Origin: a bacterium
Lineage (GTDB): Bacteria > Planctomycetota > Planctomycetia > Planctomycetales > Planctomycetaceae
Assembly: GCA_016124895.1 (NCBI GenBank)
Contig: WGMU01000139.1
Span: forward strand, 1-64,000
Reading direction: 5' to 3'
DNA: 64,000 nt
The notes beneath the pieces were generated by a model, which ran no database searches, was not told where the DNA came from, and saw only the letters and a program-made list of their open reading frames with translations. Shown piece after piece: positions 1-64,000 of the stretch. Made by a program: the position numbers and the translations under genes. Numbering within the stretch: the first letter of the stretch is position 1; each line of letters begins with the position of its first letter.

Positions 1-1373
1 AATCCCAGGACGTCGACCGGTTCAGAGTCTGTGGCGAGTTCGTGCAGCACCGGCTTCAGGACCGGGGTCGTGACCGGCTGATTGCCCTGGATCGTCGACT
101 CTCCGCCGGATACCTGGCCGTTTCGGGAAGGAAGACGAGCACCTTCATCCGGTCGGCTGACGAGCGATTCATCCGGCGAGGGCGACGAGAACAGGCCACT
201 GGCACCGGCAACCCCTGCTGCGATCGCGGCCAGCACAGCGAGGAGCACAAACGCTGAGCGACGGGCGGGGGCCGGTTCTGCCAGAGTTCGAAATTCGGTT
301 TCGGGCAGGTTAGACAGTCCTTCCTGGTACTGTCGCAGGCAGCTTCGCAGATCGCGGAGAGCATCACTGATTGAGGCATATCGATCGTCCGGCTCCTTCG
401 CGAGCATCCGCGCCAGGACATCGTCCAACTGGTTCGGCGCGTTGGGTAATGCTTCGGTGATGGCCGGTACCGGTTGCTCGCGATGGGCAATCAGCCGGGC
501 CATTGGAGTGTCGCCACGATACACGGCGGCTCCGGTTGCCAGGAAATACAGCGTGCAGCCGAGTCCGTAAATGTCAGCCCGCTCGTCGGCATCTCGCGGC
601 GACAGGGCCTGTTCAGGAGCCATGAAGTCGACCGTGCCCATGATCATTCCGGATGAGGTCAGGCCGTCTCCGTCATCATTGACGTCGGTGACTTCCTCAT
701 TGCGCTGCAGTACTCGTGACAGCCCGAGGTCGGACACCTTGACGGTCCCGTCTTCGCCCACAAGCAGATTGCTGGGTTTAATATCGCGGTGAATGATGCC
801 TTGGCGGTGCGCGTACTCGAGTCCCTGTCCGGCCTGAATGGTGTAATCCAGAGCGCGATCGAGCCGGATGGCGCCCTGTGATTTGACCAGATAGGCGAGG
901 TTGCGGCCCTTCACATATTCCATGACGAGGTAGTACTGACCGCCTCGCACGCCGGCATCAAGGGCAGTGACGATGTTCGGGTGGCTGAGTCGCGCTGCCG
1001 CCCGCACCTCGCGTTTGAACCGCTCGATGGATTCGATCAGTTCGGACGACTTCGGAATCAGCAGTTTGATGGCGACTTCACGCTGCATCATTTTGTGCCG
1101 AGCGAGATAGACCTCGCCCATCCCGCCGCTGCCGAGCAGGTCAATGAGCACGTATTCGCCGATCACCAGTCGCTCGGGTTCGCCATCGGCAAGGTGCTCC
1201 GCCTGAAACTGCGTCAGAATCCCTTTGGTCACCAGTCGGCGAGTGACCCCGGCCATGGACGGCAGCGTGTCGTCGGGATTCTTGCGTTCCTGCAGTTCCC
1301 GAAACTGCTGTTTGCTGATCACACCGGTTTCAACGAGCCGATCCAGCAGACGCTCCAGTGACGATACTGCCAT
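1..1373 (-). CDS. Serine/threonine protein kinase, 3' end cut by window edge
   Basis: Membrane-anchored Hanks-type kinase; 457 codons are visible and the C-terminus lies outside the window. The start ATG is at 1373 (MAVSSLERLLDRL...). Residues 1-70 are a helical pre-kinase segment of the kind common in planctomycete kinases. The glycine loop GSGGMG is near residue 81 and the lysine of VAIKLL near 103. The catalytic loop HRDIKPSN is near 195, DLG (variant of DFG) near 215, and MAPEQ follows in the activation segment. A hydrophobic stretch near residues 343-360 (FVLLAVLAAIAAGVAG) is a likely membrane span, placing any sensor domain outside the membrane. All key catalytic residues are present, so it should be active. 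Substrate unknown. Confidence 0.93.
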   Translation of the reverse strand, partial: MAVSSLERLLDRLVETGVISKQQFRELQERKNPDDTLPSMAGVTRRLVTKGILTQFQAEHLADGEPERLVIGEYVLIDLLGSGGMGEVYLARHKMMQREVAIKLLIPKSSELIESIERFKREVRAAARLSHPNIVTALDAGVRGGQYYLVMEYVKGRNLAYLVKSQGAIRLDRALDYTIQAGQGLEYAHRQGIIHRDIKPSNLLVGEDGTVKVSDLGLSRVLQRNEEVTDVNDDGDGLTSSGMIMGTVDFMAPEQALSPRDADERADIYGLGCTLYFLATGAAVYRGDTPMARLIAHREQPVPAITEALPNAPNQLDDVLARMLAKEPDDRYASISDALRDLRSCLRQYQEGLSNLPETEFRTLAEPAPARRSAFVLLAVLAAIAAGVAGASGLFSSPSPDESLVSRPDEGARLPSRNGQVSGGESTIQGNQPVTTPVLKPVLHELATDSEPVDVLG

Positions 1374-1513
1374 TGAGTTGCCCTCCTGCAGGATCAGGCT
1401 TGAGCGTTGCGTGGAAGAGACACGCGGCAACGCCTGTGTCCGAACCCGGTTGCAGCAAAGGCACTCTACCGCTGATCACTTCCGGCGGCAAACGGCGTGC
1501 GGTGTCAAGTCAC

Positions 1514-3262
1514 CTATTGACTCACGTCAGTACCAGGTATCGAGTCGCCTTGCTGACGTTTTGATTTCTCTTTTTTTCTGCCTTTCGGTTTGTCGATCTG
1601 GTTGTCAGGCACGACCGCTTTCCAGCCAGGCGTAAAGTCTGCAGGAGCCGCGTCCGGTCGACTAGGAAGACCGGTCGGCAACTCACTGTACTCTGTCATT
1701 TCATTCTGCTGGACGCTCGCCCGCCAAGCGGGAACGAACACGGGATCTGCCGTTGTTGCTGCCTGCTGCCTGTCGGCTTCGTCCAGGCCTTCAATCAATT
1801 CGTCCTGCTGGACACTCGCCTGCCAGCCCGCGACTTTCCCAGGCGGCTTAAGCTGCTGTTTCCCATGACTTTCAGATGCCCTTTGAGGCGCAGTCTTGAC
1901 GAGTGAGAACGAGCCGTCATGTCCGTTCCTTCCGGCGCGGTAAGTCGACGATCCAGCTTCCGCCGCCGTTGATCCAAGAGGCCCCGGCGGCCAGACCGGA
2001 GGCAGATCATCAGCCAGCGAGCCCTTCTGCGAAAACAGCGACGCAGCGGTTGCCAGTTGTTCGTACTGAATCGTCAGCCGGGCGAACGGCCATTTCTCAT
2101 ACTGGCGTTCGCAAAGTCGCAGTCTCTGGTCGATCATTTCATGCACGTTGCCACGGAAGCCGCGCCGCAGGTAGCTGCGTTTGACTTCGTTCGTATCGCG
2201 AACAATGCGCACCAGTGCCGGCGGATTTTCCAGTTCCGCGAACAGCGGCATCCAGTAATTCAGCGTAAAGACAAAGCGTGGATCCTTGACGGCCCAGGGC
2301 TGCGGCATCGCGGACAGCCGCTTCAGGGCTCGCTCGGCGTTGAACAGCCCGGTCTGAATCAGCTCGACATTGACGTCGCGCATCCAGACGCACTCGGCGA
2401 ATTCCTGGTCGGAACCGGACGTGTCCCAGCCAGCGGCCTTGAGCATTCTCGTCAGAACGCTGGTTCCCGAATGTCCGACGCCCAGCACGACGATGTTGGG
2501 CTTGCCATACGCGTCGTCGTGAAACAGCGCCGGTGGGACTCGCCGATAGTCCGTCAGTCCATTCTCCTCGAGGTAGTCTTTCACATAGTTCTTCGCACGC
2601 AGGCGATGCCTGCTGTAGTGCTCTGTGCGGTGATCCGGCACGTGGTAGATCACTACAGACGGAGTCGCTGCAACCCGCCAGTGGCCACGGAGCTTGGCCT
2701 GATGGAAATACGCTGCGTGCTCACCGACTTTCAGTCGATCGTCCCAGCGGTTCATCGCCAGAAACTCTTTGCGGAACAGACCAAAGTTCCACGCGATATC
2801 ACAGATGCGGTAACTCGTTCCAAATTGAGTGACCCGCATTCGTCGCGTCGCATCCTGGACGTACATCACGCCGCGGAAGATGTCGATGTCCAGGCAGTAC
2901 AGGCCGAGGCGCCCGTTGCCGCCGCGCATCGCGCCGCCGATCATTCCGACTTCGTGATCGGTATCGAGGATTTCGACAAACGGCTCGATCCGGGTCTCGT
3001 CGGTAAAGAGAAAGTCCTCTTCGAGCAACAGCAGGAATTCCGTTTTCAGGTTGTCGATCAAGGCATTGCGGGCACGTGACAGACCACAGTCGAACTCAAG
3101 ATTAAGCACCTGGACGTCACTCGGCAGGTTGGCTTTCAGCCGGCCGTTGTCTGCCACCAGAATTCCCGCTTCCGGATATCGCCGCCTGATTGAGGCGACT
3201 AATCGTTCCAGCAATCGCGGACGTTCAAATGACGTAATGCCAAACGTAATTCGATCGAGCAT
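1514..3262 (-). CDS. Glycosyltransferase family 2 - sulfotransferase-like fusion protein
   Basis: 582-residue two-domain protein. Residues 1-240 look like a GT-A glycosyltransferase: ITFGITSFERP start, acidic LLLEEDFLF near 80-88 in the place of a DXD motif. Residues 253-405 look like a sulfotransferase P-loop domain: GVGHSGTSVLTRML near 261-274 resembles the 5'-phosphosulfate loop, and VRIVRDTNEVKRSYLRRG near 353-368 the 3'-phosphate-binding strand. The C-terminal 170 residues are low in predicted order, with three copies of a short W-x-A-x-V motif near 480, 513 and 547 and a Lys-rich stretch (GRKKEKSKRQQ). The start ATG has AGGGAA close upstream. Likely role: glycan synthesis with sulfation. 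Acceptor unknown; the domain calls come from motifs only. Confidence 0.8.
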   Translation of the reverse strand: MLDRITFGITSFERPRLLERLVASIRRRYPEAGILVADNGRLKANLPSDVQVLNLEFDCGLSRARNALIDNLKTEFLLLLEEDFLFTDETRIEPFVEILDTDHEVGMIGGAMRGGNGRLGLYCLDIDIFRGVMYVQDATRRMRVTQFGTSYRICDIAWNFGLFRKEFLAMNRWDDRLKVGEHAAYFHQAKLRGHWRVAATPSVVIYHVPDHRTEHYSRHRLRAKNYVKDYLEENGLTDYRRVPPALFHDDAYGKPNIVVLGVGHSGTSVLTRMLKAAGWDTSGSDQEFAECVWMRDVNVELIQTGLFNAERALKRLSAMPQPWAVKDPRFVFTLNYWMPLFAELENPPALVRIVRDTNEVKRSYLRRGFRGNVHEMIDQRLRLCERQYEKWPFARLTIQYEQLATAASLFSQKGSLADDLPPVWPPGPLGSTAAEAGSSTYRAGRNGHDGSFSLVKTAPQRASESHGKQQLKPPGKVAGWQASVQQDELIEGLDEADRQQAATTADPVFVPAWRASVQQNEMTEYSELPTGLPSRPDAAPADFTPGWKAVVPDNQIDKPKGRKKEKSKRQQGDSIPGTDVSQ

Positions 3263-3822
3263 GTTCCCTGGCCTCGCATGTGGTTCAGCTCAAGTCGGTC
3301 ATTGAGCTGGTCCGGTTGCATTCGTGAAGCGTCTCCGGGGGTCCGTAGGAAAACGTTCTGTCAGTTCACCACTCAATCCGCTTTGGATTCGTTAACAACG
3401 GAAAGCGGAGAGCAGGACGTGATGGAGGCATTTTCCCGGTCACGCACGAGATCAGTATGCTCAATCGGCGTGGGCATCCCGGCATACCGCCGGCTGAAAA
3501 TCGAGAGTTGGCGGTATCCCCTTGCGTGATTGACCGGTCAGTGGCGTCGCAGGGATTTTTCCGGCTGGTTGAAGCAGACCGGCGATGATAGACACAGCGG
3601 ATCGGCTCCAACCGGACACAGTCTGACGTCGAAAGCTTCCGTCCAGGATTCCATTTTGACGCGGCTCTGCTTCGCGCAGACACTCCCGCTGGCTGGGGCA
3701 GAGGCGTTTCAAACGATCCTGGACGAGTGCAAGCGCGTGACTCGCGGCACCCGCGCGTTCAGCAACTACTCTCTGAGTACGCGCAGGTTCGCGGAATCTG
3801 CCTGACGGCAGCAGCGAACGTC
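3263..3822. other. Gene-free interval between aspS and the GT-sulfotransferase gene
   Basis: 560 bases with no convincing reading frame; the open frames here lack ribosome sites and family features. It should hold the promoter of the GT-sulfotransferase gene and the 3' end of the aspS transcript, both on the minus strand. I see no clear intrinsic terminator. Confidence 0.5.
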
Positions 3823-5595
3823 TTACGCCTCAGTCGGCAGGTCAGTTTTGATGTGCAGATCACGAAGCTGGTGCGTGTCGACTCGCGACGGGGCTTCCGT
3901 CATCTGGTCGGCAGCCTTCTGCGTCTTCGGGAATGCAATCACGTCGCGGATGTTGTCGTTCGCCAGGAACATCATCACCCAGCGGTCGAGCCCCAGCGCG
4001 ATGCCGGCGTGGGGCGGCGCTCCGTAACGCAGCGCGTTGAGCAGGAAGCCGAACCGCTCTTCGGCCTCTTCTTCCTTGATCCCGATGAAGTCGAAGATCT
4101 TCTGCTGCACAGCGGGATCATGAACACGGACGCTGCCGCTGGCGGCCTCGTAACCGTTGCAGACCAGGTCGTACGACTGAGCCCGCATCGAGCCCGGATC
4201 GGTGTCGAACTTGTCGAGGTCGGCGGCGTTCGGGTAGCAGAACGGGTGATGCTCAGCCTGCCAGCGATTGTCTTCCTCGCTCCAGGAATACAACGGGAAC
4301 TCGACAACCCACAGGACATTCAGCGTCCGGGGATCGTAAAGCTTCAATTCCTTCGCCAGTCGGTTCCGCAGTGCGCCGAGCGCTGCCGACGTGACCGAGC
4401 CCTTATCCGCGACAAAGAACAACAGATCGCCGTTTTCACCACCAAGCTTGTCGATGATCGCCTGCTGGTGCTCGTCCGAGAAGAACTTCGCGATCGGCGA
4501 ATCGAGCTTGCCCTCTTTGACGCGGAAGAAGGCGAGCCCCTTCGCGCCGTAGTCGCCGACCCAGGCGGTCAGTTCGTCGATCATCTTCCGCGAGTATTTC
4601 TCGGCAGCGCCTTTCGCATTAATGCCGCGAACCCGTCCGCCGTTTTCGATCGTCTTGCTGAAGACGCCGAATCCACATGCCGCCGCGATCTCGCCGCAAT
4701 CGATCAGTTCCATGCCGAATCGCATGTCCGGCTTATCCGAACCGAACCGCTCCATCGCGTCAGCATAAGTCAGTCGTGGCAATGGGAGCTGAATCTCCTC
4801 GCCGCGAATCTCTCGGACCAGGTGACCAATCAGGCCGTCGATCGTCGTGAGGATGTCTTCCTGCTCGACGAACGACATTTCGACGTCGATCTGAGTGAAC
4901 TCAGGTTGCCGGTCCGCTCGCAGGTCTTCGTCGCGGAAGCAGCGGGCGATCTGGAAGTAACGATCGAGCCCGCCGACCATCAGCAACTGTTTGTAGAGTT
5001 GCGGCGACTGCGGCAGTGCGTAAAAGCTGCCGGGATGCACGCGGCTCGGCACGAGGTAGTCGCGAGCGCCTTCGGGGGTGCTCTTGCCGAGCATCGGCGT
5101 TTCGACTTCGAGGAAGCCATTCTGATCGAAGTAGTCGCGCGTCGCCTTGCATAGCTTGTGACGCAGGATCATCGCTTCCTGAAGCTGCGGACGGCGGAGA
5201 TCGACGTAGCGGTACTTCAACCGCAACTCTTCGTTCGGCATGTTCTCGCCCGTCGGCTCGAACGGCGGCGTCTTGCTCTTGTTGAGCACCGTCAGGACAT
5301 GCGTCCGGATTTCGATCTCGCCCGTCGCGATGTTCGGATTAACGAGCCCCTCGCCACGCAGCTTGACGTGGCCGTCGACGCGGATGACGTCTTCGCTCCG
5401 CAGCGTGCCGGCGACTTTGTGAGCGTCCGGGCACTCGTTCGGGTCGAACACGATCTGAATCAGCCCGTAACGGTCACGCAGGTCGATGAAAACCAGACCG
5501 CCGTGGTCGCGGTAGCTGTCGACCCAGCCGCAGACCGAAACGTCCTGGCCAGCGTGATCTTTCGTCAGTTCGCCACAGGTGTGAGTACGGAGCAC
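3823..5595 (-). CDS. aspS: Aspartyl-tRNA synthetase
   Basis: Class II aminoacyl-tRNA synthetase that charges tRNA-Asp; 590 residues, the normal bacterial length. The N-terminal OB-fold anticodon domain begins [33 protein letters not shown]. Motif 2 is seen as [20 protein letters not shown] and motif 3 as [13 protein letters not shown]. The bacterial GAD insertion domain lies between them (about residues 280-420). The start ATG is at 5595, giving the expected family N-terminus. Divergent from leuA, with a palindromic repeat between them. Whether it is discriminating, or also charges tRNA-Asn, cannot be decided from this window; no gatCAB is present here. Confidence 0.98.
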
Positions 5596-5831
5596 GATTC
5601 CAGACCTTTACCGTCGAATTCAGAGCGGGGACCGGCACCGACGCCTGTCGATACCGTCTGCTGCCGGCCATTCGGCAGCAATTGCAGCCGCGAGCCCCCC
5701 TCGCGCTGCGGAAGCGAAGCGGGCAGCGTATCGGAGCCCGATATTCGGCGGAAGTCGACGTACCCGCATTTTCTGCCCGGACCAGCGGCAGTTAGTCAGG
5801 CTGCGCCGGCTGGAGCAGGCCACAATCGATC

Positions 5832-5912
5832 GTTTAACGCCCAGCCGCAGGCGCCGGCCACCAGTTGGTTGCAACGTTGCTGGTCGCCGGCGTCTGCGGC
5901 TGGGCGTCAAAC
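5832..5912. repeat. Palindromic intergenic element with 33-base arms
   Basis: Arms at 5832-5864 and 5880-5912 are reverse complements with three mismatches, separated by a 15-base loop. The arm core is CGCCCAGCCGCAG. It lies between the divergent genes aspS and leuA and would fold into a long hairpin. It looks like a REP- or MITE-type element; the CCGCAGGCG core recurs in the palindrome at 54983-55072. Confidence 0.8.
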
Positions 5913-6035
5913 AAGCAGATTCTTGCGAACCCTCCCCGTCCGGCTGCTGTCCCAGGTGCCCGTGTGAGCCTTCTTGATTTCGAATCATCGCGTGGCTAAA
6001 TTCCCGTCGTCATTCAACTCAACAGGTCGACTCCG

Positions 6036-6098
6036 GTGTCTTTCAACCTGCCCAACCTGAGCCTGTCTCTACTGGAGCCCGCCTCCGGGAAGGCTTAG
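6036..6098 (+). CDS. leuL: Leucine-rich leader peptide of leuA attenuator
   Basis: Twenty sense codons read from GTG at 6036 to TAG at 6096-6098: MSFNLPNLSLSLLEPASGKA. Five of codons 5-13 are leucine. A Shine-Dalgarno-like AGGT (6024-6027) stands 8 bases upstream. The peptide lies 120 bases before the leuA start, and its stop codon sits inside the antiterminator strand of the leader RNA. The name follows the classical leuL of enterobacteria by analogy only. Too short to be proved coding from sequence alone, but its fit with the surrounding hairpins is strong. Confidence 0.72.
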   Translation: MSFNLPNLSLSLLEPASGKA

Positions 6099-6165
6099 GT
6101 TGTATTGAGTGAGCTGCGACCAGCGATCTACAAACCCTGAGGCTTCCTGGCCTCAGGGTTTTTTT
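6055..6165 (+). promoter_or_regulatory. Candidate leucine transcription attenuator upstream of leuA
   Basis: Three exclusive pairings are visible. Protector hairpin: ACCTGAGCCT (6055-6064) pairs over all 10 bases with AGGCTTAGGT (6091-6100), one pair being G-U. Antiterminator: GGAAGGCTTAGG (6088-6099) pairs with CCTGAGGCTTCC (6136-6147) at 11 of 12 positions. Terminator: 6132-6143 pairs with 6150-6161 and a run of T follows. Leucine codons of the leader peptide lie in the first strand and its stop codon in the second. This is the arrangement expected for ribosome-mediated attenuation: stalling at Leu codons frees strand 2 to block the terminator, while rapid translation lets the terminator form. 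Confidence 0.78.
6132..6165 (+). terminator. Intrinsic terminator in the leuA leader
   Basis: A perfect 12-base stem (6132-6143 with 6150-6161) with a 6-base loop, followed by a T run to 6165. It lies 53 bases before the leuA ATG, so it would cut leuA expression unless disrupted by the antiterminator. Confidence 0.88.
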
Positions 6166-6217
6166 GTTGTCCAATTCCGACCAGAACCGAATTCCTCTCC
6201 GACCCGAGGACCTCGAC

Positions 6218-7753
6218 ATGTCCAGCGAGACGATCACAATTTTCGACACAACCCTGCGTGACGGCGAGCAGTCGCCCGGTTGCAGTATGACGACTGAAGA
6301 GAAACTGGAAGTCGCCAAGGCGCTCGTCGAACTCGGCGTCGATGTGATCGAAGCCGGCTTTCCAATCGCCTCGCCCGGCGACTTCGAAGCTGTCCGGAAA
6401 ATCGCCGAACGCTTCGGTGATCAGACCGTGATCTGCGGCCTCGCCCGCTGCCGGGAAGAGGACATCACGCGGGCCGGCGAGGCGCTCAAAGGAGCCGCCA
6501 ACCGTCGCATTCACGTTTTCCTGGCCACGAGTGCGATTCATCGCGAGCATAAGCTCAAGATGACCAAGGACGAGATCATCGCCCGCGCTGTCCAGGGCGT
6601 CGAACAGGCGAAGGACTACACAGACAACATCGAGTTCTCGCCCGAAGACGCCGCCCGCACCGAACTCGACTTCCTGTGCGAGGTCACGGAGAAGGCCATC
6701 GCCGCCGGCGCAACGACGGTCAACATTCCGGACACCGTCGGTTACTCGACGCCGACGCACTTCTACAACGTGATCCGGCACCTGAAAGAGAACGTGCCGA
6801 ACATTGATCAGGCCGTGATCAGCACGCACTGCCACAACGATCTGGGCCTTGCCGTTGCAAACAGCCTCGCCGCCGTTGAAGCCGGCGCGCGTCAGATCGA
6901 ATGCACGATCAACGGTCTCGGTGAACGAGCCGGCAACGCGTCGCTCGAAGAAGTCGTCATGGCGCTGCGCACGCGGAAAGACCATTACGGCATCGACACG
7001 AAAATCAACACGCAGAAGCTGTTCCCGACCAGCCGTCTTGTTTCGCGAATCACCGGGATGACGGTGCAGCGGAACAAAGCGATCGTTGGCCAGAACGCGT
7101 TCGCTCACGAAGCCGGCATCCACCAGCACGGAATGCTGCAGAACCGCAGCACGTACGAAATCATGCGGCCGGAAGACGTCGGTTACGTCGGCCAGAATCT
7201 CGTGCTCGGCAAACACAGCGGACGACACGCGTTTCGCGATCGCGTGCAGCATCTCGGCTTCCAGCTTGATGAGGACATGATTCAGCGCGTTTTTGAAGAG
7301 TTCATCGCACTCGCTGATAAAAAGAAGGACGTGTACGACTCAGACATCGTCGCGCTGATCGAAAGCCACATCGGCGAGAGCAAGGAGCAATGGTCGCTCG
7401 AACGCTTCCACACGCTTGCCGGAACCGACGTCCTGCCGACGGCGACCGTCGAAATGCGCCGTGAAGGCTCAGACGAAGTCATTCGCGACGCCGCCACCGG
7501 AGACGGCCCGATTGACGCCGTGTTCAAGGCACTCGAACGCGTGATTGGCCTTGAGGCGAAGCTCACCGACTATCAGGTCCGCAGCGTTTCCAGCGGCAAA
7601 GACGCGCTGGGCGAAGTCAACGTGCAGATCGAAGTGGACGGCGAGAAGTACCACGGCAAAGGCGTCAACACCGACATCGTCGCCGCCAGTGCCGCTGCCT
7701 ACCTCAAAGCTCTGAACCGAGCCGCCGCGAACAGCGAATCCGAGAATGGCTGA
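6218..7753 (+). CDS. leuA: 2-isopropylmalate synthase
   Basis: First committed enzyme of leucine synthesis: condenses acetyl-CoA with 2-oxoisovalerate; cytoplasmic. 511 residues. The HMGL-type TIM barrel opens FDTTLRDGEQSPGCSM. The metal-binding motif STHCHNDLGLAVANS and HEAGIHQHGML are both present. The C-terminal third (about residues 390-505) matches the LeuA allosteric dimer domain that binds leucine. I start at ATG 6218, preceded by CGAGGA; the frame is open back to a TTG at 6164 but that lies in the terminator tail. Control is likely double: feedback by leucine through the C-terminal domain, and attenuation in the leader. Confidence 0.97.
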   Translation: MSSETITIFDTTLRDGEQSPGCSMTTEEKLEVAKALVELGVDVIEAGFPIASPGDFEAVRKIAERFGDQTVICGLARCREEDITRAGEALKGAANRRIHVFLATSAIHREHKLKMTKDEIIARAVQGVEQAKDYTDNIEFSPEDAARTELDFLCEVTEKAIAAGATTVNIPDTVGYSTPTHFYNVIRHLKENVPNIDQAVISTHCHNDLGLAVANSLAAVEAGARQIECTINGLGERAGNASLEEVVMALRTRKDHYGIDTKINTQKLFPTSRLVSRITGMTVQRNKAIVGQNAFAHEAGIHQHGMLQNRSTYEIMRPEDVGYVGQNLVLGKHSGRHAFRDRVQHLGFQLDEDMIQRVFEEFIALADKKKDVYDSDIVALIESHIGESKEQWSLERFHTLAGTDVLPTATVEMRREGSDEVIRDAATGDGPIDAVFKALERVIGLEAKLTDYQVRSVSSGKDALGEVNVQIEVDGEKYHGKGVNTDIVAASAAAYLKALNRAAANSESENG

Positions 7754-7799
7754 GATCTCTGCTGAGAACCAGTGGCCTGTCCGGTCTCCGTTCTCGGGC

Positions 7800-7887
7800 G
7801 GCCAGGGTTGGAGCGAGGCACGAGCGAATCTCCGGCTGACGAATTCCGGGGCTTCCTTCGCAGGCTCAGTCCAGCCCCGACCACCCG
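7800..7887 (-). repeat. REP-like double-hairpin repeat, copy 1
   Basis: This block, read on the minus strand, is nearly identical to 37077-37150 except for an extra segment of about 16 bases near 7831-7846. It contains short inverted arms (GGGGCT with AGCCCC) able to form a hairpin. It lies in the interval between the convergent genes leuA and the PepSY gene. It is noncoding; the shared short peptide seen when it is translated is a by-product of the repeat. Confidence 0.8.
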
Positions 7888-7991
7888 CGCGAAAAGCCTG
7901 TCCTGACTGGCGGACTGAAGCTCCAGAGTCGCCCGAACTTGCGCGAACAGCCGTGGCATACCGGGCGACATGTGCTGCTCCACTATCTCTT

Positions 7992-9371
7992 TCAACGCGT
8001 TGTCAGCTCGAGCCACGCGGAGGCTCGCGGCAGTCGACTGAGGAAAAATCGTTCGAGCACCCAGACGAAGATCAGAGAGACGCCGACCAGCGGGAAGAAC
8101 ACGCCGAGACCGATGGTGACCACCGCGATCGCGCGAGGGATATTCCAGTTGGCTGGTAACTCCGGCACGCCGAGCTTTCCCTGCGGACGCCGCTGCCACC
8201 ACATGACGACTCCGGTCACCGACATCCAGACCGTCGCCAGCGCACCAAGCAACATCGCGACGAGGTTCACGGGGCCGAACAGTTCTCCCTGGTGCAGACG
8301 GATGCCGAGTGCAACGGCTTTCGCGGAGACCGGATGGTCGTCCCAGTTCGCCCGCGCAAGGACTTTCCCGGAGTACTGGTCGAGATAGAGGAAGTCGGAG
8401 TCCTCAAGGTTCCGCGCCCGGTTGATGAAACCGTACGTGCCTTCCTGGCCGCGCGGCAGCTTGACCGTTGATCCTTCCGCGACGCCCTGCTCAGCAGCGA
8501 TCTTCAGAGCGGCGGGCAATGTCAGCGCGATCGCGCCGTCAAGGCGTTCGGATCGATATGGAACTCGAAAGTCCGCTGCGACCGGACGAGCCTGGCCTGT
8601 CGCCTGCTGCACTCGCTTGAAAAGCCCGCCCCAGATGTTCGTCCACGGCAGACCAGTCACCAGCAGCACGATTACCACCGCAGCCGAGTACATACCGACG
8701 ACTGCGTGCAGGTCGCGCCAGAACGTTCGAGCCCCTTGCCTCATACGCGGTACGAAGACGCCCATAACGCGAAGCCCCGATCGCGGCCACCACAGATAAA
8801 GGCCCGTCATCAGCAGGATGATGGTCCAGCAGGCAGTGAGTTCGACGAATGCCGAGCCGAATGCGCCCATCATCAGCTCACCGTGTAGATTGCGAACCTG
8901 CTGCATCAGCATCTGATCGCGGACCAGCGAGCCGGTGACTTCGCCGGAATACGGATTCACATAGACCAGCAGATTCCGCCCCACCTTGTCCCGCAGTCCG
9001 ACCTCGGTCGCGTCAGTTGGATCAACGCCAACAGTGATGCTGTCCGGTTTTGATTCCGGAAACGCCTGGCGGACTGCCGCAAGCTGCTGCTCGGCAGGCA
9101 GCCGAACGTTGCCAGGTTCAACGGTCTGCAGCTCCTGATAAAGCCACGGTTCGACGACCGGTTTGAAGAGATAAATGCCACCGGTGACGCCGAGAAAAAT
9201 GCAGATCGGAACGGCCAGCAGCCCAGCGTAAAAATGCCAGCGCCACATCGCCGTGAAGAGTCTGTTCCGCGTGGGGCCGGCAACCGGTGTTATTTCGTCA
9301 GCGGATGATTTGCTGCCCGATGCCGGGGACACATTTTCCAGTTGCGACGGGACCGGTTCAGAAGGAAACAT
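7992..9371 (-). CDS. PepSY-associated transmembrane protein (iron-regulated membrane protein family)
   Basis: Integral inner-membrane protein of 459 residues in the PepSY-TM family, whose members are often linked to siderophore or iron-reductase systems. After a polar 40-residue N-terminus comes LFTAMWRWHFYAGLLAVPICIFLGVTGGIYLF, the characteristic first helix with its WRWHFYAG motif. PepSY-like extracytoplasmic segments follow near residues 65-130 and 280-330, with spans near 165-185, 215-240, 360-385 and 410-440. I prefer ATG 9371, preceded by GAAAGG at 8 bases, over GTG 9398. It lies 31 bases after the small lipoprotein gene and is probably cotranscribed with it. No TonB receptor is nearby, so a metal role is inference. 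Confidence 0.85.
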   Translation of the reverse strand: MFPSEPVPSQLENVSPASGSKSSADEITPVAGPTRNRLFTAMWRWHFYAGLLAVPICIFLGVTGGIYLFKPVVEPWLYQELQTVEPGNVRLPAEQQLAAVRQAFPESKPDSITVGVDPTDATEVGLRDKVGRNLLVYVNPYSGEVTGSLVRDQMLMQQVRNLHGELMMGAFGSAFVELTACWTIILLMTGLYLWWPRSGLRVMGVFVPRMRQGARTFWRDLHAVVGMYSAAVVIVLLVTGLPWTNIWGGLFKRVQQATGQARPVAADFRVPYRSERLDGAIALTLPAALKIAAEQGVAEGSTVKLPRGQEGTYGFINRARNLEDSDFLYLDQYSGKVLARANWDDHPVSAKAVALGIRLHQGELFGPVNLVAMLLGALATVWMSVTGVVMWWQRRPQGKLGVPELPANWNIPRAIAVVTIGLGVFFPLVGVSLIFVWVLERFFLSRLPRASAWLELTTR

Positions 9372-9402
9372 GACGAATGCCTTTCGGTCGGGAATCACCG
9401 AC

Positions 9403-9795
9403 TCACAGCAGTTTGAGGCCGGGGACGTTCAGTTCGAGCGTATCGCCAGCAGACCAGTTGACCCGCAGCGGAGTCGTATCGCGGTTCCGGTATTCGCGCG
9501 GAAGCTCCGTCGGCGCACCGACTGATTCCAGCACGAAAAGGTAGGAGCCCGATTCAAGATGCAGTGGCCCCCTGGAATCGCGATCGAGCAGCGCGAAAAC
9601 TCCGGTGCCATCTGTGATGGCCTGACCGAGCGCTTCGCCGCCGCCTTCCGGGAATACTGTCACCTGCACATCAGGCAGAGGATTATCTCCCGTCTTCAGC
9701 AGGCTCTTTGTTCCACCTGAAACCGGAGTTGTCCCGCAGCCTGCAATGACCAGAACCATGATCGCTGGCGCAAATACCAAAAGCTGGATTCTCAT
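9403..9795 (-). CDS. Small lipoprotein with carboxypeptidase-regulatory-like fold
   Basis: 130 residues from ATG 9795. The signal sequence MRIQLLVFAPAIMVLVIAGC ends in a lipobox (VIAGC), so it is a predicted lipoprotein. The rest (GDNPLPDVQVTVFPEGGGEALGQA...TDGTGVFALL...LESGSYLFVLES) looks like the beta-sandwich peptidase-regulatory domain that is common in small planctomycete lipoproteins. It directly precedes the PepSY membrane protein and lies 190 bases after a DUF1559 gene, a neighbourhood often seen for these lipoproteins. Function unknown. Confidence 0.8.
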   Translation of the reverse strand: MRIQLLVFAPAIMVLVIAGCGTTPVSGGTKSLLKTGDNPLPDVQVTVFPEGGGEALGQAITDGTGVFALLDRDSRGPLHLESGSYLFVLESVGAPTELPREYRNRDTTPLRVNWSAGDTLELNVPGLKLL

Positions 9796-9985
9796 TTGAT
9801 AAGTTCGTACCGAGAGCGGTGGCATTGAGGATGCAGCCCTCCCTTTTACGGTGAACTGACGACTGAGAACGCAGCGTCGCTCCGGGCAATGCCTCACGGT
9901 GGAAGTCCGATCGGCACAAAAACGACGGATGGGCTGCAGTGCTCAACCGACGTCTTCGACGCTGCGTTTCAGTTCTGACGGAGCG

Positions 9986-11092
<1,107 letters not shown>

Positions 11093-11515
11093 CTTCTGGA
11101 TACTCCTGAAAAGCGCCGGCCGGTGAGACTTCCAGGCCTGACACGCGGGCAGTTACTGAAAAAGTTAATGCGAATGCAGTCCGAGCCTGTGGTCGATCGT
11201 GCTGAATGGTGGCCGGGAACGACGTCACAAAGGCACGCTGGTCAGGCTTGCTTCATCGCGCAGGCTCGACCAGAGAGTTCGAGCAGATCGTGACATCGCT
11301 GATGACGCGCGACCGGACGAATTGCGAAAGCGCGATCAGATCACCAGGCGGGACCAGCGGCGCGCCTTCGCAACATTGGGTTGCGTCTCGAAGCAGCAAG
11401 GTCAGGCAGCATGAACGCCACGGGCAGCCGCGCAGGAAAATGGCGCGAGATCGGCTCGGACACCAGCCCCGCGAACGTCGTATTGCGCAGCAGCGAGACG
11501 CTCAGGCGAACGCGT
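11093..11515. other. Gene-free interval upstream of the DUF1559 gene
   Basis: 423 bases. It should contain the DUF1559 promoter and the 3' end of the Cys-rich protein transcript, both minus strand. Open frames here show no family features, and I see no strong hairpin terminator. Confidence 0.45.
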
Positions 11516-12196
11516 TCAGCCCGGTGGAACCGGAGGCGTCCAGACGAGCGAGCACAGCAGCGGCTCGGACTCAGGAGCAAGGCGTTGCACGTTCTCCGGC
11601 ACCTGCCAGTCATCACGCAACGCCGGCACACTCAACGGATCAGAAATCAGTAGCAGCGTCGAACCGACGCCCTGACACTTGCGGGCGAGGATGACCGAGT
11701 ACCAGGTGACACCGTCTCGCTTCCCGCGGCGTTTTTTCGAGTCACTCAGAGGGGACTCGGCAGCGGTCAGGGATCCGCCGCCCAGCGTCGGAGATGACTG
11801 CGTCAGCTCGCGCTGCGGTTCAGTACTGCGAAGACCGGCTGACACCACCTCTGTCACGAGCGACGGCGACGCACACACAGCGGAGCGTTCATCGTCAGCA
11901 GCATCCCTGCGAAGGTGGTCAGCCAGAGTGTCCGACACCTGGACCTGATTCTTCGCCGCCCACTCCAGACGCTTTTTCGGCGAGAAGCAGCAGCACGACT
12001 TCCAGCAGTTCGCTGCGGTCTGACATCCACAGCCGTGTCCCTGACAGATGAACTGCCCGGTGTTCGATGATTCAACGACTGACACCGGGACAGGAATTCC
12101 GACTGTCCCAATCGCGAACCCGATCAGCGTCAGACCGACAAGGCCAGAACGCGACCAGCGATTGATTCGGTTTCCTGTCAGGAGTCGGAATCGCAC
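11516..12196 (-). CDS. Hypothetical membrane-anchored Cys-rich protein
   Basis: 226 residues, starting at GTG 12196 with GGAG about 10 bases upstream. A single hydrophobic helix (SGLVGLTLIGFAIGTVGIPVPVSV, about 17-40) is followed by a dense Cys/His motif, CQGHGCGCQTAANCWKSCCC (about residues 51-70). The cysteine cluster could bind metal or form disulfides. The remainder is polar, with a Lys/Arg-rich patch and a hydrophobic segment VTWYSVILARKCQG near 165-178. I recognise the general pattern from planctomycete proteins but know no function. It sits between a DUF1559 gene and an FHA-GYF protein. Confidence 0.65.
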   Translation of the reverse strand: MRFRLLTGNRINRWSRSGLVGLTLIGFAIGTVGIPVPVSVVESSNTGQFICQGHGCGCQTAANCWKSCCCFSPKKRLEWAAKNQVQVSDTLADHLRRDAADDERSAVCASPSLVTEVVSAGLRSTEPQRELTQSSPTLGGGSLTAAESPLSDSKKRRGKRDGVTWYSVILARKCQGVGSTLLLISDPLSVPALRDDWQVPENVQRLAPESEPLLCSLVWTPPVPPG

Positions 12197-12394
12197 TGGG
12201 GGGAAACTCCGAGTAAAACACAGAACCTTTAGTAAAGCAGATCATCAGTTGTGGTCAACACAGCGGGCACTGATTCTCAGATTCGACAGCCGAACGGAGT
12301 CCGACTGAGAAACGCGGATCACTCGCGCACAGGCTGGAGGCTGTGGACAAGTGCGCCGAACTGTCTTTGCAAATGGCGTTGTGGCGTCCGACCA

Positions 12395-14014
12395 TTACTG
12401 AGCCGACAGGACGGTGTCGCGCGAGTGAAACGCCGGCATCGCGTATCGGGACAGCACAACACGGTATTCAGTCTGTTCGCCGTTCACGTCAACGGTCACA
12501 TCGGACGTCGCCAGCAGTGCATAGCGTTCCGGAACAACCTGCTTTCCCTTGCCATGCGGCACCGTCGTTCGTGCGCCGTCCTGTGGTTGAACAGTGATCC
12601 GGTACGGTCCTGGCGAGAGCTTCCCGTCCAGAGTCATGATTCGAAAGCGGCCGATCCCGTCGGTGATGCCGGATGCAGCTTCGCCAGTACTCATCCCATT
12701 AAACGTGACGACAACGTCACCCAGCGGAGCGTCGCCAAGCAGTAAGGTTCCTGTCAGCGCCGTTCGAGCCTGTCGCATGATCAGGACGTCGGCAGCAAAC
12801 CCTGCTGTCACGCCGACAAGTAACAGCAACGCCAGGTTCTTCCACGACAGGCTCCGCACGGAATAAGCCGCCGACCGCAGATAGAAGAGAGGAGTCAGTA
12901 ATCCCCAGGTGACGGCCTGCACATTCTGGCGGGCTGTCTGAACTGATGAAGGCTTCGACTCCGAACACAGGGCTGGCTCGCCAACGGTTGCCGAGACAGT
13001 TTCTGTTCCAGTTGAAGCCGCTGGTGGCGGGGCCGCTGTCTCAAGTGAATTGAGCATCGCAATCGAATCGGGAAATGCGAAACCCAGCGCTACAGAACTG
13101 GACCATTGCGAACTCCATTCAAGTCGCAGTGGAGTGTCTTCGGAAATGGATCCCTGATCGACGAGTTCCTGCACAGCCGATCGGGGCAGTGGCCCGACTT
13201 CCCCAGACGTTTGGTAAATGAAGTATTGCGGCTCCGGTAATGACTGCGTTCGCGGCCGATCAGAAACCGGCTGTCGCGGAGCATTCCGGGCGATATCGCC
13301 AGCCGCCGTCACAACAGGCGATCTTCTGGCGACAGCGGCGTGGGAAGTGTCTGGCAGTGAAGTCGAGTCGGGGTCAAGGCGACGATCAAGAAAAAAATCG
13401 CTGACGGATCGCCAGTCAGTCCGGTCTTCCCGGCAGATGTGATCGGTCGGTTGTACTTCGCCGCGGTCAAGCATCCTGTTGATTTCGCGCCCGTCCAGAG
13501 GCCCAAGCTCCACCGATCCGAGTCGGACAAGCCACTGACTGTCGGGTGGAACCGTAACATCTCGTTCGAGACGATGGCCGCTGCTGGCCGTGATTTGAGT
13601 GGCGGACTGATTCGCGATTTCGAGAGGTTCAACGAAAACGGACACCGGTTCGGCGTCAGCCGACTCATTCGACACGGCCACGTTGGCATGAAGACTCACC
13701 GGAAGGTCACGGATGACTCGCGAATTCTCAGCGCCAGGCCGTTCGACGCGAAACACAAACGAGCCGATCGTCACCTGGTCGTTCACAAAAAGCAGGGCCG
13801 ACTGAATGGACTGACCATTGACTAGAACTCCGGCCGGACACAGTGAGGAAAGTCGAACGCCATGCGGATCAGCAGCGAGTTCGCAGTGAACCTCGTCAAC
13901 ATTATCGCCACTCAAACACAAATCGACCTTCCATGCGGAACTGCCAACGAAGAGAGGCTCGTCTCCGACAGGGAACGCTTCCAGCGTATCAATTCGAATC
14001 AGAAGAAAACTCAT
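12395..14014 (-). CDS. FHA and tandem GYF-like domain membrane protein with C-terminal regulatory-like domain
   Basis: 539 residues from ATG 14014. Domains in order: an FHA-like domain (about 1-95: FVGSSAWKVDLCLSGDNVDEVHCEL...GVLVNGQSI...VTIGSFVFRVE), a GYF_2-like domain (WLVRLGSVELGPLDGREINRML, about 155-200), a second one (YFIYQTSGEVGPLPRSAVQELV, about 255-300), a hydrophobic span near 385-405 (LALLLLVGVTAGFAADVLIM), then a carboxypeptidase-regulatory-like beta domain (LTGTLLLGDAPLGDVVVTFNG...) to the end. FHA domains bind phosphothreonine and GYF domains bind Pro-rich peptides, so this looks like a membrane adaptor linking kinase signalling to an extracytoplasmic domain. Next upstream is a DUF1559 pseudogene. 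Confidence 0.82.
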   Translation of the reverse strand: MSFLLIRIDTLEAFPVGDEPLFVGSSAWKVDLCLSGDNVDEVHCELAADPHGVRLSSLCPAGVLVNGQSIQSALLFVNDQVTIGSFVFRVERPGAENSRVIRDLPVSLHANVAVSNESADAEPVSVFVEPLEIANQSATQITASSGHRLERDVTVPPDSQWLVRLGSVELGPLDGREINRMLDRGEVQPTDHICREDRTDWRSVSDFFLDRRLDPDSTSLPDTSHAAVARRSPVVTAAGDIARNAPRQPVSDRPRTQSLPEPQYFIYQTSGEVGPLPRSAVQELVDQGSISEDTPLRLEWSSQWSSSVALGFAFPDSIAMLNSLETAAPPPAASTGTETVSATVGEPALCSESKPSSVQTARQNVQAVTWGLLTPLFYLRSAAYSVRSLSWKNLALLLLVGVTAGFAADVLIMRQARTALTGTLLLGDAPLGDVVVTFNGMSTGEAASGITDGIGRFRIMTLDGKLSPGPYRITVQPQDGARTTVPHGKGKQVVPERYALLATSDVTVDVNGEQTEYRVVLSRYAMPAFHSRDTVLSAQ

Positions 14015-14062
14015 CGGCCATCGCCCTGCCACACACTCGACGGATCACATCCACAGCCGGAC

Positions 14063-15237
14063 TCAAAAGTCGCCATCGCGCAGGATGCCGCGATCAGCGC
14101 GGTCACACAGCTTCATCAGGACGTTGATATCCGTTGCTGCCGCGAGCGAACGAACGCTGCCGTCGGTCAAAAGCACGTTCGCAATTCCCGGATGAGCAGC
14201 ACTCAACGGTTTATTTCCTTCGCCGGGGGCCGCTCCCTCCAGGGCCTGTTCGCCAGCGACGCCATTCGCGTTAATGCGATACCGCACGGTCGTCACGTTG
14301 TAGACGAAGTGCGTTGCATCGGCGGGCGAACCTGGTTTGTAGGGACCTGCCATCGACGTTCCGGCCCAGGCGCCAGCTCCATAGCAGCTTCGAAACAGTG
14401 ACTCACGCAGCGTGATATCGATGTTTCCAGTTGTGGGGTTGATCTGGCTGACGTACGCGGACGACTGCTCGCCTACGGCAATCGTGTTGGATGAGCCGTC
14501 AACGACACTGGTCATCGTCGCGGAATCGTTGACGAGCAGGATGCCACCATTCGACATCAGAGCGTTGCAGTTCGTGTGAGCCGGCGTGTCAGCTCCAGCA
14601 CCACAGCACCAGTTGCGGGGGCCGCATGTCCCGATCGATGTAACCTGGGGACTGACCGCGCTATTCTGAAATGCCGCTCCCGTGATCCCCACGTAGGTCG
14701 GATTCATGAATTCAAACCGTCCATTCGGACCATCCATGTCCGTAAACCGGGACAGATTTGCTGACGGGCAGAAGTAGGGTTTGACGAAAACGCCATCCAG
14801 CGTCTGGCCGTTGGGATTGCCCTGATTCTGCACTCCCATGATGCCTCCGGCAGAATTCGTGAACAGGCGATCGAAGACGTTCTGCTGGTCCATCCACGGC
14901 AGCAGTGACACGAAAAATGACGAGCCCTGGAACGGTGCAGAGATCTGTGTCGCGGAGCCAGGACAGGAGCATTTGCCGAAACAGCACCGATCGGAAACGC
15001 TCGATGGGCGTCGTGGTACTGCAGGATCCCCAGACCAATCTGTTTCATGTTATTCAGACACTCGGTGCGGCGGGCTGCTTCACGAGCATTCTGAACAGCC
15101 GGCAGCAACATTGCGGCCAGCGCTGCAATGATCGCCATCACGACAAGCAACTCAACAAGAGTGAATCCAGATCGGCGATTTGCCGTGATCGGCGTCCGGG
15201 CGACCGACCGTCGACGGCAGTGCGACATGGCCCTCAT
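14063..15237 (-). pseudogene. DUF1559 prepilin-like gene interrupted by a frameshift
   Basis: The N-terminus is intact: ATG 15237 with GGGAG upstream, then [65 protein letters not shown]. The C-terminal part ([22 protein letters not shown]...HPGIANVLLTDGSVRSLAAATDINVLMKL) continues in a different frame. The two join near 14930-14940 if one base is added or removed. The reading is otherwise clean on both sides, so this is a recent inactivation or a sequencing error. Otherwise typical of the family, with the DGSVRSL signature near the C-terminus. Confidence 0.82.
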
Positions 15238-15709
15238 GACTGAGACTCCCTGGCTGAAGTTTGCGAAATGCCTGGCTGAAAGACAAAGCCCCCGTGAACA
15301 GGAGACCGACTGTCGCCAGACTGGTGGCGAACCCGAAGTCAATAGCCGCCCACGATCCCGCTCAGACCTGGGCATGGAGTGACCGGCTACAAAGAGGTGC
15401 AGAACGAATCCACACGGCAATGATCAACAGGCTGCGAATAGTCTTGCTGAGTTTACGTGGGAGCCATGAGTGTTCAATAGATTAGACTTGAGGTCGTCAA
15501 CTCGGCTCTTTCGGGCAATCGCCGTCCGCTTGCTGTGAGACCCTGGCAGTTTTACACTGCTCCCCCTTTTCGCCAGCCGAGCCAGCGCGTGGTTGCTGAC
15601 CGTGGCGAGTACGTCGCTCTGGCAGCGACAGCAGACAACAGTTATCGGCAGCGGCCTTGTGGCGTCGCGCCGTTTCAGTCAGTTTCCGATCACGCCTGTC
15701 AGGTGCGTC
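15238..15709. other. Divergent intergenic interval before rpmE
   Basis: 472 bases between the frameshifted DUF1559 gene (minus) and rpmE (plus). It should hold both promoters. The overlapping small frames on either strand have no ribosome sites or recognisable products. I see no clear RNA structure. Confidence 0.45.
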
Positions 15710-15925
15710 ATGAAGAGCGACATTCATCCGAACTATTCAACCTGTGAAGTGACCTGCAGTTGCGGGAACACCTTTACGACCCGCAGCACGGTCGAGAAAC
15801 TGCACATCGATATCTGCTCGGCGTGCCATCCGTTTTACACGGGGCAGATGAAGTATGTGGACAGTGCCGGCCGTGTCGAGAAGTTCCAGAAGAAGTACAA
15901 CTGGGGTGCCCGCAACAAGGGTTAG
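15710..15925 (+). CDS. rpmE: 50S ribosomal protein L31
   Basis: 71 residues: [20 protein letters not shown]..., with the cysteines VTCSCG and [12 protein letters not shown] that mark the zinc-binding form of L31. Length and sequence are typical. The start ATG 15710 has AGGTG 7 bases upstream; the frame is open further upstream but those residues are not L31. prfA follows 255 bases downstream, a common pairing in bacteria. Confidence 0.97.
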
Positions 15926-16180
15926 CCTCTCGGGGTGACAGAAAGTGGCCGCGTCGCTGGACGACTTGTCCGCGACGCGGAAGCTGTCGTCCCGTGTTCC
16001 GCGTCGCCTGCTGACGCTGACGCGAACAGTTGCTGGATCGCTCGTGTGAACGCGACGCTTCGATCCGCAACGCCGCCTGCTGCGGCACGACTCGCGAACA
16101 ACGGGAAATCTCTGGCGAGTGGCCTGTCGATGCTCGCCGCTGCCGAATCCGGCCCGTTTCCCGTTTCAGGAGTTCGCCCG

Positions 16181-17251
16181 ATGTTTCCGAGTCTGCAGGA
16201 CAAGCTGAAACGCTTTGAAGAGCTGGAGCAGCAGCTTCAGGATCCCGACGTCCTCTCCGATACGAACAAGCTGCTTGCAATCCAGCGTGAGCACGGTGGT
16301 CTGGCGAAAATTGCGAATCAGGTCCGCACGTTCAACCGCGTCGAAGAGGACATCGAGACGGCGAAGGAAATGGTCCGCGAAGAAACTGATCACGAGGCCA
16401 AAGAAATGGCCCGTGAGGAACTCGCCGATCTGCAGCAGCAGTACGAAACCCTGCGTGAGGAACTCGAAGAGATCGTACTCTCCGGCGACACGCTGACCCG
16501 TGGAAGCTGCATCCTCGAAATTCGCGCCGGCACGGGCGGCGACGAAGCGGGTCTGTTCGCGCGCGATCTGTTTGAGATGTACCGCCGCTATATCGAAATC
16601 AGCGGCTGGAAGTTCGAGATCCTGGAACTCAACGCGTCCGAGATGGGTGGTATGAAGGAAGTCACACTCTCCGTTTCGGGCGAAGGCTGCTATCACCGGC
16701 TGCAGTTTGAAAGTGGTGGCCACCGCGTGCAGCGGGTTCCGGAAACCGAAGCCCAGGGCCGCATTCACACCAGTGCAGCGACCGTCGCCGTGATGCCGGA
16801 AGCAACTGAGGTCGAAATCGAGATCAACGACGAGGATCTGCAGATTGACACAATGCGGGCCGGCGGCCCTGGTGGCCAGAAGGTCAACAAGACCGAAAGC
16901 GCTGTCCGCATCACGCATATTCCGACAGGTGAAGTCGTCAAGATTCAGGACGAAAAGAGTCAGCACAAGAATCGTGCCAAAGCAATGCGCGTGCTCCGCA
17001 GTCGGCTGCTCGAGCGAGCCCAGCAGAATGCCGCCAATGAGCGTGCCGAACACCGCCGGACACTGGTCGGTTCAGGCGACCGCAGTCAGCGCATCCGCAC
17101 GTACAACTTCCCGCAGAACCGCGTCACGGATCACCGCATCAACGTGTCGATCCACAAGCTCGATCAGATCATGGCCGGAAACCTCGACGAACTCGTCAAC
17201 GCGCTGCTTGAGTTCGATAAACGCGAGCGTCTGGAAGGCGGAGCCCGTTAG
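16181..17251 (+). CDS. prfA: Peptide chain release factor 1
   Basis: Recognises UAA and UAG stop codons and triggers peptide release on the ribosome. 356 residues from ATG 16181 ([19 protein letters not shown]), with AGGAG 9 bases upstream; an in-frame extension to 15935 is not family-like. The GGQ loop is in [20 protein letters not shown]. The codon-reading tripeptide region is [14 protein letters not shown], matching the P-x-T of RF1 rather than the SPF of RF2. The coiled-coil N-terminus and C-terminal domain are intact. Confidence 0.97.
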
Positions 17252-17540
17252 CCGAGTGTCCCCTCGAGAATTGTCTGGCTGGATTTCCTGAAGCGAGTGC
17301 GTCTCGCTTAAAGGTCTCCCTGTCGCACCGTCTTGTGGCTGTCTGTCGCGACAAAACGCAGACTGCCAGATGCCTCGTCCGCGATCGTAATGCTCTGCGA
17401 TTTCCAGGCGAGCGGAAGAAATTCGGTTTGCGCAGTGGATTGTGGCGGGCTCGAACGGAGATCTGACTACCGCATGATGACAGCCGCTCGGCAGACCAGG
17501 CTGGGCGGATCACAACCCACAGGAAAACGGAGGCGGTCAG

Positions 17541-18905
17541 ATGAAATTTCGCAGAGTACGGCTCTGGACAATTGCGGCGGCAGCAGTCGCAGCGCTCGCA
17601 GCAAGTGCCGAAGCGCAGCCCGGACCGGGTCGCGGCGGGCAACCGGGATTCGGGCCTCCTGGTCCGGATCAGCTTGTGAATCGGTTCGATCGAAACGGTG
17701 ATGGTCAGGTCTCGCGTGACGAGGCACCAGACTCTGTCGCTGGTCGACTTCGGCGAGCCGACAACAATGGCGACAGCGGCGTTACTCGTGAAGAACTGGA
17801 TGCCTTCTTTGCCGCCTTTGGCGCAGGACGCGGACCAGGGGACAGAGCGCAAAACTCTGGTCGGCGCGATGCTGGGCCGCGTGATTCTGGACCGCCGGAC
17901 GCTGGACCGCGCGGCCGTGGTCCGCGGGAAGCCGGTCCATCTGACCGTGGTCCCCGCGAAGGTGGTCCGTCGAATCGTGGTCCGCGGGACGCGGGACCTC
18001 CGGAACGTGGACCGCGAGACGCTGGTCCGCCACGACGTGGTCCAGAAGATCGTCATGGAGAACCGCGGGATGCCGGCCCGCCGCCGCGTGGTCGTGACGG
18101 TGGGCATCTGTTTGCAGGGCCGCCGCACCGAGGTCCTGGGCCGGAAAGTCGTCATGTCGGTCCGCAGGGACATCGGCGTCCGGCCGGTCCGCCGGAGCAT
18201 GGTCCGCGCAGTCCACATGCTGATGGCCGCGGTCCACATCCGGAAGCCCGCCACGCAGGTCCGCCGCCGCGTGGATTCGAGGGTCGTCATGGCCGGGCTC
18301 GCGGTCATCGCGGCGGTAGGATGAAAGGTCCGTTCACTCATCGCGGGCGACAGGGGCAAGCGCGACGCGGTGCATTCCATCGCGGCCCATTCGCGCAGCG
18401 TCGAGAGATGATTCGAAATCGCGTCTTTGGTGGTCGTCCACCCTTTGCAGGTCGAGGTTCCTTCAGCGGTCGGCTTCCATTCGCGGGCCGGCCTCCGTTT
18501 GCTGGTGGTCCGGGAGCAGAACGCGGTGGACGTCCTGGAGGTCCGCCGATGATTGCCGGGCCTCGTGATCACCACCCGGAACACCGTGGTCGAGCCGGTG
18601 GGCCGGAACATCCACGAGGGCCGGAAGCCGAACGCCGCGTGCCACGAGACGGTGATCGTCGGCCAGAAGCTGGTCGTCAACCGCCCCGTGATGGAAATCG
18701 TCCGGAACGAGGCCGCCCGGAAGGCGATCGACCAGAGCGTGATCGTCCGGGCCGGGAATCAGCGGCAGAGACTCCGACAGCAACTCCAGACAGCGTTGCC
18801 GTCGCCGATTCAGAAAAAGCAGCGACTTCGGTTGCGATGGTCGTGGATTCGGCTGACGCTTTGCCGGAAATCTCTCCGGATACCGCCGCAGCAGCTGGGA
18901 ACTGA
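17541..18905 (+). CDS. Secreted EF-hand protein with long Gly/Pro/Arg-rich repeat region
   Basis: 454 residues. ATG 17541 has GGAGG 8 bases upstream. A signal peptide (MKFRRVRLWTIAAAAVAALAASAEA) is followed by two EF-hand loops, DRNGDGQVSRDE (about 54-65) and DNNGDSGVTREE (about 75-86). Residues 100-430 are dominated by degenerate repeats around RGPRDAGPP, with His-rich patches. The very biased composition explains the long spurious frame on the opposite strand. Likely an exported, calcium-binding, cationic surface protein. It shares its architecture with the next gene, from which it is separated by a hairpin. Confidence 0.85.
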   Translation: MKFRRVRLWTIAAAAVAALAASAEAQPGPGRGGQPGFGPPGPDQLVNRFDRNGDGQVSRDEAPDSVAGRLRRADNNGDSGVTREELDAFFAAFGAGRGPGDRAQNSGRRDAGPRDSGPPDAGPRGRGPREAGPSDRGPREGGPSNRGPRDAGPPERGPRDAGPPRRGPEDRHGEPRDAGPPPRGRDGGHLFAGPPHRGPGPESRHVGPQGHRRPAGPPEHGPRSPHADGRGPHPEARHAGPPPRGFEGRHGRARGHRGGRMKGPFTHRGRQGQARRGAFHRGPFAQRREMIRNRVFGGRPPFAGRGSFSGRLPFAGRPPFAGGPGAERGGRPGGPPMIAGPRDHHPEHRGRAGGPEHPRGPEAERRVPRDGDRRPEAGRQPPRDGNRPERGRPEGDRPERDRPGRESAAETPTATPDSVAVADSEKAATSVAMVVDSADALPEISPDTAAAAGN

Positions 18906-18938
18906 CAGCTGCAAGTTCAGTCTGATTGTTCGTTTTCT

Positions 18939-18966
18939 GACTCCTCGTCAACACTGGCGAGGAGTC
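18939..18966 (+). terminator. Hairpin between the two EF-hand genes
   Basis: GACTCCTCG (18939-18947) and CGAGGAGTC (18958-18966) form a perfect 9-base stem 34 bases after the first EF-hand gene. The following bases (GTCTTATCC) are not a strong T run, so termination would be weak; it may instead protect the mRNA end. Confidence 0.45.
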
Positions 18967-19064
18967 GTCTTATCCGCCGATGGCGCGCCGTGCTGACGCA
19001 CTGCTGACTGACTGCCTCGGCTTTCGGCTGCCTAACGCAGCGCTGGCTGCACAGGAGACTCACG

Positions 19065-19796
19065 ATGAAGAAGTTTGGCGTTTCGCTGCTGACTCTGGCT
19101 GTCGCCGGCGTGCTGGGCACGTCGCTGCTGGCTCAGCCGCCGGAAGAGCGTGGTCCTCGCGACGGTGAAGCTCGTCCCGGCGAGCGCGGTCCGCGTGATG
19201 GTGAAGGCCGTCCCGGTGAACGCGGTCCGCGTGACGGTGAAGGCCGTCCCGGTGAGCGTGGTCCGCGTGACGGTGAAGGCCGTCCCGGTGGCTTTGGTGG
19301 CCGGGGTTTCGGGCCACCGCCGAACCCGTTTGTTACCGTGCTCGACGCCAACAACGACGGCGAGATTTCGGCGGACGAGATCGCCAATGCAGCGGCTGCG
19401 CTGAAAAAGCTCGACAGAAATGGCGATGGCAAACTGTCCGGCGACGAGATGCGTCCGGACTTCGGTGGCCGTGGCCCCGGTGGTCCTCAAGGAGGCGGCT
19501 TTGCCGAGCGATTTAACCAGCTCGACAAGAACAGCGACGGAAAGCTGACGAAGGACGAACTGCCCGAGCAGATGCAGCGAATGCTCGAACGCGGCGACAA
19601 CAACAAGGACGGAGCGCTCGATCGCGCTGAAATCGAAGAGCTGATGAGCCGCTTTCGTGGCGGTCAGGGTCGTGGCCCGCAGGGAGGACGTCCGGAAGGC
19701 GGCCGTCGCCCGGAGGGTGATCGTCCGCCGCGCGATGGCGAACGACCTCAAGGCGATGGTGATCGTCCGCGTCGTCCGAGTGCAGAAGACGCGTAG
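19065..19796 (+). CDS. Secreted EF-hand protein with 12-residue tandem repeats
   Basis: 243 residues. The signal peptide [24 protein letters not shown] is followed by about four tandem copies of a 12-residue unit, [12 protein letters not shown] (36 bases each, about 19147-19290). Four EF-hand loops follow: [36 protein letters not shown] and [12 protein letters not shown]. The C-terminus is again Arg/Gly/Pro-rich. The calcium ligands are present in all four loops, so it should bind calcium outside the cytoplasm. Probably a paralogue of the gene at 17541. Function unknown. Confidence 0.88.
19147..19290 (+). repeat. 36-base in-frame tandem repeat within EF-hand gene
   Basis: About four near-identical 36-base units encode [12 protein letters not shown]. 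The unit length is a multiple of three, so copy-number change by slippage or recombination would keep the frame. Confidence 0.85.
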
Positions 19797-19920
19797 CGTT
19801 TCAGTAAACCTGCAGTCGCCGATGGCCTTGCAGCCTCAGTGACAACGCACGTTGTCAACTGCGACGCCCATCTGGCGATTGACGAGTCGCATGACAGATT
19901 CTGAGTCGAGCTGAAATGGA

Positions 19921-19954
19921 GCCGCAGACGGTAACGCCGTCTGCGGCCTTCTTT
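19921..19954 (+). terminator. Intrinsic terminator after the second EF-hand gene
   Basis: An 11-base perfect stem, GCCGCAGACGG (19921-19931) with CCGTCTGCGGC (19937-19947), and a T-rich tail CTTCTTT. It lies between convergent genes and can serve the plus-strand transcript. Confidence 0.85.
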
Positions 19955-20037
19955 ATGGCGGAGCGAAGACCTGCTGGTCATGTCCAGGTCTGACTTCGAC
20001 CTCTGCCACCAGGCGGCCTCACTCGCGAAGACTGGAG

Positions 20038-21228
20038 TCAGTTCAGCCGCTCGTAATAACGCAGCATCTCGACGTCGAGCATCTGCAGATTGTCACCGAA
20101 TGCCTCACTGAAGATCTCGACGCGACGATCAGCGGTCAGAGATTTCGAGACGTCATCTTCGGCCATGCGACGGAGAAACTGACCGTACTCGCGCGGACGG
20201 GTTTCAATCAGCCAGAACGAAAGCGCCCAGGCCTGGGCATAGGCATTACCAGCGTCTCTCACAAACGAATCGTCGCTGCGGATGTATTCCGCCAGGTAGT
20301 CCTTTGGCCTCCGGGTTTCGACAAAGCGACGGAAGCCATACAGCCAGCCGGGATTGGCACGGCTGATCGACTGGCCGGAACGCTGCGCCGCCATGCCTGG
20401 AGCTTCAAACACTGTCGCGAGTCCCTCGACGATCCACCGCGGATTGCGACCGACGCGGTTGTGCAACCCCAGGTTGTAGCCCAACTGGTGTGTCGCCTCA
20501 TGAATCATCGTCTCTTTCAGATCGCCGCTGACACCGGGGTTCGCCGCGAACTGATCGACGTGCTGCGGATCAGCGAACGCCCAGTCCCACGGATCGGCGG
20601 TCTGCTCAAAGTGGGTGACGAACGAGCCTGCCCTGCCGGCTTCGCGGGAAGCACTCTGCCGATGATCTTCGTACATGAGCACGCGGTTGTGAGTCGACCA
20701 GTAGTAACCCAGGATGTTCGTATCGATGCGGGCGTTTTCCTTCCGAGCGTACTCAAGAAAGCTGTTTCGATCACGGAAGACAACGGCGATCAGCGGGAAC
20801 TCCGGATCCGGGATCTCGAAACCGCGGACTGAAAAGTACATGTGCAGTCGTCGCCAGGTTTCCTCGAACACGTCGGCATAGGCACTCGCCCGGCCGGCCG
20901 GAGCACAGACGACGTAGTGCCGCGAAGTGCCGACTTCGTAACCCTTGCCGAAGTCTTCGAGCAGCTTTGTGCGGACGCGGTTAAACGGGTGCGGCGCGAA
21001 CGTCGGCGACAGCGTACGGAACCGGACGACCTGATCGGTCTCGACTGTGTGCATCCCTCCGTAGCGGTCGAACAGGACACACCAGCCGCGGCCTTTATCC
21101 ACGACGCGGCCTTCGATCCTGTCGCTCCGCGTTTCGAGTTCGACGAGTGGCTGAGCCGCCACTGGTTTCGAGGCAGGAATTGCCAGCAGACAGAAGCATG
21201 CGGTCGATGTCAGCAGGTGTCGCAGCAT
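20038..21228 (-). CDS. DUF1570-like secreted metalloprotease-like protein
   Basis: 396 residues from ATG 21228; a GTG three codons further upstream is possible. A signal peptide (MLRHLLTSTACFCLLAIPASKPVAAQ) precedes a short beta segment (LETRSDRIEGRVVDKGRGWCVLFDRYGG). The catalytic-type motif MIHEATHQLGYN (HExxH) lies near residue 257, with WIVEGLATVFE downstream, where the glutamate would be the third zinc ligand as in gluzincins. This matches the DUF1570 / peptidase-MA-like pattern seen in planctomycetes. Substrate unknown. Confidence 0.82.
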   Translation of the reverse strand: MLRHLLTSTACFCLLAIPASKPVAAQPLVELETRSDRIEGRVVDKGRGWCVLFDRYGGMHTVETDQVVRFRTLSPTFAPHPFNRVRTKLLEDFGKGYEVGTSRHYVVCAPAGRASAYADVFEETWRRLHMYFSVRGFEIPDPEFPLIAVVFRDRNSFLEYARKENARIDTNILGYYWSTHNRVLMYEDHRQSASREAGRAGSFVTHFEQTADPWDWAFADPQHVDQFAANPGVSGDLKETMIHEATHQLGYNLGLHNRVGRNPRWIVEGLATVFEAPGMAAQRSGQSISRANPGWLYGFRRFVETRRPKDYLAEYIRSDDSFVRDAGNAYAQAWALSFWLIETRPREYGQFLRRMAEDDVSKSLTADRRVEIFSEAFGDNLQMLDVEMLRYYERLN

Positions 21229-21517
21229 GATCTGCACCCGTCAGAAAGCTGTTGCGCGTCGTTCGCCTCCGGGTGCGACAAGACGAAAGCTCCACGATTT
21301 CACTCTAGGTCGAGACCGCGGCGTGGCGGGCAGCAACTCCAGCGGGTGGGCAAGTCAGAGCCGTAATTCGGACGGCGTTTCGCTGCGTCCCGTCGCTGCG
21401 ACTCTTCGTGACGGGCCGGACGCGCATGACAATCCGCTGCGACACGAAATGCCGAACCGCAACGGAAAGCGCCGGGACACGATGTGCCAGCTCCGGCGTC
21501 GTCCAGCGAGGTCAGAT

Positions 21518-22417
21518 TCAGCGCGACTCGCGCCGCTTGCCTTCCTGATACAGCTCTTCCATTTCAAGGATCGAGGCGTCGCGGATGTCACGGCCCTGCG
21601 CGCGCAGCCGATCCTCGATGTAGCGAAAGCGGCGTTCAAACTTGGCATTGCTGCGCCGCAGTGCCTCTTCCGGGTTGATGCCCCAGCGTCGGGCGATATT
21701 GGCAATAACAAACAGAACGTCGCCGAGTTCGCCTTCAATACGATCGCGTCGTGCGGGATCATCGATTCCGGTGTCGGGTGTCCGTTCAGCGTCGACAGTG
21801 GCTGCCATCTGCGGAATACGGCCGTCATGAAACAACTCGTCGGCCAGTTCGTTGACCTCTTCTTCGAGCTTTGCAAACAGCATCGCGCGATGTGGAAAAT
21901 CGTAGCCAACACGTGCCGCTTTCTTCGTGATCCGCGCTGCCCGCGCGAGCCCTGGCAGGTCGACCGGAATTCCATCGAGCACCGAGTCGCGATGCGCCTT
22001 CTCCTCGCGCTTGGCGTTGTCCCAGTGCGTTGAGACGTCCTCGGCTGAACTTGCCTCCGCATCACCAAACACGTGTGGATGCCGACTGATCATCTTCGCG
22101 GTAATGCCTTCGATGACCGGCAGGATGTCGAAGCGTCCCTCATCTTTGGCGATCTGCGCATCGAGTACAACCTGCAACAGGACGTCACCCAGTTCCTCAC
22201 AGATTTCAGCGTCGTCGTCCGAGTCGATGGCAGCGAGCAGTTCGTATGTTTCTTCGAGCGTGTACGGCTTGATTGAACTCAGCGTCTGCTGCCTGTCCCA
22301 GGGGCAACCGTCCGGTGACCGCAGCTTCGCGATTGTCTCACACAGCCGGACAAACGCGTCGGCAACGGCCGCACGATCCGGTACCGCTCCAAACCTTGAC
22401 GGGTCCAGTTCTCTCAT
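21518..22417 (-). CDS. mazG: Nucleoside triphosphate pyrophosphohydrolase MazG
   Basis: Hydrolyses NTPs and dNTPs to monophosphates, a house-cleaning role. 299 residues with two MazG domains. The first has [29 protein letters not shown]...[14 protein letters not shown], the second [16 protein letters not shown]...[19 protein letters not shown], with EExxE and ExxD metal ligands. The ATG at 22417 overlaps the sulfatase stop by four bases (ATGA), so the two are probably translationally coupled, an odd functional pairing. Confidence 0.96.
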
Positions 22418-24204
22418 TCGTTACTTCCCGCTTTCCCGGTTGATGCGTCCGCCAGACGTCGCAGAAAGATTCGGTTCAGACGCAGTAGCTCGTCGCCCTG
22501 AGCGTCGACGACTTCGGCCTTTAATTCGGCTGACCCCGGTTGAATATCGAGCGTGCCAACGGAGACTCGCTCAAAGACGTCAGCGGTTGGCGTTGGCGGC
22601 GGGCTGCACTCCAGTGAGGCTTCGCCGACGCTCAGCCGCAGCGTACCTCGATCTCGACTCAAGCGGGCATAACTAATCTCGACGGCGTAACGGCCACCGT
22701 GCAGAACGTCGAGTTTCCAGTCGGCGTGCTCGCCCGGAGTCTTCCAGCCTTCGATGGTGTCCCAGTCGTAACCTCGAAACACGTACTCGATGTTTTCACC
22801 GTGCCACGTCGCCCAGCTCGGCTGGATCTCGACGAGCGGCTCGGCCGGATGCCCGACGGGGATCGGTACGGGTTCGTACGCCACGCCGTCGGTAACGTCC
22901 TCAAACCAGCGGACGAATTCGTTCCGCAGCCGCTCGGCAGTTTCAGGCTGCTGCGCAAAGACGTTGTGCGTCTCACCGGGATCGTTTGCCAGGTCAAACA
23001 GCCGCCAGTTCTTCCGGCTGCCCTGCTGGCCCGCGCCGACCTGGCACAGCAGCTTCCAGCGCTGATCGGAGATCGACCAGCGATTGTCGGGATTTGGGAA
23101 GTAGCGATCCCAGGCGTGATAGACATACTCGTGATGCTGCTCGCCCTGCCCGGTCTTGAGCAACGGCAGCAGGCTCCTGCCGTCGATCTCCCGGTCATTT
23201 GGAACGTCGACTCCGGCGAGTTCGCAGAAGGTCGGAAACAGATCCACGTGCGAGCACTGAGCGTCGATCTTCGCTCCGGCCGGAAAGCGTCCCGGCCAGC
23301 GAACGAACAGCGGCACGCGCACTCCGCCTTCGTAAACCGAGGCCTTGTTGCCGTTCAGCCCGGCCTTGAAGTGCCTGCTGACACCGCCGTTATCGGTCAT
23401 GAACAGGACGACCGTGTTCTCGGTCTCGCCAAGCTCGTTCAGCCGGGTGAGCAACCGTCCGAGGTTCTGATCGATGATGTCGATCATCGAGTAAATCCGA
23501 GCCTCGCGCAGGACCAGCCCCTTCTTCAGGTACTTCTCAATCAGGGCGTCGCCGCGAGCCTGTCCGTCGTGACTGGTGCCGACGACCCAGGGAGAGTGCG
23601 GCGCGTTCAGCGGCAGGTAACAGAACCACGGCTGCTCGGAATCGTGCTCGATGAACTCAATGGCCGCGTCAGTAAACAGATCCGTCACATACTTCCGAGC
23701 CTCGACCGGCTTCCCGTTATGGACAAGCTGGTCCGGGTAGTCGTATTCGTCGATGTGCCCGTGATAGTGGCCGAGGAATTCATCAAAGCCGCGATGTTGC
23801 GGCTGATACGGCGCGTACTTGCCGAGATGCCACTTGCCGAAAATCCCAGTCCGATAGCCGGCCCGCTTCAGCATCTGAGCAATCGTCATTTCATTGATGC
23901 CCAGTGTGTCGCCGCCGAATCGCGTGTTGTACAGCCCCGTCCGAAAACAGTACCGCCCCGTCATCAGCCCGGCTCGCGTCGGCGCGCAGACCGGAGCCGC
24001 ATAGAAACGGGTAAAGTCAACGCCCTCGCGCGCCAGCCGATCCATCACCGGCGTCTCGATATCCTGGTTGCCTCGCATCCCGACATCCCACCAGCCCTGG
24101 TCGTCAGTCAGAACAAACAGAATGTTGGGCTGCATGGCGGCGAAGACGTTGCCGCTGAGCATGACAAGAATCTGCGTTACCAGAACGTAAGTCACCGATT
24201 TCAT
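22414..24204 (-). CDS. Secreted sulfatase (arylsulfatase family)
   Basis: Hydrolyses sulfate esters, probably on sulfated polysaccharides, outside the cytoplasm. 596 residues. A signal peptide ([22 protein letters not shown]) precedes [17 protein letters not shown], the metal-binding start of sulfatases. The formylglycine signature is CAPTR at 73-77 followed by [18 protein letters not shown] and FMTDNGG (second metal-ligand region) are present. The C-terminal 80 residues (about 500-590) form a beta-rich domain. Maturation needs a formylglycine-generating or anaerobic maturase, not seen in this window. Abundant sulfatases are typical of planctomycetes. Confidence 0.95.
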
Positions 24205-24450
24205 TCGACTGTCGTTTCAGATTGAGGAGACAGGACTGCCAAACTGTAGTCCGGTAACTACCTTTGGTTTTTCGCAATTCATTGCAACCACAGAGGCTGC
24301 GACAGCAACTTATCTGGCGGCAACAGGTTGCGTTTGTCACGGGTAGCCAGCGGCAGTCATCAGTGACCAGCAATGGTCAAGGAGCCTGGCACACTGTGCC
24401 GTTCGAAACAACCTGCCTCGAAGCCCTCCGTAAACACTCGGAGGTTTGAC

Positions 24451-25213
24451 ATGACGCGTCACAAGTTGTCTACGGACCAGCGGTCGCAAGCACGGGCGTC
24501 GCGCGGCGATTTACGCGCGGTACAGCTCACGGTTTCAGCACTCGATCGATGACCAGGTTCGCACGTGCCGCGAGTGGGCTGAGCGGGCTGGCCTCAAAGT
24601 TGTCGAGATTTTTTCTGATGAAGCCGTCACGGGAAAGAGTTCCCGTCGACGCGGGCTGCGGGAACTGCGAGAGTCGCTTGAACGCAATCGCGCTGACGTC
24701 GTCGTGATTTTCATGACCAACCGACTGTACCGCAAAATGTACCAGTCTCTGGCGTTCGTCGAGGAGGAGATCGTCGACCGTGGCAAGCGGTGCGTCTTCG
24801 TGCAATCCGGGATCGACACGGCTGACGCGGACGACTGGCGGCAGCGGATTCAGCTTCACGCACCGATCGACAAATTCCTCGTTCAGACGATCGGCAAACA
24901 CGTGCATGCCGCTGCGCAGGTACTCAAAGAATTGACCGTCACACTCGGTGACGAAAACATGTCGGGGATCGTTATTGACAGCGGGAGCCTGAAGTCGATG
25001 GACTTCACGATCAATGGCGACATCAACCTCTTCAAGATGACGGCGAGTCCGAAGGATCTGCGCGTTCACAACCGATGTTTACCCGCAGGAGGCTTTCTCA
25101 CGCCAGGCCGCTTCCAGAATCCCCCGGAAAAACAGCCACCAACCGCGGAGGCAGGCGAGTTACGCCCCTCAGGCAGAACCTCACCTCGCGCCAGCCAGCC
25201 CTCATCTCACTAA
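24451..25213 (+). pseudogene. Frameshifted serine recombinase (resolvase family) remnant
   Basis: An ATG at 24451 with GGAGG 6 bases upstream begins MTRHKLSTDQRSQARASRG. The family sequence AAIYARYSSRFQHSIDDQVRTC...FSDEAVTGKSSRRRGLRELRE continues in the next frame from about 24500, so one base is lost or gained near 24495-24510. The resolvase catalytic serine is in YARYSS. After the catalytic domain (to about 24920) the sequence VTLGDENMSGIVIDSGSLKSMDF... does not look like the recombinase DNA-binding domain, and the frame stops at 25213. The total is about half the length of large serine recombinases. Inactive remnant of a mobile element. A frame on the opposite strand is a shadow. Confidence 0.8.
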
Positions 25214-25296
25214 GAGGCCGGTAAACAAGTACGCTGACACCAACGCGTAACGTCGCCACCCGGTTACTCTCAACGTTCTGTCACCAGGAAAAAACC

Positions 25297-26097
25297 ATGT
25301 CTCAAAGCACTGCTAACCGATTCCATCCAGGGCAATGGACCCCTTTGACATGGTTCGCGGTTTTGCTTTGGACTTGGAAACCGATCGTGTTGAATTACCC
25401 ACCAGCCGTGTCTTATTCGGAAGATCCGGTTACCGGGCAATTCTCGGTTCCTACTCACTACAAAAACCTCTCTGAGATTCCTTTTCCGGTTGGCTGGCCG
25501 CTGTACTACGTGAAACCGAGCTACCTTACTGCTCCCTCCGTGGCCCCCATGATGCCTGTCGGAGCGCCGCTGCCACCGCCGGCGCCGTCGAGTATTCATC
25601 CGTTTGCGCTGGTCGCAAACGTTTTGCTTGTCGGCATTGCAATAGCAGCGCTTGTTTATTTCCTTCAGAAGACCACGTATCGCTTTGCATTGTTGTTCCT
25701 TTTGGGCGTCGTGGTGGCGGTTCCCTTAGGCATCGGGTTGGGTCGGTTCGTTGCGATGTTCGGTGGATACAGCGCGGCCCACTGGGTGGTCCACTGGTAC
25801 TGGATTGCCGTGTATTTCTCACCTGTGCCCGCCGCTCTTGCGGTGAGGTATTCGATCTTCCAGCGAATGGAATGGTCGCGTTTTCGCTCCATGTGGAACC
25901 GTGGTCGGCGCTCCTGCGGCGAATACGAAAATGCCGAGGACGCAATTAGCGTCGCATCGAAACTGGAGATGCTTGGAGACTGGACCGCTTCAATTGACTT
26001 GTACCGGTACGCCGCTGAACGCTGGCCAGAGCACACGAGGTATGTCCAGAATTGCATTGACCGGGTCACCGAGAAGCAATCTCTGGCTCAAGGTTAG
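25297..26097 (+). CDS. Hypothetical membrane protein with C-terminal helical repeat
   Basis: 266 residues; ATG 25297 with AGGAAA just upstream. Hydrophobic spans near 15-33 (PLTWFAVLLWTWKPIVL), 102-120 (FALVANVLLVGIAIAALVYF), 126-150 (FALLFLLGVVVAVPLGIGLG) and 160-180 (VVHWYWIAVYFSPVPAALAV). A Pro-rich linker lies near 80-98. Residues 213-262 (EDAISVASKLEMLGDWTASIDLYRYAAERWPEH) resemble one tetratricopeptide-type helix pair facing the cytoplasm. No family recognised. It follows the recombinase remnant and may be accessory DNA. Confidence 0.65.
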   Translation: MSQSTANRFHPGQWTPLTWFAVLLWTWKPIVLNYPPAVSYSEDPVTGQFSVPTHYKNLSEIPFPVGWPLYYVKPSYLTAPSVAPMMPVGAPLPPPAPSSIHPFALVANVLLVGIAIAALVYFLQKTTYRFALLFLLGVVVAVPLGIGLGRFVAMFGGYSAAHWVVHWYWIAVYFSPVPAALAVRYSIFQRMEWSRFRSMWNRGRRSCGEYENAEDAISVASKLEMLGDWTASIDLYRYAAERWPEHTRYVQNCIDRVTEKQSLAQG

Positions 26098-26213
26098 TTC
26101 CGCACGTTATGCGATGAGGTCGCCGGGGATCAGCGGTGAGATGGTTGGGAAGGATTCGGTGGCGGCGCTGACTCTGTAGATCTGGCCCAGAGCGAAACCG
26201 CCGCCAGCGAGCA

Positions 26214-28772
26214 TCAGGCTGTGGCCGTCGTTTCTGTGGTCGCGGCTGGCGTTGTCGCCTCTTCATTCACCGCGGCATCAATCGACGGTTCAGGACGCTG
26301 CGGTTTTGGTGAACGCATCGAGCGGCGGGGCGGGGGCGGCTCTTCCGATGAGAGGTACTCGCCGTACGTGTCGCGGTAGCTGTAGCCCTCGGATTCGGCG
26401 TCCGTCCCGTTACAGACCAGTCCGACGACACGGATGTTGTTGGTCATCAGGATTTCGGTCGAACGTTTCGCAGTGTTGCGTTTGTTCTTGCTCATTCGCA
26501 GAACGAGGATCAGTCCGTCGGTGTGCTGCGCAACGATGCACGGATCGCTGACGGCCAGCAGCGGCGGCGTGTCGATCAGCACCAGATCGAACTCCTGCTC
26601 GGCTTCATGCAGCATGCGCGAGAACTGCCGCGAGGCCAGCAGTTCGGCGGGATTCGGTGGCGCGTCGCCGCAGGTGAGGATCGACAGACCGTCCGCCGCC
26701 GTGTGCTGAGCCGCGGTCAGCAGATCGATTTCGCCAGCCAGCACATCGGTCACTCCGATGCTGCGTCGCAGACCGAACAGCGTATGCAGCGTCGGCCGCC
26801 GCAGATCGCAGTCGATCAGCAGCACCTGCCGGCCGGACTGAGCCATCGCAATCGCCAGGTTCGCGATCAGCGTGCTCTTACCGTCCCCCGGTTCCGGACT
26901 CGTGACCTGAATCACGTTGTGGCCGTCCGGCACGGAGACACTAAATGCCGTTCGTACCGAGCGATACGCCTCGGCTTCGGGCGAGCCCGGCCGGTGGAAG
27001 TAACACAACGCCGGCTGCAGCGGACTGCCGGGGATACCGCGAGCGTTCGCGTTGTAAGCCGGCACCGTTCCGAGGATTGGCAGCGGAATGCTCTCGCGGA
27101 TTTCGTCGACCGATTTGAGCGACGTGTCGCTCCATTCGCGCACGAAGATCAGAGTGCTCAGCAGTCCCATCACGGCGACCAGTCCAGCACCGTACAGCTT
27201 GGCGATCCGCTTGAGTGAGAGTTCGACTTTGGCCGGAGCAATGACCTTCAGCGAGTAACCCAGGTTTTCCTTCTGCAGGTCGAGTTTCGCCGCGTCAACC
27301 TGCAGTGCGTTCCACAGACCGTGCAGGCGGTCAAGGTCGTCGTTGAAGCGGCGATCTTCGTCGAGGAACTTCGACAGCGTCCGGGCCTTCTCGAATTCGT
27401 CCCTGTAGAGTCGTTCGATTTCCTTCTCACGCAGTCCGGCTGCGTCAAGCTGCTGCCTCAGCGACGCGAGGTAAACGTCGACGACATCGAGCCCGTTGAC
27501 CGTTTTCGCGAGCGATTGAGATTCGGCGACGCCTCCCGATCCAGGCAGTGCAGGCAGGCCGGTGGCGGGATCGACGAGTTGTGACTCGCCGGGAATCGGA
27601 ATGCCGCGCTGCCGGTAATAGCCCTTCAGCGTAGCGATCTGCTGACGTGTCGCGCGGACTTCCGGCCAGTCCGCGCCGTATTCCTGCAGCAGTTGCTGCT
27701 CTTTGAGCATCAGTGGCAGAAGCTGGCCATCGAGTGAACTCTGCGAGTTCGATCCACCTCCGAGGACGCCGCCTGCGCCGGAGCCCGACGCTGCGCTGCC
27801 ACTGCGGACCTGCAGCGCCGAGAAGAGCTGGATCATCGTCGCGAGTTCTTCGCGCGAACGCCCGGAGGCAATCTGTCGTTCGACGGCTTGAATGTTGCCC
27901 TGGATCTCGGCTTTCTGAACCAGCAGAAGCTGCTGTTCTTTCTCCAGTGCTTCCAGCTTTTCCTGATGGACGTTCGTTGCGACGGAAACGCGTTCGCCTT
28001 TGGGGCCTCGGACCGGCGCCTTGAGATGAATCGGCGCCGTCTGCCGAAACCGTTCGTATTCAGCTTCCTTCCCTTCAATCTTCTGCAGCAGATCGCTCGT
28101 GTTCTGCGCGACGAACTGTTTCAGCTCGCTGACATTCTCATCGCGGTCAGCAATCAGGTAATCGTGGTACGCATCGATGATCGCGTCGTTGATTGTCCGT
28201 ACGTCGTCCCTGCTCGAATTCTTCATCGTTACGTCCAGGACGTTGAGCATTGAACGATCAGTTCCCGCGCTGCGTTTGACGGTCAGTTCGTCGAGCAGGT
28301 CTTCGACGATGTCTTTCGACTTCCGCAGAGATCCCAGTTCGTTGAGCTGGTGTTTCGCGACGGCCTGTTCGACGATCAGCGGACTCATGATCAACGCAAT
28401 ATGTTCGCCGCGTTCGCCGAACGTTTCGACCGGCTGATGATTGCTGGTCGGACTGGCCGCTCGCCGGGAAACGAGGATTCGCGACGTCGCGGTGTATTCC
28501 GGTCCGAACTTCAGATACAGCACGTGCCCAAGCATCAGCCCGGAGATGACACCGCAGACAATCCACAGCGCGTAGCGTCGCGTCAGGCCGACATAGTCGA
28601 TCGTGCCGCCACGCCACACGATGCTGGACGAGGTCACGTTACCAGCCGGATTCGCAACCGCTGGCCCGTTGGCCGTCGTCTCGTTGCTGACGCCCGACAG
28701 TGCCGCCTGCTGCTGACTCGGCAGTTTCGAGATATCGAACGGTTGATCGAAATCGTTGTCTCGTGTGCTCAT
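26214..28772 (-). CDS. Wzc-like polysaccharide biosynthesis tyrosine autokinase
   Basis: Controls chain length and export of exopolysaccharide at the inner membrane. 852 residues from ATG 28772. The Wzz-type N-terminus has a first span near 67-86 ([20 protein letters not shown]), a long coiled-coil periplasmic region, and a second span near 565-585. The C-terminal BY-kinase domain has Walker [20 protein letters not shown] (about 623-641), Walker A' [14 protein letters not shown] and Walker [11 protein letters not shown]. The C-terminal tyrosines ([14 protein letters not shown]) are likely autophosphorylation sites. It overlaps the upstream epimerase gene by four bases (ATGA). Confidence 0.94.
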
Positions 28773-29740
28773 CGTTGCCCCGTTGTCGCACAGGCAGTTG
28801 CGCGAGCCTGCGCGGCGTAGTAGTCGATCGTCGGCTTGAGTCCTTCGCGCCAGTGGATGCGGCCTTCGTATCCCAGATCGCGCTGCGTCGCCGAGATATC
28901 CGCCCACGAGTGTTTGATGTCGCCCGGCCGCACGTCGGCAAAGTTCGGTGCGAACTCGACATCGAGTTGCCGGCAGATCTCATTGAGCAGGTCGAGCAGA
29001 CTCAGTGACTCGCCGCAGCCGACGTTGTAGACATTGCCGGAAACGCCGTTTGCATGAGCGGCTTTGAGGTTCGCCTCGACAGCATTGCCGACGTACGTGA
29101 AGTCACGTGACTGCTGCCCGTCGCCAAAGATCGTCGGCTGCCGGCCTTCGACGAGTGCCGAAACAAACAGTGGAATCACCGCCGAGTACGGGCTGTTCGG
29201 ATCCTGCCGCGGTCCGAAGATATTGAAGTACCGCAGGCGGACGGTTTCGATGTCGAACGAGTGGGCGAACGCCTCGCAGTACAGTTCGCCGGCCAGCTTC
29301 GCGGCGGCGTATGGCGAGAGCACCTGCGGCAACTGCGATTCGCGTTTCGGCATCTGGGGATCGTTGCCATACGCGCTGCTTGACGCCGCGTAGACAAGCC
29401 GTCTGACGCCGGCTTTTGCTGCTGCGTTCAACAGCGTCAGTGTGCCGGTCACGCAGGCACGATGGGTATCGAGCGGCCGTTCGATGCTCAATGGAACGGA
29501 TGCCAGCGCTGCCTGATGGAACACAATCTCGACGCCGCTCACCGCCTGCGTGCAGGCGACCGGATCGGCGACGTCACCGTGAATGAACTCATAAGCGTCG
29601 TCATTGAGATGTCGCAGATTCTGCAGCGTCCCGGCGCACAGATTGTCGAGCACGCGAACGGTGTGTCCGTCGTTGACGAGCTGTGTCACGAGGTGCGAGC
29701 CGATGAAGCCGGCGCCGCCTGTCACGAGATAAGTCGTCAC
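28769..29740 (-). CDS. NAD-dependent sugar-nucleotide epimerase/dehydratase
   Basis: Short-chain dehydrogenase of the extended type acting on UDP-sugars; 323 residues. I start at GTG 29740, with AGGAG 8 bases upstream and [18 protein letters not shown] (Rossmann GxxGxxG) straight after. The upstream in-frame extension to 29857 lacks family sequence. The catalytic region is ASSSAYG and [11 protein letters not shown] (Y-x-x-x-K). The [23 protein letters not shown] region resembles WbpP-type UDP-GlcNAc/UDP-GlcNAcA 4-epimerases; exact substrate uncertain. Coupled to the Wzc-like gene, so it likely supplies precursors for the exported polysaccharide. Confidence 0.9.
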
Positions 29741-30022
29741 CGTTGTGTCTCCTGAATCGGGCGAAGGATCGGCAGTTTTCTCCGCGTCGGAGTTCGTCTG
29801 CAGGGCGCAGCGCAACGACGACCGCGGCGCAGATTCTCCGACGATTGACTTTAACACCCGGAAATGTCTCGTGAGGCAGAGGATTCCGACTGTTCCGGAA
29901 ATCCTCGCCGGGCCGGACAGTTCACGCAGCTTCGGCCGACTGCTCGTTCGCTTCGGTCGGCGTGACCGTTACGATCGGATCCGCAGACTGACTACTGAGA
30001 CGCCTCAGCTTGGAACGCCGCC

Positions 30023-30919
30023 ATGCCGATCCCCGCCAGTAACCCGATCATCAACGTTCCCATGGCAACCCCGTTTGACGAACGGGACCGCGTTGACCAC
30101 GAAGCACTGGTTCACAACGTCGAGCTGTGGATGAAGACGCCGCTGGCCGGCTTTCTGGTCGGTTCGCAGACCGGCGAAGAATGGTTTCTCAGCGAGCCGG
30201 AAAAGCTGCAGATTACGCGCACGGTCGCGGACTGGCTGACGGGCGATCGTTTCGTCATGGGCGGAATCGACTGCCCGTCCGTGACGGAAACACTTCGTCG
30301 GGCAGATGCCTTCGCAGAAGCCGGAGCCGAAATGGTCCGCATTCGCTTCCCGCGCGGCGAACATCTGATCGACGACTACTTCTCCGCGGTCCTGCCTCGT
30401 TGTCCGGTGCCCGTGCTGCTGATGCACCAGTGCGAGCCCGAACGTTTCGGCATGGCGGGCCGACCGGCCGCGTCACCGGAAGTGCTCGGCCGAATCTGCA
30501 GCATGGACAACGTCTTCGGCTACGTGACAGATCACGACATGCGATTCGAAGCTCGTGTCCGGCATCACGTGCCGGCGGATCGTCGCTTCTGGATCTGTAA
30601 CGGGAGCCTGATCGTGCAGGGGACTCTGATTGGCTGTAACGGGACGACGACCGCGTTCTCGAACGTCTGGCCCGCCGCGCTCGACGAGTTGCTCCGTCTG
30701 GGCATGGCCGGCCGGTTTGAAGAGGCGATGCCGCTGCAGCACAAACTGCAGAAGATCGATTCGGTCATGCTTCCATGGCTGGCGGCCGGAGTGAAGGCCG
30801 CACTGAAGCTGCTTGGCTTTAAAGGCATGAGACCACGCCTGCCGACACAGCCGATGCCGGACGACGCAGTTGCCGAACTCGAAACCGTGATGCGCGAAAC
30901 GGGACTGCTGACTGACTGA
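30023..30919 (+). CDS. Dihydrodipicolinate synthase family protein lacking the catalytic lysine
   Basis: 298 residues with DapA/NAL-type barrel features: NVPMATPFDERDRVDHEALVHNVE at the start, LVGSQTGEEWFLSEPEKLQI (equivalent of the G-T-T-G-E region). At the place of the YNxP motif it has LLMHQCEPERFG, and where the family has the Schiff-base lysine (G-I-K) it has VFGYVTDHDM, so both catalytic residues appear replaced. It may be a non-aldolase member or bind ligand only. Substrate unknown. It stands alone between the divergent epimerase gene and a palindromic element. Confidence 0.83.
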   Translation: MPIPASNPIINVPMATPFDERDRVDHEALVHNVELWMKTPLAGFLVGSQTGEEWFLSEPEKLQITRTVADWLTGDRFVMGGIDCPSVTETLRRADAFAEAGAEMVRIRFPRGEHLIDDYFSAVLPRCPVPVLLMHQCEPERFGMAGRPAASPEVLGRICSMDNVFGYVTDHDMRFEARVRHHVPADRRFWICNGSLIVQGTLIGCNGTTTAFSNVWPAALDELLRLGMAGRFEEAMPLQHKLQKIDSVMLPWLAAGVKAALKLLGFKGMRPRLPTQPMPDDAVAELETVMRETGLLTD

Positions 30920-30978
30920 GCTGAGTTTCCGAATCTCCATGCTGATTGCGGGCATCCGACATCATTCGCATTTCTTAA

Positions 30979-31106
30979 ATGGACAGCGCCACTTTCGATC
31001 GCCGTACAAGCACGAAGCGCAAGCGAGTGAATCAGTTACGTCAACCACACTCGCTTGCGCGTCGTGCTTGTATTCTCGGGTCTTGCGACAAAGTGGCGCT
31101 GTCCAA
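30979..31106. repeat. MITE-like nested palindrome between convergent genes
   Basis: Outer arms GGACAGCGCCACTTT (30981-30995) and its exact complement (31090-31104), and inner arms 31006-31029 and 31048-31071 that pair at 23 of 24 positions. The inner arm core is CACGAAGCGCAAGCGAGTG. The ends are TTAAAT and AATTA. It abuts the rsmD stop codon. Strong cruciform or hairpin potential; it may serve as a two-way terminator. It has the form of a non-autonomous element, with no coding content. Confidence 0.85.
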
Positions 31107-31742
31107 TTACTGAGCTACTTCTTCGGCCTCGGCCGCTTCGCCAGTTGCATCCGCCACGGGTTTGCTCGCGACCTTTCTCAGCCAGTGAACTTCCATCGTC
31201 GAATAATCGATCGTACGTTCGCATTGCCAGAATTCAGGGATGTGGAACAGGGAACGCTGCGGCGTGCGGAAGAGCATTAGCGCGTCGTCGGCTGTCGCGT
31301 CGGCGCGGGCGAGTCGCTCCAGCGACTTGAACAGCGGCGTGCCGCTTTGAATCTCCGGCACCAGTTTGTAGGGCGGATCAAAGAACAGCAGGGTGTACGG
31401 CAGGAAGCCGTCGCAGTTTTTCGGGCGGAAGGACGTCTTGGCGACGTCGGTCTGCCAGCAGAGCGTTTCGTCTTCGCAGCGCAGGCTGGCGACGTTTTTA
31501 CGCAGCAGATCGACAGCGATGCGGTCCTTTTCGAAAAAGACGACCGAGTGGGCTCCACGACTCAGCGCTTCCAGCCCCAGCGTTCCTGTCCCGGAAAAGA
31601 TGTCGGCAACGCGAGCATCGACAAGCTCGTCACGAAGGAACTGAAACAGGCTCTCCTTGACGCGGTCGGTGATCGGACGCGTGATCTGTCCGGGGTTGGT
31701 CAGCAGTTTCCGACGGCCGAAACGGCCGGTGATGATGCGCAT
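31107..31742 (-). CDS. rsmD: 16S rRNA (guanine966-N2)-methyltransferase
   Basis: Methylates 16S rRNA using S-adenosylmethionine. 211 residues from ATG 31742 (MRIITGRFGRRKLLTNPG), with GGAG upstream. RPITDRVKESLFQFL, the SAM site DIFSGTGTLGLEALSRGA and the catalytic LLFFDPPYKL are all present. The C-terminus has an added acidic tail (TGEAAEAEEVAQ). The pseudo-receiver gene lies 56 bases upstream in the same direction. Confidence 0.94.
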   Translation of the reverse strand: MRIITGRFGRRKLLTNPGQITRPITDRVKESLFQFLRDELVDARVADIFSGTGTLGLEALSRGAHSVVFFEKDRIAVDLLRKNVASLRCEDETLCWQTDVAKTSFRPKNCDGFLPYTLLFFDPPYKLVPEIQSGTPLFKSLERLARADATADDALMLFRTPQRSLFHIPEFWQCERTIDYSTMEVHWLRKVASKPVADATGEAAEAEEVAQ

Positions 31743-31798
31743 TGCGGTCTCCGCAGGTGAAGCAGTCGAGCGGCAGAGTACCGCCCGCGGCGCCTGCA

Positions 31799-32209
31799 TT
31801 ACGAGCCAGCAGATTCTGCCGTCGAACCTGCCTGCGCAGGAACCAGTCCGATCAACCGTGCGCACTCGATTGCCACCTGCTCGCCCGAGACAGGCATCAG
31901 CAGAAACGAATCAACGCCAAGTTCGCGCAGCACGGATTCGAGCGGCAGTGACTCGGTCTGACCGACGACAGCAACGCGCACGTCCGGCCGCTGTCGAACC
32001 GACGCGGCCAGCGTCAGCACTCCACTCGCGCCGACATTCAGATCGACAAGAACCGCGATCCGCGACTCGCCCGGTGGTAGCGCTGCCAGTTCTGTTCGAA
32101 CCTCCGAGGCACTCGCCCGCGGCTGAATCCGAACGCTGGCTCCGGCGAGTTGCCGCTGCAACTCCGGATACCACTTCGGCCGTTGTTCAAGGACGAGAAT
32201 TCGCGACAT
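31799..32209 (-). CDS. Degenerate response-regulator receiver-like protein
   Basis: 136 residues from ATG 32209. The fold pattern follows a CheY-like receiver: MSRILVLEQ..., AVLVDLNVGASGVLTLA, VRVAVVGQTE, SFLLMPVSGEQV. The Asp in LVDLN sits at the phosphoacceptor position, but the acidic pair after the first strand is LEQ rather than DD, and the lysine of the usual K-P is replaced (LMP). It is therefore probably a pseudo-receiver that is not phosphorylated in the standard way. Upstream of rsmD, possibly cotranscribed. Confidence 0.65.
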   Translation of the reverse strand: MSRILVLEQRPKWYPELQRQLAGASVRIQPRASASEVRTELAALPPGESRIAVLVDLNVGASGVLTLAASVRQRPDVRVAVVGQTESLPLESVLRELGVDSFLLMPVSGEQVAIECARLIGLVPAQAGSTAESAGS

Positions 32210-32580
32210 GGTCGGCTTTCAGATCGGAGACGTTGGTAATTTGTTGCAGATGTGGTCAGGCAGACCTCTTCAACGGGGTGGCAGTGCCTGATCCCGGCTG
32301 ACTGAAACGGGGCACAGCTTCCGCCGCTTTGCGGGTCTGCCTTCGAGAATACCTCCGGCTGTATGGTGAGTGCCTCTTCGACACGCATCTGAAATGCCCT
32401 GGCGAGTCCCGTCGTTCACCTCCGCGGCGTGAGCGGCAGTGAAGCGATGAGGGAGTTCATACGGGAAATCTCCTCAAGGCAGTCGTTTTCCGACCATAAC
32501 CCCACCCGCTCACATTGCAGGCACTATTCTGGCTCCGTGTTCGGGGCCACTCATTCCAGCATCAATTACGGAGCTAAATC
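32210..32580. other. Divergent intergenic interval before the PilZ gene
   Basis: 371 bases between the pseudo-receiver gene (minus) and the PilZ gene (plus). It should hold both promoters; I see no coding frame, repeat or strong hairpin. Confidence 0.45.
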
Positions 32581-32934
32581 ATGAACACGAGCGTACTTCC
32601 AGTGATCAGCCAGATCATCCGCAGTCAACTGGTTGACAGAAATATGGGCATGGCTGACCGGCGCGCGTTTCCTCGGTACGCCGTCACTCTGACCGTGCGC
32701 TGCCGGGAACTGGACGCCGGCCTGGAACCTGCCGGTGAAGAGTTTGACGCAGTCGCACACGACATTTCTGAAGGTGGCGTTTCACTGATTACCGGCCGTC
32801 CGGTCACCAGCAATTTTGTGTCAATCGCTTTTCAGGATGCCGGCTGGCAGGATGCGGAAGTCGTGGTCAGAATCGTCCGCACACGGGAATTCGGATCGCT
32901 GACTCTTATCGCCGGTCCGTTTGTGCAAATCTGA
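32581..32934 (+). CDS. PilZ domain protein
   Basis: 117 residues. The two cyclic-di-GMP binding signatures of PilZ are visible: RRAFPR (about 27-32) and DISEGG (about 60-65), followed by the beta-barrel sequence ITGRPVTSNFVSIAFQ and VVRIVRTREFGSL. A short N-terminal helix precedes them. Likely a stand-alone cyclic-di-GMP effector, perhaps for motility or polysaccharide control. It precedes the glycosyltransferase cassette by 380 bases; no direct link is shown. Confidence 0.88.
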   Translation: MNTSVLPVISQIIRSQLVDRNMGMADRRAFPRYAVTLTVRCRELDAGLEPAGEEFDAVAHDISEGGVSLITGRPVTSNFVSIAFQDAGWQDAEVVVRIVRTREFGSLTLIAGPFVQI

Positions 32935-33314
32935 TTCAACGGCCGGACGTCGCTGACGAGGGAACGCAAGCGACACTGCCGACGAACAGCAATGCAGTGA
33001 CGACCGTCCTGCCCGCCAGCGAGCGACTGCGCCGGACAGCGTAGAGACACGACGGCCCGTGATCCGGCCATGCTGACGTTCCACGCAGGCAGGCAGGCAG
33101 CCAGCCAGCCAGACTGGTCTAGGCCCGTTTGGAAGAATCCCGATATTCTCCGGCCCGTGAGACTGCAGGGCGTCCGCGCCTGCGCTGCGTCCCGCAACTA
33201 ACAGATGCCGTTCTTCGAGTTCACAGGCTGCGGCCCAGGGCAATCGGCGCGGTGATTGAGCGGTCTCTGTGCGAAGCGACTGGTGGTGGGCAGGACGCCT
33301 GCTGTTTTCGTCAG
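32935..33314. other. Intergenic interval with GCAG/CCAG tetranucleotide tract
   Basis: 380 bases. Near 33087-33115 there are about four GCAG units followed by three CCAG units, a short microsatellite. The reading frame of the downstream glycosyltransferase is open through part of this interval, but the sequence there has no family features. Confidence 0.5.
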
Positions 33315-34196
33315 ATGGATCTGAGTGCTTCACCTATGGCCAGACTTTCAATTTGCCACGATCCGCAGGCGCACGGGCAGGGCGATGCTGTGGTGCGACG
33401 GTTTGAACTGAGCGTCGTCGTTCCCGCCTACAACGAAGAGTCACGGCTGCCGTTGACACTCGAATCGCTGCAGCAGTTTCTCGATCCGTGGGGGATTGAT
33501 TACCAGGTGCTGGTTGTCGACGACGGCAGTCACGACGGCACCGCGCTGGTGTCCGAAGGATTCGGTGAGCGGTTCTCGACGCTGACGCTGACGCAGAACT
33601 CCGGCAAGGGTGCGGCTGTCCGGGCCGGGATGCTGGCCGCGACCGGCGAGGTGATTGTCTTCACGGATGCCGATCTGCCGTACGATCTGGTGGCGCTGCG
33701 GGCGAGTTACGAAACGATCCGGTCGGGAAAGACCGACGTGATTCTCGGGGCACGCGACATCGACGGCTCGGGCTGCCGGGTAAAACGGCGACTGTCGCGT
33801 TCGTTCGCGTCAGTTGTCTTTCGATTGCTGTCGAAGTATCTGATTTCGCGCGAGGTCACGGACACACAAGCCGGGTTCAAGTGCTTTCGTGCGGACGCGT
33901 GTCAGCGTGTCTTCGGTCTGGCAACGCTCAATAGTTTCGCCTTCGATACCGAAATCGTCGTTCTGATTCGCAAGCTGCGGATCCCGTTTCAGCGGATTCC
34001 GGTCACGCTGATTAACGAGCGGGCGTCGACGTTGAGCCTGTTCCGCCACGCGCTGCCGATGCTGCTCGATATGTTTCGCGTCCGCTGGAACATCTGGCGC
34101 GGCGCCTATGCGGAAACGCTGCTGCTGCCGACTGCCGATCAGACGCCTGCCGGCGATGTGGCCGCGACCGACAGTTCCTCGAAGGCGGCGGCATGA
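33315..34196 (+). CDS. Polyprenyl/dolichyl-phosphate glycosyltransferase (GT2, ALG5/ArnC-like)
   Basis: 293 residues if ATG 33315 is used; a start at 33336, or GTG near 33390 with GGGC spacing, is also possible, and the domain begins only at FELSVVVPAYNEESRLPLTLESL. VVDDGSHDGT, the DAD motif in FTDADLPYDL, the RVKRRLSRSFASVVFRLLSKYL region and DTQAGFKCFR are typical of dolichyl-phosphate glucosyltransferase-like GT2 enzymes. It likely loads a sugar onto undecaprenyl phosphate at the inner face of the membrane. It overlaps the next gene by four bases (ATGA). Confidence 0.9.
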   Translation: MDLSASPMARLSICHDPQAHGQGDAVVRRFELSVVVPAYNEESRLPLTLESLQQFLDPWGIDYQVLVVDDGSHDGTALVSEGFGERFSTLTLTQNSGKGAAVRAGMLAATGEVIVFTDADLPYDLVALRASYETIRSGKTDVILGARDIDGSGCRVKRRLSRSFASVVFRLLSKYLISREVTDTQAGFKCFRADACQRVFGLATLNSFAFDTEIVVLIRKLRIPFQRIPVTLINERASTLSLFRHALPMLLDMFRVRWNIWRGAYAETLLLPTADQTPAGDVAATDSSSKAAA

Positions 34197-35233
34197 CTGC
34201 GACTTCTCAGCCGGAACATGCTGACGATCTCCAGGCGAAACGGCTGCTGCTCCACGCCGACGATCTGGGATTGAGTGCGGCAGTCACTGACGGGATTCTT
34301 CGCGGTTTTTCGGATGGCCTGCTGACAAGTACCTCGCTGATGGCGAACGGTCCGGCCGCCGAGGTCGCTCTCGCGGCGTGGCCCACGCTGCAGGAGCAGC
34401 AGATTCGTGGCCAGCTGCCCTCAACCGCGGCGCGCGAACAGCTCAGCGATGTTCGACGGCCGTTTGATCTCGGCATCCATCTGAACCTGACGCAGGGGTA
34501 TCCGCTGACTGGTTCGAATTATCCCGATGAGCTGCGGGTTCGGGACGGCCGGTTCTGTGGAGTCGGCCAGGCGTTTCAGAGGCTGTACCGCCGCCGCCAT
34601 CGCTTCGTGGAGGCGATTCAGGCAGAGCTGTCGCAGCAGATTGAATTCATGCTCGATCACGGGCACACGCCGACGCATCTCAACGGGCATCAGTACGTCG
34701 AACTGCTGCCTGGCCTGGCCGACATCGTGCCGCAGTTGCTCGACCGGTACTCGATTCCGGTTGTTCGCGTCGCCCGCGAGCCCGGACTGGTGCCGCTGCG
34801 ACTGTTTGACATTGGCGAAGTCGCGAGCTGGTCGGTCGGGCGAATCAAATGGCTGTTCGCGCTGGCGTCGTGCTGGCGGCTGATGCGTCAGCAACGCTCA
34901 TTTCCGGGAGCATGTTTCGGAACCTGTCACGCGGGCCGGATTGGTTTATTCGAGCTGCAGCAGTTTCTGCGTACGCGAGGCCTGCCATCAGTTGTCGAGA
35001 TTGTGCTGCATCCGGGCAGCTCCGAACGTGCAAACGCGGCTTCACAGACAGACGCCTGGTTCGACCCGCTGGCTGAGGGACGCGTGCGGGAACTTGAACT
35101 GCTGCAGAGTGACGAACTGCTTGACGAGCTGGTGGCGTACGAATGGAAGCTCGGACGCATGAGTGACCTGATGGCGTCACGGTCTGAAACGGCGAGCTGG
35201 ACCGGATCAGTAATCGTGGAGGCTGCCGCCTGA
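34193..35233 (+). CDS. YdjC/ChbG-family carbohydrate deacetylase
   Basis: 346 residues. Metal and catalytic motifs of the family: LLLHADDLGLSAAVTDGI near 18-35, DLGIHLNLTQGYPLT near 92-106, THLNGHQYVELLPG near 160, and VVEIVLHPGS near 267. These enzymes remove N-acetyl groups from sugars (ChbG, HpnK, NaxD). Position between a polyprenyl-phosphate glycosyltransferase and an ArnT-like transferase suggests that the substrate is a lipid-linked N-acetyl sugar, as for Francisella NaxD. Coupled to the upstream gene by an ATGA overlap. Confidence 0.9.
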   Translation: MTATSQPEHADDLQAKRLLLHADDLGLSAAVTDGILRGFSDGLLTSTSLMANGPAAEVALAAWPTLQEQQIRGQLPSTAAREQLSDVRRPFDLGIHLNLTQGYPLTGSNYPDELRVRDGRFCGVGQAFQRLYRRRHRFVEAIQAELSQQIEFMLDHGHTPTHLNGHQYVELLPGLADIVPQLLDRYSIPVVRVAREPGLVPLRLFDIGEVASWSVGRIKWLFALASCWRLMRQQRSFPGACFGTCHAGRIGLFELQQFLRTRGLPSVVEIVLHPGSSERANAASQTDAWFDPLAEGRVRELELLQSDELLDELVAYEWKLGRMSDLMASRSETASWTGSVIVEAAA

Positions 35234-35277
35234 CGGCAGCTCAAGCCTGGCCGGAGCTGGGCCGCTGGATGTGAAGG

Positions 35278-37044
35278 ATGGAATCTGTGAACGACCTTGA
35301 AGTGACTCCCGAGCCTGTCCAGTCCCGGCGGTTTTCAACCGCGACAATTCTGATTGCGGCGATGGTGGGCATCGTTCTGCTGCGGCTGCTGACGCTCGGG
35401 ACGCTCGCACTGACAGACAACACAGAAGGCCGGTACGCGAGCATCGGCTGGGAGATGTTTCACTCCGGCGACTGGGTCACCCCGCGGCTGTATCTGCGCG
35501 GCGAACTGGTTCCGTTCTGGGGCAAGCCGCCACTGCTGTTCTGGATGACGAGTGCGTCGTTTCATCTGTTCGGCGTGTCCGAATGGCCGGCGCGGTTTCC
35601 CAACACCCTGATGGGGATTCTTATCGTTCTGGCGACCATGCGTTATGCCCGGCAGTTCGGCGGCCCGCGCGTGAGCCTGCTGACCGGACTGGTCCTCGCC
35701 TCGACCGGGCTGATCTTCGTGCTTAGCGGCGCCTGCGTGCTTGATATGTCGCTGACCGCGGCGACGACCGGCTCAATGCTCGCCTTCGCAGTGTTCGCGG
35801 AATCGGAAGGGCGATCGAAGCTCTGGGGACTGATGTTCTTTCTGATGCTGGGCATCGGCTGCCTGGCGAAAGGGCCGCTGGCCATTGTGCTGGTTGGTCT
35901 GGTGATCGCGCCGTGGCTGTTGCTGGTTCGTCGCTTCAGTTTGATCCGTCGCATTCCGTGGTTCTCCGGAACAGCGTTGCTGGCTGCGGTCACCGTTCCG
36001 TGGTATCTGCTGGCCGAGCAGGCGACGCCTGGATTCCTGTGGTACTTCATCGTCAACGAGCACATTCTGCGGTACGTGACGAAGGACTACGGCGATCTGT
36101 ATGGAGCCGGGCGAGTCAAGCCGTATGGGACAAGCTGGGCGTTTCTCGCGCTGGCGTTTCTGCCGTGGACGCCACTGCTGATTCAGGCGTGGGCGACGAA
36201 GTTCCACAACTGGCGGGCACTGCTGCTGGAAGGTCGCGATCCCTGGTTGCTGTATACTCTGTTGTGGGGATTGATGCCGACCGTGTTCTTCACTGTGGCG
36301 CGGCAGATTCAGATCACGTATGTGCTGCCCGGTCTGCCGGGCATGGCCGTGCTGATGGCCGTCGGTCTGGTCCGCTGGATGGATTCGCCGAAGCGTTCGA
36401 CGCTGCTGTGGACGCTGCGGAACCAGTCGGTCATCACGGCGCTGCTGCTGATTGCCGGCATTGTTGCGGAAGTCGTCTTCGCTGCGCCACTGCCGATCGT
36501 GCTGTGTTCGGCGGCAACGACGCTCGCATTCATCAGGAGTGCCTGGGTTGGACACCGGCAGCGTGATCCGGAATCGCTGCTGGCGGGCATCGGCTTCGGG
36601 ACGTCGCTGCTCATCGTGGTTGGCTCGACGGCCGCCGGCCCGCTGCTCAGCGAGAAAAACTCTACACGCACGATCCTCGCTGAGGTGGCCGAACAGCCGT
36701 CGCTGTCTGATCGCCCGGTAATGTTCCCGTTGGGCGATCCGTATTCAGCCGACATCTATCAGTCCGGAATGCTGCACGGTCAGGTGGATCGCAACGTCGA
36801 CCGTGATGCTTCGGCGTTTCGCGAGGAACTGTGGGCCGACCCGGATCGCGTGTTCGTGCTGCGTCGCTCTGATTGGAGCGGCCTCGACACGGACCTCAAG
36901 TCGCGGCTGCAGCCGGCCGTCGAAACCGAACACTGGATCGCCTGCACGGTCGAGCTTCCTGCGATTGCGGAGACGCCGGTCGCGAATCCAGCTCCCGTGA
37001 TTGCCTCGCGAACCGATCCCGCGCCGCATCGGCAGCGTGAATAG
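35278..37044 (+). CDS. ArnT-like lipid-linked sugar transferase (GT-C)
   Basis: 588 residues, multi-span membrane protein of the PMT/ArnT superfamily. The first span (TILIAAMVGIVLLRLLTLG) is followed by the periplasmic loop LTDNTEGRYASIGWEMFHSGDWVTPRLYLRGELVPFWGKPPLLFW, where the acidic residue and the KPPLLFW motif are typical of ArnT-like enzymes. About 11-12 spans are seen, then a soluble C-terminal region (about 455-588). It should move a sugar from undecaprenyl phosphate to lipid A or another surface acceptor on the periplasmic side. 44 bases after the deacetylase. Confidence 0.9.
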   Translation: MESVNDLEVTPEPVQSRRFSTATILIAAMVGIVLLRLLTLGTLALTDNTEGRYASIGWEMFHSGDWVTPRLYLRGELVPFWGKPPLLFWMTSASFHLFGVSEWPARFPNTLMGILIVLATMRYARQFGGPRVSLLTGLVLASTGLIFVLSGACVLDMSLTAATTGSMLAFAVFAESEGRSKLWGLMFFLMLGIGCLAKGPLAIVLVGLVIAPWLLLVRRFSLIRRIPWFSGTALLAAVTVPWYLLAEQATPGFLWYFIVNEHILRYVTKDYGDLYGAGRVKPYGTSWAFLALAFLPWTPLLIQAWATKFHNWRALLLEGRDPWLLYTLLWGLMPTVFFTVARQIQITYVLPGLPGMAVLMAVGLVRWMDSPKRSTLLWTLRNQSVITALLLIAGIVAEVVFAAPLPIVLCSAATTLAFIRSAWVGHRQRDPESLLAGIGFGTSLLIVVGSTAAGPLLSEKNSTRTILAEVAEQPSLSDRPVMFPLGDPYSADIYQSGMLHGQVDRNVDRDASAFREELWADPDRVFVLRRSDWSGLDTDLKSRLQPAVETEHWIACTVELPAIAETPVANPAPVIASRTDPAPHRQRE

Positions 37045-37076
37045 CAAAGCTGTCGCGGTAGACGCCACTGAGCTGG

Positions 37077-37150
37077 GGGGCCGGGGCTGGACTGAGCCTG
37101 CGAAGGAAGCCCCGGGGTTTCGCTCGTGCCTCGCTCCAACCCCGGCCACC
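37077..37150 (+). repeat. REP-like double-hairpin repeat, copy 2
   Basis: Two consecutive hairpins: CCGGGGCT (37081-37088) with AGCCCCGG (37108-37115), and CCGGGGTT (37112-37119) with AACCCCGG (37138-37145). The sequence is nearly identical, in reverse orientation, to 7800-7887. It lies between the ArnT-like gene and the PHP-domain gene. Confidence 0.82.
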
Positions 37151-37283
37151 CCGATTCCGGAAGCAGACGAATCATCGGCCGGGGGAGTGCTTTAAACTTC
37201 TGATTCGGTTGCACAACGACATCGGTTTCGAGAACGCTGTTGACCTCGGCGACCTGACCGATGCCTCGATGTGGAGCCCTCAA

Positions 37284-40127
37284 ATGAAGTCCCTCGTTTG
37301 TCTGCTGACTGCTGTGATTCTGACGCTGGCTCTGATCGCCGGACGTGGAACAACGCCGACAGCGCGACTGGCGGCACAGGATGCAGACGGGCCTCGCGAA
37401 CTGTGGGTCAAAGTTGTCTTCGGACTCGATGAACAGGAAGCCGTCTGGGACGGCCGCGTTTCAGTTGCCAACGGCGAACTGCGGGACATCGACGCGTGGA
37501 GCTTCGAGGCGCGGGATCAACTCGACGCCGACGCGCGAAGCTGGAAGATCCGATCCGGGCTGATCACCGGACGCCGGGCGACTTATGCCGAACCGACGCG
37601 CGGCGTTGTCCTGCAAGTCGAAGCGTCGCCGCAGACGCGCGTGGCGATCTCGACGGAGCAGGGTGGCTTTGAATTCGCTCCGGCTGTGCTGCAGGCCGGG
37701 CAACCGCTGTCGCAACTTGATGGCAAGGCGTCCGTAGAACTGATGGCTGGCGGGGAACTCGTTGCACGAACGACGACGGACGATGACTTTGCGTCGCTGG
37801 CGATCGATTCCAGCGGGCACCGGCATGTTCTTTGGGTCGCGTTCGACGAAGCGAATCAGCGCGACTGGCTTTACGTGCGGAATCTCGACGCTGCGGATTC
37901 AGAGCCGGCTGGCGTCCCGCAATCCGTCTTCGACGCCGAAGAGTTCGACAGTCCACGGCTGTTCGTTGTGAAAGGGACTGACGGAAAGGACACGCTGCGA
38001 GCTGTGTTCTGCTCGCCCGGCAAGTCCGCGAACTGGGATGTGTATTCGGCAGTGCGGACGGCGACGGGCTGGGTTCCGGAACGGCTGACGCACAGCGACG
38101 GTGTCGAGTTGAAAGTCGCGGCCGATCAGTCGCCGGACGGAACCCTCTGGCTGGCCTGGCAGACGTTTCGTGAAGGGCAGGGCGACATCGTCGCGAAGCG
38201 ATTGCACAACGGTCGATGGTCGAACGAGCTTCTTCTGCAAAGTGAGGCGGACGAGTGGAATCCGTCGATCAGCGCGGTCGACGCAGACAATGCGTGGGTC
38301 GGGTTCGACTCGTACGCGAACGGCAATTACGACGTCGAGGTTGCGCGGCTGACAGCAGACGGCGACGAGCTGAGCAGCCCATTGCGGACGCCGGTCTCGA
38401 AAAGTCCGGACTTCGAAGCTCATGCGAATGTTCTCGCCGATTGCGATGGTACCTGGATCGCGTGGAATGCTGCGGGAGAGAACTGGGGCAAGGATTTTCG
38501 TAACGGGCCAATGATCAACAACGGCGTTTACTCCGAGCCGCTGCACGCGTCGCGACGGCTGGAACTGCGGCGTGTCACGAATGCCGGAGCGATTCACTCG
38601 CCGGTGGATCCGCTGCCGCAGATCCTGCCGACAGAACGGCCGGTCATGGTGGAGCGCAGCGCGGCAGCGAAGCCGTCGCGGTTTTACGAGTACCCGCAAC
38701 TCGCCCGAGACGGTGACGGTCGTTTGTGGCTGGCATTTCGCATGTGCCGGCAGGGTTACTGCGCGCACCCCCCGATGGGCATCGACTGGAAGATCTACGC
38801 AACATGCTTCACTGCTGACGGCTGGCTGACTCCAATCGAATTGCCACGCAGTCAGGGGCGGCAGGATCAGCGAGTCTCGCTAGCCGTCGCGCCGGACGGG
38901 CGCCTGCACGCTGCCTGGGCAGACGGCAATCGGTTCGCATCAGTCAACCGGAAGTATTCGGCGTATGCTGGGGTACTCCCAAAGGTAGAGATGCCAGCCG
39001 CTGAGCCGAATCTCGAAGAAGCGTACTACATTACGGACGACGTGCAGACGTTTGGACTACCTGCACCTGGCCGAACTAAACCTCCTGAATCTCGCCCCCC
39101 GTTGACGATGCAGAAAGACGGTCGCGAGTACCGCGTTCTGTTCGGCGATATGCACCGGCACACGAATATCAGCCGCTGTATGCCGACACTCGATGGCAGC
39201 CTCGAAGACGCCCATCGTTACGCGCTCAATGCCGTGCAGTACGACTTTTTGGCGATCACCGATCATACGCGCGACGTCGATCCGTTTTCCTGGTGGCGAA
39301 CTCAGAAGGCGGCGGACCTGTATCACGTTCCCGGACGTTACGTTCCGATCTACGCGTACGAACGCAGCAACGGCACGGCTGGTGGCGGGCATCGCAACGT
39401 CTTCTTCACGCACCGCGGAGCGACGATCAATCCCAGCGACGCGTGGGCGGACGGTGTTGGCCGGACGAAGCCGAAGACCGATCCGGACACGACTTTGTAT
39501 CCGTGGCTGAAGGAGCGCGGCGACGCGCTGACCGCTGCTCATACTCCGGGCTGGGCAGCCGGAGCAGGCAAGGGCACATGGACGTACAACGATCCGCAGG
39601 TCGAACCGGTCGCCGAGATCTTTCAGGGCTTCCGGCAGTCGTACGAGCGGCCGGGCAGCGGCGTCGCCGAGCGGGCGTCGCTGTGGTATGCGCTCCGCAA
39701 GGGCTACCGGCTGGGTTTCATCGCGTCGAGCGACCACATGTCGACGCACATGTCCTTTGCCTGTGTCTGGGCGACCGAGAAAACGCGCGAGGGCATCTTT
39801 GAAGCACTGCGGGCTCGACGGACCTACGCGGCGACGGACCGAATTGGTCTGGCGATGCAGCTCGGCAACGCGCTGATGGGCGAAGAGGTCGACGTGCCCG
39901 ACCGCAACCTGACGCTCGACATTCGCGTCGCGGGCACTGCACCGGTCACGGGACTGGAAATCGTCCGCTCCGGCAAGGTGATTCACACCGAGAAGCCGCG
40001 ACAGGCGAACCTCGATTTCCACTTCGCCGACCCCGAACCGCTGACCGGGACAAGCTACTACTACGTGCGGCTGGTGCAGGAGAACGGAGCCATCGCATGG
40101 GGCTCTCCCATCTGGGTTCGCCGATAA
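37284..40127 (+). CDS. Secreted DUF3604/PHP-domain protein with N-terminal propeller-like region
   Basis: 947 residues from ATG 37284 (GGAG 9 bases upstream). A signal peptide (MKSLVCLLTAVILTLALIAG) leads to a beta-rich half (about 30-590) with repeated SPDGTLWLAWQTF, ADNAWVGFDSYANGNYDVEVARL, DGRLWLAFRM and PDGRLHAAWADGN segments that resemble propeller blades. The PHP/DUF3604 part starts VLFGDMHRHTNISRC and continues YDFLAITDHTRDVD, with AHTPGW and SSDHMSTH as further metal-ligand positions. It is a predicted exported metal-dependent hydrolase of unknown substrate. Confidence 0.88.
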   Translation: MKSLVCLLTAVILTLALIAGRGTTPTARLAAQDADGPRELWVKVVFGLDEQEAVWDGRVSVANGELRDIDAWSFEARDQLDADARSWKIRSGLITGRRATYAEPTRGVVLQVEASPQTRVAISTEQGGFEFAPAVLQAGQPLSQLDGKASVELMAGGELVARTTTDDDFASLAIDSSGHRHVLWVAFDEANQRDWLYVRNLDAADSEPAGVPQSVFDAEEFDSPRLFVVKGTDGKDTLRAVFCSPGKSANWDVYSAVRTATGWVPERLTHSDGVELKVAADQSPDGTLWLAWQTFREGQGDIVAKRLHNGRWSNELLLQSEADEWNPSISAVDADNAWVGFDSYANGNYDVEVARLTADGDELSSPLRTPVSKSPDFEAHANVLADCDGTWIAWNAAGENWGKDFRNGPMINNGVYSEPLHASRRLELRRVTNAGAIHSPVDPLPQILPTERPVMVERSAAAKPSRFYEYPQLARDGDGRLWLAFRMCRQGYCAHPPMGIDWKIYATCFTADGWLTPIELPRSQGRQDQRVSLAVAPDGRLHAAWADGNRFASVNRKYSAYAGVLPKVEMPAAEPNLEEAYYITDDVQTFGLPAPGRTKPPESRPPLTMQKDGREYRVLFGDMHRHTNISRCMPTLDGSLEDAHRYALNAVQYDFLAITDHTRDVDPFSWWRTQKAADLYHVPGRYVPIYAYERSNGTAGGGHRNVFFTHRGATINPSDAWADGVGRTKPKTDPDTTLYPWLKERGDALTAAHTPGWAAGAGKGTWTYNDPQVEPVAEIFQGFRQSYERPGSGVAERASLWYALRKGYRLGFIASSDHMSTHMSFACVWATEKTREGIFEALRARRTYAATDRIGLAMQLGNALMGEEVDVPDRNLTLDIRVAGTAPVTGLEIVRSGKVIHTEKPRQANLDFHFADPEPLTGTSYYYVRLVQENGAIAWGSPIWVRR

Positions 40128-40160
40128 GGCTTGAACCACTGATGAAGGCCATCGAAGCCG

Positions 40161-40496
40161 TTAATTCTGTTGATGGTGCGCGAGTGCGACGGTGTAGTCC
40201 GTTTCGCCGTTGGCGTCTGGTTTCATCGTGACCAGAAAATCCTGAGTCCCACGAGCCCCGAACAACTTCACGTTCCACGATTCAACAAACGAACCATCGC
40301 CGCGTTGATCAACCAGTTTGCAGCTCGCAAGGATCGGCGGAGGACCGGCTTGTCCGAATTGAGACTGAATGTGGGTAAGAACGTCTCGCTGCAACCGGGC
40401 ATCCGCGACAGAGTTTTTGTTTGCAGTCGCACAGCCCAGCGTACCCGCAGCCAGAATGGATCCGAGCAGCGGGACGACGAGTTTCGTATTCGGCAT
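40161..40496 (-). CDS. Small lipoprotein, hypothetical
   Basis: 111 residues from ATG 40496, with a strong AAAGGAG 9 bases upstream. The signal MPNTKLVVPLLGSILAAGTLGCATANKN has the lipobox TLGC. The rest (CKLVDQRGDGSFVESWNVKLFGARGTQDFLVTMKPDANGETDYTVAL) is a small alpha-beta unit. No family recognised. Convergent with the PHP-domain gene. Confidence 0.8.
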   Translation of the reverse strand: MPNTKLVVPLLGSILAAGTLGCATANKNSVADARLQRDVLTHIQSQFGQAGPPPILASCKLVDQRGDGSFVESWNVKLFGARGTQDFLVTMKPDANGETDYTVALAHHQQN

Positions 40497-41008
40497 TGGT
40501 TGGGCTCCTTTCCAGAGAACAGATGATGAGAAACTGGCAAATGTTACGCCACGAATCGAAACACAGATACATCGATACCCATCGACATTCGCAGGCAGCA
40601 TCGATCGACCTGCGTTGATGAGTTTTGAGCCCCGGCCATCTGCATTGAATTTGCAAGGTCAGGCAGTAGCATCAACCGTTTCCCCCGCATTTCGCGGGGG
40701 CTTTTTCGTTGATGGTGCCGTGTTTCGCTCCGTGCTCCCGCCAGTCGGCTGGGCGCGAGGGCAATTCAGGCTGGTTCGGAGCCGGATGCTGCGAGCCGTT
40801 CAGACGCCGGCCCGGAGGCTGCTGCCGCCTTCCCGGGGCGTACGAGGTTGCCGAATCGGTCGACCAGCAGGCTGCTGAGTCGAGCCGGAATCGCTCAGTT
40901 CGGTGACCGCAGCAGACGTCGCCTGTCGTGGGACCGTTGTTGATACGAAAGCAGAGTTTCATGACGAATTCGTCGCCCGCCAGTTCGGCTTACCGGGGCG
41001 AGGTCAGC
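40497..41008. other. Interval upstream of guaA with an isolated terminator
   Basis: 512 bases divergent between the lipoprotein gene and guaA. It holds a terminator-like hairpin (40681-40705) on the guaA strand, and GTTGATG near 40615 can pair with CATCAAC near 40669, so a small RNA or a structured guaA leader may be encoded. The remaining 300 bases to guaA show nothing else. Confidence 0.45.
40681..40708 (+). terminator. Intrinsic terminator-like hairpin upstream of guaA
   Basis: CCCCCGC pairs with GCGGGGG across a short loop (ATTTC), followed by CTTTTTC. No plus-strand gene ends nearby: the last one stopped at 40127 and guaA starts at 41009. It either ends a small RNA or belongs to the guaA leader. 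Confidence 0.75.
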
Positions 41009-42553
41009 ATGGCGACCGAAGATCGCGTGCTGGTGCTCGACTTCGGCTCGCAGACCGCCCAGCTCATCGCCCGTCGGGTGCGCGAGCAACACGTTTTCTG
41101 CCAGCTCGTCCGGCACGATCTGACTGCGGACCGGATTCGTGAACTGAGCCCGAAAGGCCTGATCCTCTCTGGCGGACCGATGAGTGTTTACGGCGAAGGC
41201 TCACCGCAGGTCGATCCGGAGATCTTCGAGCTGGGAATTCCGGTGCTCGGTATCTGTTACGGAATGCAACTCGCCTGCCGGTCGCAGGGCAGTGACGTGG
41301 CGGCTGGCGAGTCGCGCGAGTTCGGGCGGGCGATGTGCCAGGTCAACATTGAGAATCCACTGTTCTTCGGCATCCCCGCCGAGACGCAGGTCTGGATGAG
41401 TCACGGCGATCAGGTCCGCGATCTCAGCGAACACTTCAACTCGATCGCGACGACCGAGACCTGCCCGCACGCCGCCGTTCAGCACAAATCGAAGCCGATC
41501 TACGGCCTGCAGTTTCATCCCGAGGTGACGCACACGACGCTCGGCGGACAACTGCTGCGAAACTTCGTTCGCGACATCTGCGGTTGCGAGGGTACCTGGG
41601 AAATCTCGTCGCTGATCGAACGCGAGATCGAACAGGTTCGCGAGCGGGTCGGCAACAAACGCGTCATCTGCGGTCTGTCCGGCGGCGTCGATTCGTCCGT
41701 CGTCGCGGCGTTGCTCTACCGGGCGATTGGTTCGCAGCTCTCGTGTATCTTTGTGGACAACGGACTGCTGCGGAAAGGTGAAGCTGAAGAAGTGCGCCGC
41801 GAGTTCGGCAGCCATTTCAAAACCGACCTGCACGTCGTCGATGCCCGCGATCGATTCCTCGGCGAGCTGGCTGGCGTCTCCGATCCGCAGGTCAAACGCA
41901 AGATTATCGGCCGCGTCTTTATCGACGTCTTCAAACACGAAGCGAAGTCGATCGAGGACGCGCACTTCCTCGCTCAGGGCACGCTGTATCCGGACGTGAT
42001 TGAATCCGGAGCGAATCCGGACGGACCGGCGGCAACGATCAAGTCGCACCACAATGTCGGCGGCCTGCCGGAAGAACTCGGTTTCGAGCTGATCGAACCG
42101 CTGCGTGACTTCTTCAAGGACGAGGTTCGCAAGATGGGCGCGGCACTCGGTCTTCCGGACCAGCTTGTCTGGCGACACCCGTTTCCTGGACCAGGCCTGG
42201 CGGTCCGCTGCCTCGGCGAGATCACCGAAGAGAAGCTCGCCATCCTGCGCGAAGCCGACGCGATCCTGATCGAAGAGCTGCACCGGGCGAACCTCTACAA
42301 CGAGATCCGTCAGGCCTTCGCCGCGCTGCTGCCGATTCAGTCGGTCGGCGTGATGGGCGACGCGCGGACTTACGAGTTTCCGATCGTCATCCGCGCCGTC
42401 ACGACCGACGACTTCATGACCGCCGACTGGTACCACATGCCGTACGACGTGCTGCAGCGGATTTCGACACGGATCACGAACTCCGTCCGCGGCGTCAATC
42501 GAGTCGTCTACGACTGCAGTTCCAAACCGCCGAGCACAATCGAGTGGGAATAG
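41009..42553 (+). CDS. guaA: GMP synthase (glutamine-hydrolysing)
   Basis: Converts XMP to GMP with glutamine and ATP; cytoplasmic. 514 residues from ATG 41009 (GAGGT 5-7 bases upstream). Class I amidotransferase domain: [21 protein letters not shown], nucleophile Cys in [11 protein letters not shown], His in [14 protein letters not shown] pyrophosphatase domain: [16 protein letters not shown] (P-loop SGGVDSS). C-terminal dimerisation domain ends [16 protein letters not shown], the family-typical end. Complete. Confidence 0.98.
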
Positions 42554-42574
42554 TCAGCGGCAGTGCTGATCATT

Positions 42575-42627
42575 GAACAGAAGAGTAGAAGGAAAGAAGT
42601 CTTCGTTGCCTTCTTTCCTTCTGTTTG
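42575..42627 (+). repeat. GAACAGAAG-type palindromic repeat, possible guaA terminator
   Basis: AGAAGGAAAGAAG (42587-42599) pairs perfectly over 13 bases with CTTCTTTCCTTCT (42610-42622), with AACAG and CTGTT outside. Located just after guaA, so it can end that transcript. A related element (GAACAGAAGA ... TCTTCTGTTC with an inner CTTCGTTGCC) lies at 47663-47752. Confidence 0.75.
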
Positions 42628-42694
42628 ACACTCCCGTCTGACGTTGCCTGCCGGCTCACAAATCCTCTCTGAAAACATTCCCGGGACGTTTCCC

Positions 42695-43801
42695 ATGAAA
42701 GCCATCGCCGTTCGTCCGCCTCAGAAAGACAGTGTGCATCTGGCGGAACTGCCGATGCCCAGTGTGGACGAGATCCCGAATAACCGCGGCGTGCTCGTCA
42801 AAGTGCTGAAGGTCGGCGTCGACGCGACGGACCGGGAAATCAACGAAGGTCTGTACGGTGCTCCGCCGGAAGGCTGCAATTTCCTGGTGCTCGGTCACGA
42901 ATCGTTCGGGCAGGTTGTCGAAGTCGGCAGCGCGGTGCGCAAGGTTCGGCCGGGTGACTATGTGAGCTGCACCGTGCGCCGGCCGGGCAAGTCGATCTTC
43001 GACCGCATCGGCCGCAACGATATCACCAGCGAAGAGACCTACTACGAACGCGGCATCAACCTGCGGCACGGGTACCTGACGGAATACTTCGTCGACGATG
43101 AGGAATACATCGTCCGCATTCCGAAGGGGCTGAAGCATCTGGGCGTACTGGCCGAACCAGCGAGCGTGGTGGCGAAGGGCATCGAACAGGCGACGCTTGC
43201 GCAGCAGCGGCTGCAGGTCTGGCATCCCGGTGTCGGCTTCGTGCTCGGCTCGGGGCAGATCGGGTTGCTGGCAACGATGATGCTGCGGCTGCAGGGACTC
43301 GATGTTTACACGTTCGCCCGTGCTCCGAAGGAGGGCAACATCAAGGCGGAGATCGCCCAGGCTTACGGAGCAACCTACTGTGGAGCGGATGATCGCAGCA
43401 TTGAAGAAGTTGTCTCGGACGTGGGCAGGCCGGACATCATTTTCGAGGCGACCGGGTCGAGCCGCATCGCATTTCAGGCAATGGAGTATCTCGGCCTGAA
43501 CGGCGCTCTAATCTGGAGCAGCGTGACCGGTGGTGACAACACGCTGGAAGTGCCGGGCAACCGGATCAATCTGGAATGGGTGCTCGGTAACAAGCTGCTG
43601 GTCGGCACAGTCAACGGCAACTGGCAACACTTCGAGCAGGGCATCGCCGATCTTTCGCTGGCCGAGCACACGTGGCCGGGCGTGACCGAGCGGATCCTCA
43701 CGCATCCGATCAACGGGCTCGACAACTACAAGCAGATGATGGACCTGCTCGCCGACGGCCAGTGCCTGAAGGTGTTCGTCGACGTCGCCGACGAGGGCTG
43801 A
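42695..43801 (+). CDS. Glucose 1-dehydrogenase-like zinc alcohol dehydrogenase
   Basis: 368 residues from ATG 42695. An MDR-family fold: [42 protein letters not shown] contains the GHE of the catalytic zinc site. In place of the usual cysteine ligand it has the D of VDATD, as in archaeal glucose dehydrogenases. Residues 100-125 ([19 protein letters not shown]) replace the structural-zinc lobe. The Rossmann motif is [17 protein letters not shown]. Likely oxidises glucose or a related sugar with NAD(P). Substrate is not proved by sequence. Confidence 0.85.
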
Positions 43802-44116
43802 AGCTCGATCAGAAGCCTCGCCAGAGGTTTCGCGGCTGCAAGCGCGTCGAAACGCGGAAATGCCGGGTCACTGCGGTTTTGCCGGTTCTGTCGGCTGTGA
43901 CTCTCAGCGCCAGAGCGATGCGTCTGGGAATGAGCGGACTACTCCGGAAAGCGGGATTCTTCTCGCCCCGGATGTGTTCCTGATCCAGATTCAATCGACT
44001 TGATCCAGAGTACGGTCCACGCTGCGCTGTCTGAACCCGGAAACGGATGTCGGCAGAATCAACGCGTGTGGAAAGAGCCAAAGCTACCGTTCTCTGATCC
44101 CAGGGGAGTGCTGCCG
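43802..44116. other. Interval between glucose-dehydrogenase-like gene and prenyltransferase gene
   Basis: 315 bases. There is a weak, imperfect hairpin near 43808-43830 (CCTC with GAGG) but no convincing terminator. It should contain the promoter of the prenyltransferase gene. Confidence 0.4.
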
Positions 44117-45070
44117 ATGCGTGTTGACGTCGTGAGTCAATCAACAGTCGTTTCAGGGATGCGCGCAAGCGAAGCTCTGTCGCGCGCGATGCGTCCGCAT
44201 CAGTGGATCAAGAATCTGCTGCTGTTCGGCGGGCTGATCTTCTCGAAGTCGCTGTTCGATCCACTGCTGCTGCTGCGAAGTGTTCAGGGATTTCTGCTGT
44301 TCTGCTTTGCGTCCAGTGCGGTGTATCTGCTGAATGACCTGCACGACGTCGAGAAGGACCGCCAGCATCCAAAGAAGCGACTGCGGCCTCTGGCGTCAGG
44401 TGATCTGAGTCCCCGGCTCGCAGTGGCCGCGATGATTGTGCTGATGCTGATTGCCGTCGTGGGCAGCTTCAAGCTGGGCATCACGTTTGGCGCGCTGATC
44501 ACGATTTATCTGGCACTCAATTTTGCTTACACGCTCTCACTGAAACAGCAGCCGATTCTCGATGTCATGTGCATTGCGTCCGGTTTCGTGTTGCGGGCGG
44601 TTGCCGGAGCGATCGTGATTGCGACGGTTCCCTCGCCGTGGCTGGTGCTGTGTACGATGACGCTGGCCGTGTTTGTCGGCTTTGGCAAACGGCGCCACGA
44701 ACTGGTTTCGCTGAGTGAGGACGCAACGCGGCACCGTGACTGCCTGGCGGGTTATGCGCCGCAGTTTCTCGATCTGATGATGGCCGTATCGGCCGCGTCG
44801 GCTCTCGTGAGCTACTCGCTGTACACGGTGGCCGAGCAGACGGTTGCACGCTTTGGAACACCGCTGCTTATCGCGACAACGCCGTTCGTGATGTATGGCA
44901 TCTTCCGCTTCTTTTATCTCGTACATCTGCGAACCGAAGGCGGCGATCCGTCGAAACTGTTTGTGACCGATCGTCCGATGCTGATTAACGGAGTGCTGTG
45001 GGTGCTGACCGTCAGTGTGATTGTCTATGCGCCGGCGGAGTGGCTTCCGTGGTGGGCGATGCAACTCTGA
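44117..45070 (+). CDS. UbiA-family prenyltransferase, similar to decaprenyl-phosphate phosphoribosyltransferase
   Basis: 317 residues; ATG 44117 with GGGGAG about 10 bases upstream. RPHQWIKNLLLFGGLIFS and the first aspartate-rich motif SSAVYLLNDLHDVEKDRQHPKKRLRPLASGDLS match the DPPR-synthase branch of UbiA enzymes. The second acidic motif region and about eight membrane spans follow. In actinobacteria this enzyme makes decaprenylphosphoryl-5-phosphoribose, an arabinose donor precursor. The phosphatase gene 75 bases downstream might act on the product. Substrate here is unproved. Confidence 0.88.
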   Translation: MRVDVVSQSTVVSGMRASEALSRAMRPHQWIKNLLLFGGLIFSKSLFDPLLLLRSVQGFLLFCFASSAVYLLNDLHDVEKDRQHPKKRLRPLASGDLSPRLAVAAMIVLMLIAVVGSFKLGITFGALITIYLALNFAYTLSLKQQPILDVMCIASGFVLRAVAGAIVIATVPSPWLVLCTMTLAVFVGFGKRRHELVSLSEDATRHRDCLAGYAPQFLDLMMAVSAASALVSYSLYTVAEQTVARFGTPLLIATTPFVMYGIFRFFYLVHLRTEGGDPSKLFVTDRPMLINGVLWVLTVSVIVYAPAEWLPWWAMQL

Positions 45071-45145
45071 GCGGCACTCTGAATTGCTGCGTCATCTCTA
45101 CGTGGCGCAATGCTGTGTCTGCCTGAGTTCAGAAGTGAGTCAGTC

Positions 45146-45682
45146 ATGCGCCCGAATCCCCTGGTCAGCCGGCTGCTGTTTCGTCCGACGTTGCTGTGGA
45201 CACTGCTCAAGACGCGAGTGCTGCAGACCGAAGCGCACTGGTCCGAGATCGATGGCGTGCTGCTGCTCGGAGCTTTGCCGACTCGTCACGAACTGTCGTT
45301 GTTTGCTGAACTCCAGATCGGCGGCGTGATCAATCTCTGCGCCGAGTGGCCGGGGCACGTCTCCCGTTACGAAGCGCAGGGGATTGAGCAGCTTTATCTT
45401 CCGACTCCGGATTACACCTCGCCGGACCTTGATTCGCTGCAGCGGGCCGTGAGTTTTATTCAGCGTTTCGCTGCCAGGGGGCAGCGGGTTTACTGCCACT
45501 GCAAAGCCGGACGTGGACGCAGTGCGACAGTCGCTCTCGCCTGGCTGGTCCACGCCCATCGAATTTCACCTGCCGTGGCGGAACAGCACATCATCGAGCG
45601 TCGCCCGCAGACAAACCGACGTCTGACCACGCGACGTGCCGTCATCGAGTTCTGCGAGCAGCTTGCTCCCGTCGGCTGTTGA
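45146..45682 (+). CDS. Dual-specificity phosphatase family protein
   Basis: 178 residues from ATG 45146. A positively charged amphipathic N-terminus (MRPNPLVSRLLFRPTLLWTLLKTRVL) precedes the DSP domain (EIDGVLLLGALPTRHELSLF...GGVINLCAEWPG). The active-site signature is VYCHCKAGRGRSATV (HCx5R with the following Ser). The general acid Asp is likely in PTPDYTSP. The N-terminus could bind the membrane, as in PTPMT1-like lipid phosphatases. It follows the UbiA-type gene by 75 bases. Confidence 0.9.
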   Translation: MRPNPLVSRLLFRPTLLWTLLKTRVLQTEAHWSEIDGVLLLGALPTRHELSLFAELQIGGVINLCAEWPGHVSRYEAQGIEQLYLPTPDYTSPDLDSLQRAVSFIQRFAARGQRVYCHCKAGRGRSATVALAWLVHAHRISPAVAEQHIIERRPQTNRRLTTRRAVIEFCEQLAPVGC

Positions 45683-45723
45683 GCGGTTCTGCAGAATAAG
45701 GCCGCGACAGGATCGCAGCCGAG

Positions 45724-47610
45724 TTAATCGCGAGCCCATTCCGGCAGCGGAGCTTCAAACGTCAGCGTTTCCCCGGTGTCGGAATGCTCAAACGTTAACG
45801 AGCGAGCGTGCAGGCAGAGTGGTTTGGCGTCGACGTCGGGCGTGTCGTTCGTGCCGAGGGCTCTGTCAGGCAAATAGTAAGAGTCGCCACAGACCGGCAG
45901 GCCAAGCGACCACAGGTGAATGCGGATCTGGTTCGTTCGCCCGGTGATCGGCCGCACTTCGACGAGACTCGATCCGTCGTCGCAACGCTGCAGAACGCGG
46001 AACCTGGTTTCGGCGTGAAGGCCGTTCTGGTCGGTGTTTCTCAGTCCGCCAGGTTGCGTCGAAGCGGCAATCGGCGCATCGCAGACGAACTCGTCTTCGT
46101 CCGGATGGCCGGCCACTCGCGCGATGTAGATCTTCACGACGCGACGCTGTTCAAACTGCGGCTGCACCTGGCGGGCAACCGATCGCGACCGCGAATGGAG
46201 CACGACGCCGGAGGTGGCTGCGTCGAGCCGGTGCGCCGCGCGCAGACGCTGCGGTGCGTAAACGGTGTCGAGGATTGACTGCAGTGAGTTGCGGTTGAAC
46301 CGGCCGCAGGCATGCATGGGCAGCGGAGCCGGCTTGTTGACGACGACGATCGAATCGTCCTCGTAAAGAATGCGGATGTCGGCGTTGACGTCTGGTTCGA
46401 CATTCGCCGAGGTGAGATGGTCGAACCGTTCGCCCTCGCGCACGATTCGGTTCGGGTCGAGCGGTTCTGTTGCCAGGTTCTGCTGAGCACGTTGCCGGCG
46501 ACGCGCAGCGGGGCGACCGCCAGCGGCACGTGCGACGACGCGGCCAGCGACGATCAGGTCGAGCCACTCGTCGCGCGACGTGTTCGGGAAACGGTCGGTC
46601 AGGAAGTCGATCAGAGTCGCACCGGCGAAGCGTTCCGGAACGTTGATCGGGCGGAAATTGTCGTACGGCACGCTGCCTGGGAGCGGAGTCGTCGCCTGAC
46701 GAAGTTGTTCGTGCCGCAGTGCGAGCAAGGTCGCCTGCTGCTCGTCGACTTCTCGATAACAGTGCGGGCAGGACTCACCGGGCACGTACTGCGGCGACTG
46801 CTGATCGTCGACGGTCAGCGGAGCCAGGCACGCGAAGCACTGCTCGACGGCCGTCTCGCGAAGCTGCGGGTCGAGCGCGACGCGTTGATCGAACACGAAG
46901 CAGTCGCCGTCGTAGTAATCGCCACCGCACTCTTCAAAGTATTTCAGGATGCCACCGTCGAGCTGGTAAACCTCGCGGAAGCCTTCGCTGAGCATGAACG
47001 GCGCCGCCTTTTCGCAGCGGATACCGCCCGTACAGAACGTCACGATCGGCTGGTCCTTCAGTTCTTCCGGCAGCGCACGCACGGCAGCGGGAAAGTCGCG
47101 GAAACTGTCGACTCCGATCGGCAGCGAGTTGCGGAATGTGCCGACTTTGACTTCGTAATCGTTGCGTGTATCGAGCAGCGTCAGCGGGCGACCTTCGTCG
47201 AGCCACTGCTTGAGCTGTCTGGCCGGCAGATATGGAGCCGTGACTTTGCGCGGATCAATTTCGTCGATGCCGAACGCAATGATCTCTTTCTTCAGCTTGA
47301 CGAGCATCCGGCTGAACGGCTGCCGGTCACTGAAGCTTTCCTTGACGGTCAGTCTGGCCAGCAGCGGATCACTGCGGAGGAAACTCAGCAGTTCATCGAC
47401 GGCGTCGCGAGTACCAGCGATAAACAGGTTGATGCCCTCTTCACTGAGCAGAATTGTGCCTTTGAGATCCAGTCGCTGAGTCAACTCCTGCAGTTCCTCG
47501 CGTCGACGCGGCAGGTCGGCGAGCGTAACGAAGAGGTACGCCGCGACGTTGACGGTCGGGGCATCAGACGTTGACTCGGAAGAAACGGGAGAGGCGGTTG
47601 CAGTCGTCAT
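45724..47610 (-). CDS. TrhO (rhodanese tRNA hydroxylase) - RluA pseudouridine synthase fusion
   Basis: 628 residues. The first half (about 18-300) is a TrhO/UPF0176 protein: [35 protein letters not shown], and the rhodanese loop [17 protein letters not shown] with its catalytic cysteine; it would form 5-hydroxyuridine at position 34 of tRNA. Cysteine pairs ([16 protein letters not shown] near 250-290) may bind zinc. An S4-like segment ([17 protein letters not shown] near 355-372) and the RluA catalytic motif [14 protein letters not shown] (about 467-480) follow, ending in [21 protein letters not shown] natural two-enzyme RNA modification protein. Confidence 0.93.
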
Positions 47611-47662
47611 TTCAGCGCGGAAGAAATCTGTTCGAACAGGAGGACACGGACGGAGTTTTATG

Positions 47663-47752
47663 GAACAGAAGAGAACGAAGGTAACGAAGAAGAACTGTGG
47701 AGCGATCAGGAGTCATTGAATGAAGCCTTCGTTGCCTGCTCATCTTCTGTTC
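47663..47752. repeat. GAACAGAAG-type palindromic repeat, second copy
   Basis: GAACAGAAGA (47663-47672) and TCTTCTGTTC (47743-47752) are exact complements; an inner pair ACGAAGG (47675-47681) and CCTTCGT (47726-47732) also match. It is related to the element at 42575-42627. It lies between the DUF1080 gene and the TrhO-RluA gene, both minus strand. Confidence 0.75.
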
Positions 47753-47774
47753 GATTTGAAGTCAGAAAAGTGTC

Positions 47775-48515
47775 TCAATTCAGTTCTTTGATCGAGATAT
47801 TCCGGAACTGAACGAGGGCCGGCGGGCTCGACCATTCGCCGTCACGTTTGCTGCCGTGGTGCTGAAGTGCGATCGGGCCACGTTCGGGGATGCCGGGCAG
47901 TTGAGCGTTCTTAATCACGGTCGTTCCGTTGAGCACGACGGTCAGACGGTCACCTTCCATCGTGATTTCAAACGTGTTCCATTCGCCGAGATCACGATCA
48001 GCGTTGATTTTGGGTGTGACTCCGGCGCGGACTTCCGGCGGCATCGACTTGTCCATGCGGTAGCCGTACACCTCGCCCGACCCGATCGGCCAGCACCAGA
48101 TGTTGACCTGCGACTTGCCCTGTCCGCGCAGAAAGATCCCCGAGTCGGAATCCGGCACCGTGATTTTGATTTCGTTGCCGTCGACGTCTTTCTTGTGCGT
48201 CCCGTCGGGCTTGATGATCGGCACGCGCGGATTCAGGTACGGCGTCTCCTTGATTCGCCAGTCGACCTTCAGCACGAAGTCGCCGTACTCCTTCCCGGAC
48301 CACAGGTTTTTGTCGCCGGGGGCTTCGCTTCCGGCGTCGTAATCAATGACGCCATCAACGACCTTCCAGTGGCCGTTGTCGCCCTCGGGGACTTTCCAGC
48401 CGGAGAAGTCCCTGCCGTTGAACAGCGAGACGAATCCAGCTTCTGACGCAGGTTCAGCCGCGGCAACAGTCGCCGCAAGACACAGCAAAACGAAAATAGC
48501 CACGATCGTTTTCAT
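47775..48515 (-). CDS. Secreted DUF1080 protein (3-keto-disaccharide hydrolase-like)
   Basis: 246 residues from ATG 48515. A signal peptide (MKTIVAIFVLLCLAATVAAAEP) precedes the DUF1080 domain: FVSLFNGRDFSGWKVPEG...WKVVDGVIDYDAG, DFVLKVDWRIKE, DSGIFLRGQGKSQVNIW, GEWNTFEITMEGDRLTVVLNG and the end GPIALQHHGS...VQFRNISIKEL. A concanavalin-like beta sandwich typical of planctomycete secretomes. Some members hydrolyse 3-keto-glycosides; activity here is unproved. Confidence 0.93.
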   Translation of the reverse strand: MKTIVAIFVLLCLAATVAAAEPASEAGFVSLFNGRDFSGWKVPEGDNGHWKVVDGVIDYDAGSEAPGDKNLWSGKEYGDFVLKVDWRIKETPYLNPRVPIIKPDGTHKKDVDGNEIKITVPDSDSGIFLRGQGKSQVNIWCWPIGSGEVYGYRMDKSMPPEVRAGVTPKINADRDLGEWNTFEITMEGDRLTVVLNGTTVIKNAQLPGIPERGPIALQHHGSKRDGEWSSPPALVQFRNISIKELN

Positions 48516-48653
48516 GGAGAGCACTTTCTTTGATTCAAAGCAGTGAGACGCTCTGTTTGAAAGATCTATCGTCGCACTCGCACGGGTGCGGGAAGTCCGC
48601 GTTCGGGCGAACGCGCCTGCGTTGACCTCCACACTTTCAAGCAGAGTACGGTG

Positions 48654-50519
<1,866 letters not shown>

Positions 50520-51074
50520 GAATACAGCCTCGAAAACAGAGCAGGCGGCGGGCGACGGCAGCAAGGTCGCCGAATCCGCAGAGAAAACCGGGCGGACCAC
50601 AAACATTACCGGCGTACTCGGAAGCCCGCAATCAGCAGAATCGAGCCCGACTAACCGGAAACGATCTGCACATTCAGGTGTGCTCATCGCGAAGTTTTCT
50701 GCAGCATCAACGATCTGACCGTCGCATCTTGAGCCTCAGTGACAAACCTCAAGCCAGCGTGCGCGTCACAAACGGAACAGCCGGCACCACGTTGGCCCTG
50801 TCCGCTGGAAACTGACGATCGGAGAGCGGAATGCGCTTGCGGGGAGACGATTACTTTCTCCACACGCACACCCCACAGTCCCCCCGTGCGGAACAGGCCC
50901 TGCCATTCCTCAGATGAACAGACTGCGCAGGCATCCGACCGGGAATCCGGACTGACGGCCCTCAGGGATTACACACGACGTAACATCCAACGGTCACCAA
51001 TGAGGGCCGTCGAGCCATCATCACCTGGTACGCCAGGACACTCGGCGCAGTCCTGAAGGAGAAGGAGTCTTCCG
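50520..51074. other. Divergent interval between cstA and csrA
   Basis: 555 bases. It should contain both promoters. Short frames on either strand have no ribosome sites; I see no repeat or strong hairpin. Confidence 0.45.
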
Positions 51075-51284
51075 ATGCTGGTACTATCGAGACAGCGCGA
51101 CGAGAGCATCATCATTGGCGATAATATCGTCATCACGGTGGTTGATATCCGGGGCGACAAAGTTCGACTTGGGATTGATGCACCGAAAGAAGTGCCGGTC
51201 CATCGGCGCGAGGTCTACGAAGCGATCCAGCGCGAACGCTCTCAGGCTGAAACCGGACAGGCAGTTTCCGGTGAGTCATCGTAA
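51075..51284 (+). CDS. csrA: Carbon storage regulator, RNA-binding translational repressor
   Basis: 69 residues: [54 protein letters not shown], a full CsrA with conserved strand 1 (LVLSRxxxE) and the [17 protein letters not shown] core that binds GGA motifs in mRNA. AGGAGAAGGAG lies just upstream as ribosome site. The next plus-strand gene is a flagellin whose leader holds several GGA motifs; CsrA control of flagellin is known in Bacillus with FliW. No fliW gene is seen in this window. Confidence 0.97.
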
Positions 51285-51465
51285 GCGGGTGCTGTGACAT
51301 CCGGCAGTAATTCCACAGACACGCAGCCGCCGTTCAGAATTCCCGCCGTCCTGCGACGCGCCGAAAGACAGTCGCTGGCAGTCTCTGTTCCTGGAAGCGA
51401 TGTTCAAGGGGATGTCCGGCCGAGAGCGCCTGATCGGCAACGCAGTTCCGCCTGAGTCATTGAAG

Positions 51466-51492
51466 CCCTCCGCTGTGCCGGAGGGTTTTTTG
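51466..51492 (+). terminator. Intrinsic terminator downstream of csrA
   Basis: CCCTCCG and CGGAGGG form the stem around a short loop (CTGTGC), followed by a run of six T. It lies about 180 bases after the csrA stop, leaving a long 3' untranslated region. Confidence 0.82.
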
Positions 51493-52280
51493 TTTGATGC
51501 CGCCAATTGTGGCCGCTCAAGCTGTATCGATTGCGAACCCTCGCCGCGAAAACTGACACCATTGCCGGGTAAGAGTTCAACTCTCGTTCAAGCCTCAGGC
51601 GTGGTGATCACCTCACGAGGTTCTGCAGACGCCTCCCTGCCGCGTCGTATCTATTTGCCCTGCTTTGAAAGCCAGCGAGCTTTGGAGCCAAATCTGTGAG
51701 GGAAAACCCCGAGGCTGCGGAGGGACGCCGCTGAAAGGCTCCCGAAATACGCTGTTTACCACGTCGGCCATCGGTTGACTTGAACTTTCTGACCGATAGT
51801 GACTGGCGATGGACCGGCAATGCCAGTTTGTCACCGGTCGATGTTCGGCAACTCTCCACTGGTCGGAACGAGAGACAGCGGATCGGACAGGACAGACGAC
51901 AACGGGCAGGGATCACCAGGACGACGGCGACGTTCGAGTGACAGTTCGACAGCCGACCACACGGCCATGTCTCTCGCAACGAAAACCTGATCCTCGATCC
52001 GGTCCTCTGGCCCCGAGAGTCTCGAACGAGTCATCTTGCTTCGATTTCTTCGGTGCCGCCAGTGAGCTGACGTCAGGCACACTGGTTCGAGATGACGGTG
52101 GCTGAAGACGAAGTGCAGACAAGTCTTTCGACGCCTGAATCAAGACTCTCAGGAACACAGGATCAACTGTCCGAGGCCCTTCAAGAACCGCCATCGGCGG
52201 CGGGATGCCTGACAACACACAGTCAATCGACTGAGCAGGCAACCCGGCACGGGAACATTCGAGCCGCCGCCCGGCGGTGT

Positions 52281-52344
52281 ATTACGGAGGTTTCTGAGGA
52301 GCCAGGGAACCAAACCAGGTCACCTTAGGAAAGGCTGAAAACTC
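52281..52344 (+). promoter_or_regulatory. Flagellin leader with multiple GGA motifs (candidate CsrA sites)
   Basis: GGA triplets are at 52286-52288 (TTACGGAGG), 52298-52300 (TGAGGAGC), 52306-52308 (CAGGGAAC) and 52328-52330 (TTAGGAAAGG, the ribosome site). A GC-rich hairpin-forming stretch (CCGCCGCCCGGCGG) precedes them. CsrA typically binds GGA in such leaders and blocks ribosome access; with csrA directly upstream, this is a plausible target. Confidence 0.6.
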
Positions 52345-54839
52345 ATGACTCGCATCAACACCAACGTCGCATCTATCCGTGGTCTGCGCAACTTGAACAA
52401 AGCCAATTCCGGTCTTGATACGGCGTTGCAGCGGCTGTCGACCGGTTCGCAGATCAACTCCGGCAAGGACAATCCTTCCGGTCTGATCGCCGGCGAGTCA
52501 CTGCGGCTGCAGATCACGACGATTCAGCAGTCGATCAGTAACAGCAACAGGGCCAGCAACGTGCTCGCGACGGCTGACGGTGCTCTGGGTGAAGTCGGCG
52601 GCCTGCTTAATCAGATCCGCGGCCTCGTGCAGCAGGGCCTCAACGGCGGTGCTCTGTCGAGCACAGAAATCGAAGCGAATCAGCAGCAGATTGATGCCGC
52701 GCTGAACGCCATCAACCGCATTTCTGCCAACACAACGTTCGCTGGTGACAAACTGATCGACGGTTCGAAGTCGTTCACAACCAGTGTCAGCACGACCGAC
52801 GCATCGAAACTCAGTGACTATCAGGTCAACGAAGCACTGCTGGGTTCCAGCAGTTCAAAGTCGATCGATGCGAAAGTGACCAGTGCTGCAGAAAAAGCCG
52901 AACTGCGTTACTCGGGTGGGGCGATTACGTCCGCGACGACGCTGGAACTTCGCGGGTCCAGTGGGACGCAACTCCTCAATTTCGATGCTGGCAGCACGGT
53001 GGCCAACGTCCGCGACGCGATCAACGCCGTCAGCGACGCAACCGGTGTCAGCGCCGCGATCGGCAATGGCCTGACGCTGACCAGTGATGCCAAAGCCGGC
53101 ACGTACACGCTGAGCACCAACGCAATTAAAAACTCGCTAAGCGTTACTGCAGGTACGGGAACAATTGATTTCGCAGACCTGCGAGGGACTGCAACTGAAG
53201 GAACGGACGCGACGCTTGGCGGTACGCTGTCCGTATCCTTTGTCGATAATACGGCGAGCAGTGCAAGCTCGTCGGTGTCCGCGATCACTACTGATGCCAA
53301 CGGTAACATCAACATAGAGATCGAACTCAAGGACGACGGCTCAGGTAACTCGCTGGCCGACTACAGTGATATCGCTGCTGCGATTTCCGGAAATGCGTAT
53401 GCTGCGTCACTTGTGTCAGTTTCCGACAACGGTTCAGACGCGGCTGTCGATGTGGCGGCCGCTGCCGACCTGACCGGTGGTGTCGACGGGGAATCGGTCA
53501 CGTTTTCGGACCGTCGTGCGTCGGCAACGCAAGGCGCGTTTGCTACGCTCGGTGGTAGCCTGTCGATCGATCTGAACTCGGCTGGATCGACGCAGGCGAC
53601 GGCTTCGACGGATGCCAACGGGAATGTGACAGTGAGCGTCGATATTGCCTCCGGTGCGACTCTGCAGGATGTCGTCGATGCAATCGCCGCCGACCAGACG
53701 GCTGGTGGAGCTGCGGAATTCATCACCACCGATGTTACCAACATTGGGACGGGCACGACGCTCGTCGCTGACAGCGGTGGAGCTCAAGCCTTTGCTGACG
53801 GTCACGACGGTCTGAACAATGACGTGTCATTCACCGACGTCCGATCGGATCCGAGTGCCGGCACGGTACGCATTGACTTTAATAATGCGGGCGCAAGTCA
53901 GACGCTGGCTGTCAACGTTTCCAGCAGTGGAGACGACCACGATATCACTGTGACGCTTGCCACAGACGCCGACGGAAACATCACGTCCACCGCGGCAGAC
54001 ATTGTTGCCCTGCTTAATGCCGATTCCACAGTCAACGTCCTGGTCAACGCCTCGTACGAAGGCGACGGCTCGGAAGCTGTTGATGATTCGGGCGGGCTGG
54101 CGAACGGTGTTGTTGATGCCGGCAGTGGCGCTCTGGTTCTGACCAGCGATAACTACGGCTCGGATCAGTTTGTCGAAGTGAACGTGCTCAATGGTTCGTT
54201 CCAGACGACTCTGAATGACAGCACAACCGTTGCTGGCCGCGACGCCGGTGCCGATATCGGAGTTCAGATCAACGGTCTGTCGGCTCAGACGAAGGGTCTG
54301 ACGGCCACAATCAAGACCAGCTCGCTGGACGCGTCCGTCTCGTTCACCGCCGCAGCCAACACGGTCGACAATACTGCCTCGATCACAATCTCTGGTGGCG
54401 GAGCCACGTTCCAGATCGGCCAGGAAGTGTCACCGTCAGGTCAGCTCGGCATCGGCATCGAAGCCGTTAACACGGCCCGTCTGGGTGGCGTGACCGGCAA
54501 GCTGCACGAACTCGGTTCGGGTGGCGGCAAGAGCCTGCTGGATGTTGGCCCCGGTCAGTCGGGTGCCGATCTTGTGAAGATCGTTGATGAAGCTCTGCAG
54601 CGTGTCTCGACTCTGCGAGGCCGTCTGGGAGCGATTCAGAAAAACGTCATTGAGACCAACGTCTCGGCCCTGGGCGTCGCTCTGGAAACATCTCGCAGGC
54701 CCGCAGTTCGATCGTCGATACGGACTTCGCTTCGGCGACAGCGGACCTGACCCGCGGTCAGATTCTCAGCCAGGCCGGCATCTCGGTGTTGGCGATCGCC
54801 AATCAGCAGCCGCAGCAGGTCCTCTCGCTCCTCGGCTAA
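52345..54839 (+). CDS. fliC: Flagellin with a large central domain; one-base frameshift near the 3' end
   Basis: Filament subunit. [47 protein letters not shown] is the standard N-terminal D0/D1 domain. In the frame from 52345 the protein ends at 54750 with a non-flagellin tail, but the next frame after about 54688 encodes [50 protein letters not shown], the perfect flagellin C-terminus, ending at 54839. One A appears missing in GAAACATC (expected GAAAACATC). If corrected the product is 831 residues, far longer than usual, because the middle (about 274-592) holds three similar modules of about 110 residues. A flagellin IN-type motif lies near 215-235. Confidence 0.9.
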
Positions 54840-54903
54840 TCGCCGCAGAGGAACGTAACGCTGAACCGCTCAGGCAACTGAGCCCTGCATCAGAAGTAGC
54901 ACA

Positions 54904-54937
54904 ACGGCGTCCCGGTTTCGATCGGGACGCCGTTTTT
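54904..54937 (+). terminator. Intrinsic terminator after flagellin
   Basis: A perfect 11-base stem, ACGGCGTCCCG (54904-54914) with CGGGACGCCGT (54923-54933), followed by TTTTT. It is placed 65 bases after the corrected flagellin stop, which supports the longer reading. Confidence 0.92.
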
Positions 54938-54982
54938 CGTTGAGTCTTTGAGGTTGCCCTCAGCGCTTCGTTTGACCGCGAG

Positions 54983-55072
54983 CCGCAGGCGTGCGCTCGT
55001 CGTTGGGCGTTGTGGTCAATGTCTCAGGCCGACCCGGCAAAGACTGTCAGTGCAGAACGCGTACGCCTGCGG
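54983..55072. repeat. Palindromic repeat sharing the CCGCAGGCG core
   Basis: CCGCAGGCGTGCGC (54983-54996) and GCGTACGCCTGCGG (55059-55072) pair at 13 of 14 positions. The core is also found in the palindrome at 5832-5912. It lies between the flagellin terminator and the convergent membrane-protein gene. Confidence 0.65.
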
Positions 55073-55122
55073 CCAAACGATTGGACGAACGAAGGCCGGC
55101 GGCTCGACCGGTCCGCTACTCG

Positions 55123-56508
55123 TCAGGCCAGAGTTGTCAGTGCAAGAATTACGGCAGCAATGGCGCCGCTGCCTGCAAGGCACAGAGCGACAGTCAACGG
55201 TCCGCGGTAGTAGCCCTTCGTGAGCCAGTTCAGCAGCAGGTACAGAGCCGTCAGGCTGCCGACGACAATGAGGATGCCAAGTCCACTGTCGACGCGTCTG
55301 GCCGTCTGGCGTTGAGAGGCGGCTGCGTACTGGCGGCTCTCCTTCAGCGAAGCCTGAATCATGTCCTGCAGATTCGTTGCGCCGATGTCGAGCAGAATCG
55401 CCTCCCGGTAAACCTCGCCGTAGGGGCGTTTCAATTTCTGGACGAAACGGTCAGCGATGTATTTTCCGGCTTCGAGTTGCTCCAGCATGATCAGACTGGC
55501 CGGGCGAGGCAGCCCCTGGTTCCTGCGCGGGTCGATCAGAAAACCAAGCCGGCTGGCAGCCTGTTCCAGCACATCTCGCGACGCTTCTTCGGCGGACGAT
55601 GCCAACTGGCTGCATCGCAGAACGAGATACGTCGTTCCGTGTCGCAGTGAAAGAAACTCACTGGTCGAGGTCAGCCAGGGCTTCTCGACAAATCGCGTGC
55701 TGTGGCTCAAACGCCAGGTGTGTCCCTTGAAATCGGCGCGCAAGGTACCGCTGATCTCGGTGCTGTTGCCTCGTCCGGCCGCAGATGCGTAGCCGCGTTT
55801 TCGACTGACGAACTGAGAAACACTCAATTCGATCGTGACCTCGCCGGCTTTCAATTCGCCGTCTTTCTGAGGCTCTGGCGTCGTTGTCACCAGTGTCCCG
55901 GCCTCGGGAAACTGTTTCCGAACCAGTTCATCCATGGCTTCGAGAATCGCAAGTTCGTCAATGTCCGGAGTGCGGTTCTGACTGGTCAGTCGAATGAGTA
56001 CCGGCCTGTCAACTCCCTTCGACAGGATCTTGTCCAAATGGCCTGCCCAGTCGCGAATCAGCGCTCGTCCGGCGAGTTCTGCCGACGGATAAACATCGGC
56101 CTCGAACTGCTCATCGACTTCCGGCAGCCACGCGGTGGAGACGTCAGTCGACGTCACGGCGACCGGTGCGAGTTCGCGGCCGGCACGGTCGTCAGGCAGC
56201 CGGTCGTCCTGGATCCGGGGTTCGAGCTGTTGTCGTTCCGCTTCCTGGCGACGTTGCTGTTCGAGCAAATCCCGTTCAAGCGTCTTCAGTCGGGCCTCGG
56301 TTTCGATCCGCCGCATGGCGGCTGTCTGATCAGTTCGAATCTGAATGATCACGCCGAATGCGACGGCAATAAGAAACGCCACAAGCGTTGCCACAACAAC
56401 CCGCGAGTGCCGGCTGCCGAGAAACCAGAAGATCACCAGAGCGGCGACAACAATGCCCCCACCAAGCAGCGAGATCAGAAACAGGTCAGGCGCAGTGTCA
56501 ACGGGCAT
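55123..56508 (-). CDS. Hypothetical membrane protein downstream of Ser/Thr kinase
   Basis: 461 residues from ATG 56508, two bases after the kinase stop. Two N-terminal spans (LFLISLLGGGIVVAALVIFWF and VVVATLVAFLIAVAFGVIIQI, about 9-58), then a charged coiled-coil (RRIETEARLKTLERDLLEQQRRQEAERQQ), a soluble middle domain (DRPVLIRLTSQNRTPDIDELAILEAMDELVRKQFPEAG...TIELSVSQFVSRKRG), and two C-terminal spans (LGILIVVGSLTALYLLLNW and ALCLAGSGAIAAVILALTTL). No family recognised. Tight coupling to the kinase suggests it is a partner or substrate. Confidence 0.78.
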   Translation of the reverse strand: MPVDTAPDLFLISLLGGGIVVAALVIFWFLGSRHSRVVVATLVAFLIAVAFGVIIQIRTDQTAAMRRIETEARLKTLERDLLEQQRRQEAERQQLEPRIQDDRLPDDRAGRELAPVAVTSTDVSTAWLPEVDEQFEADVYPSAELAGRALIRDWAGHLDKILSKGVDRPVLIRLTSQNRTPDIDELAILEAMDELVRKQFPEAGTLVTTTPEPQKDGELKAGEVTIELSVSQFVSRKRGYASAAGRGNSTEISGTLRADFKGHTWRLSHSTRFVEKPWLTSTSEFLSLRHGTTYLVLRCSQLASSAEEASRDVLEQAASRLGFLIDPRRNQGLPRPASLIMLEQLEAGKYIADRFVQKLKRPYGEVYREAILLDIGATNLQDMIQASLKESRQYAAASQRQTARRVDSGLGILIVVGSLTALYLLLNWLTKGYYRGPLTVALCLAGSGAIAAVILALTTLA

Positions 56509-56510
56509 GA

Positions 56511-59285
56511 TCAGGCTTCCTGTTTCGTGGGAACCTGCTGAGCAGTCGTGAGTTTTGCCATCTGACGTGATGGCAAGGCGAGGATCAGCAGCGCGACTGT
56601 GAATGCGGCGGCGGCTCCAACGCAACTGGGAACCAAATCGTTGCTCCGCAGAAAGACCTCAAGGACGAGTCCGATCTTTGCCTGCCCAAGTCCCTCAGCA
56701 ACGCGGCTCCACTGGATGCGGGAAAAGGCCTCCAGCAGCAGGCAGTAAGTCATCCCGAAGGGGATTGCCGCCAGAGGGACTTTCAACAGGTGACTCAGCC
56801 CTGACGACCGTCGCGAGGCCATCAGCAGACCGGCCGCAATCGTCGCCAGAATACCACTCAGAAGTTGCAGCAGCTCACGCTGCAGTTCAGGCCAGTTTTT
56901 CGTGCCAAATACTGCTTCGAGATCAGAACCGGTCAGATCGAAGCCGCGGAAGACGTCAGCAGCAATCATCTCCGGCAGGTCGATCGCGAGAAGAAAACCG
57001 ACCATCACCGTTGCCGTCAGTGCCAGACCACCAAGTACCGCAAGGCCGTTACTGACCAGCGAAGCCGCCGGTACCGACGAGAGGCCGTTGACGGGCTCGC
57101 TGGTTCCGCGACTTCGCAGCGGTCGTCCTGCAGCGTCGCGGAACTCGCCCAGCGCGATCAGGATCAGATCGACAAGCTGTCCGACGCCGACCAATCCGAA
57201 TGTGAACAGCCACAGCAGCCCGCTGCCGATTCGACCGGATACGAATCGGTGCAGTCCGCAGATCGGCACAAAACCAAACGTCACAAACGGCAGCAGACAG
57301 AGCACCAGTGCGGCGAACCTCGAAGGCGCTGCGTCGGGCAACTCGTCACCGCGTGAGACTTCGTGGCGGATGCTCGTCGCGGAACCATCAGTGAAGCTGC
57401 TCGCGGTCGCGTTGCCATCAGCCGCTCGGAGATCGGAGTCTCTCGCCAGCGTTTCAGCAGCCCCGAAATCGTTGGCTGCCCGACTTGCCGCTGCGAGTGG
57501 TGCTCCAGAGTCCCAGCCGGCTTTACCGGACTGCGGCCGATCGAGCGACCGCAGCTCGGCGGCGATATCGGGAAATCGGAATCCGTACCAGGCACCGAAA
57601 GCCTCGCGGGCAGACGTCAGCCACCTGACGCTGTCAGGGAGTCGCCGCGAGGAGGCCGAGTCGAATTCAGAGATTGCCTGAACAGCCAGAGCCGCTGCAC
57701 CAGCGATCGCGGCAGCAGCGAGGGGCTCTCCATTTGTCAGTTCGCTGGCGATCAACGCGATCAACGCCGCGCCGAGGCACGGAGTCAGTCGGATACGGCC
57801 GGCACGCGAGCGAGCGGCCAGCCACTGCCAGTCCATCACAAGCAGTGGGAGCATTGTTGCCATGATGGTGCCGTCGCCTGTCCCTGTACCAAGGATGATG
57901 CCATTGTGGACATTGAATGGATGAAACGCCTCCTCAAAAAACATGCCGGCCAGCCCGGCAACAATCATCATGGCCAGCCGGCTGAAGATACTCGGTATCC
58001 CGGACTGCCCGCCCGGAATCCAGGCAGTCGCCAGCTTAACCGTTAGCACAATTGATCCCAGGATGAAAAACTGGCCCCATAGTTCTGCGTCGTCGAGCAT
58101 GTGGAACCCAGGGCGTCGATTCAGCAGGATGCCGTTGGAGATGAAGGCCATCATGGTCAGCACCGTAAGTGCGAAGAAGACTCGTCGGCCGAGTGAGATG
58201 GCATCTTCCGAGCGTCTCACCCGATCAGCGTAGCGGGCCGGTGCGAGACAGAACGCGGCTCCGATTCGCGACCAGAGTCGCCCCAGATGGTACGGCGTTG
58301 ATTCGGAGTGGCTGCTCGAAGTGACAGGTCTGCGCGGCGTCCAGTGCTGGGCCCCGTTGCTTTCAAGAACGTTCTGGGCACCAGATGCCCGTTGCGCTGT
58401 GGCCGCGGCCTGTTTGCGGCCAGCAGTTGCGGCAGCTCGTCTGGCGACCATCGTCAGGCTGTTCGGGCTGAATGTGCTCACGCCGTCGACGACGGCCGCG
58501 TTGCCGAACAGATCAGCGACCAGTTCGTCGACGCTCTGGTAACGCTCGGTCGGGTCTTTCGCCAGTGCCTTACAGACGACCGACGCGTACGGCTCGTCGA
58601 GTGTTGACACGTCTACGTCGCCCGTCATGTGTTTCATCAGGACTTCGCCCATCGTCTCACCAACGAACGGAGGCTGACCGGTCAGCATTTCGTAGAGCAG
58701 CACTCCCAGCGCGTAGATATCGACAGTCCGGTCGTAACGGCCGACGCCAATCTCCGGAGCCATATAGTGAACGGTGCCGACGGTCAGCGTGTGTCCGCTG
58801 CGGTGGCTTGCCGTGATCACCTTGCTGAGGCTGTAGTCGCCGACTTTGACGTATCCGTCCTCGAAGAAGACGTTGTGCGGCTTCAGGTCGCGATGCACGA
58901 TCCCGTTGTCGTGCAGCAGAGCGAGTCCTTTAGCGATCTCGCGGATGAACCACGCGGCCTTGTCCGGACCGAGTCCGTCCGGTGATTCATCCAGCAGGTC
59001 CCGCAGCGATGGTCCGGCGACGTATTCCATGATGACAAACGGGTCGCCGCGGTCGCTGTATCTGACATCAAAGATCGACACCAGGTGTGGTGACTTGAGG
59101 TTCATGCAGTGGCTGATTCCACGCAGCTCGATGTCTTCGTAATTCTGCACGGCTTTGAGTGCGACCTGCCGGCCGGAATCGCTGACCGCGTAATAGACCT
59201 CGCCGAACCCGCCGCGCCCGAGCGCCTGCTCGATCGTAAAGCCGTCCAGCGGCCGGTCGCCGTTCTGATATCGATAAGTGGCCAT
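56511..59285 (-). CDS. Ser/Thr protein kinase with multi-span C-terminus and TM2-like domain
   Basis: 924 residues. Kinase domain 14-270: GRGGFG at 23-28, VALK lysine near 44, catalytic loop HRDLKPHN at 131-138, DYS at 150-152 in place of DFG (the metal-binding Asp is kept), and HYMAPEIG. The long C-terminal part has many hydrophobic spans, including one block near 365-560 and a TM2-like domain near 690-750 (LLPFVTFGFVPICGLHRFVSGRIGSGLLWLFTFGLVGVGQLVDLILI). Probably active. It lies between an FHA protein and a membrane protein, all on the same strand with short spacing. Confidence 0.93.
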   Translation of the reverse strand: MATYRYQNGDRPLDGFTIEQALGRGGFGEVYYAVSDSGRQVALKAVQNYEDIELRGISHCMNLKSPHLVSIFDVRYSDRGDPFVIMEYVAGPSLRDLLDESPDGLGPDKAAWFIREIAKGLALLHDNGIVHRDLKPHNVFFEDGYVKVGDYSLSKVITASHRSGHTLTVGTVHYMAPEIGVGRYDRTVDIYALGVLLYEMLTGQPPFVGETMGEVLMKHMTGDVDVSTLDEPYASVVCKALAKDPTERYQSVDELVADLFGNAAVVDGVSTFSPNSLTMVARRAAATAGRKQAAATAQRASGAQNVLESNGAQHWTPRRPVTSSSHSESTPYHLGRLWSRIGAAFCLAPARYADRVRRSEDAISLGRRVFFALTVLTMMAFISNGILLNRRPGFHMLDDAELWGQFFILGSIVLTVKLATAWIPGGQSGIPSIFSRLAMMIVAGLAGMFFEEAFHPFNVHNGIILGTGTGDGTIMATMLPLLVMDWQWLAARSRAGRIRLTPCLGAALIALIASELTNGEPLAAAAIAGAAALAVQAISEFDSASSRRLPDSVRWLTSAREAFGAWYGFRFPDIAAELRSLDRPQSGKAGWDSGAPLAAASRAANDFGAAETLARDSDLRAADGNATASSFTDGSATSIRHEVSRGDELPDAAPSRFAALVLCLLPFVTFGFVPICGLHRFVSGRIGSGLLWLFTFGLVGVGQLVDLILIALGEFRDAAGRPLRSRGTSEPVNGLSSVPAASLVSNGLAVLGGLALTATVMVGFLLAIDLPEMIAADVFRGFDLTGSDLEAVFGTKNWPELQRELLQLLSGILATIAAGLLMASRRSSGLSHLLKVPLAAIPFGMTYCLLLEAFSRIQWSRVAEGLGQAKIGLVLEVFLRSNDLVPSCVGAAAAFTVALLILALPSRQMAKLTTAQQVPTKQEA

Positions 59286-59399
59286 GGCTCAGTTCGCGAT
59301 TTGAGTGTCAGAAGCGCTGCCGCGAAGCTCGCGAAGAGTTTCGGTGGTGAGAAGCAGCCGAAAGCCTGCGCGACGTTCGCTGCTCAGGATGCAGAGAAT

Positions 59400-60992
59400 T
59401 CAGAGTTCAATACTCGACAGCCTCAAGCGGACACCGCCGACGTCGACGGATTCGCCTGGTTCAACAGGAATAGGAGCGATCGGATCCCGTCCAGCCTGCC
59501 GAGCGGCGAAGCCATTACGGGCAAAGAAACGACCGTCGCGCTGAAAAAGCACGAGGGGTTGTTCCAGCGAGCGATTGACAACGTGACTGGTCCGCGCCGC
59601 GCCGGCAATCAGCGTCTCATCGAACAGGACGACGGTGCGGATGTCCGATCTCGAAAGGCGCGTTCCGGTCAGGTCGATTGAAGCGGAATGACTGACCGAA
59701 GTCGGACGGCGGAATCGCAGACGGCAACGCGGGCCAAAGGCCAGCTTTGCGTCTGCAGGCAACAGCTTCTCGCGGCACTTTACGCCGTCGATCCAGCACT
59801 CGCCGCCAGCCAGAACCTGATAGTCTCCGCCGTGTCGCGTCAGCAGCGCTGGTGCGTCGCCGCTGTAACCGGTCAGTGGAAGATCGCAATGCCCCGCGCG
59901 GCTTGCGTTTCCAATGCTCAGCGACGACGACGTCAGCAGCAGCGCGCTGCCGGCTCCGTCAATCTGCAGCAGCAGTTGATCGCTCGTCGCCTGCGAGCGG
60001 GCCGAGTGCTGCTGCTCTGCCGCGCCAGGACGGCGCTCGATCGAGCGGACTTCGATATGCGGTCCTGGGATGTCCGGTGACGTCTGGCCGCCTCGCGATG
60101 CGTCCGCCAGCAGCGACAGCGGACTGGCCTGCAGTTCGCCAGTGAGTTCGGCCGCTTGTTGCGTGTTCTCCTGCAGTGTCTTCAGCCACTCTGCTTCCGG
60201 CAGCAGCGTCCTCAACTGGCGGATCGTTCGCAGCGCGTTGTCGAAGCGCGACTGCTTGATCGCCTGCGACGCGACACGGCCGAGAGAGACGATCTGATCG
60301 AATTCCTCGAGCCCCGGGTCGAGTGGCACGAGCGGTCGTACACGTTCCGTGAGTGCCTGCACCCGGTCAAGCCGGCCAGCATTGATCTCACTCAGAAGCT
60401 GATCGACAACCGGTCCGGTCACCTGATCGACGAGGCTCGACAGTGACTCATGTTTCGGATTGAGCGAGTGGAGTTCGGCGATCGCAGAAACCGCGTCGTT
60501 CGTCCGGCCGGACTCGACGAGCTGCGCGGCACGTTCAGCCGCGGCGTCGATCCGCGATCGTTTCGCTGCGAGCTGGTCGCTCAGCCGATCCGCTGCCGAA
60601 TCGTCCGACGCGGCCCGCTGCAGAAGCTGTTCGCCAAGTTCGCAGTTGCCAGCGTCGACTTCACGCTGTGCCTCACTGAGCAGAACCCGTTCGCGCCGCC
60701 GCTGTCGATCGTCGGTCGCGATGATCAGGTCAAGCTTCGCCTGCAGCTCGGCAATGCGAGCCGCGTTGCCGCCAAGCTGTCGGGCAATTCCGAGATCCTG
60801 CTGCGCTGCCGAGCAACAATCGGCCGCGAGGTGCTCCGTCGCACGGTCGAGCAGCGCAGTGACAAGTTTCGTGATCAGCACCTGCCCGTCCCGGTGCTCG
60901 CGAACAACAGGTTCGACGGCCAGTGAAGCCGCCTCGTCCAGCCGTCCGTCCCGCAACGCGGTTTCTGCCTGTTTGAGTCGCAGATTAAACAC
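59400..60992 (-). CDS. FHA-domain protein with N-terminal helical repeats
   Basis: 530 residues. I choose GTG 60992 (VFNLRLKQAETALRDGRLDEAASLAVE), with GCGGAG 8 bases upstream; the open frame beyond it runs into a repeat element. Residues 1-300 are TPR-like helices rich in Ala, Leu and Arg. The C-terminal region (about 360-530) has two beta-rich segments; LLLTSSSLSIGNASRAGHCDLPLTGYSGDAPALLTRHGGDYQVLAG...GVKCREKLLPADAKLAFGPRCRLRFRRP is FHA-like. It directly precedes the kinase and may recruit phosphorylated partners. Confidence 0.8.
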   Translation of the reverse strand: MFNLRLKQAETALRDGRLDEAASLAVEPVVREHRDGQVLITKLVTALLDRATEHLAADCCSAAQQDLGIARQLGGNAARIAELQAKLDLIIATDDRQRRRERVLLSEAQREVDAGNCELGEQLLQRAASDDSAADRLSDQLAAKRSRIDAAAERAAQLVESGRTNDAVSAIAELHSLNPKHESLSSLVDQVTGPVVDQLLSEINAGRLDRVQALTERVRPLVPLDPGLEEFDQIVSLGRVASQAIKQSRFDNALRTIRQLRTLLPEAEWLKTLQENTQQAAELTGELQASPLSLLADASRGGQTSPDIPGPHIEVRSIERRPGAAEQQHSARSQATSDQLLLQIDGAGSALLLTSSSLSIGNASRAGHCDLPLTGYSGDAPALLTRHGGDYQVLAGGECWIDGVKCREKLLPADAKLAFGPRCRLRFRRPTSVSHSASIDLTGTRLSRSDIRTVVLFDETLIAGAARTSHVVNRSLEQPLVLFQRDGRFFARNGFAARQAGRDPIAPIPVEPGESVDVGGVRLRLSSIEL

Positions 60993-61065
60993 GACGGACT
61001 CCGCAGAAGGGACAAAACGGACAGGGAGAATAACGGTGACGGCCTCGCGGCGCCTCACCACACAG

Positions 61066-61169
61066 CTCGTTCCCATGCTCTGCGTGGGAAAGTTGCGGCA
61101 GGACGCTCTGCGTCCGAAATCGCCGCGGAGCGGCAGATCATGTATCCCCATGGAGACCGTGGGAACGAG
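61066..61169. repeat. Nested palindromic element (CTCGTTCCCA arms)
   Basis: Arms 61066-61088 and 61147-61169 pair at about 19 of 23 positions (ends CTCGTTCCCA and TGGGAACGAG, exact). Inside is a short perfect hairpin, GGACGC-TCT-GCGTCC (about 61101-61115). It lies between the FHA gene and the coiled-coil gene, both minus strand, and has a MITE-like form. Confidence 0.78.
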
Positions 61170-61208
61170 TGCCCGCGTTTCGTTTGCAGAGCGAACAACA
61201 ACTTTTTG

Positions 61209-62024
61209 CTACCGTTCCGACGCGGCGACGTGCTGCTTCGACGCGCTGCTCTTGCCCAGATGTTCGTCGACTTCGGCCAGCAATGACGCTTCGTCGACAA
61301 CCGCTTCGTCGAACGTCAGTTCGGGCGAGGCCTCGTGTTCGAGGACCCGTTCGGCGACGTCGAGGCGTTTCTGGATATCCACCAGAAGCTGGTCGGCTCG
61401 TGCGAGTTTCGTATCGCTCACCTGAACGCGACTGCCAACCGCCGACGCCTGCACCAGGCGGTGCTGAGCGACCAGCGATTCGACTTTCTGTTCGAGTTCC
61501 ACCTTGCGGCCGCGCGCCCGGTCGAGCAGTTCCATCGCCGCGTGCAGTGACCGCTTACGCGTTTCGAGCAGCTTCTCCTTGCTGGTCTGAATCAGCTCGG
61601 CATCTTTGACGCGGGTCAGCCGCTGCGCGAGACGCTCGGCCAGTTCCGGCCGCGAGTATTCCCGGCCGCCGATTTCGTACGAGACCTGCTGAGTTTTCAG
61701 TGTGTTTCGCAGCGCGACGAGCTGTTCGCGTTCCTGCTTCACGTTGTCGCGCGTCGCGGTCAGATCTTTTTCGAGAGCCGCGATCTCGACTTCGTCCTCG
61801 GCAATAATCCGGATATTGCAGTGCAGTTCCGGCAGGATTTCGTTGATCAGATCGCGGGCTCGCTGCAGTTCGAATTCGATCGGCACGGAATCCCGCACCG
61901 ACTCGCGGACAGACCCGGCCGATGTCCGCACATAGCTCATCAGCTCGGACCCGAAGATCAGGCCGCCCAGAATCAGCACGCCGGCCGTACTCGCCAGCCC
62001 GTAACGCAGCACTTTGAGACTCAT
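61209..62024 (-). CDS. Membrane-anchored coiled-coil protein
   Basis: 271 residues from ATG 62024 (MSLKVLRYGLASTAGVLILGGLIFGSELMSYVRTSAGSVRESVRD). One N-terminal span (about 8-30) is followed by two long coiled-coil stretches (about 75-115, EDEVEIAALEKDLTATRDNVKQEREQL, and 140-235). The acidic C-terminus has LTFDEAVVDEASLLAEVDEHLG. A pattern resembling PspA-type or tether proteins; no family named with confidence. First gene of the minus-strand signalling group 62024-55123. Confidence 0.78.
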   Translation of the reverse strand: MSLKVLRYGLASTAGVLILGGLIFGSELMSYVRTSAGSVRESVRDSVPIEFELQRARDLINEILPELHCNIRIIAEDEVEIAALEKDLTATRDNVKQEREQLVALRNTLKTQQVSYEIGGREYSRPELAERLAQRLTRVKDAELIQTSKEKLLETRKRSLHAAMELLDRARGRKVELEQKVESLVAQHRLVQASAVGSRVQVSDTKLARADQLLVDIQKRLDVAERVLEHEASPELTFDEAVVDEASLLAEVDEHLGKSSASKQHVAASER

Positions 62025-62192
62025 TGTCGCACCCTCGCCGGAAACCTTGCGATGTTGGCTTCGCTCAGTCGGAAGCCGTTTCGCAGGGGTAGTCGTGGTG
62101 GCGAGATGAGTCTTTCAGAGATTCCGGCGGAGTTCTGGAAATTGTCTGCAGGCGAGATGGGCGGCACGACGGATTGGCAATCTGTCCCACGG

Positions 62193-63650
62193 TCAGGCAA
62201 TGACGTTCTGAGCGACGTTGCCAGCAACGTTCGTCAACCGGAATTCCCGACCCTGGTACTTGAACGTCAGCCGCATATGGTCCATGCCCAGCAGATGCAG
62301 CAGAGTCGCGTGAAAATCGTTGACGTGCAGCGGGTTCTCGACGGGGAAGTAGCCCAGGTCGTCAGTCCTGCCATACGTGAATCCCGGCTTTGCTCCACCG
62401 CCTGCCATCCAGACCGTGAAGGCATCCTTATGATGATCGCGGCCGGCGTTTGCCTGCGGCTTGCCGTCGTTCGAGCTGCCCTGCCGCATCGGCGTGCGTC
62501 CGAACTCGGCACCCCAGACAACCAGCGTATCGTTGAGCATCCCGCGCTGTCTGAGGTCCTTAATCAGCGCGGCGATGGGCTGATCGACCTGCTTTGTTTT
62601 GTTTTCGAGGCCGGGGAACACGCTGCCGTGATGATCCCAGCCCTGATCGTAAAGCTGGACGAAGCGGACGCCGCGCTCGACGAGCCGCCGGGCCAGCAGG
62701 CAGTTGTTGGCGAAGCTCGCCTTACCCGGCTGAGTGCCATACATCTCGTGAATGTGCTGCGGTTCCTGGCTCGTATCCATCAGCTCGGGCACGGCCGACT
62801 GCATACGGAAAGCCATCTCATACTGAGCGATCCGCGCGGCAATTTCCGGATCTCCCACGTCCGCAAGCTGTAACTGGTTGAGCGCGTTGACACGATCGAC
62901 CGTCTGTCGCCGTGCCTCGGTCGAGATGCCTTTCGGGTTCGACAGAAACAGCACCGGATCGCCCGAGCTGCGGAACTCGATTCCCTGATAGGCACTCGGC
63001 AGAAACCCGCTCCCCCACAGACTGTTGCCTGCTCCGGCGACTGAACCGGTAATCATGACGACGAACGCCGGCAGGTTCTGATTCTCGCTGCCGAGCCCAT
63101 ATGTGACCCAGCTCCCGAGACTCGGCCGGCCGAACTGCCCGAACCCCGTCTGCATGAAGAGCTGTGCCGGTCCATGGTTGAAGTGCTCGGTGTGCAGCGT
63201 TTTGAGTACACACAGTTCGTCGGCAACTTCTGCCAGATGTGGCAGCTTGTCGGACAGTTCGATGCCCGATTCGCCGTGTTTCGCGAACTTGAACCGCGTG
63301 CCCATCATCTTCAATTCGCCGCGCAGAAACGCGAACCGCTGGCCTTCGAGCAGCTCTTTCGGGCACGGCTGACCGTCGAACTTCGTCAGCGTCGGCTTAT
63401 AGTCGAACAGGTCCAGATGCGACGGTGCTCCGACCATGTGAAAGAAGATTACGTTCTTCGCGCGGGCCGGAAAGTGCGAACGTTTGACCGCGGTCGGGTT
63501 CTCTGGCGTTGCGGTTTCGGTGACTGGAGTCGCCGCCGGGAGGTCGTCACTCAGCAGACTCGCCAGGGCCAGCGAGCCGACGCCGGTCCCGACCGACTGC
63601 AGCAGTTCGCGTCGCGTGAGAGTCTGAATTATCTGTCGGGGTGTACTCAT
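62193..63650 (-). CDS. DUF1501 secreted protein
   Basis: 485 residues from ATG 63650. The N-terminus [33 protein letters not shown] has a twin-arginine-like motif (RRELLQ). Family motifs: [91 protein letters not shown] and [24 protein letters not shown]1501 proteins are sulfatase-like and usually sit next to a cytochrome-like DUF1549/DUF1553 gene; none is seen here. Function unknown. Confidence 0.95.
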
Positions 63651-63773
63651 TCGTAGAGCCCTGAAGTCAGGTGAATTGTTCCGCCTGCGTACGTCGGATC
63701 GTTCTAACCAGTGAGACGCATTCAGAGCCGCAGACGCGGAAGCCTGCATTACGGCTCTTAAACAAGCGGCAAC

Positions 63774-64000
63774 TCAGCCAATTGGTGCGATGTAGTATCG
63801 TCCGGAGATGCCTTCGATGTCGTGATAATAATAGAAGCATTCAGGATCGGCGCTTTGAACAGCCGTGACGATTGGAGGCAGTTCCTCGAGAGTGATGATC
63901 GTTCGCACGACAAAAAATGATTCGCGGCTGTGGCCTCCGGTCCCGTCATGCACAGTATATGTCCGATGCCCTGATGTTGCTGTAATCGCATTGCCAACCA
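63774..64000 (-). CDS. C-terminal fragment of a DUF2179-like membrane protein, cut by window edge
   Basis: 75 codons are open from the right edge to TGA at 63774-63776 on the minus strand. The translation contains VHDGTGGHSRESFFVVRTIITLEELPPIVTAVQSADPECFYYYHDIEGISGRYYIAPIG. GTGG, the rrel-like strand-helix, the D-P-x-A/C-F segment and the final G-x-Y fit the DUF2179 domain found at the C-terminus of YitT- and UPF0316-type membrane proteins. No start is visible, so it is incomplete. The frame beginning at an ATG in the other frame is a shadow. Confidence 0.6.
   Translation of the reverse strand, partial: VGNAITATSGHRTYTVHDGTGGHSRESFFVVRTIITLEELPPIVTAVQSADPECFYYYHDIEGISGRYYIAPIG

Follow-up and report, generated by a model that had tools for sequence, protein, structure and literature searches.

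A predicted leucine-responsive, ribosome-mediated attenuator upstream of leuA in Planctomycetota

Organization of the leuA leader

The window, a 64,000-nt stretch of planctomycete DNA (genome G000 in our sample), carries leuA, the gene for 2-isopropylmalate synthase, which is identified by profile matches above cut-off (NF002086, 787 bits; TIGR00973, 755 bits). Its upstream neighbor, aspS, diverges from leuA, and the terminator in the leuA leader therefore does not serve as the end of aspS. The next open reading frame of at least 250 codons beyond leuA (7992–9398) is on the opposite strand, so leuA is probably monocistronic. The features of the region are as follows.

3823–5595, minus strand: aspS, the upstream neighbor
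5974–6002, plus strand: candidate sigma-70-type promoter, TTGATT-N17-TAAATT
6036–6098, plus strand: predicted leader peptide ORF, GTG to TAG, VSFNLPNLSLSLLEPASGKA, 20 codons, five of them for Leu
6055–6064, plus strand: strand 1, ACCTGAGCCT, within the run of Leu codons; forms the protector with strand 2
6088–6100, plus strand: strand 2, partner of either strand 1 or strand 3; contains the leader stop codon TAG (6096–6098)
6136–6147, plus strand: strand 3, CCTGAGGCTTCC; forms the antiterminator with strand 2 and the terminator with strand 4
6132–6165, plus strand: intrinsic terminator, stem 6132–6143/6150–6161 (strand 4), T run 6159–6165
6218–7753, plus strand: leuA

The first-pass annotation of this DNA had described a 20-codon peptide with five Leu codons in nine, a ten-pair protector, an antiterminator with 11 of 12 pairs and a terminator with a T run. 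Re-extraction by script confirmed every one of these elements at its stated coordinates. The Leu codons fall in codons 5–13, one of the five being CTA, and the GTG start of the leader is replaced by ATG in the sister genome G001. The protector pairs 6055–6064 (ACCTGAGCCT) with 6091–6100 (AGGCTTAGGT) over 10 of 10 positions with one G-U pair (−15.7 kcal/mol), and the antiterminator pairs 6088–6099 (GGAAGGCTTAGG) with 6136–6147 (CCTGAGGCTTCC) over 11 of 12 positions with one G-G mismatch (−16.7 kcal/mol). The terminator stem pairs 6132–6143 (AAACCCTGAGGC) with 6150–6161 (GCCTCAGGGTTT) at all 12 positions. Strand 2 can pair with only one of its two partners at a time, and the geometry is classical, with strand 1 inside the Leu run and the TAG at 6096–6098 inside strand 2. 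The gap from the T run to leuA is 52 nt; the hairpin ends 56 nt before the leuA ATG and leaves the start region uncovered. That pairings of this kind would be unlikely by chance, as was also proposed, agrees with the stability of the fold: 6030–6170 has a z-score of −4.84 and 6009–6260 a z-score of −3.47, with 0 of 200 shuffles equally stable in either case, and the elements recur at leuA of nearly all scored relatives.

The candidate promoter at 5974–6002, which agrees with the consensus at 8 of 12 bases when counted by hand, would place the RNA start at about 6009. It is absent from the output of a general promoter scan, which does include a consensus match spanning the start of leuA (6213–6240). 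Among 100 genomes of the window's family, 65 have a TTGA[CTA]-N16..18-TANNNT pair no more than 80 nt ahead of the leader start, compared with 0.9% of mononucleotide shuffles.

Two side observations concern this region. In 12 of the 100 family genomes (G005, G006, G014, G033, G054, G071, G088, G096, G108, G114, G125 and G130; shuffles 0.14%), the same promoter-like pair ends so near the leader start codon that transcription would start at or next to that codon and the leader peptide would be leaderless. In the window, the interval between aspS and the leader also contains a long GC-rich inverted repeat (5838–5909, cgcccagccgcaggcgccggc ... gccggcgtctgcggctgggcg) with no T run after it.

Conservation, pairing and codon choice in the family

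We examined the regions upstream of leuA in 106 genomes of the window's family, comprising 104 with a LeuA match plus G006 and G012. A terminator was called for a hairpin of −8 kcal/mol or lower followed by at least five T in eight, three of them in the first four, within 350 nt upstream; a leader was called for a short ORF with at least four Leu in 10 codons that ends no more than 110 nt before the terminator. By these rules a terminator is found in 104 of 106 genomes, two of these 104 being unscorable because of a contig end or N, and a leader in 100 of the 102 scored, 95 of them with at least five Leu in 10 codons. Dinucleotide shuffles pass the leader rule in 12.1% of cases (2.3% at five or more Leu), and reverse complements in 3 of 102. 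Many of the peptides resemble MxxxNLLNLSLLLxPxxxGRS, with a median length of 20 residues and a mean of 6.7 Leu; 91 start with ATG and nine with GTG, and a Shine-Dalgarno-like word precedes only 18 of the 100. Individual genomes depart from this picture. G121 has only three Leu, and G051 was scored on what is probably the wrong hairpin, yet its leader is visible. G086 passes the rule but appears to be false, its chosen hairpin probably being wrong as well. G016 has nothing within 350 nt, with a terminator-like match about 440–480 nt upstream. Across all genomes sampled, those in which no leader is seen close to leuA include G075, G430, G556, G027 and G361. The conserved peptide and pairing looked for in close relatives are nonetheless present: the ORF, the Leu cluster, the terminator and the mutually exclusive pairings recur across the family and the class, as does the placing of a stop codon within strand 2 or close to it.

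Codon choice within the leader provides a second line of evidence. The Leu run is kept while CTA, CTG, CTT and CTC interchange. In the window's family, CTA accounts for 21.1% of 674 leader Leu codons versus 0.2% of 1314 Leu codons in leuA; 22 long ORFs of the window have 15 CTA among their 1310 Leu codons. The same bias is seen in family f5 (30.2% of 179 versus 2.7% of 1129) and, to a smaller extent, in family f3 (6.6% of 166 versus 2.0% of 1258), where the leaders are enriched in CTT instead (32.5% versus 4.8% in leuA); for f2 the comparison has no leuA background. The regulatory peptide of E. coli leuL likewise uses the rarest Leu codon. These observations bear on a reading in which the terminator ends a small regulatory RNA, the leuA promoter lies behind it and the ORF is incidental. 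A strong terminator between two genes would suit such an arrangement, as would the consensus promoter match over the leuA start (6213–6240), but aspS diverges, only 52 nt separate the T run from leuA, and an incidental ORF would not be expected to keep its Leu run through codon interchange or to be enriched in a rare codon. We consider a small RNA highly unlikely.

The pairings were evaluated in a MAFFT alignment of the 100 family leaders (98 distinct sequences), with slid pairings and row shuffles as controls. For the terminator, 93.7% of cells are paired (row shuffles at most 85.6%), and double changes are found at 10 of 12 pairs in 131 cells, compared with at most seven pairs and 20 cells in slid controls. 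The antiterminator consensus is GGTCTTAGG with CCTGAGACC or CCTGAGGCC; 85.4% of cells are paired, above slid controls (at most 66.2%) and, by a small margin, above row shuffles (maximum 83.6%). Double changes in this helix, at 7 of 9 pairs in 41 cells, do not exceed those of slid controls (up to 9 of 9 pairs and 47 cells), and this count therefore has no weight. The protector, with 74.4% of cells paired (maxima of 55.9% in slid controls and 73.6% in row shuffles, the latter again a small margin) and double changes at 8 of 9 pairs in 28 cells (slid controls up to 38 cells), is weakly supported in the alignment. The compensatory changes that the first-pass annotation suggested seeking in aligned leaders exceed slid controls for the terminator but not for the antiterminator or protector.

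A strand-swap comparison is better sequence evidence for the 2:3 pairing than double-change counts. On average, strand 2 pairs with its own strand 3 at −16.3 kcal/mol, with strand 3 from a genome of the same family at −14.1 kcal/mol and with strand 3 from another family at −12.6 kcal/mol; its own partner beats the across-family mean in 152 of 179 cases and the within-family mean in 140 of 179. Three Phycisphaerae loci (L133, L142 and L144) illustrate joint change between classes, both strands having changed together to give a different match of 11–12 pairs (GCCGGATAGGGT with ACCCTGTCTGGC in L142, GCTGGATAGGGC with GCCCTGTCCAGC in L133), where strand 2 again contains the TAG. When duplexes were searched for freely, 2:3 surpassed 95% of shuffles in 62 of the 100 family genomes, but 1:2 in only 14. 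In 65 of these 100 genomes the best 2:3 match shares bases with the stop codon, and in 81 the two are no more than 6 nt apart. The free search preferred another register for strand 3 (6080–6090) over the named 2:3 helix in G000, and chose other registers in Gemmata-like genomes as well; for this reason fixed-column counts were added, and 13 Gemmataceae-like genomes were checked by hand.

Taken together with the layout in the window, these data indicate that the leuA leader is very probably a leucine-responsive, ribosome-mediated transcription attenuator. In such a mechanism, a ribosome following RNA polymerase would translate the 20-codon leader. When charged tRNA-Leu is scarce, it would stall on the Leu run and cover strand 1, leaving strand 2 free to join the newly made strand 3, so that no terminator forms and the polymerase enters leuA. 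When leucine is ample, the ribosome would reach the TAG and cover strand 2, allowing the 3:4 terminator to form and transcription to stop near 6165. If the leader were not translated, 1:2 and 3:4 would both form and transcription would end.

Masked folding, assuming a ribosome footprint extending 14 nt ahead and with strand 4 not yet made, gives states consistent with this scheme. The 1:2 pairing is predicted at 0.98 with no ribosome, and 2:3 at 0.89–0.90 with a ribosome stalled at any of the five Leu codons; with the ribosome at the stop codon 2:3 is at 0 and 1:2 does not form either. In the finished RNA 3:4 dominates in every ribosome state (0.94–0.97), so the switch must act kinetically.

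Leaders bound by tRNA (T-box), protein or metabolites also switch terminators ahead of amino acid genes. In the window, no match to an Rfam family attains the gathering score, and none of the ten sub-threshold matches (E ≤ 10) is to an amino acid leader or a T-box; at 11 related loci only tRNAs attain it. The leader of ∼155 nt, from the probable RNA start to the end of the stem, is moreover explained by the ORF and the four strands, and a ligand-bound leader is scarcely credible here.

The attenuator-like arrangement is specific to leuA among the genes compared. At control genes in the window's genome and its relatives, the leader rule finds 0 of 14 for ilvB (17 loci, 14 located), 1 of 16 for trpE (a 17th, partial locus, L352, being left out) and 0 of 16 for hisG (17 loci, 16 located). 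The sole trpE pass, in G003, satisfies the Leu rule with a weak hairpin (−8.9). Hairpins that satisfy the terminator rule are present by themselves at 5 of 14 ilvB, 4 of 16 trpE and 8 of 16 hisG loci. At leuA loci labeled as proteobacterial, 0 of 32 scorable loci (34 in all) have a leader, and none has a terminator by the rule. A strict leader pattern has a single match in the window's genome, at leuA; across 21 genomes it matched three, once each, and is therefore uninformative on variant leaders.

Sister attenuators were sought at ilvB, trpE, hisG and cimA, and none was recognized. As a separate observation, a second HMGL-like gene of the window's genome (L002, citramalate synthase-like, cimA) has a terminator, AAACCCTCAGGCCGCCCGCCTGGGGGTTT plus a T run, about 320 nt upstream, and one arm of it resembles an arm of the leuA terminator. 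Upstream of this gene in G000, no ORF enriched in codons for Leu, Ile or Val is found.

Distribution across the phylum and Gemmata-like leaders

Outside the window's family, but within its class, we sampled 106 genomes representing 14 families, in part incompletely (33 of 71 genomes of f3, mostly the closest; 30 of 39 of f5; and 21 genomes of f2). A terminator is found by rule in 86 of the 106 genomes, from 13 families, and is missing from 20; a leader is found in 79 of the 86 scorable genomes, from 12 families, with none by rule in f90 and f94. The rule finds no terminator in nine of the 21 genomes of f2 and five of the 33 of f3; by eye, most of the former and all of the latter have a GC-rich hairpin whose T run is poor. 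At seven of nine loci labeled Phycisphaerae, the same rule gives a leader, the exceptions being L128, which has none, and L097, where it lies further upstream. Both Verrucomicrobia loci have one, with a weak 2:3 match (−7.5 and −9.6 kcal/mol). A phylum search gave 20 further loci (L046–L065, two of them from the class and one, L059, the same place as the named locus L133), with eight leader calls, of which L053 and L062 are doubtful. As predicted from these sequences, the attenuator is a common feature of leuA in the phylum, far wider than one genome.

Three loci carry labels at odds with their content. L067, L079 and L081, labeled Rhodopirellula or Candidatus Kuenenia, encode LeuA proteins 71–81% identical to that of the window, as in the window's family, and look as if their labels are wrong or their bins mixed.

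Family f3 is probably Gemmataceae and its genus g20 probably Gemmata. Squalene epoxidase, an enzyme known among planctomycetes from Gemmata, is found in six of seven g20 genomes versus none of eight others tested. We inspected by hand 13 f3 genomes (five from g20), picked for a GGCCCC-type hairpin or for having no scored terminator. All 13 have a Leu-rich ORF (4–8 Leu, the ORFs being selected for Leu density and without a shuffle control) followed by a GGCCCC...GGGGCC hairpin 21–24 nt past the stop codon, exactly 21 nt in eight. In 12 of the 13, the exception being G489, where it lies elsewhere, the best 2:3 match uses a CGGGG-type strand beginning 29–36 nt before the stop.

The Gemmataceae-like leaders (G029, G353, G332, G335, G484 and others; L248, L288 and L289) thus have their stop codon beyond strand 2, unlike the window. 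Beyond strand 2, many of these leaders encode a common type of tail rich in Arg and Ser (such as SRVG, SRFD and SRDG).

The T runs of f3 are weak (e.g. TTTCGTTTCA), and termination there is therefore less certain than in the window's family. Weak tails of this type, which are found in many Gemmataceae-like and f2 genomes, and the position of the Gemmataceae-like hairpin, which often ends just 20–40 nt before leuA, would fit a leader that is translated and conserved but whose hairpin acts post-transcriptionally, affecting either the translation of leuA or the stability of its mRNA. The stem is, however, followed by a long T run in the window and in most genomes of its family, and the G000 hairpin stops 56 nt short of the ATG with the start region free. 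Post-transcriptional action is accordingly quite unlikely, and transcription attenuation remains the preferred explanation.

Relation to known systems and implications

The enterobacterial leu attenuator (leuL) belongs to another phylum, and the present leader further differs in having no Rfam match, in preceding a leuA that is probably alone and in having its stop codon inside strand 2. Sequence comparison most likely identifies a classical attenuator of known kind, and what is new, within the open-access literature covered, is the phylum. The first-pass annotation knew of no described case in Planctomycetota, in agreement with open-access titles and abstracts, which describe no such leader for Planctomycetes, Rhodopirellula or Verrucomicrobia; the survey of Lopatovskaya et al. 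(2010) falls outside this coverage. In the main text of another attenuator survey (PMC2965389), the terms planctomyc, Rhodopirellula, leucine and leuA are all absent. A passage in PMC4833913 names Planctomycetes for leader genes that lie very near their gene.

Several known systems resemble the leader in part. PMC1262725 describes the actinobacterial LEU element, in which leuA is likewise preceded by an ORF containing consecutive Leu codons; in that element these codons form a pseudoknot by pairing with the Shine-Dalgarno box of leuA, and classical attenuation was deemed unlikely. The window shares the Leu-run ORF with this element but has, in addition, both a terminator and an antiterminator. 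When 6009–6260 is folded to minimum energy without pseudoknots, the Leu run pairs within the leader and not with the leuA start. The ilvBNC attenuator of Corynebacterium glutamicum, as excerpted from PMC11857589, combines a leader peptide with alternative hairpins at a branched-chain gene, as here, but concerns another gene and phylum, and planctomycete ilvB has no leader by our rule (0 of 14). Likewise, an excerpt of PMC5794164 describes a Leu-rich attenuator peptide for branched-chain synthesis at the ilv operon of Staphylococcus aureus; this is a Firmicute, and the likeness is one of description, not of sequence.

Attenuation needs a ribosome close behind the polymerase, and the leader would therefore be a built-in reporter of transcription–translation coupling in planctomycetes. 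For Gemmata, a spatial separation of the two processes has been proposed (Gottshall 2014, as cited in passages of PMC5394234 and PMC6212462) and, according to a passage of PMC6554331, disputed. We see even chances that leucine attenuation of this kind is an ancient trait common to Planctomycetota (Planctomycetia and Phycisphaerae), perhaps to Verrucomicrobiota too, and that it functions in Gemmata. If so, ribosomes would load on nascent RNA in Gemmata, strict separation of transcription and translation would be ruled out for at least this gene, and the Gemmata-type leaders would represent a distinct layout, in which strand 2 precedes the stop codon by ∼30 nt and the hairpin starts at a nearly fixed 21–24 nt after it. 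The leaders may thus offer a natural test of transcription–translation coupling in planctomycetes, apparent Gemmata genomes included, and would add a control element that senses leucine to the few genetic parts available for this group.
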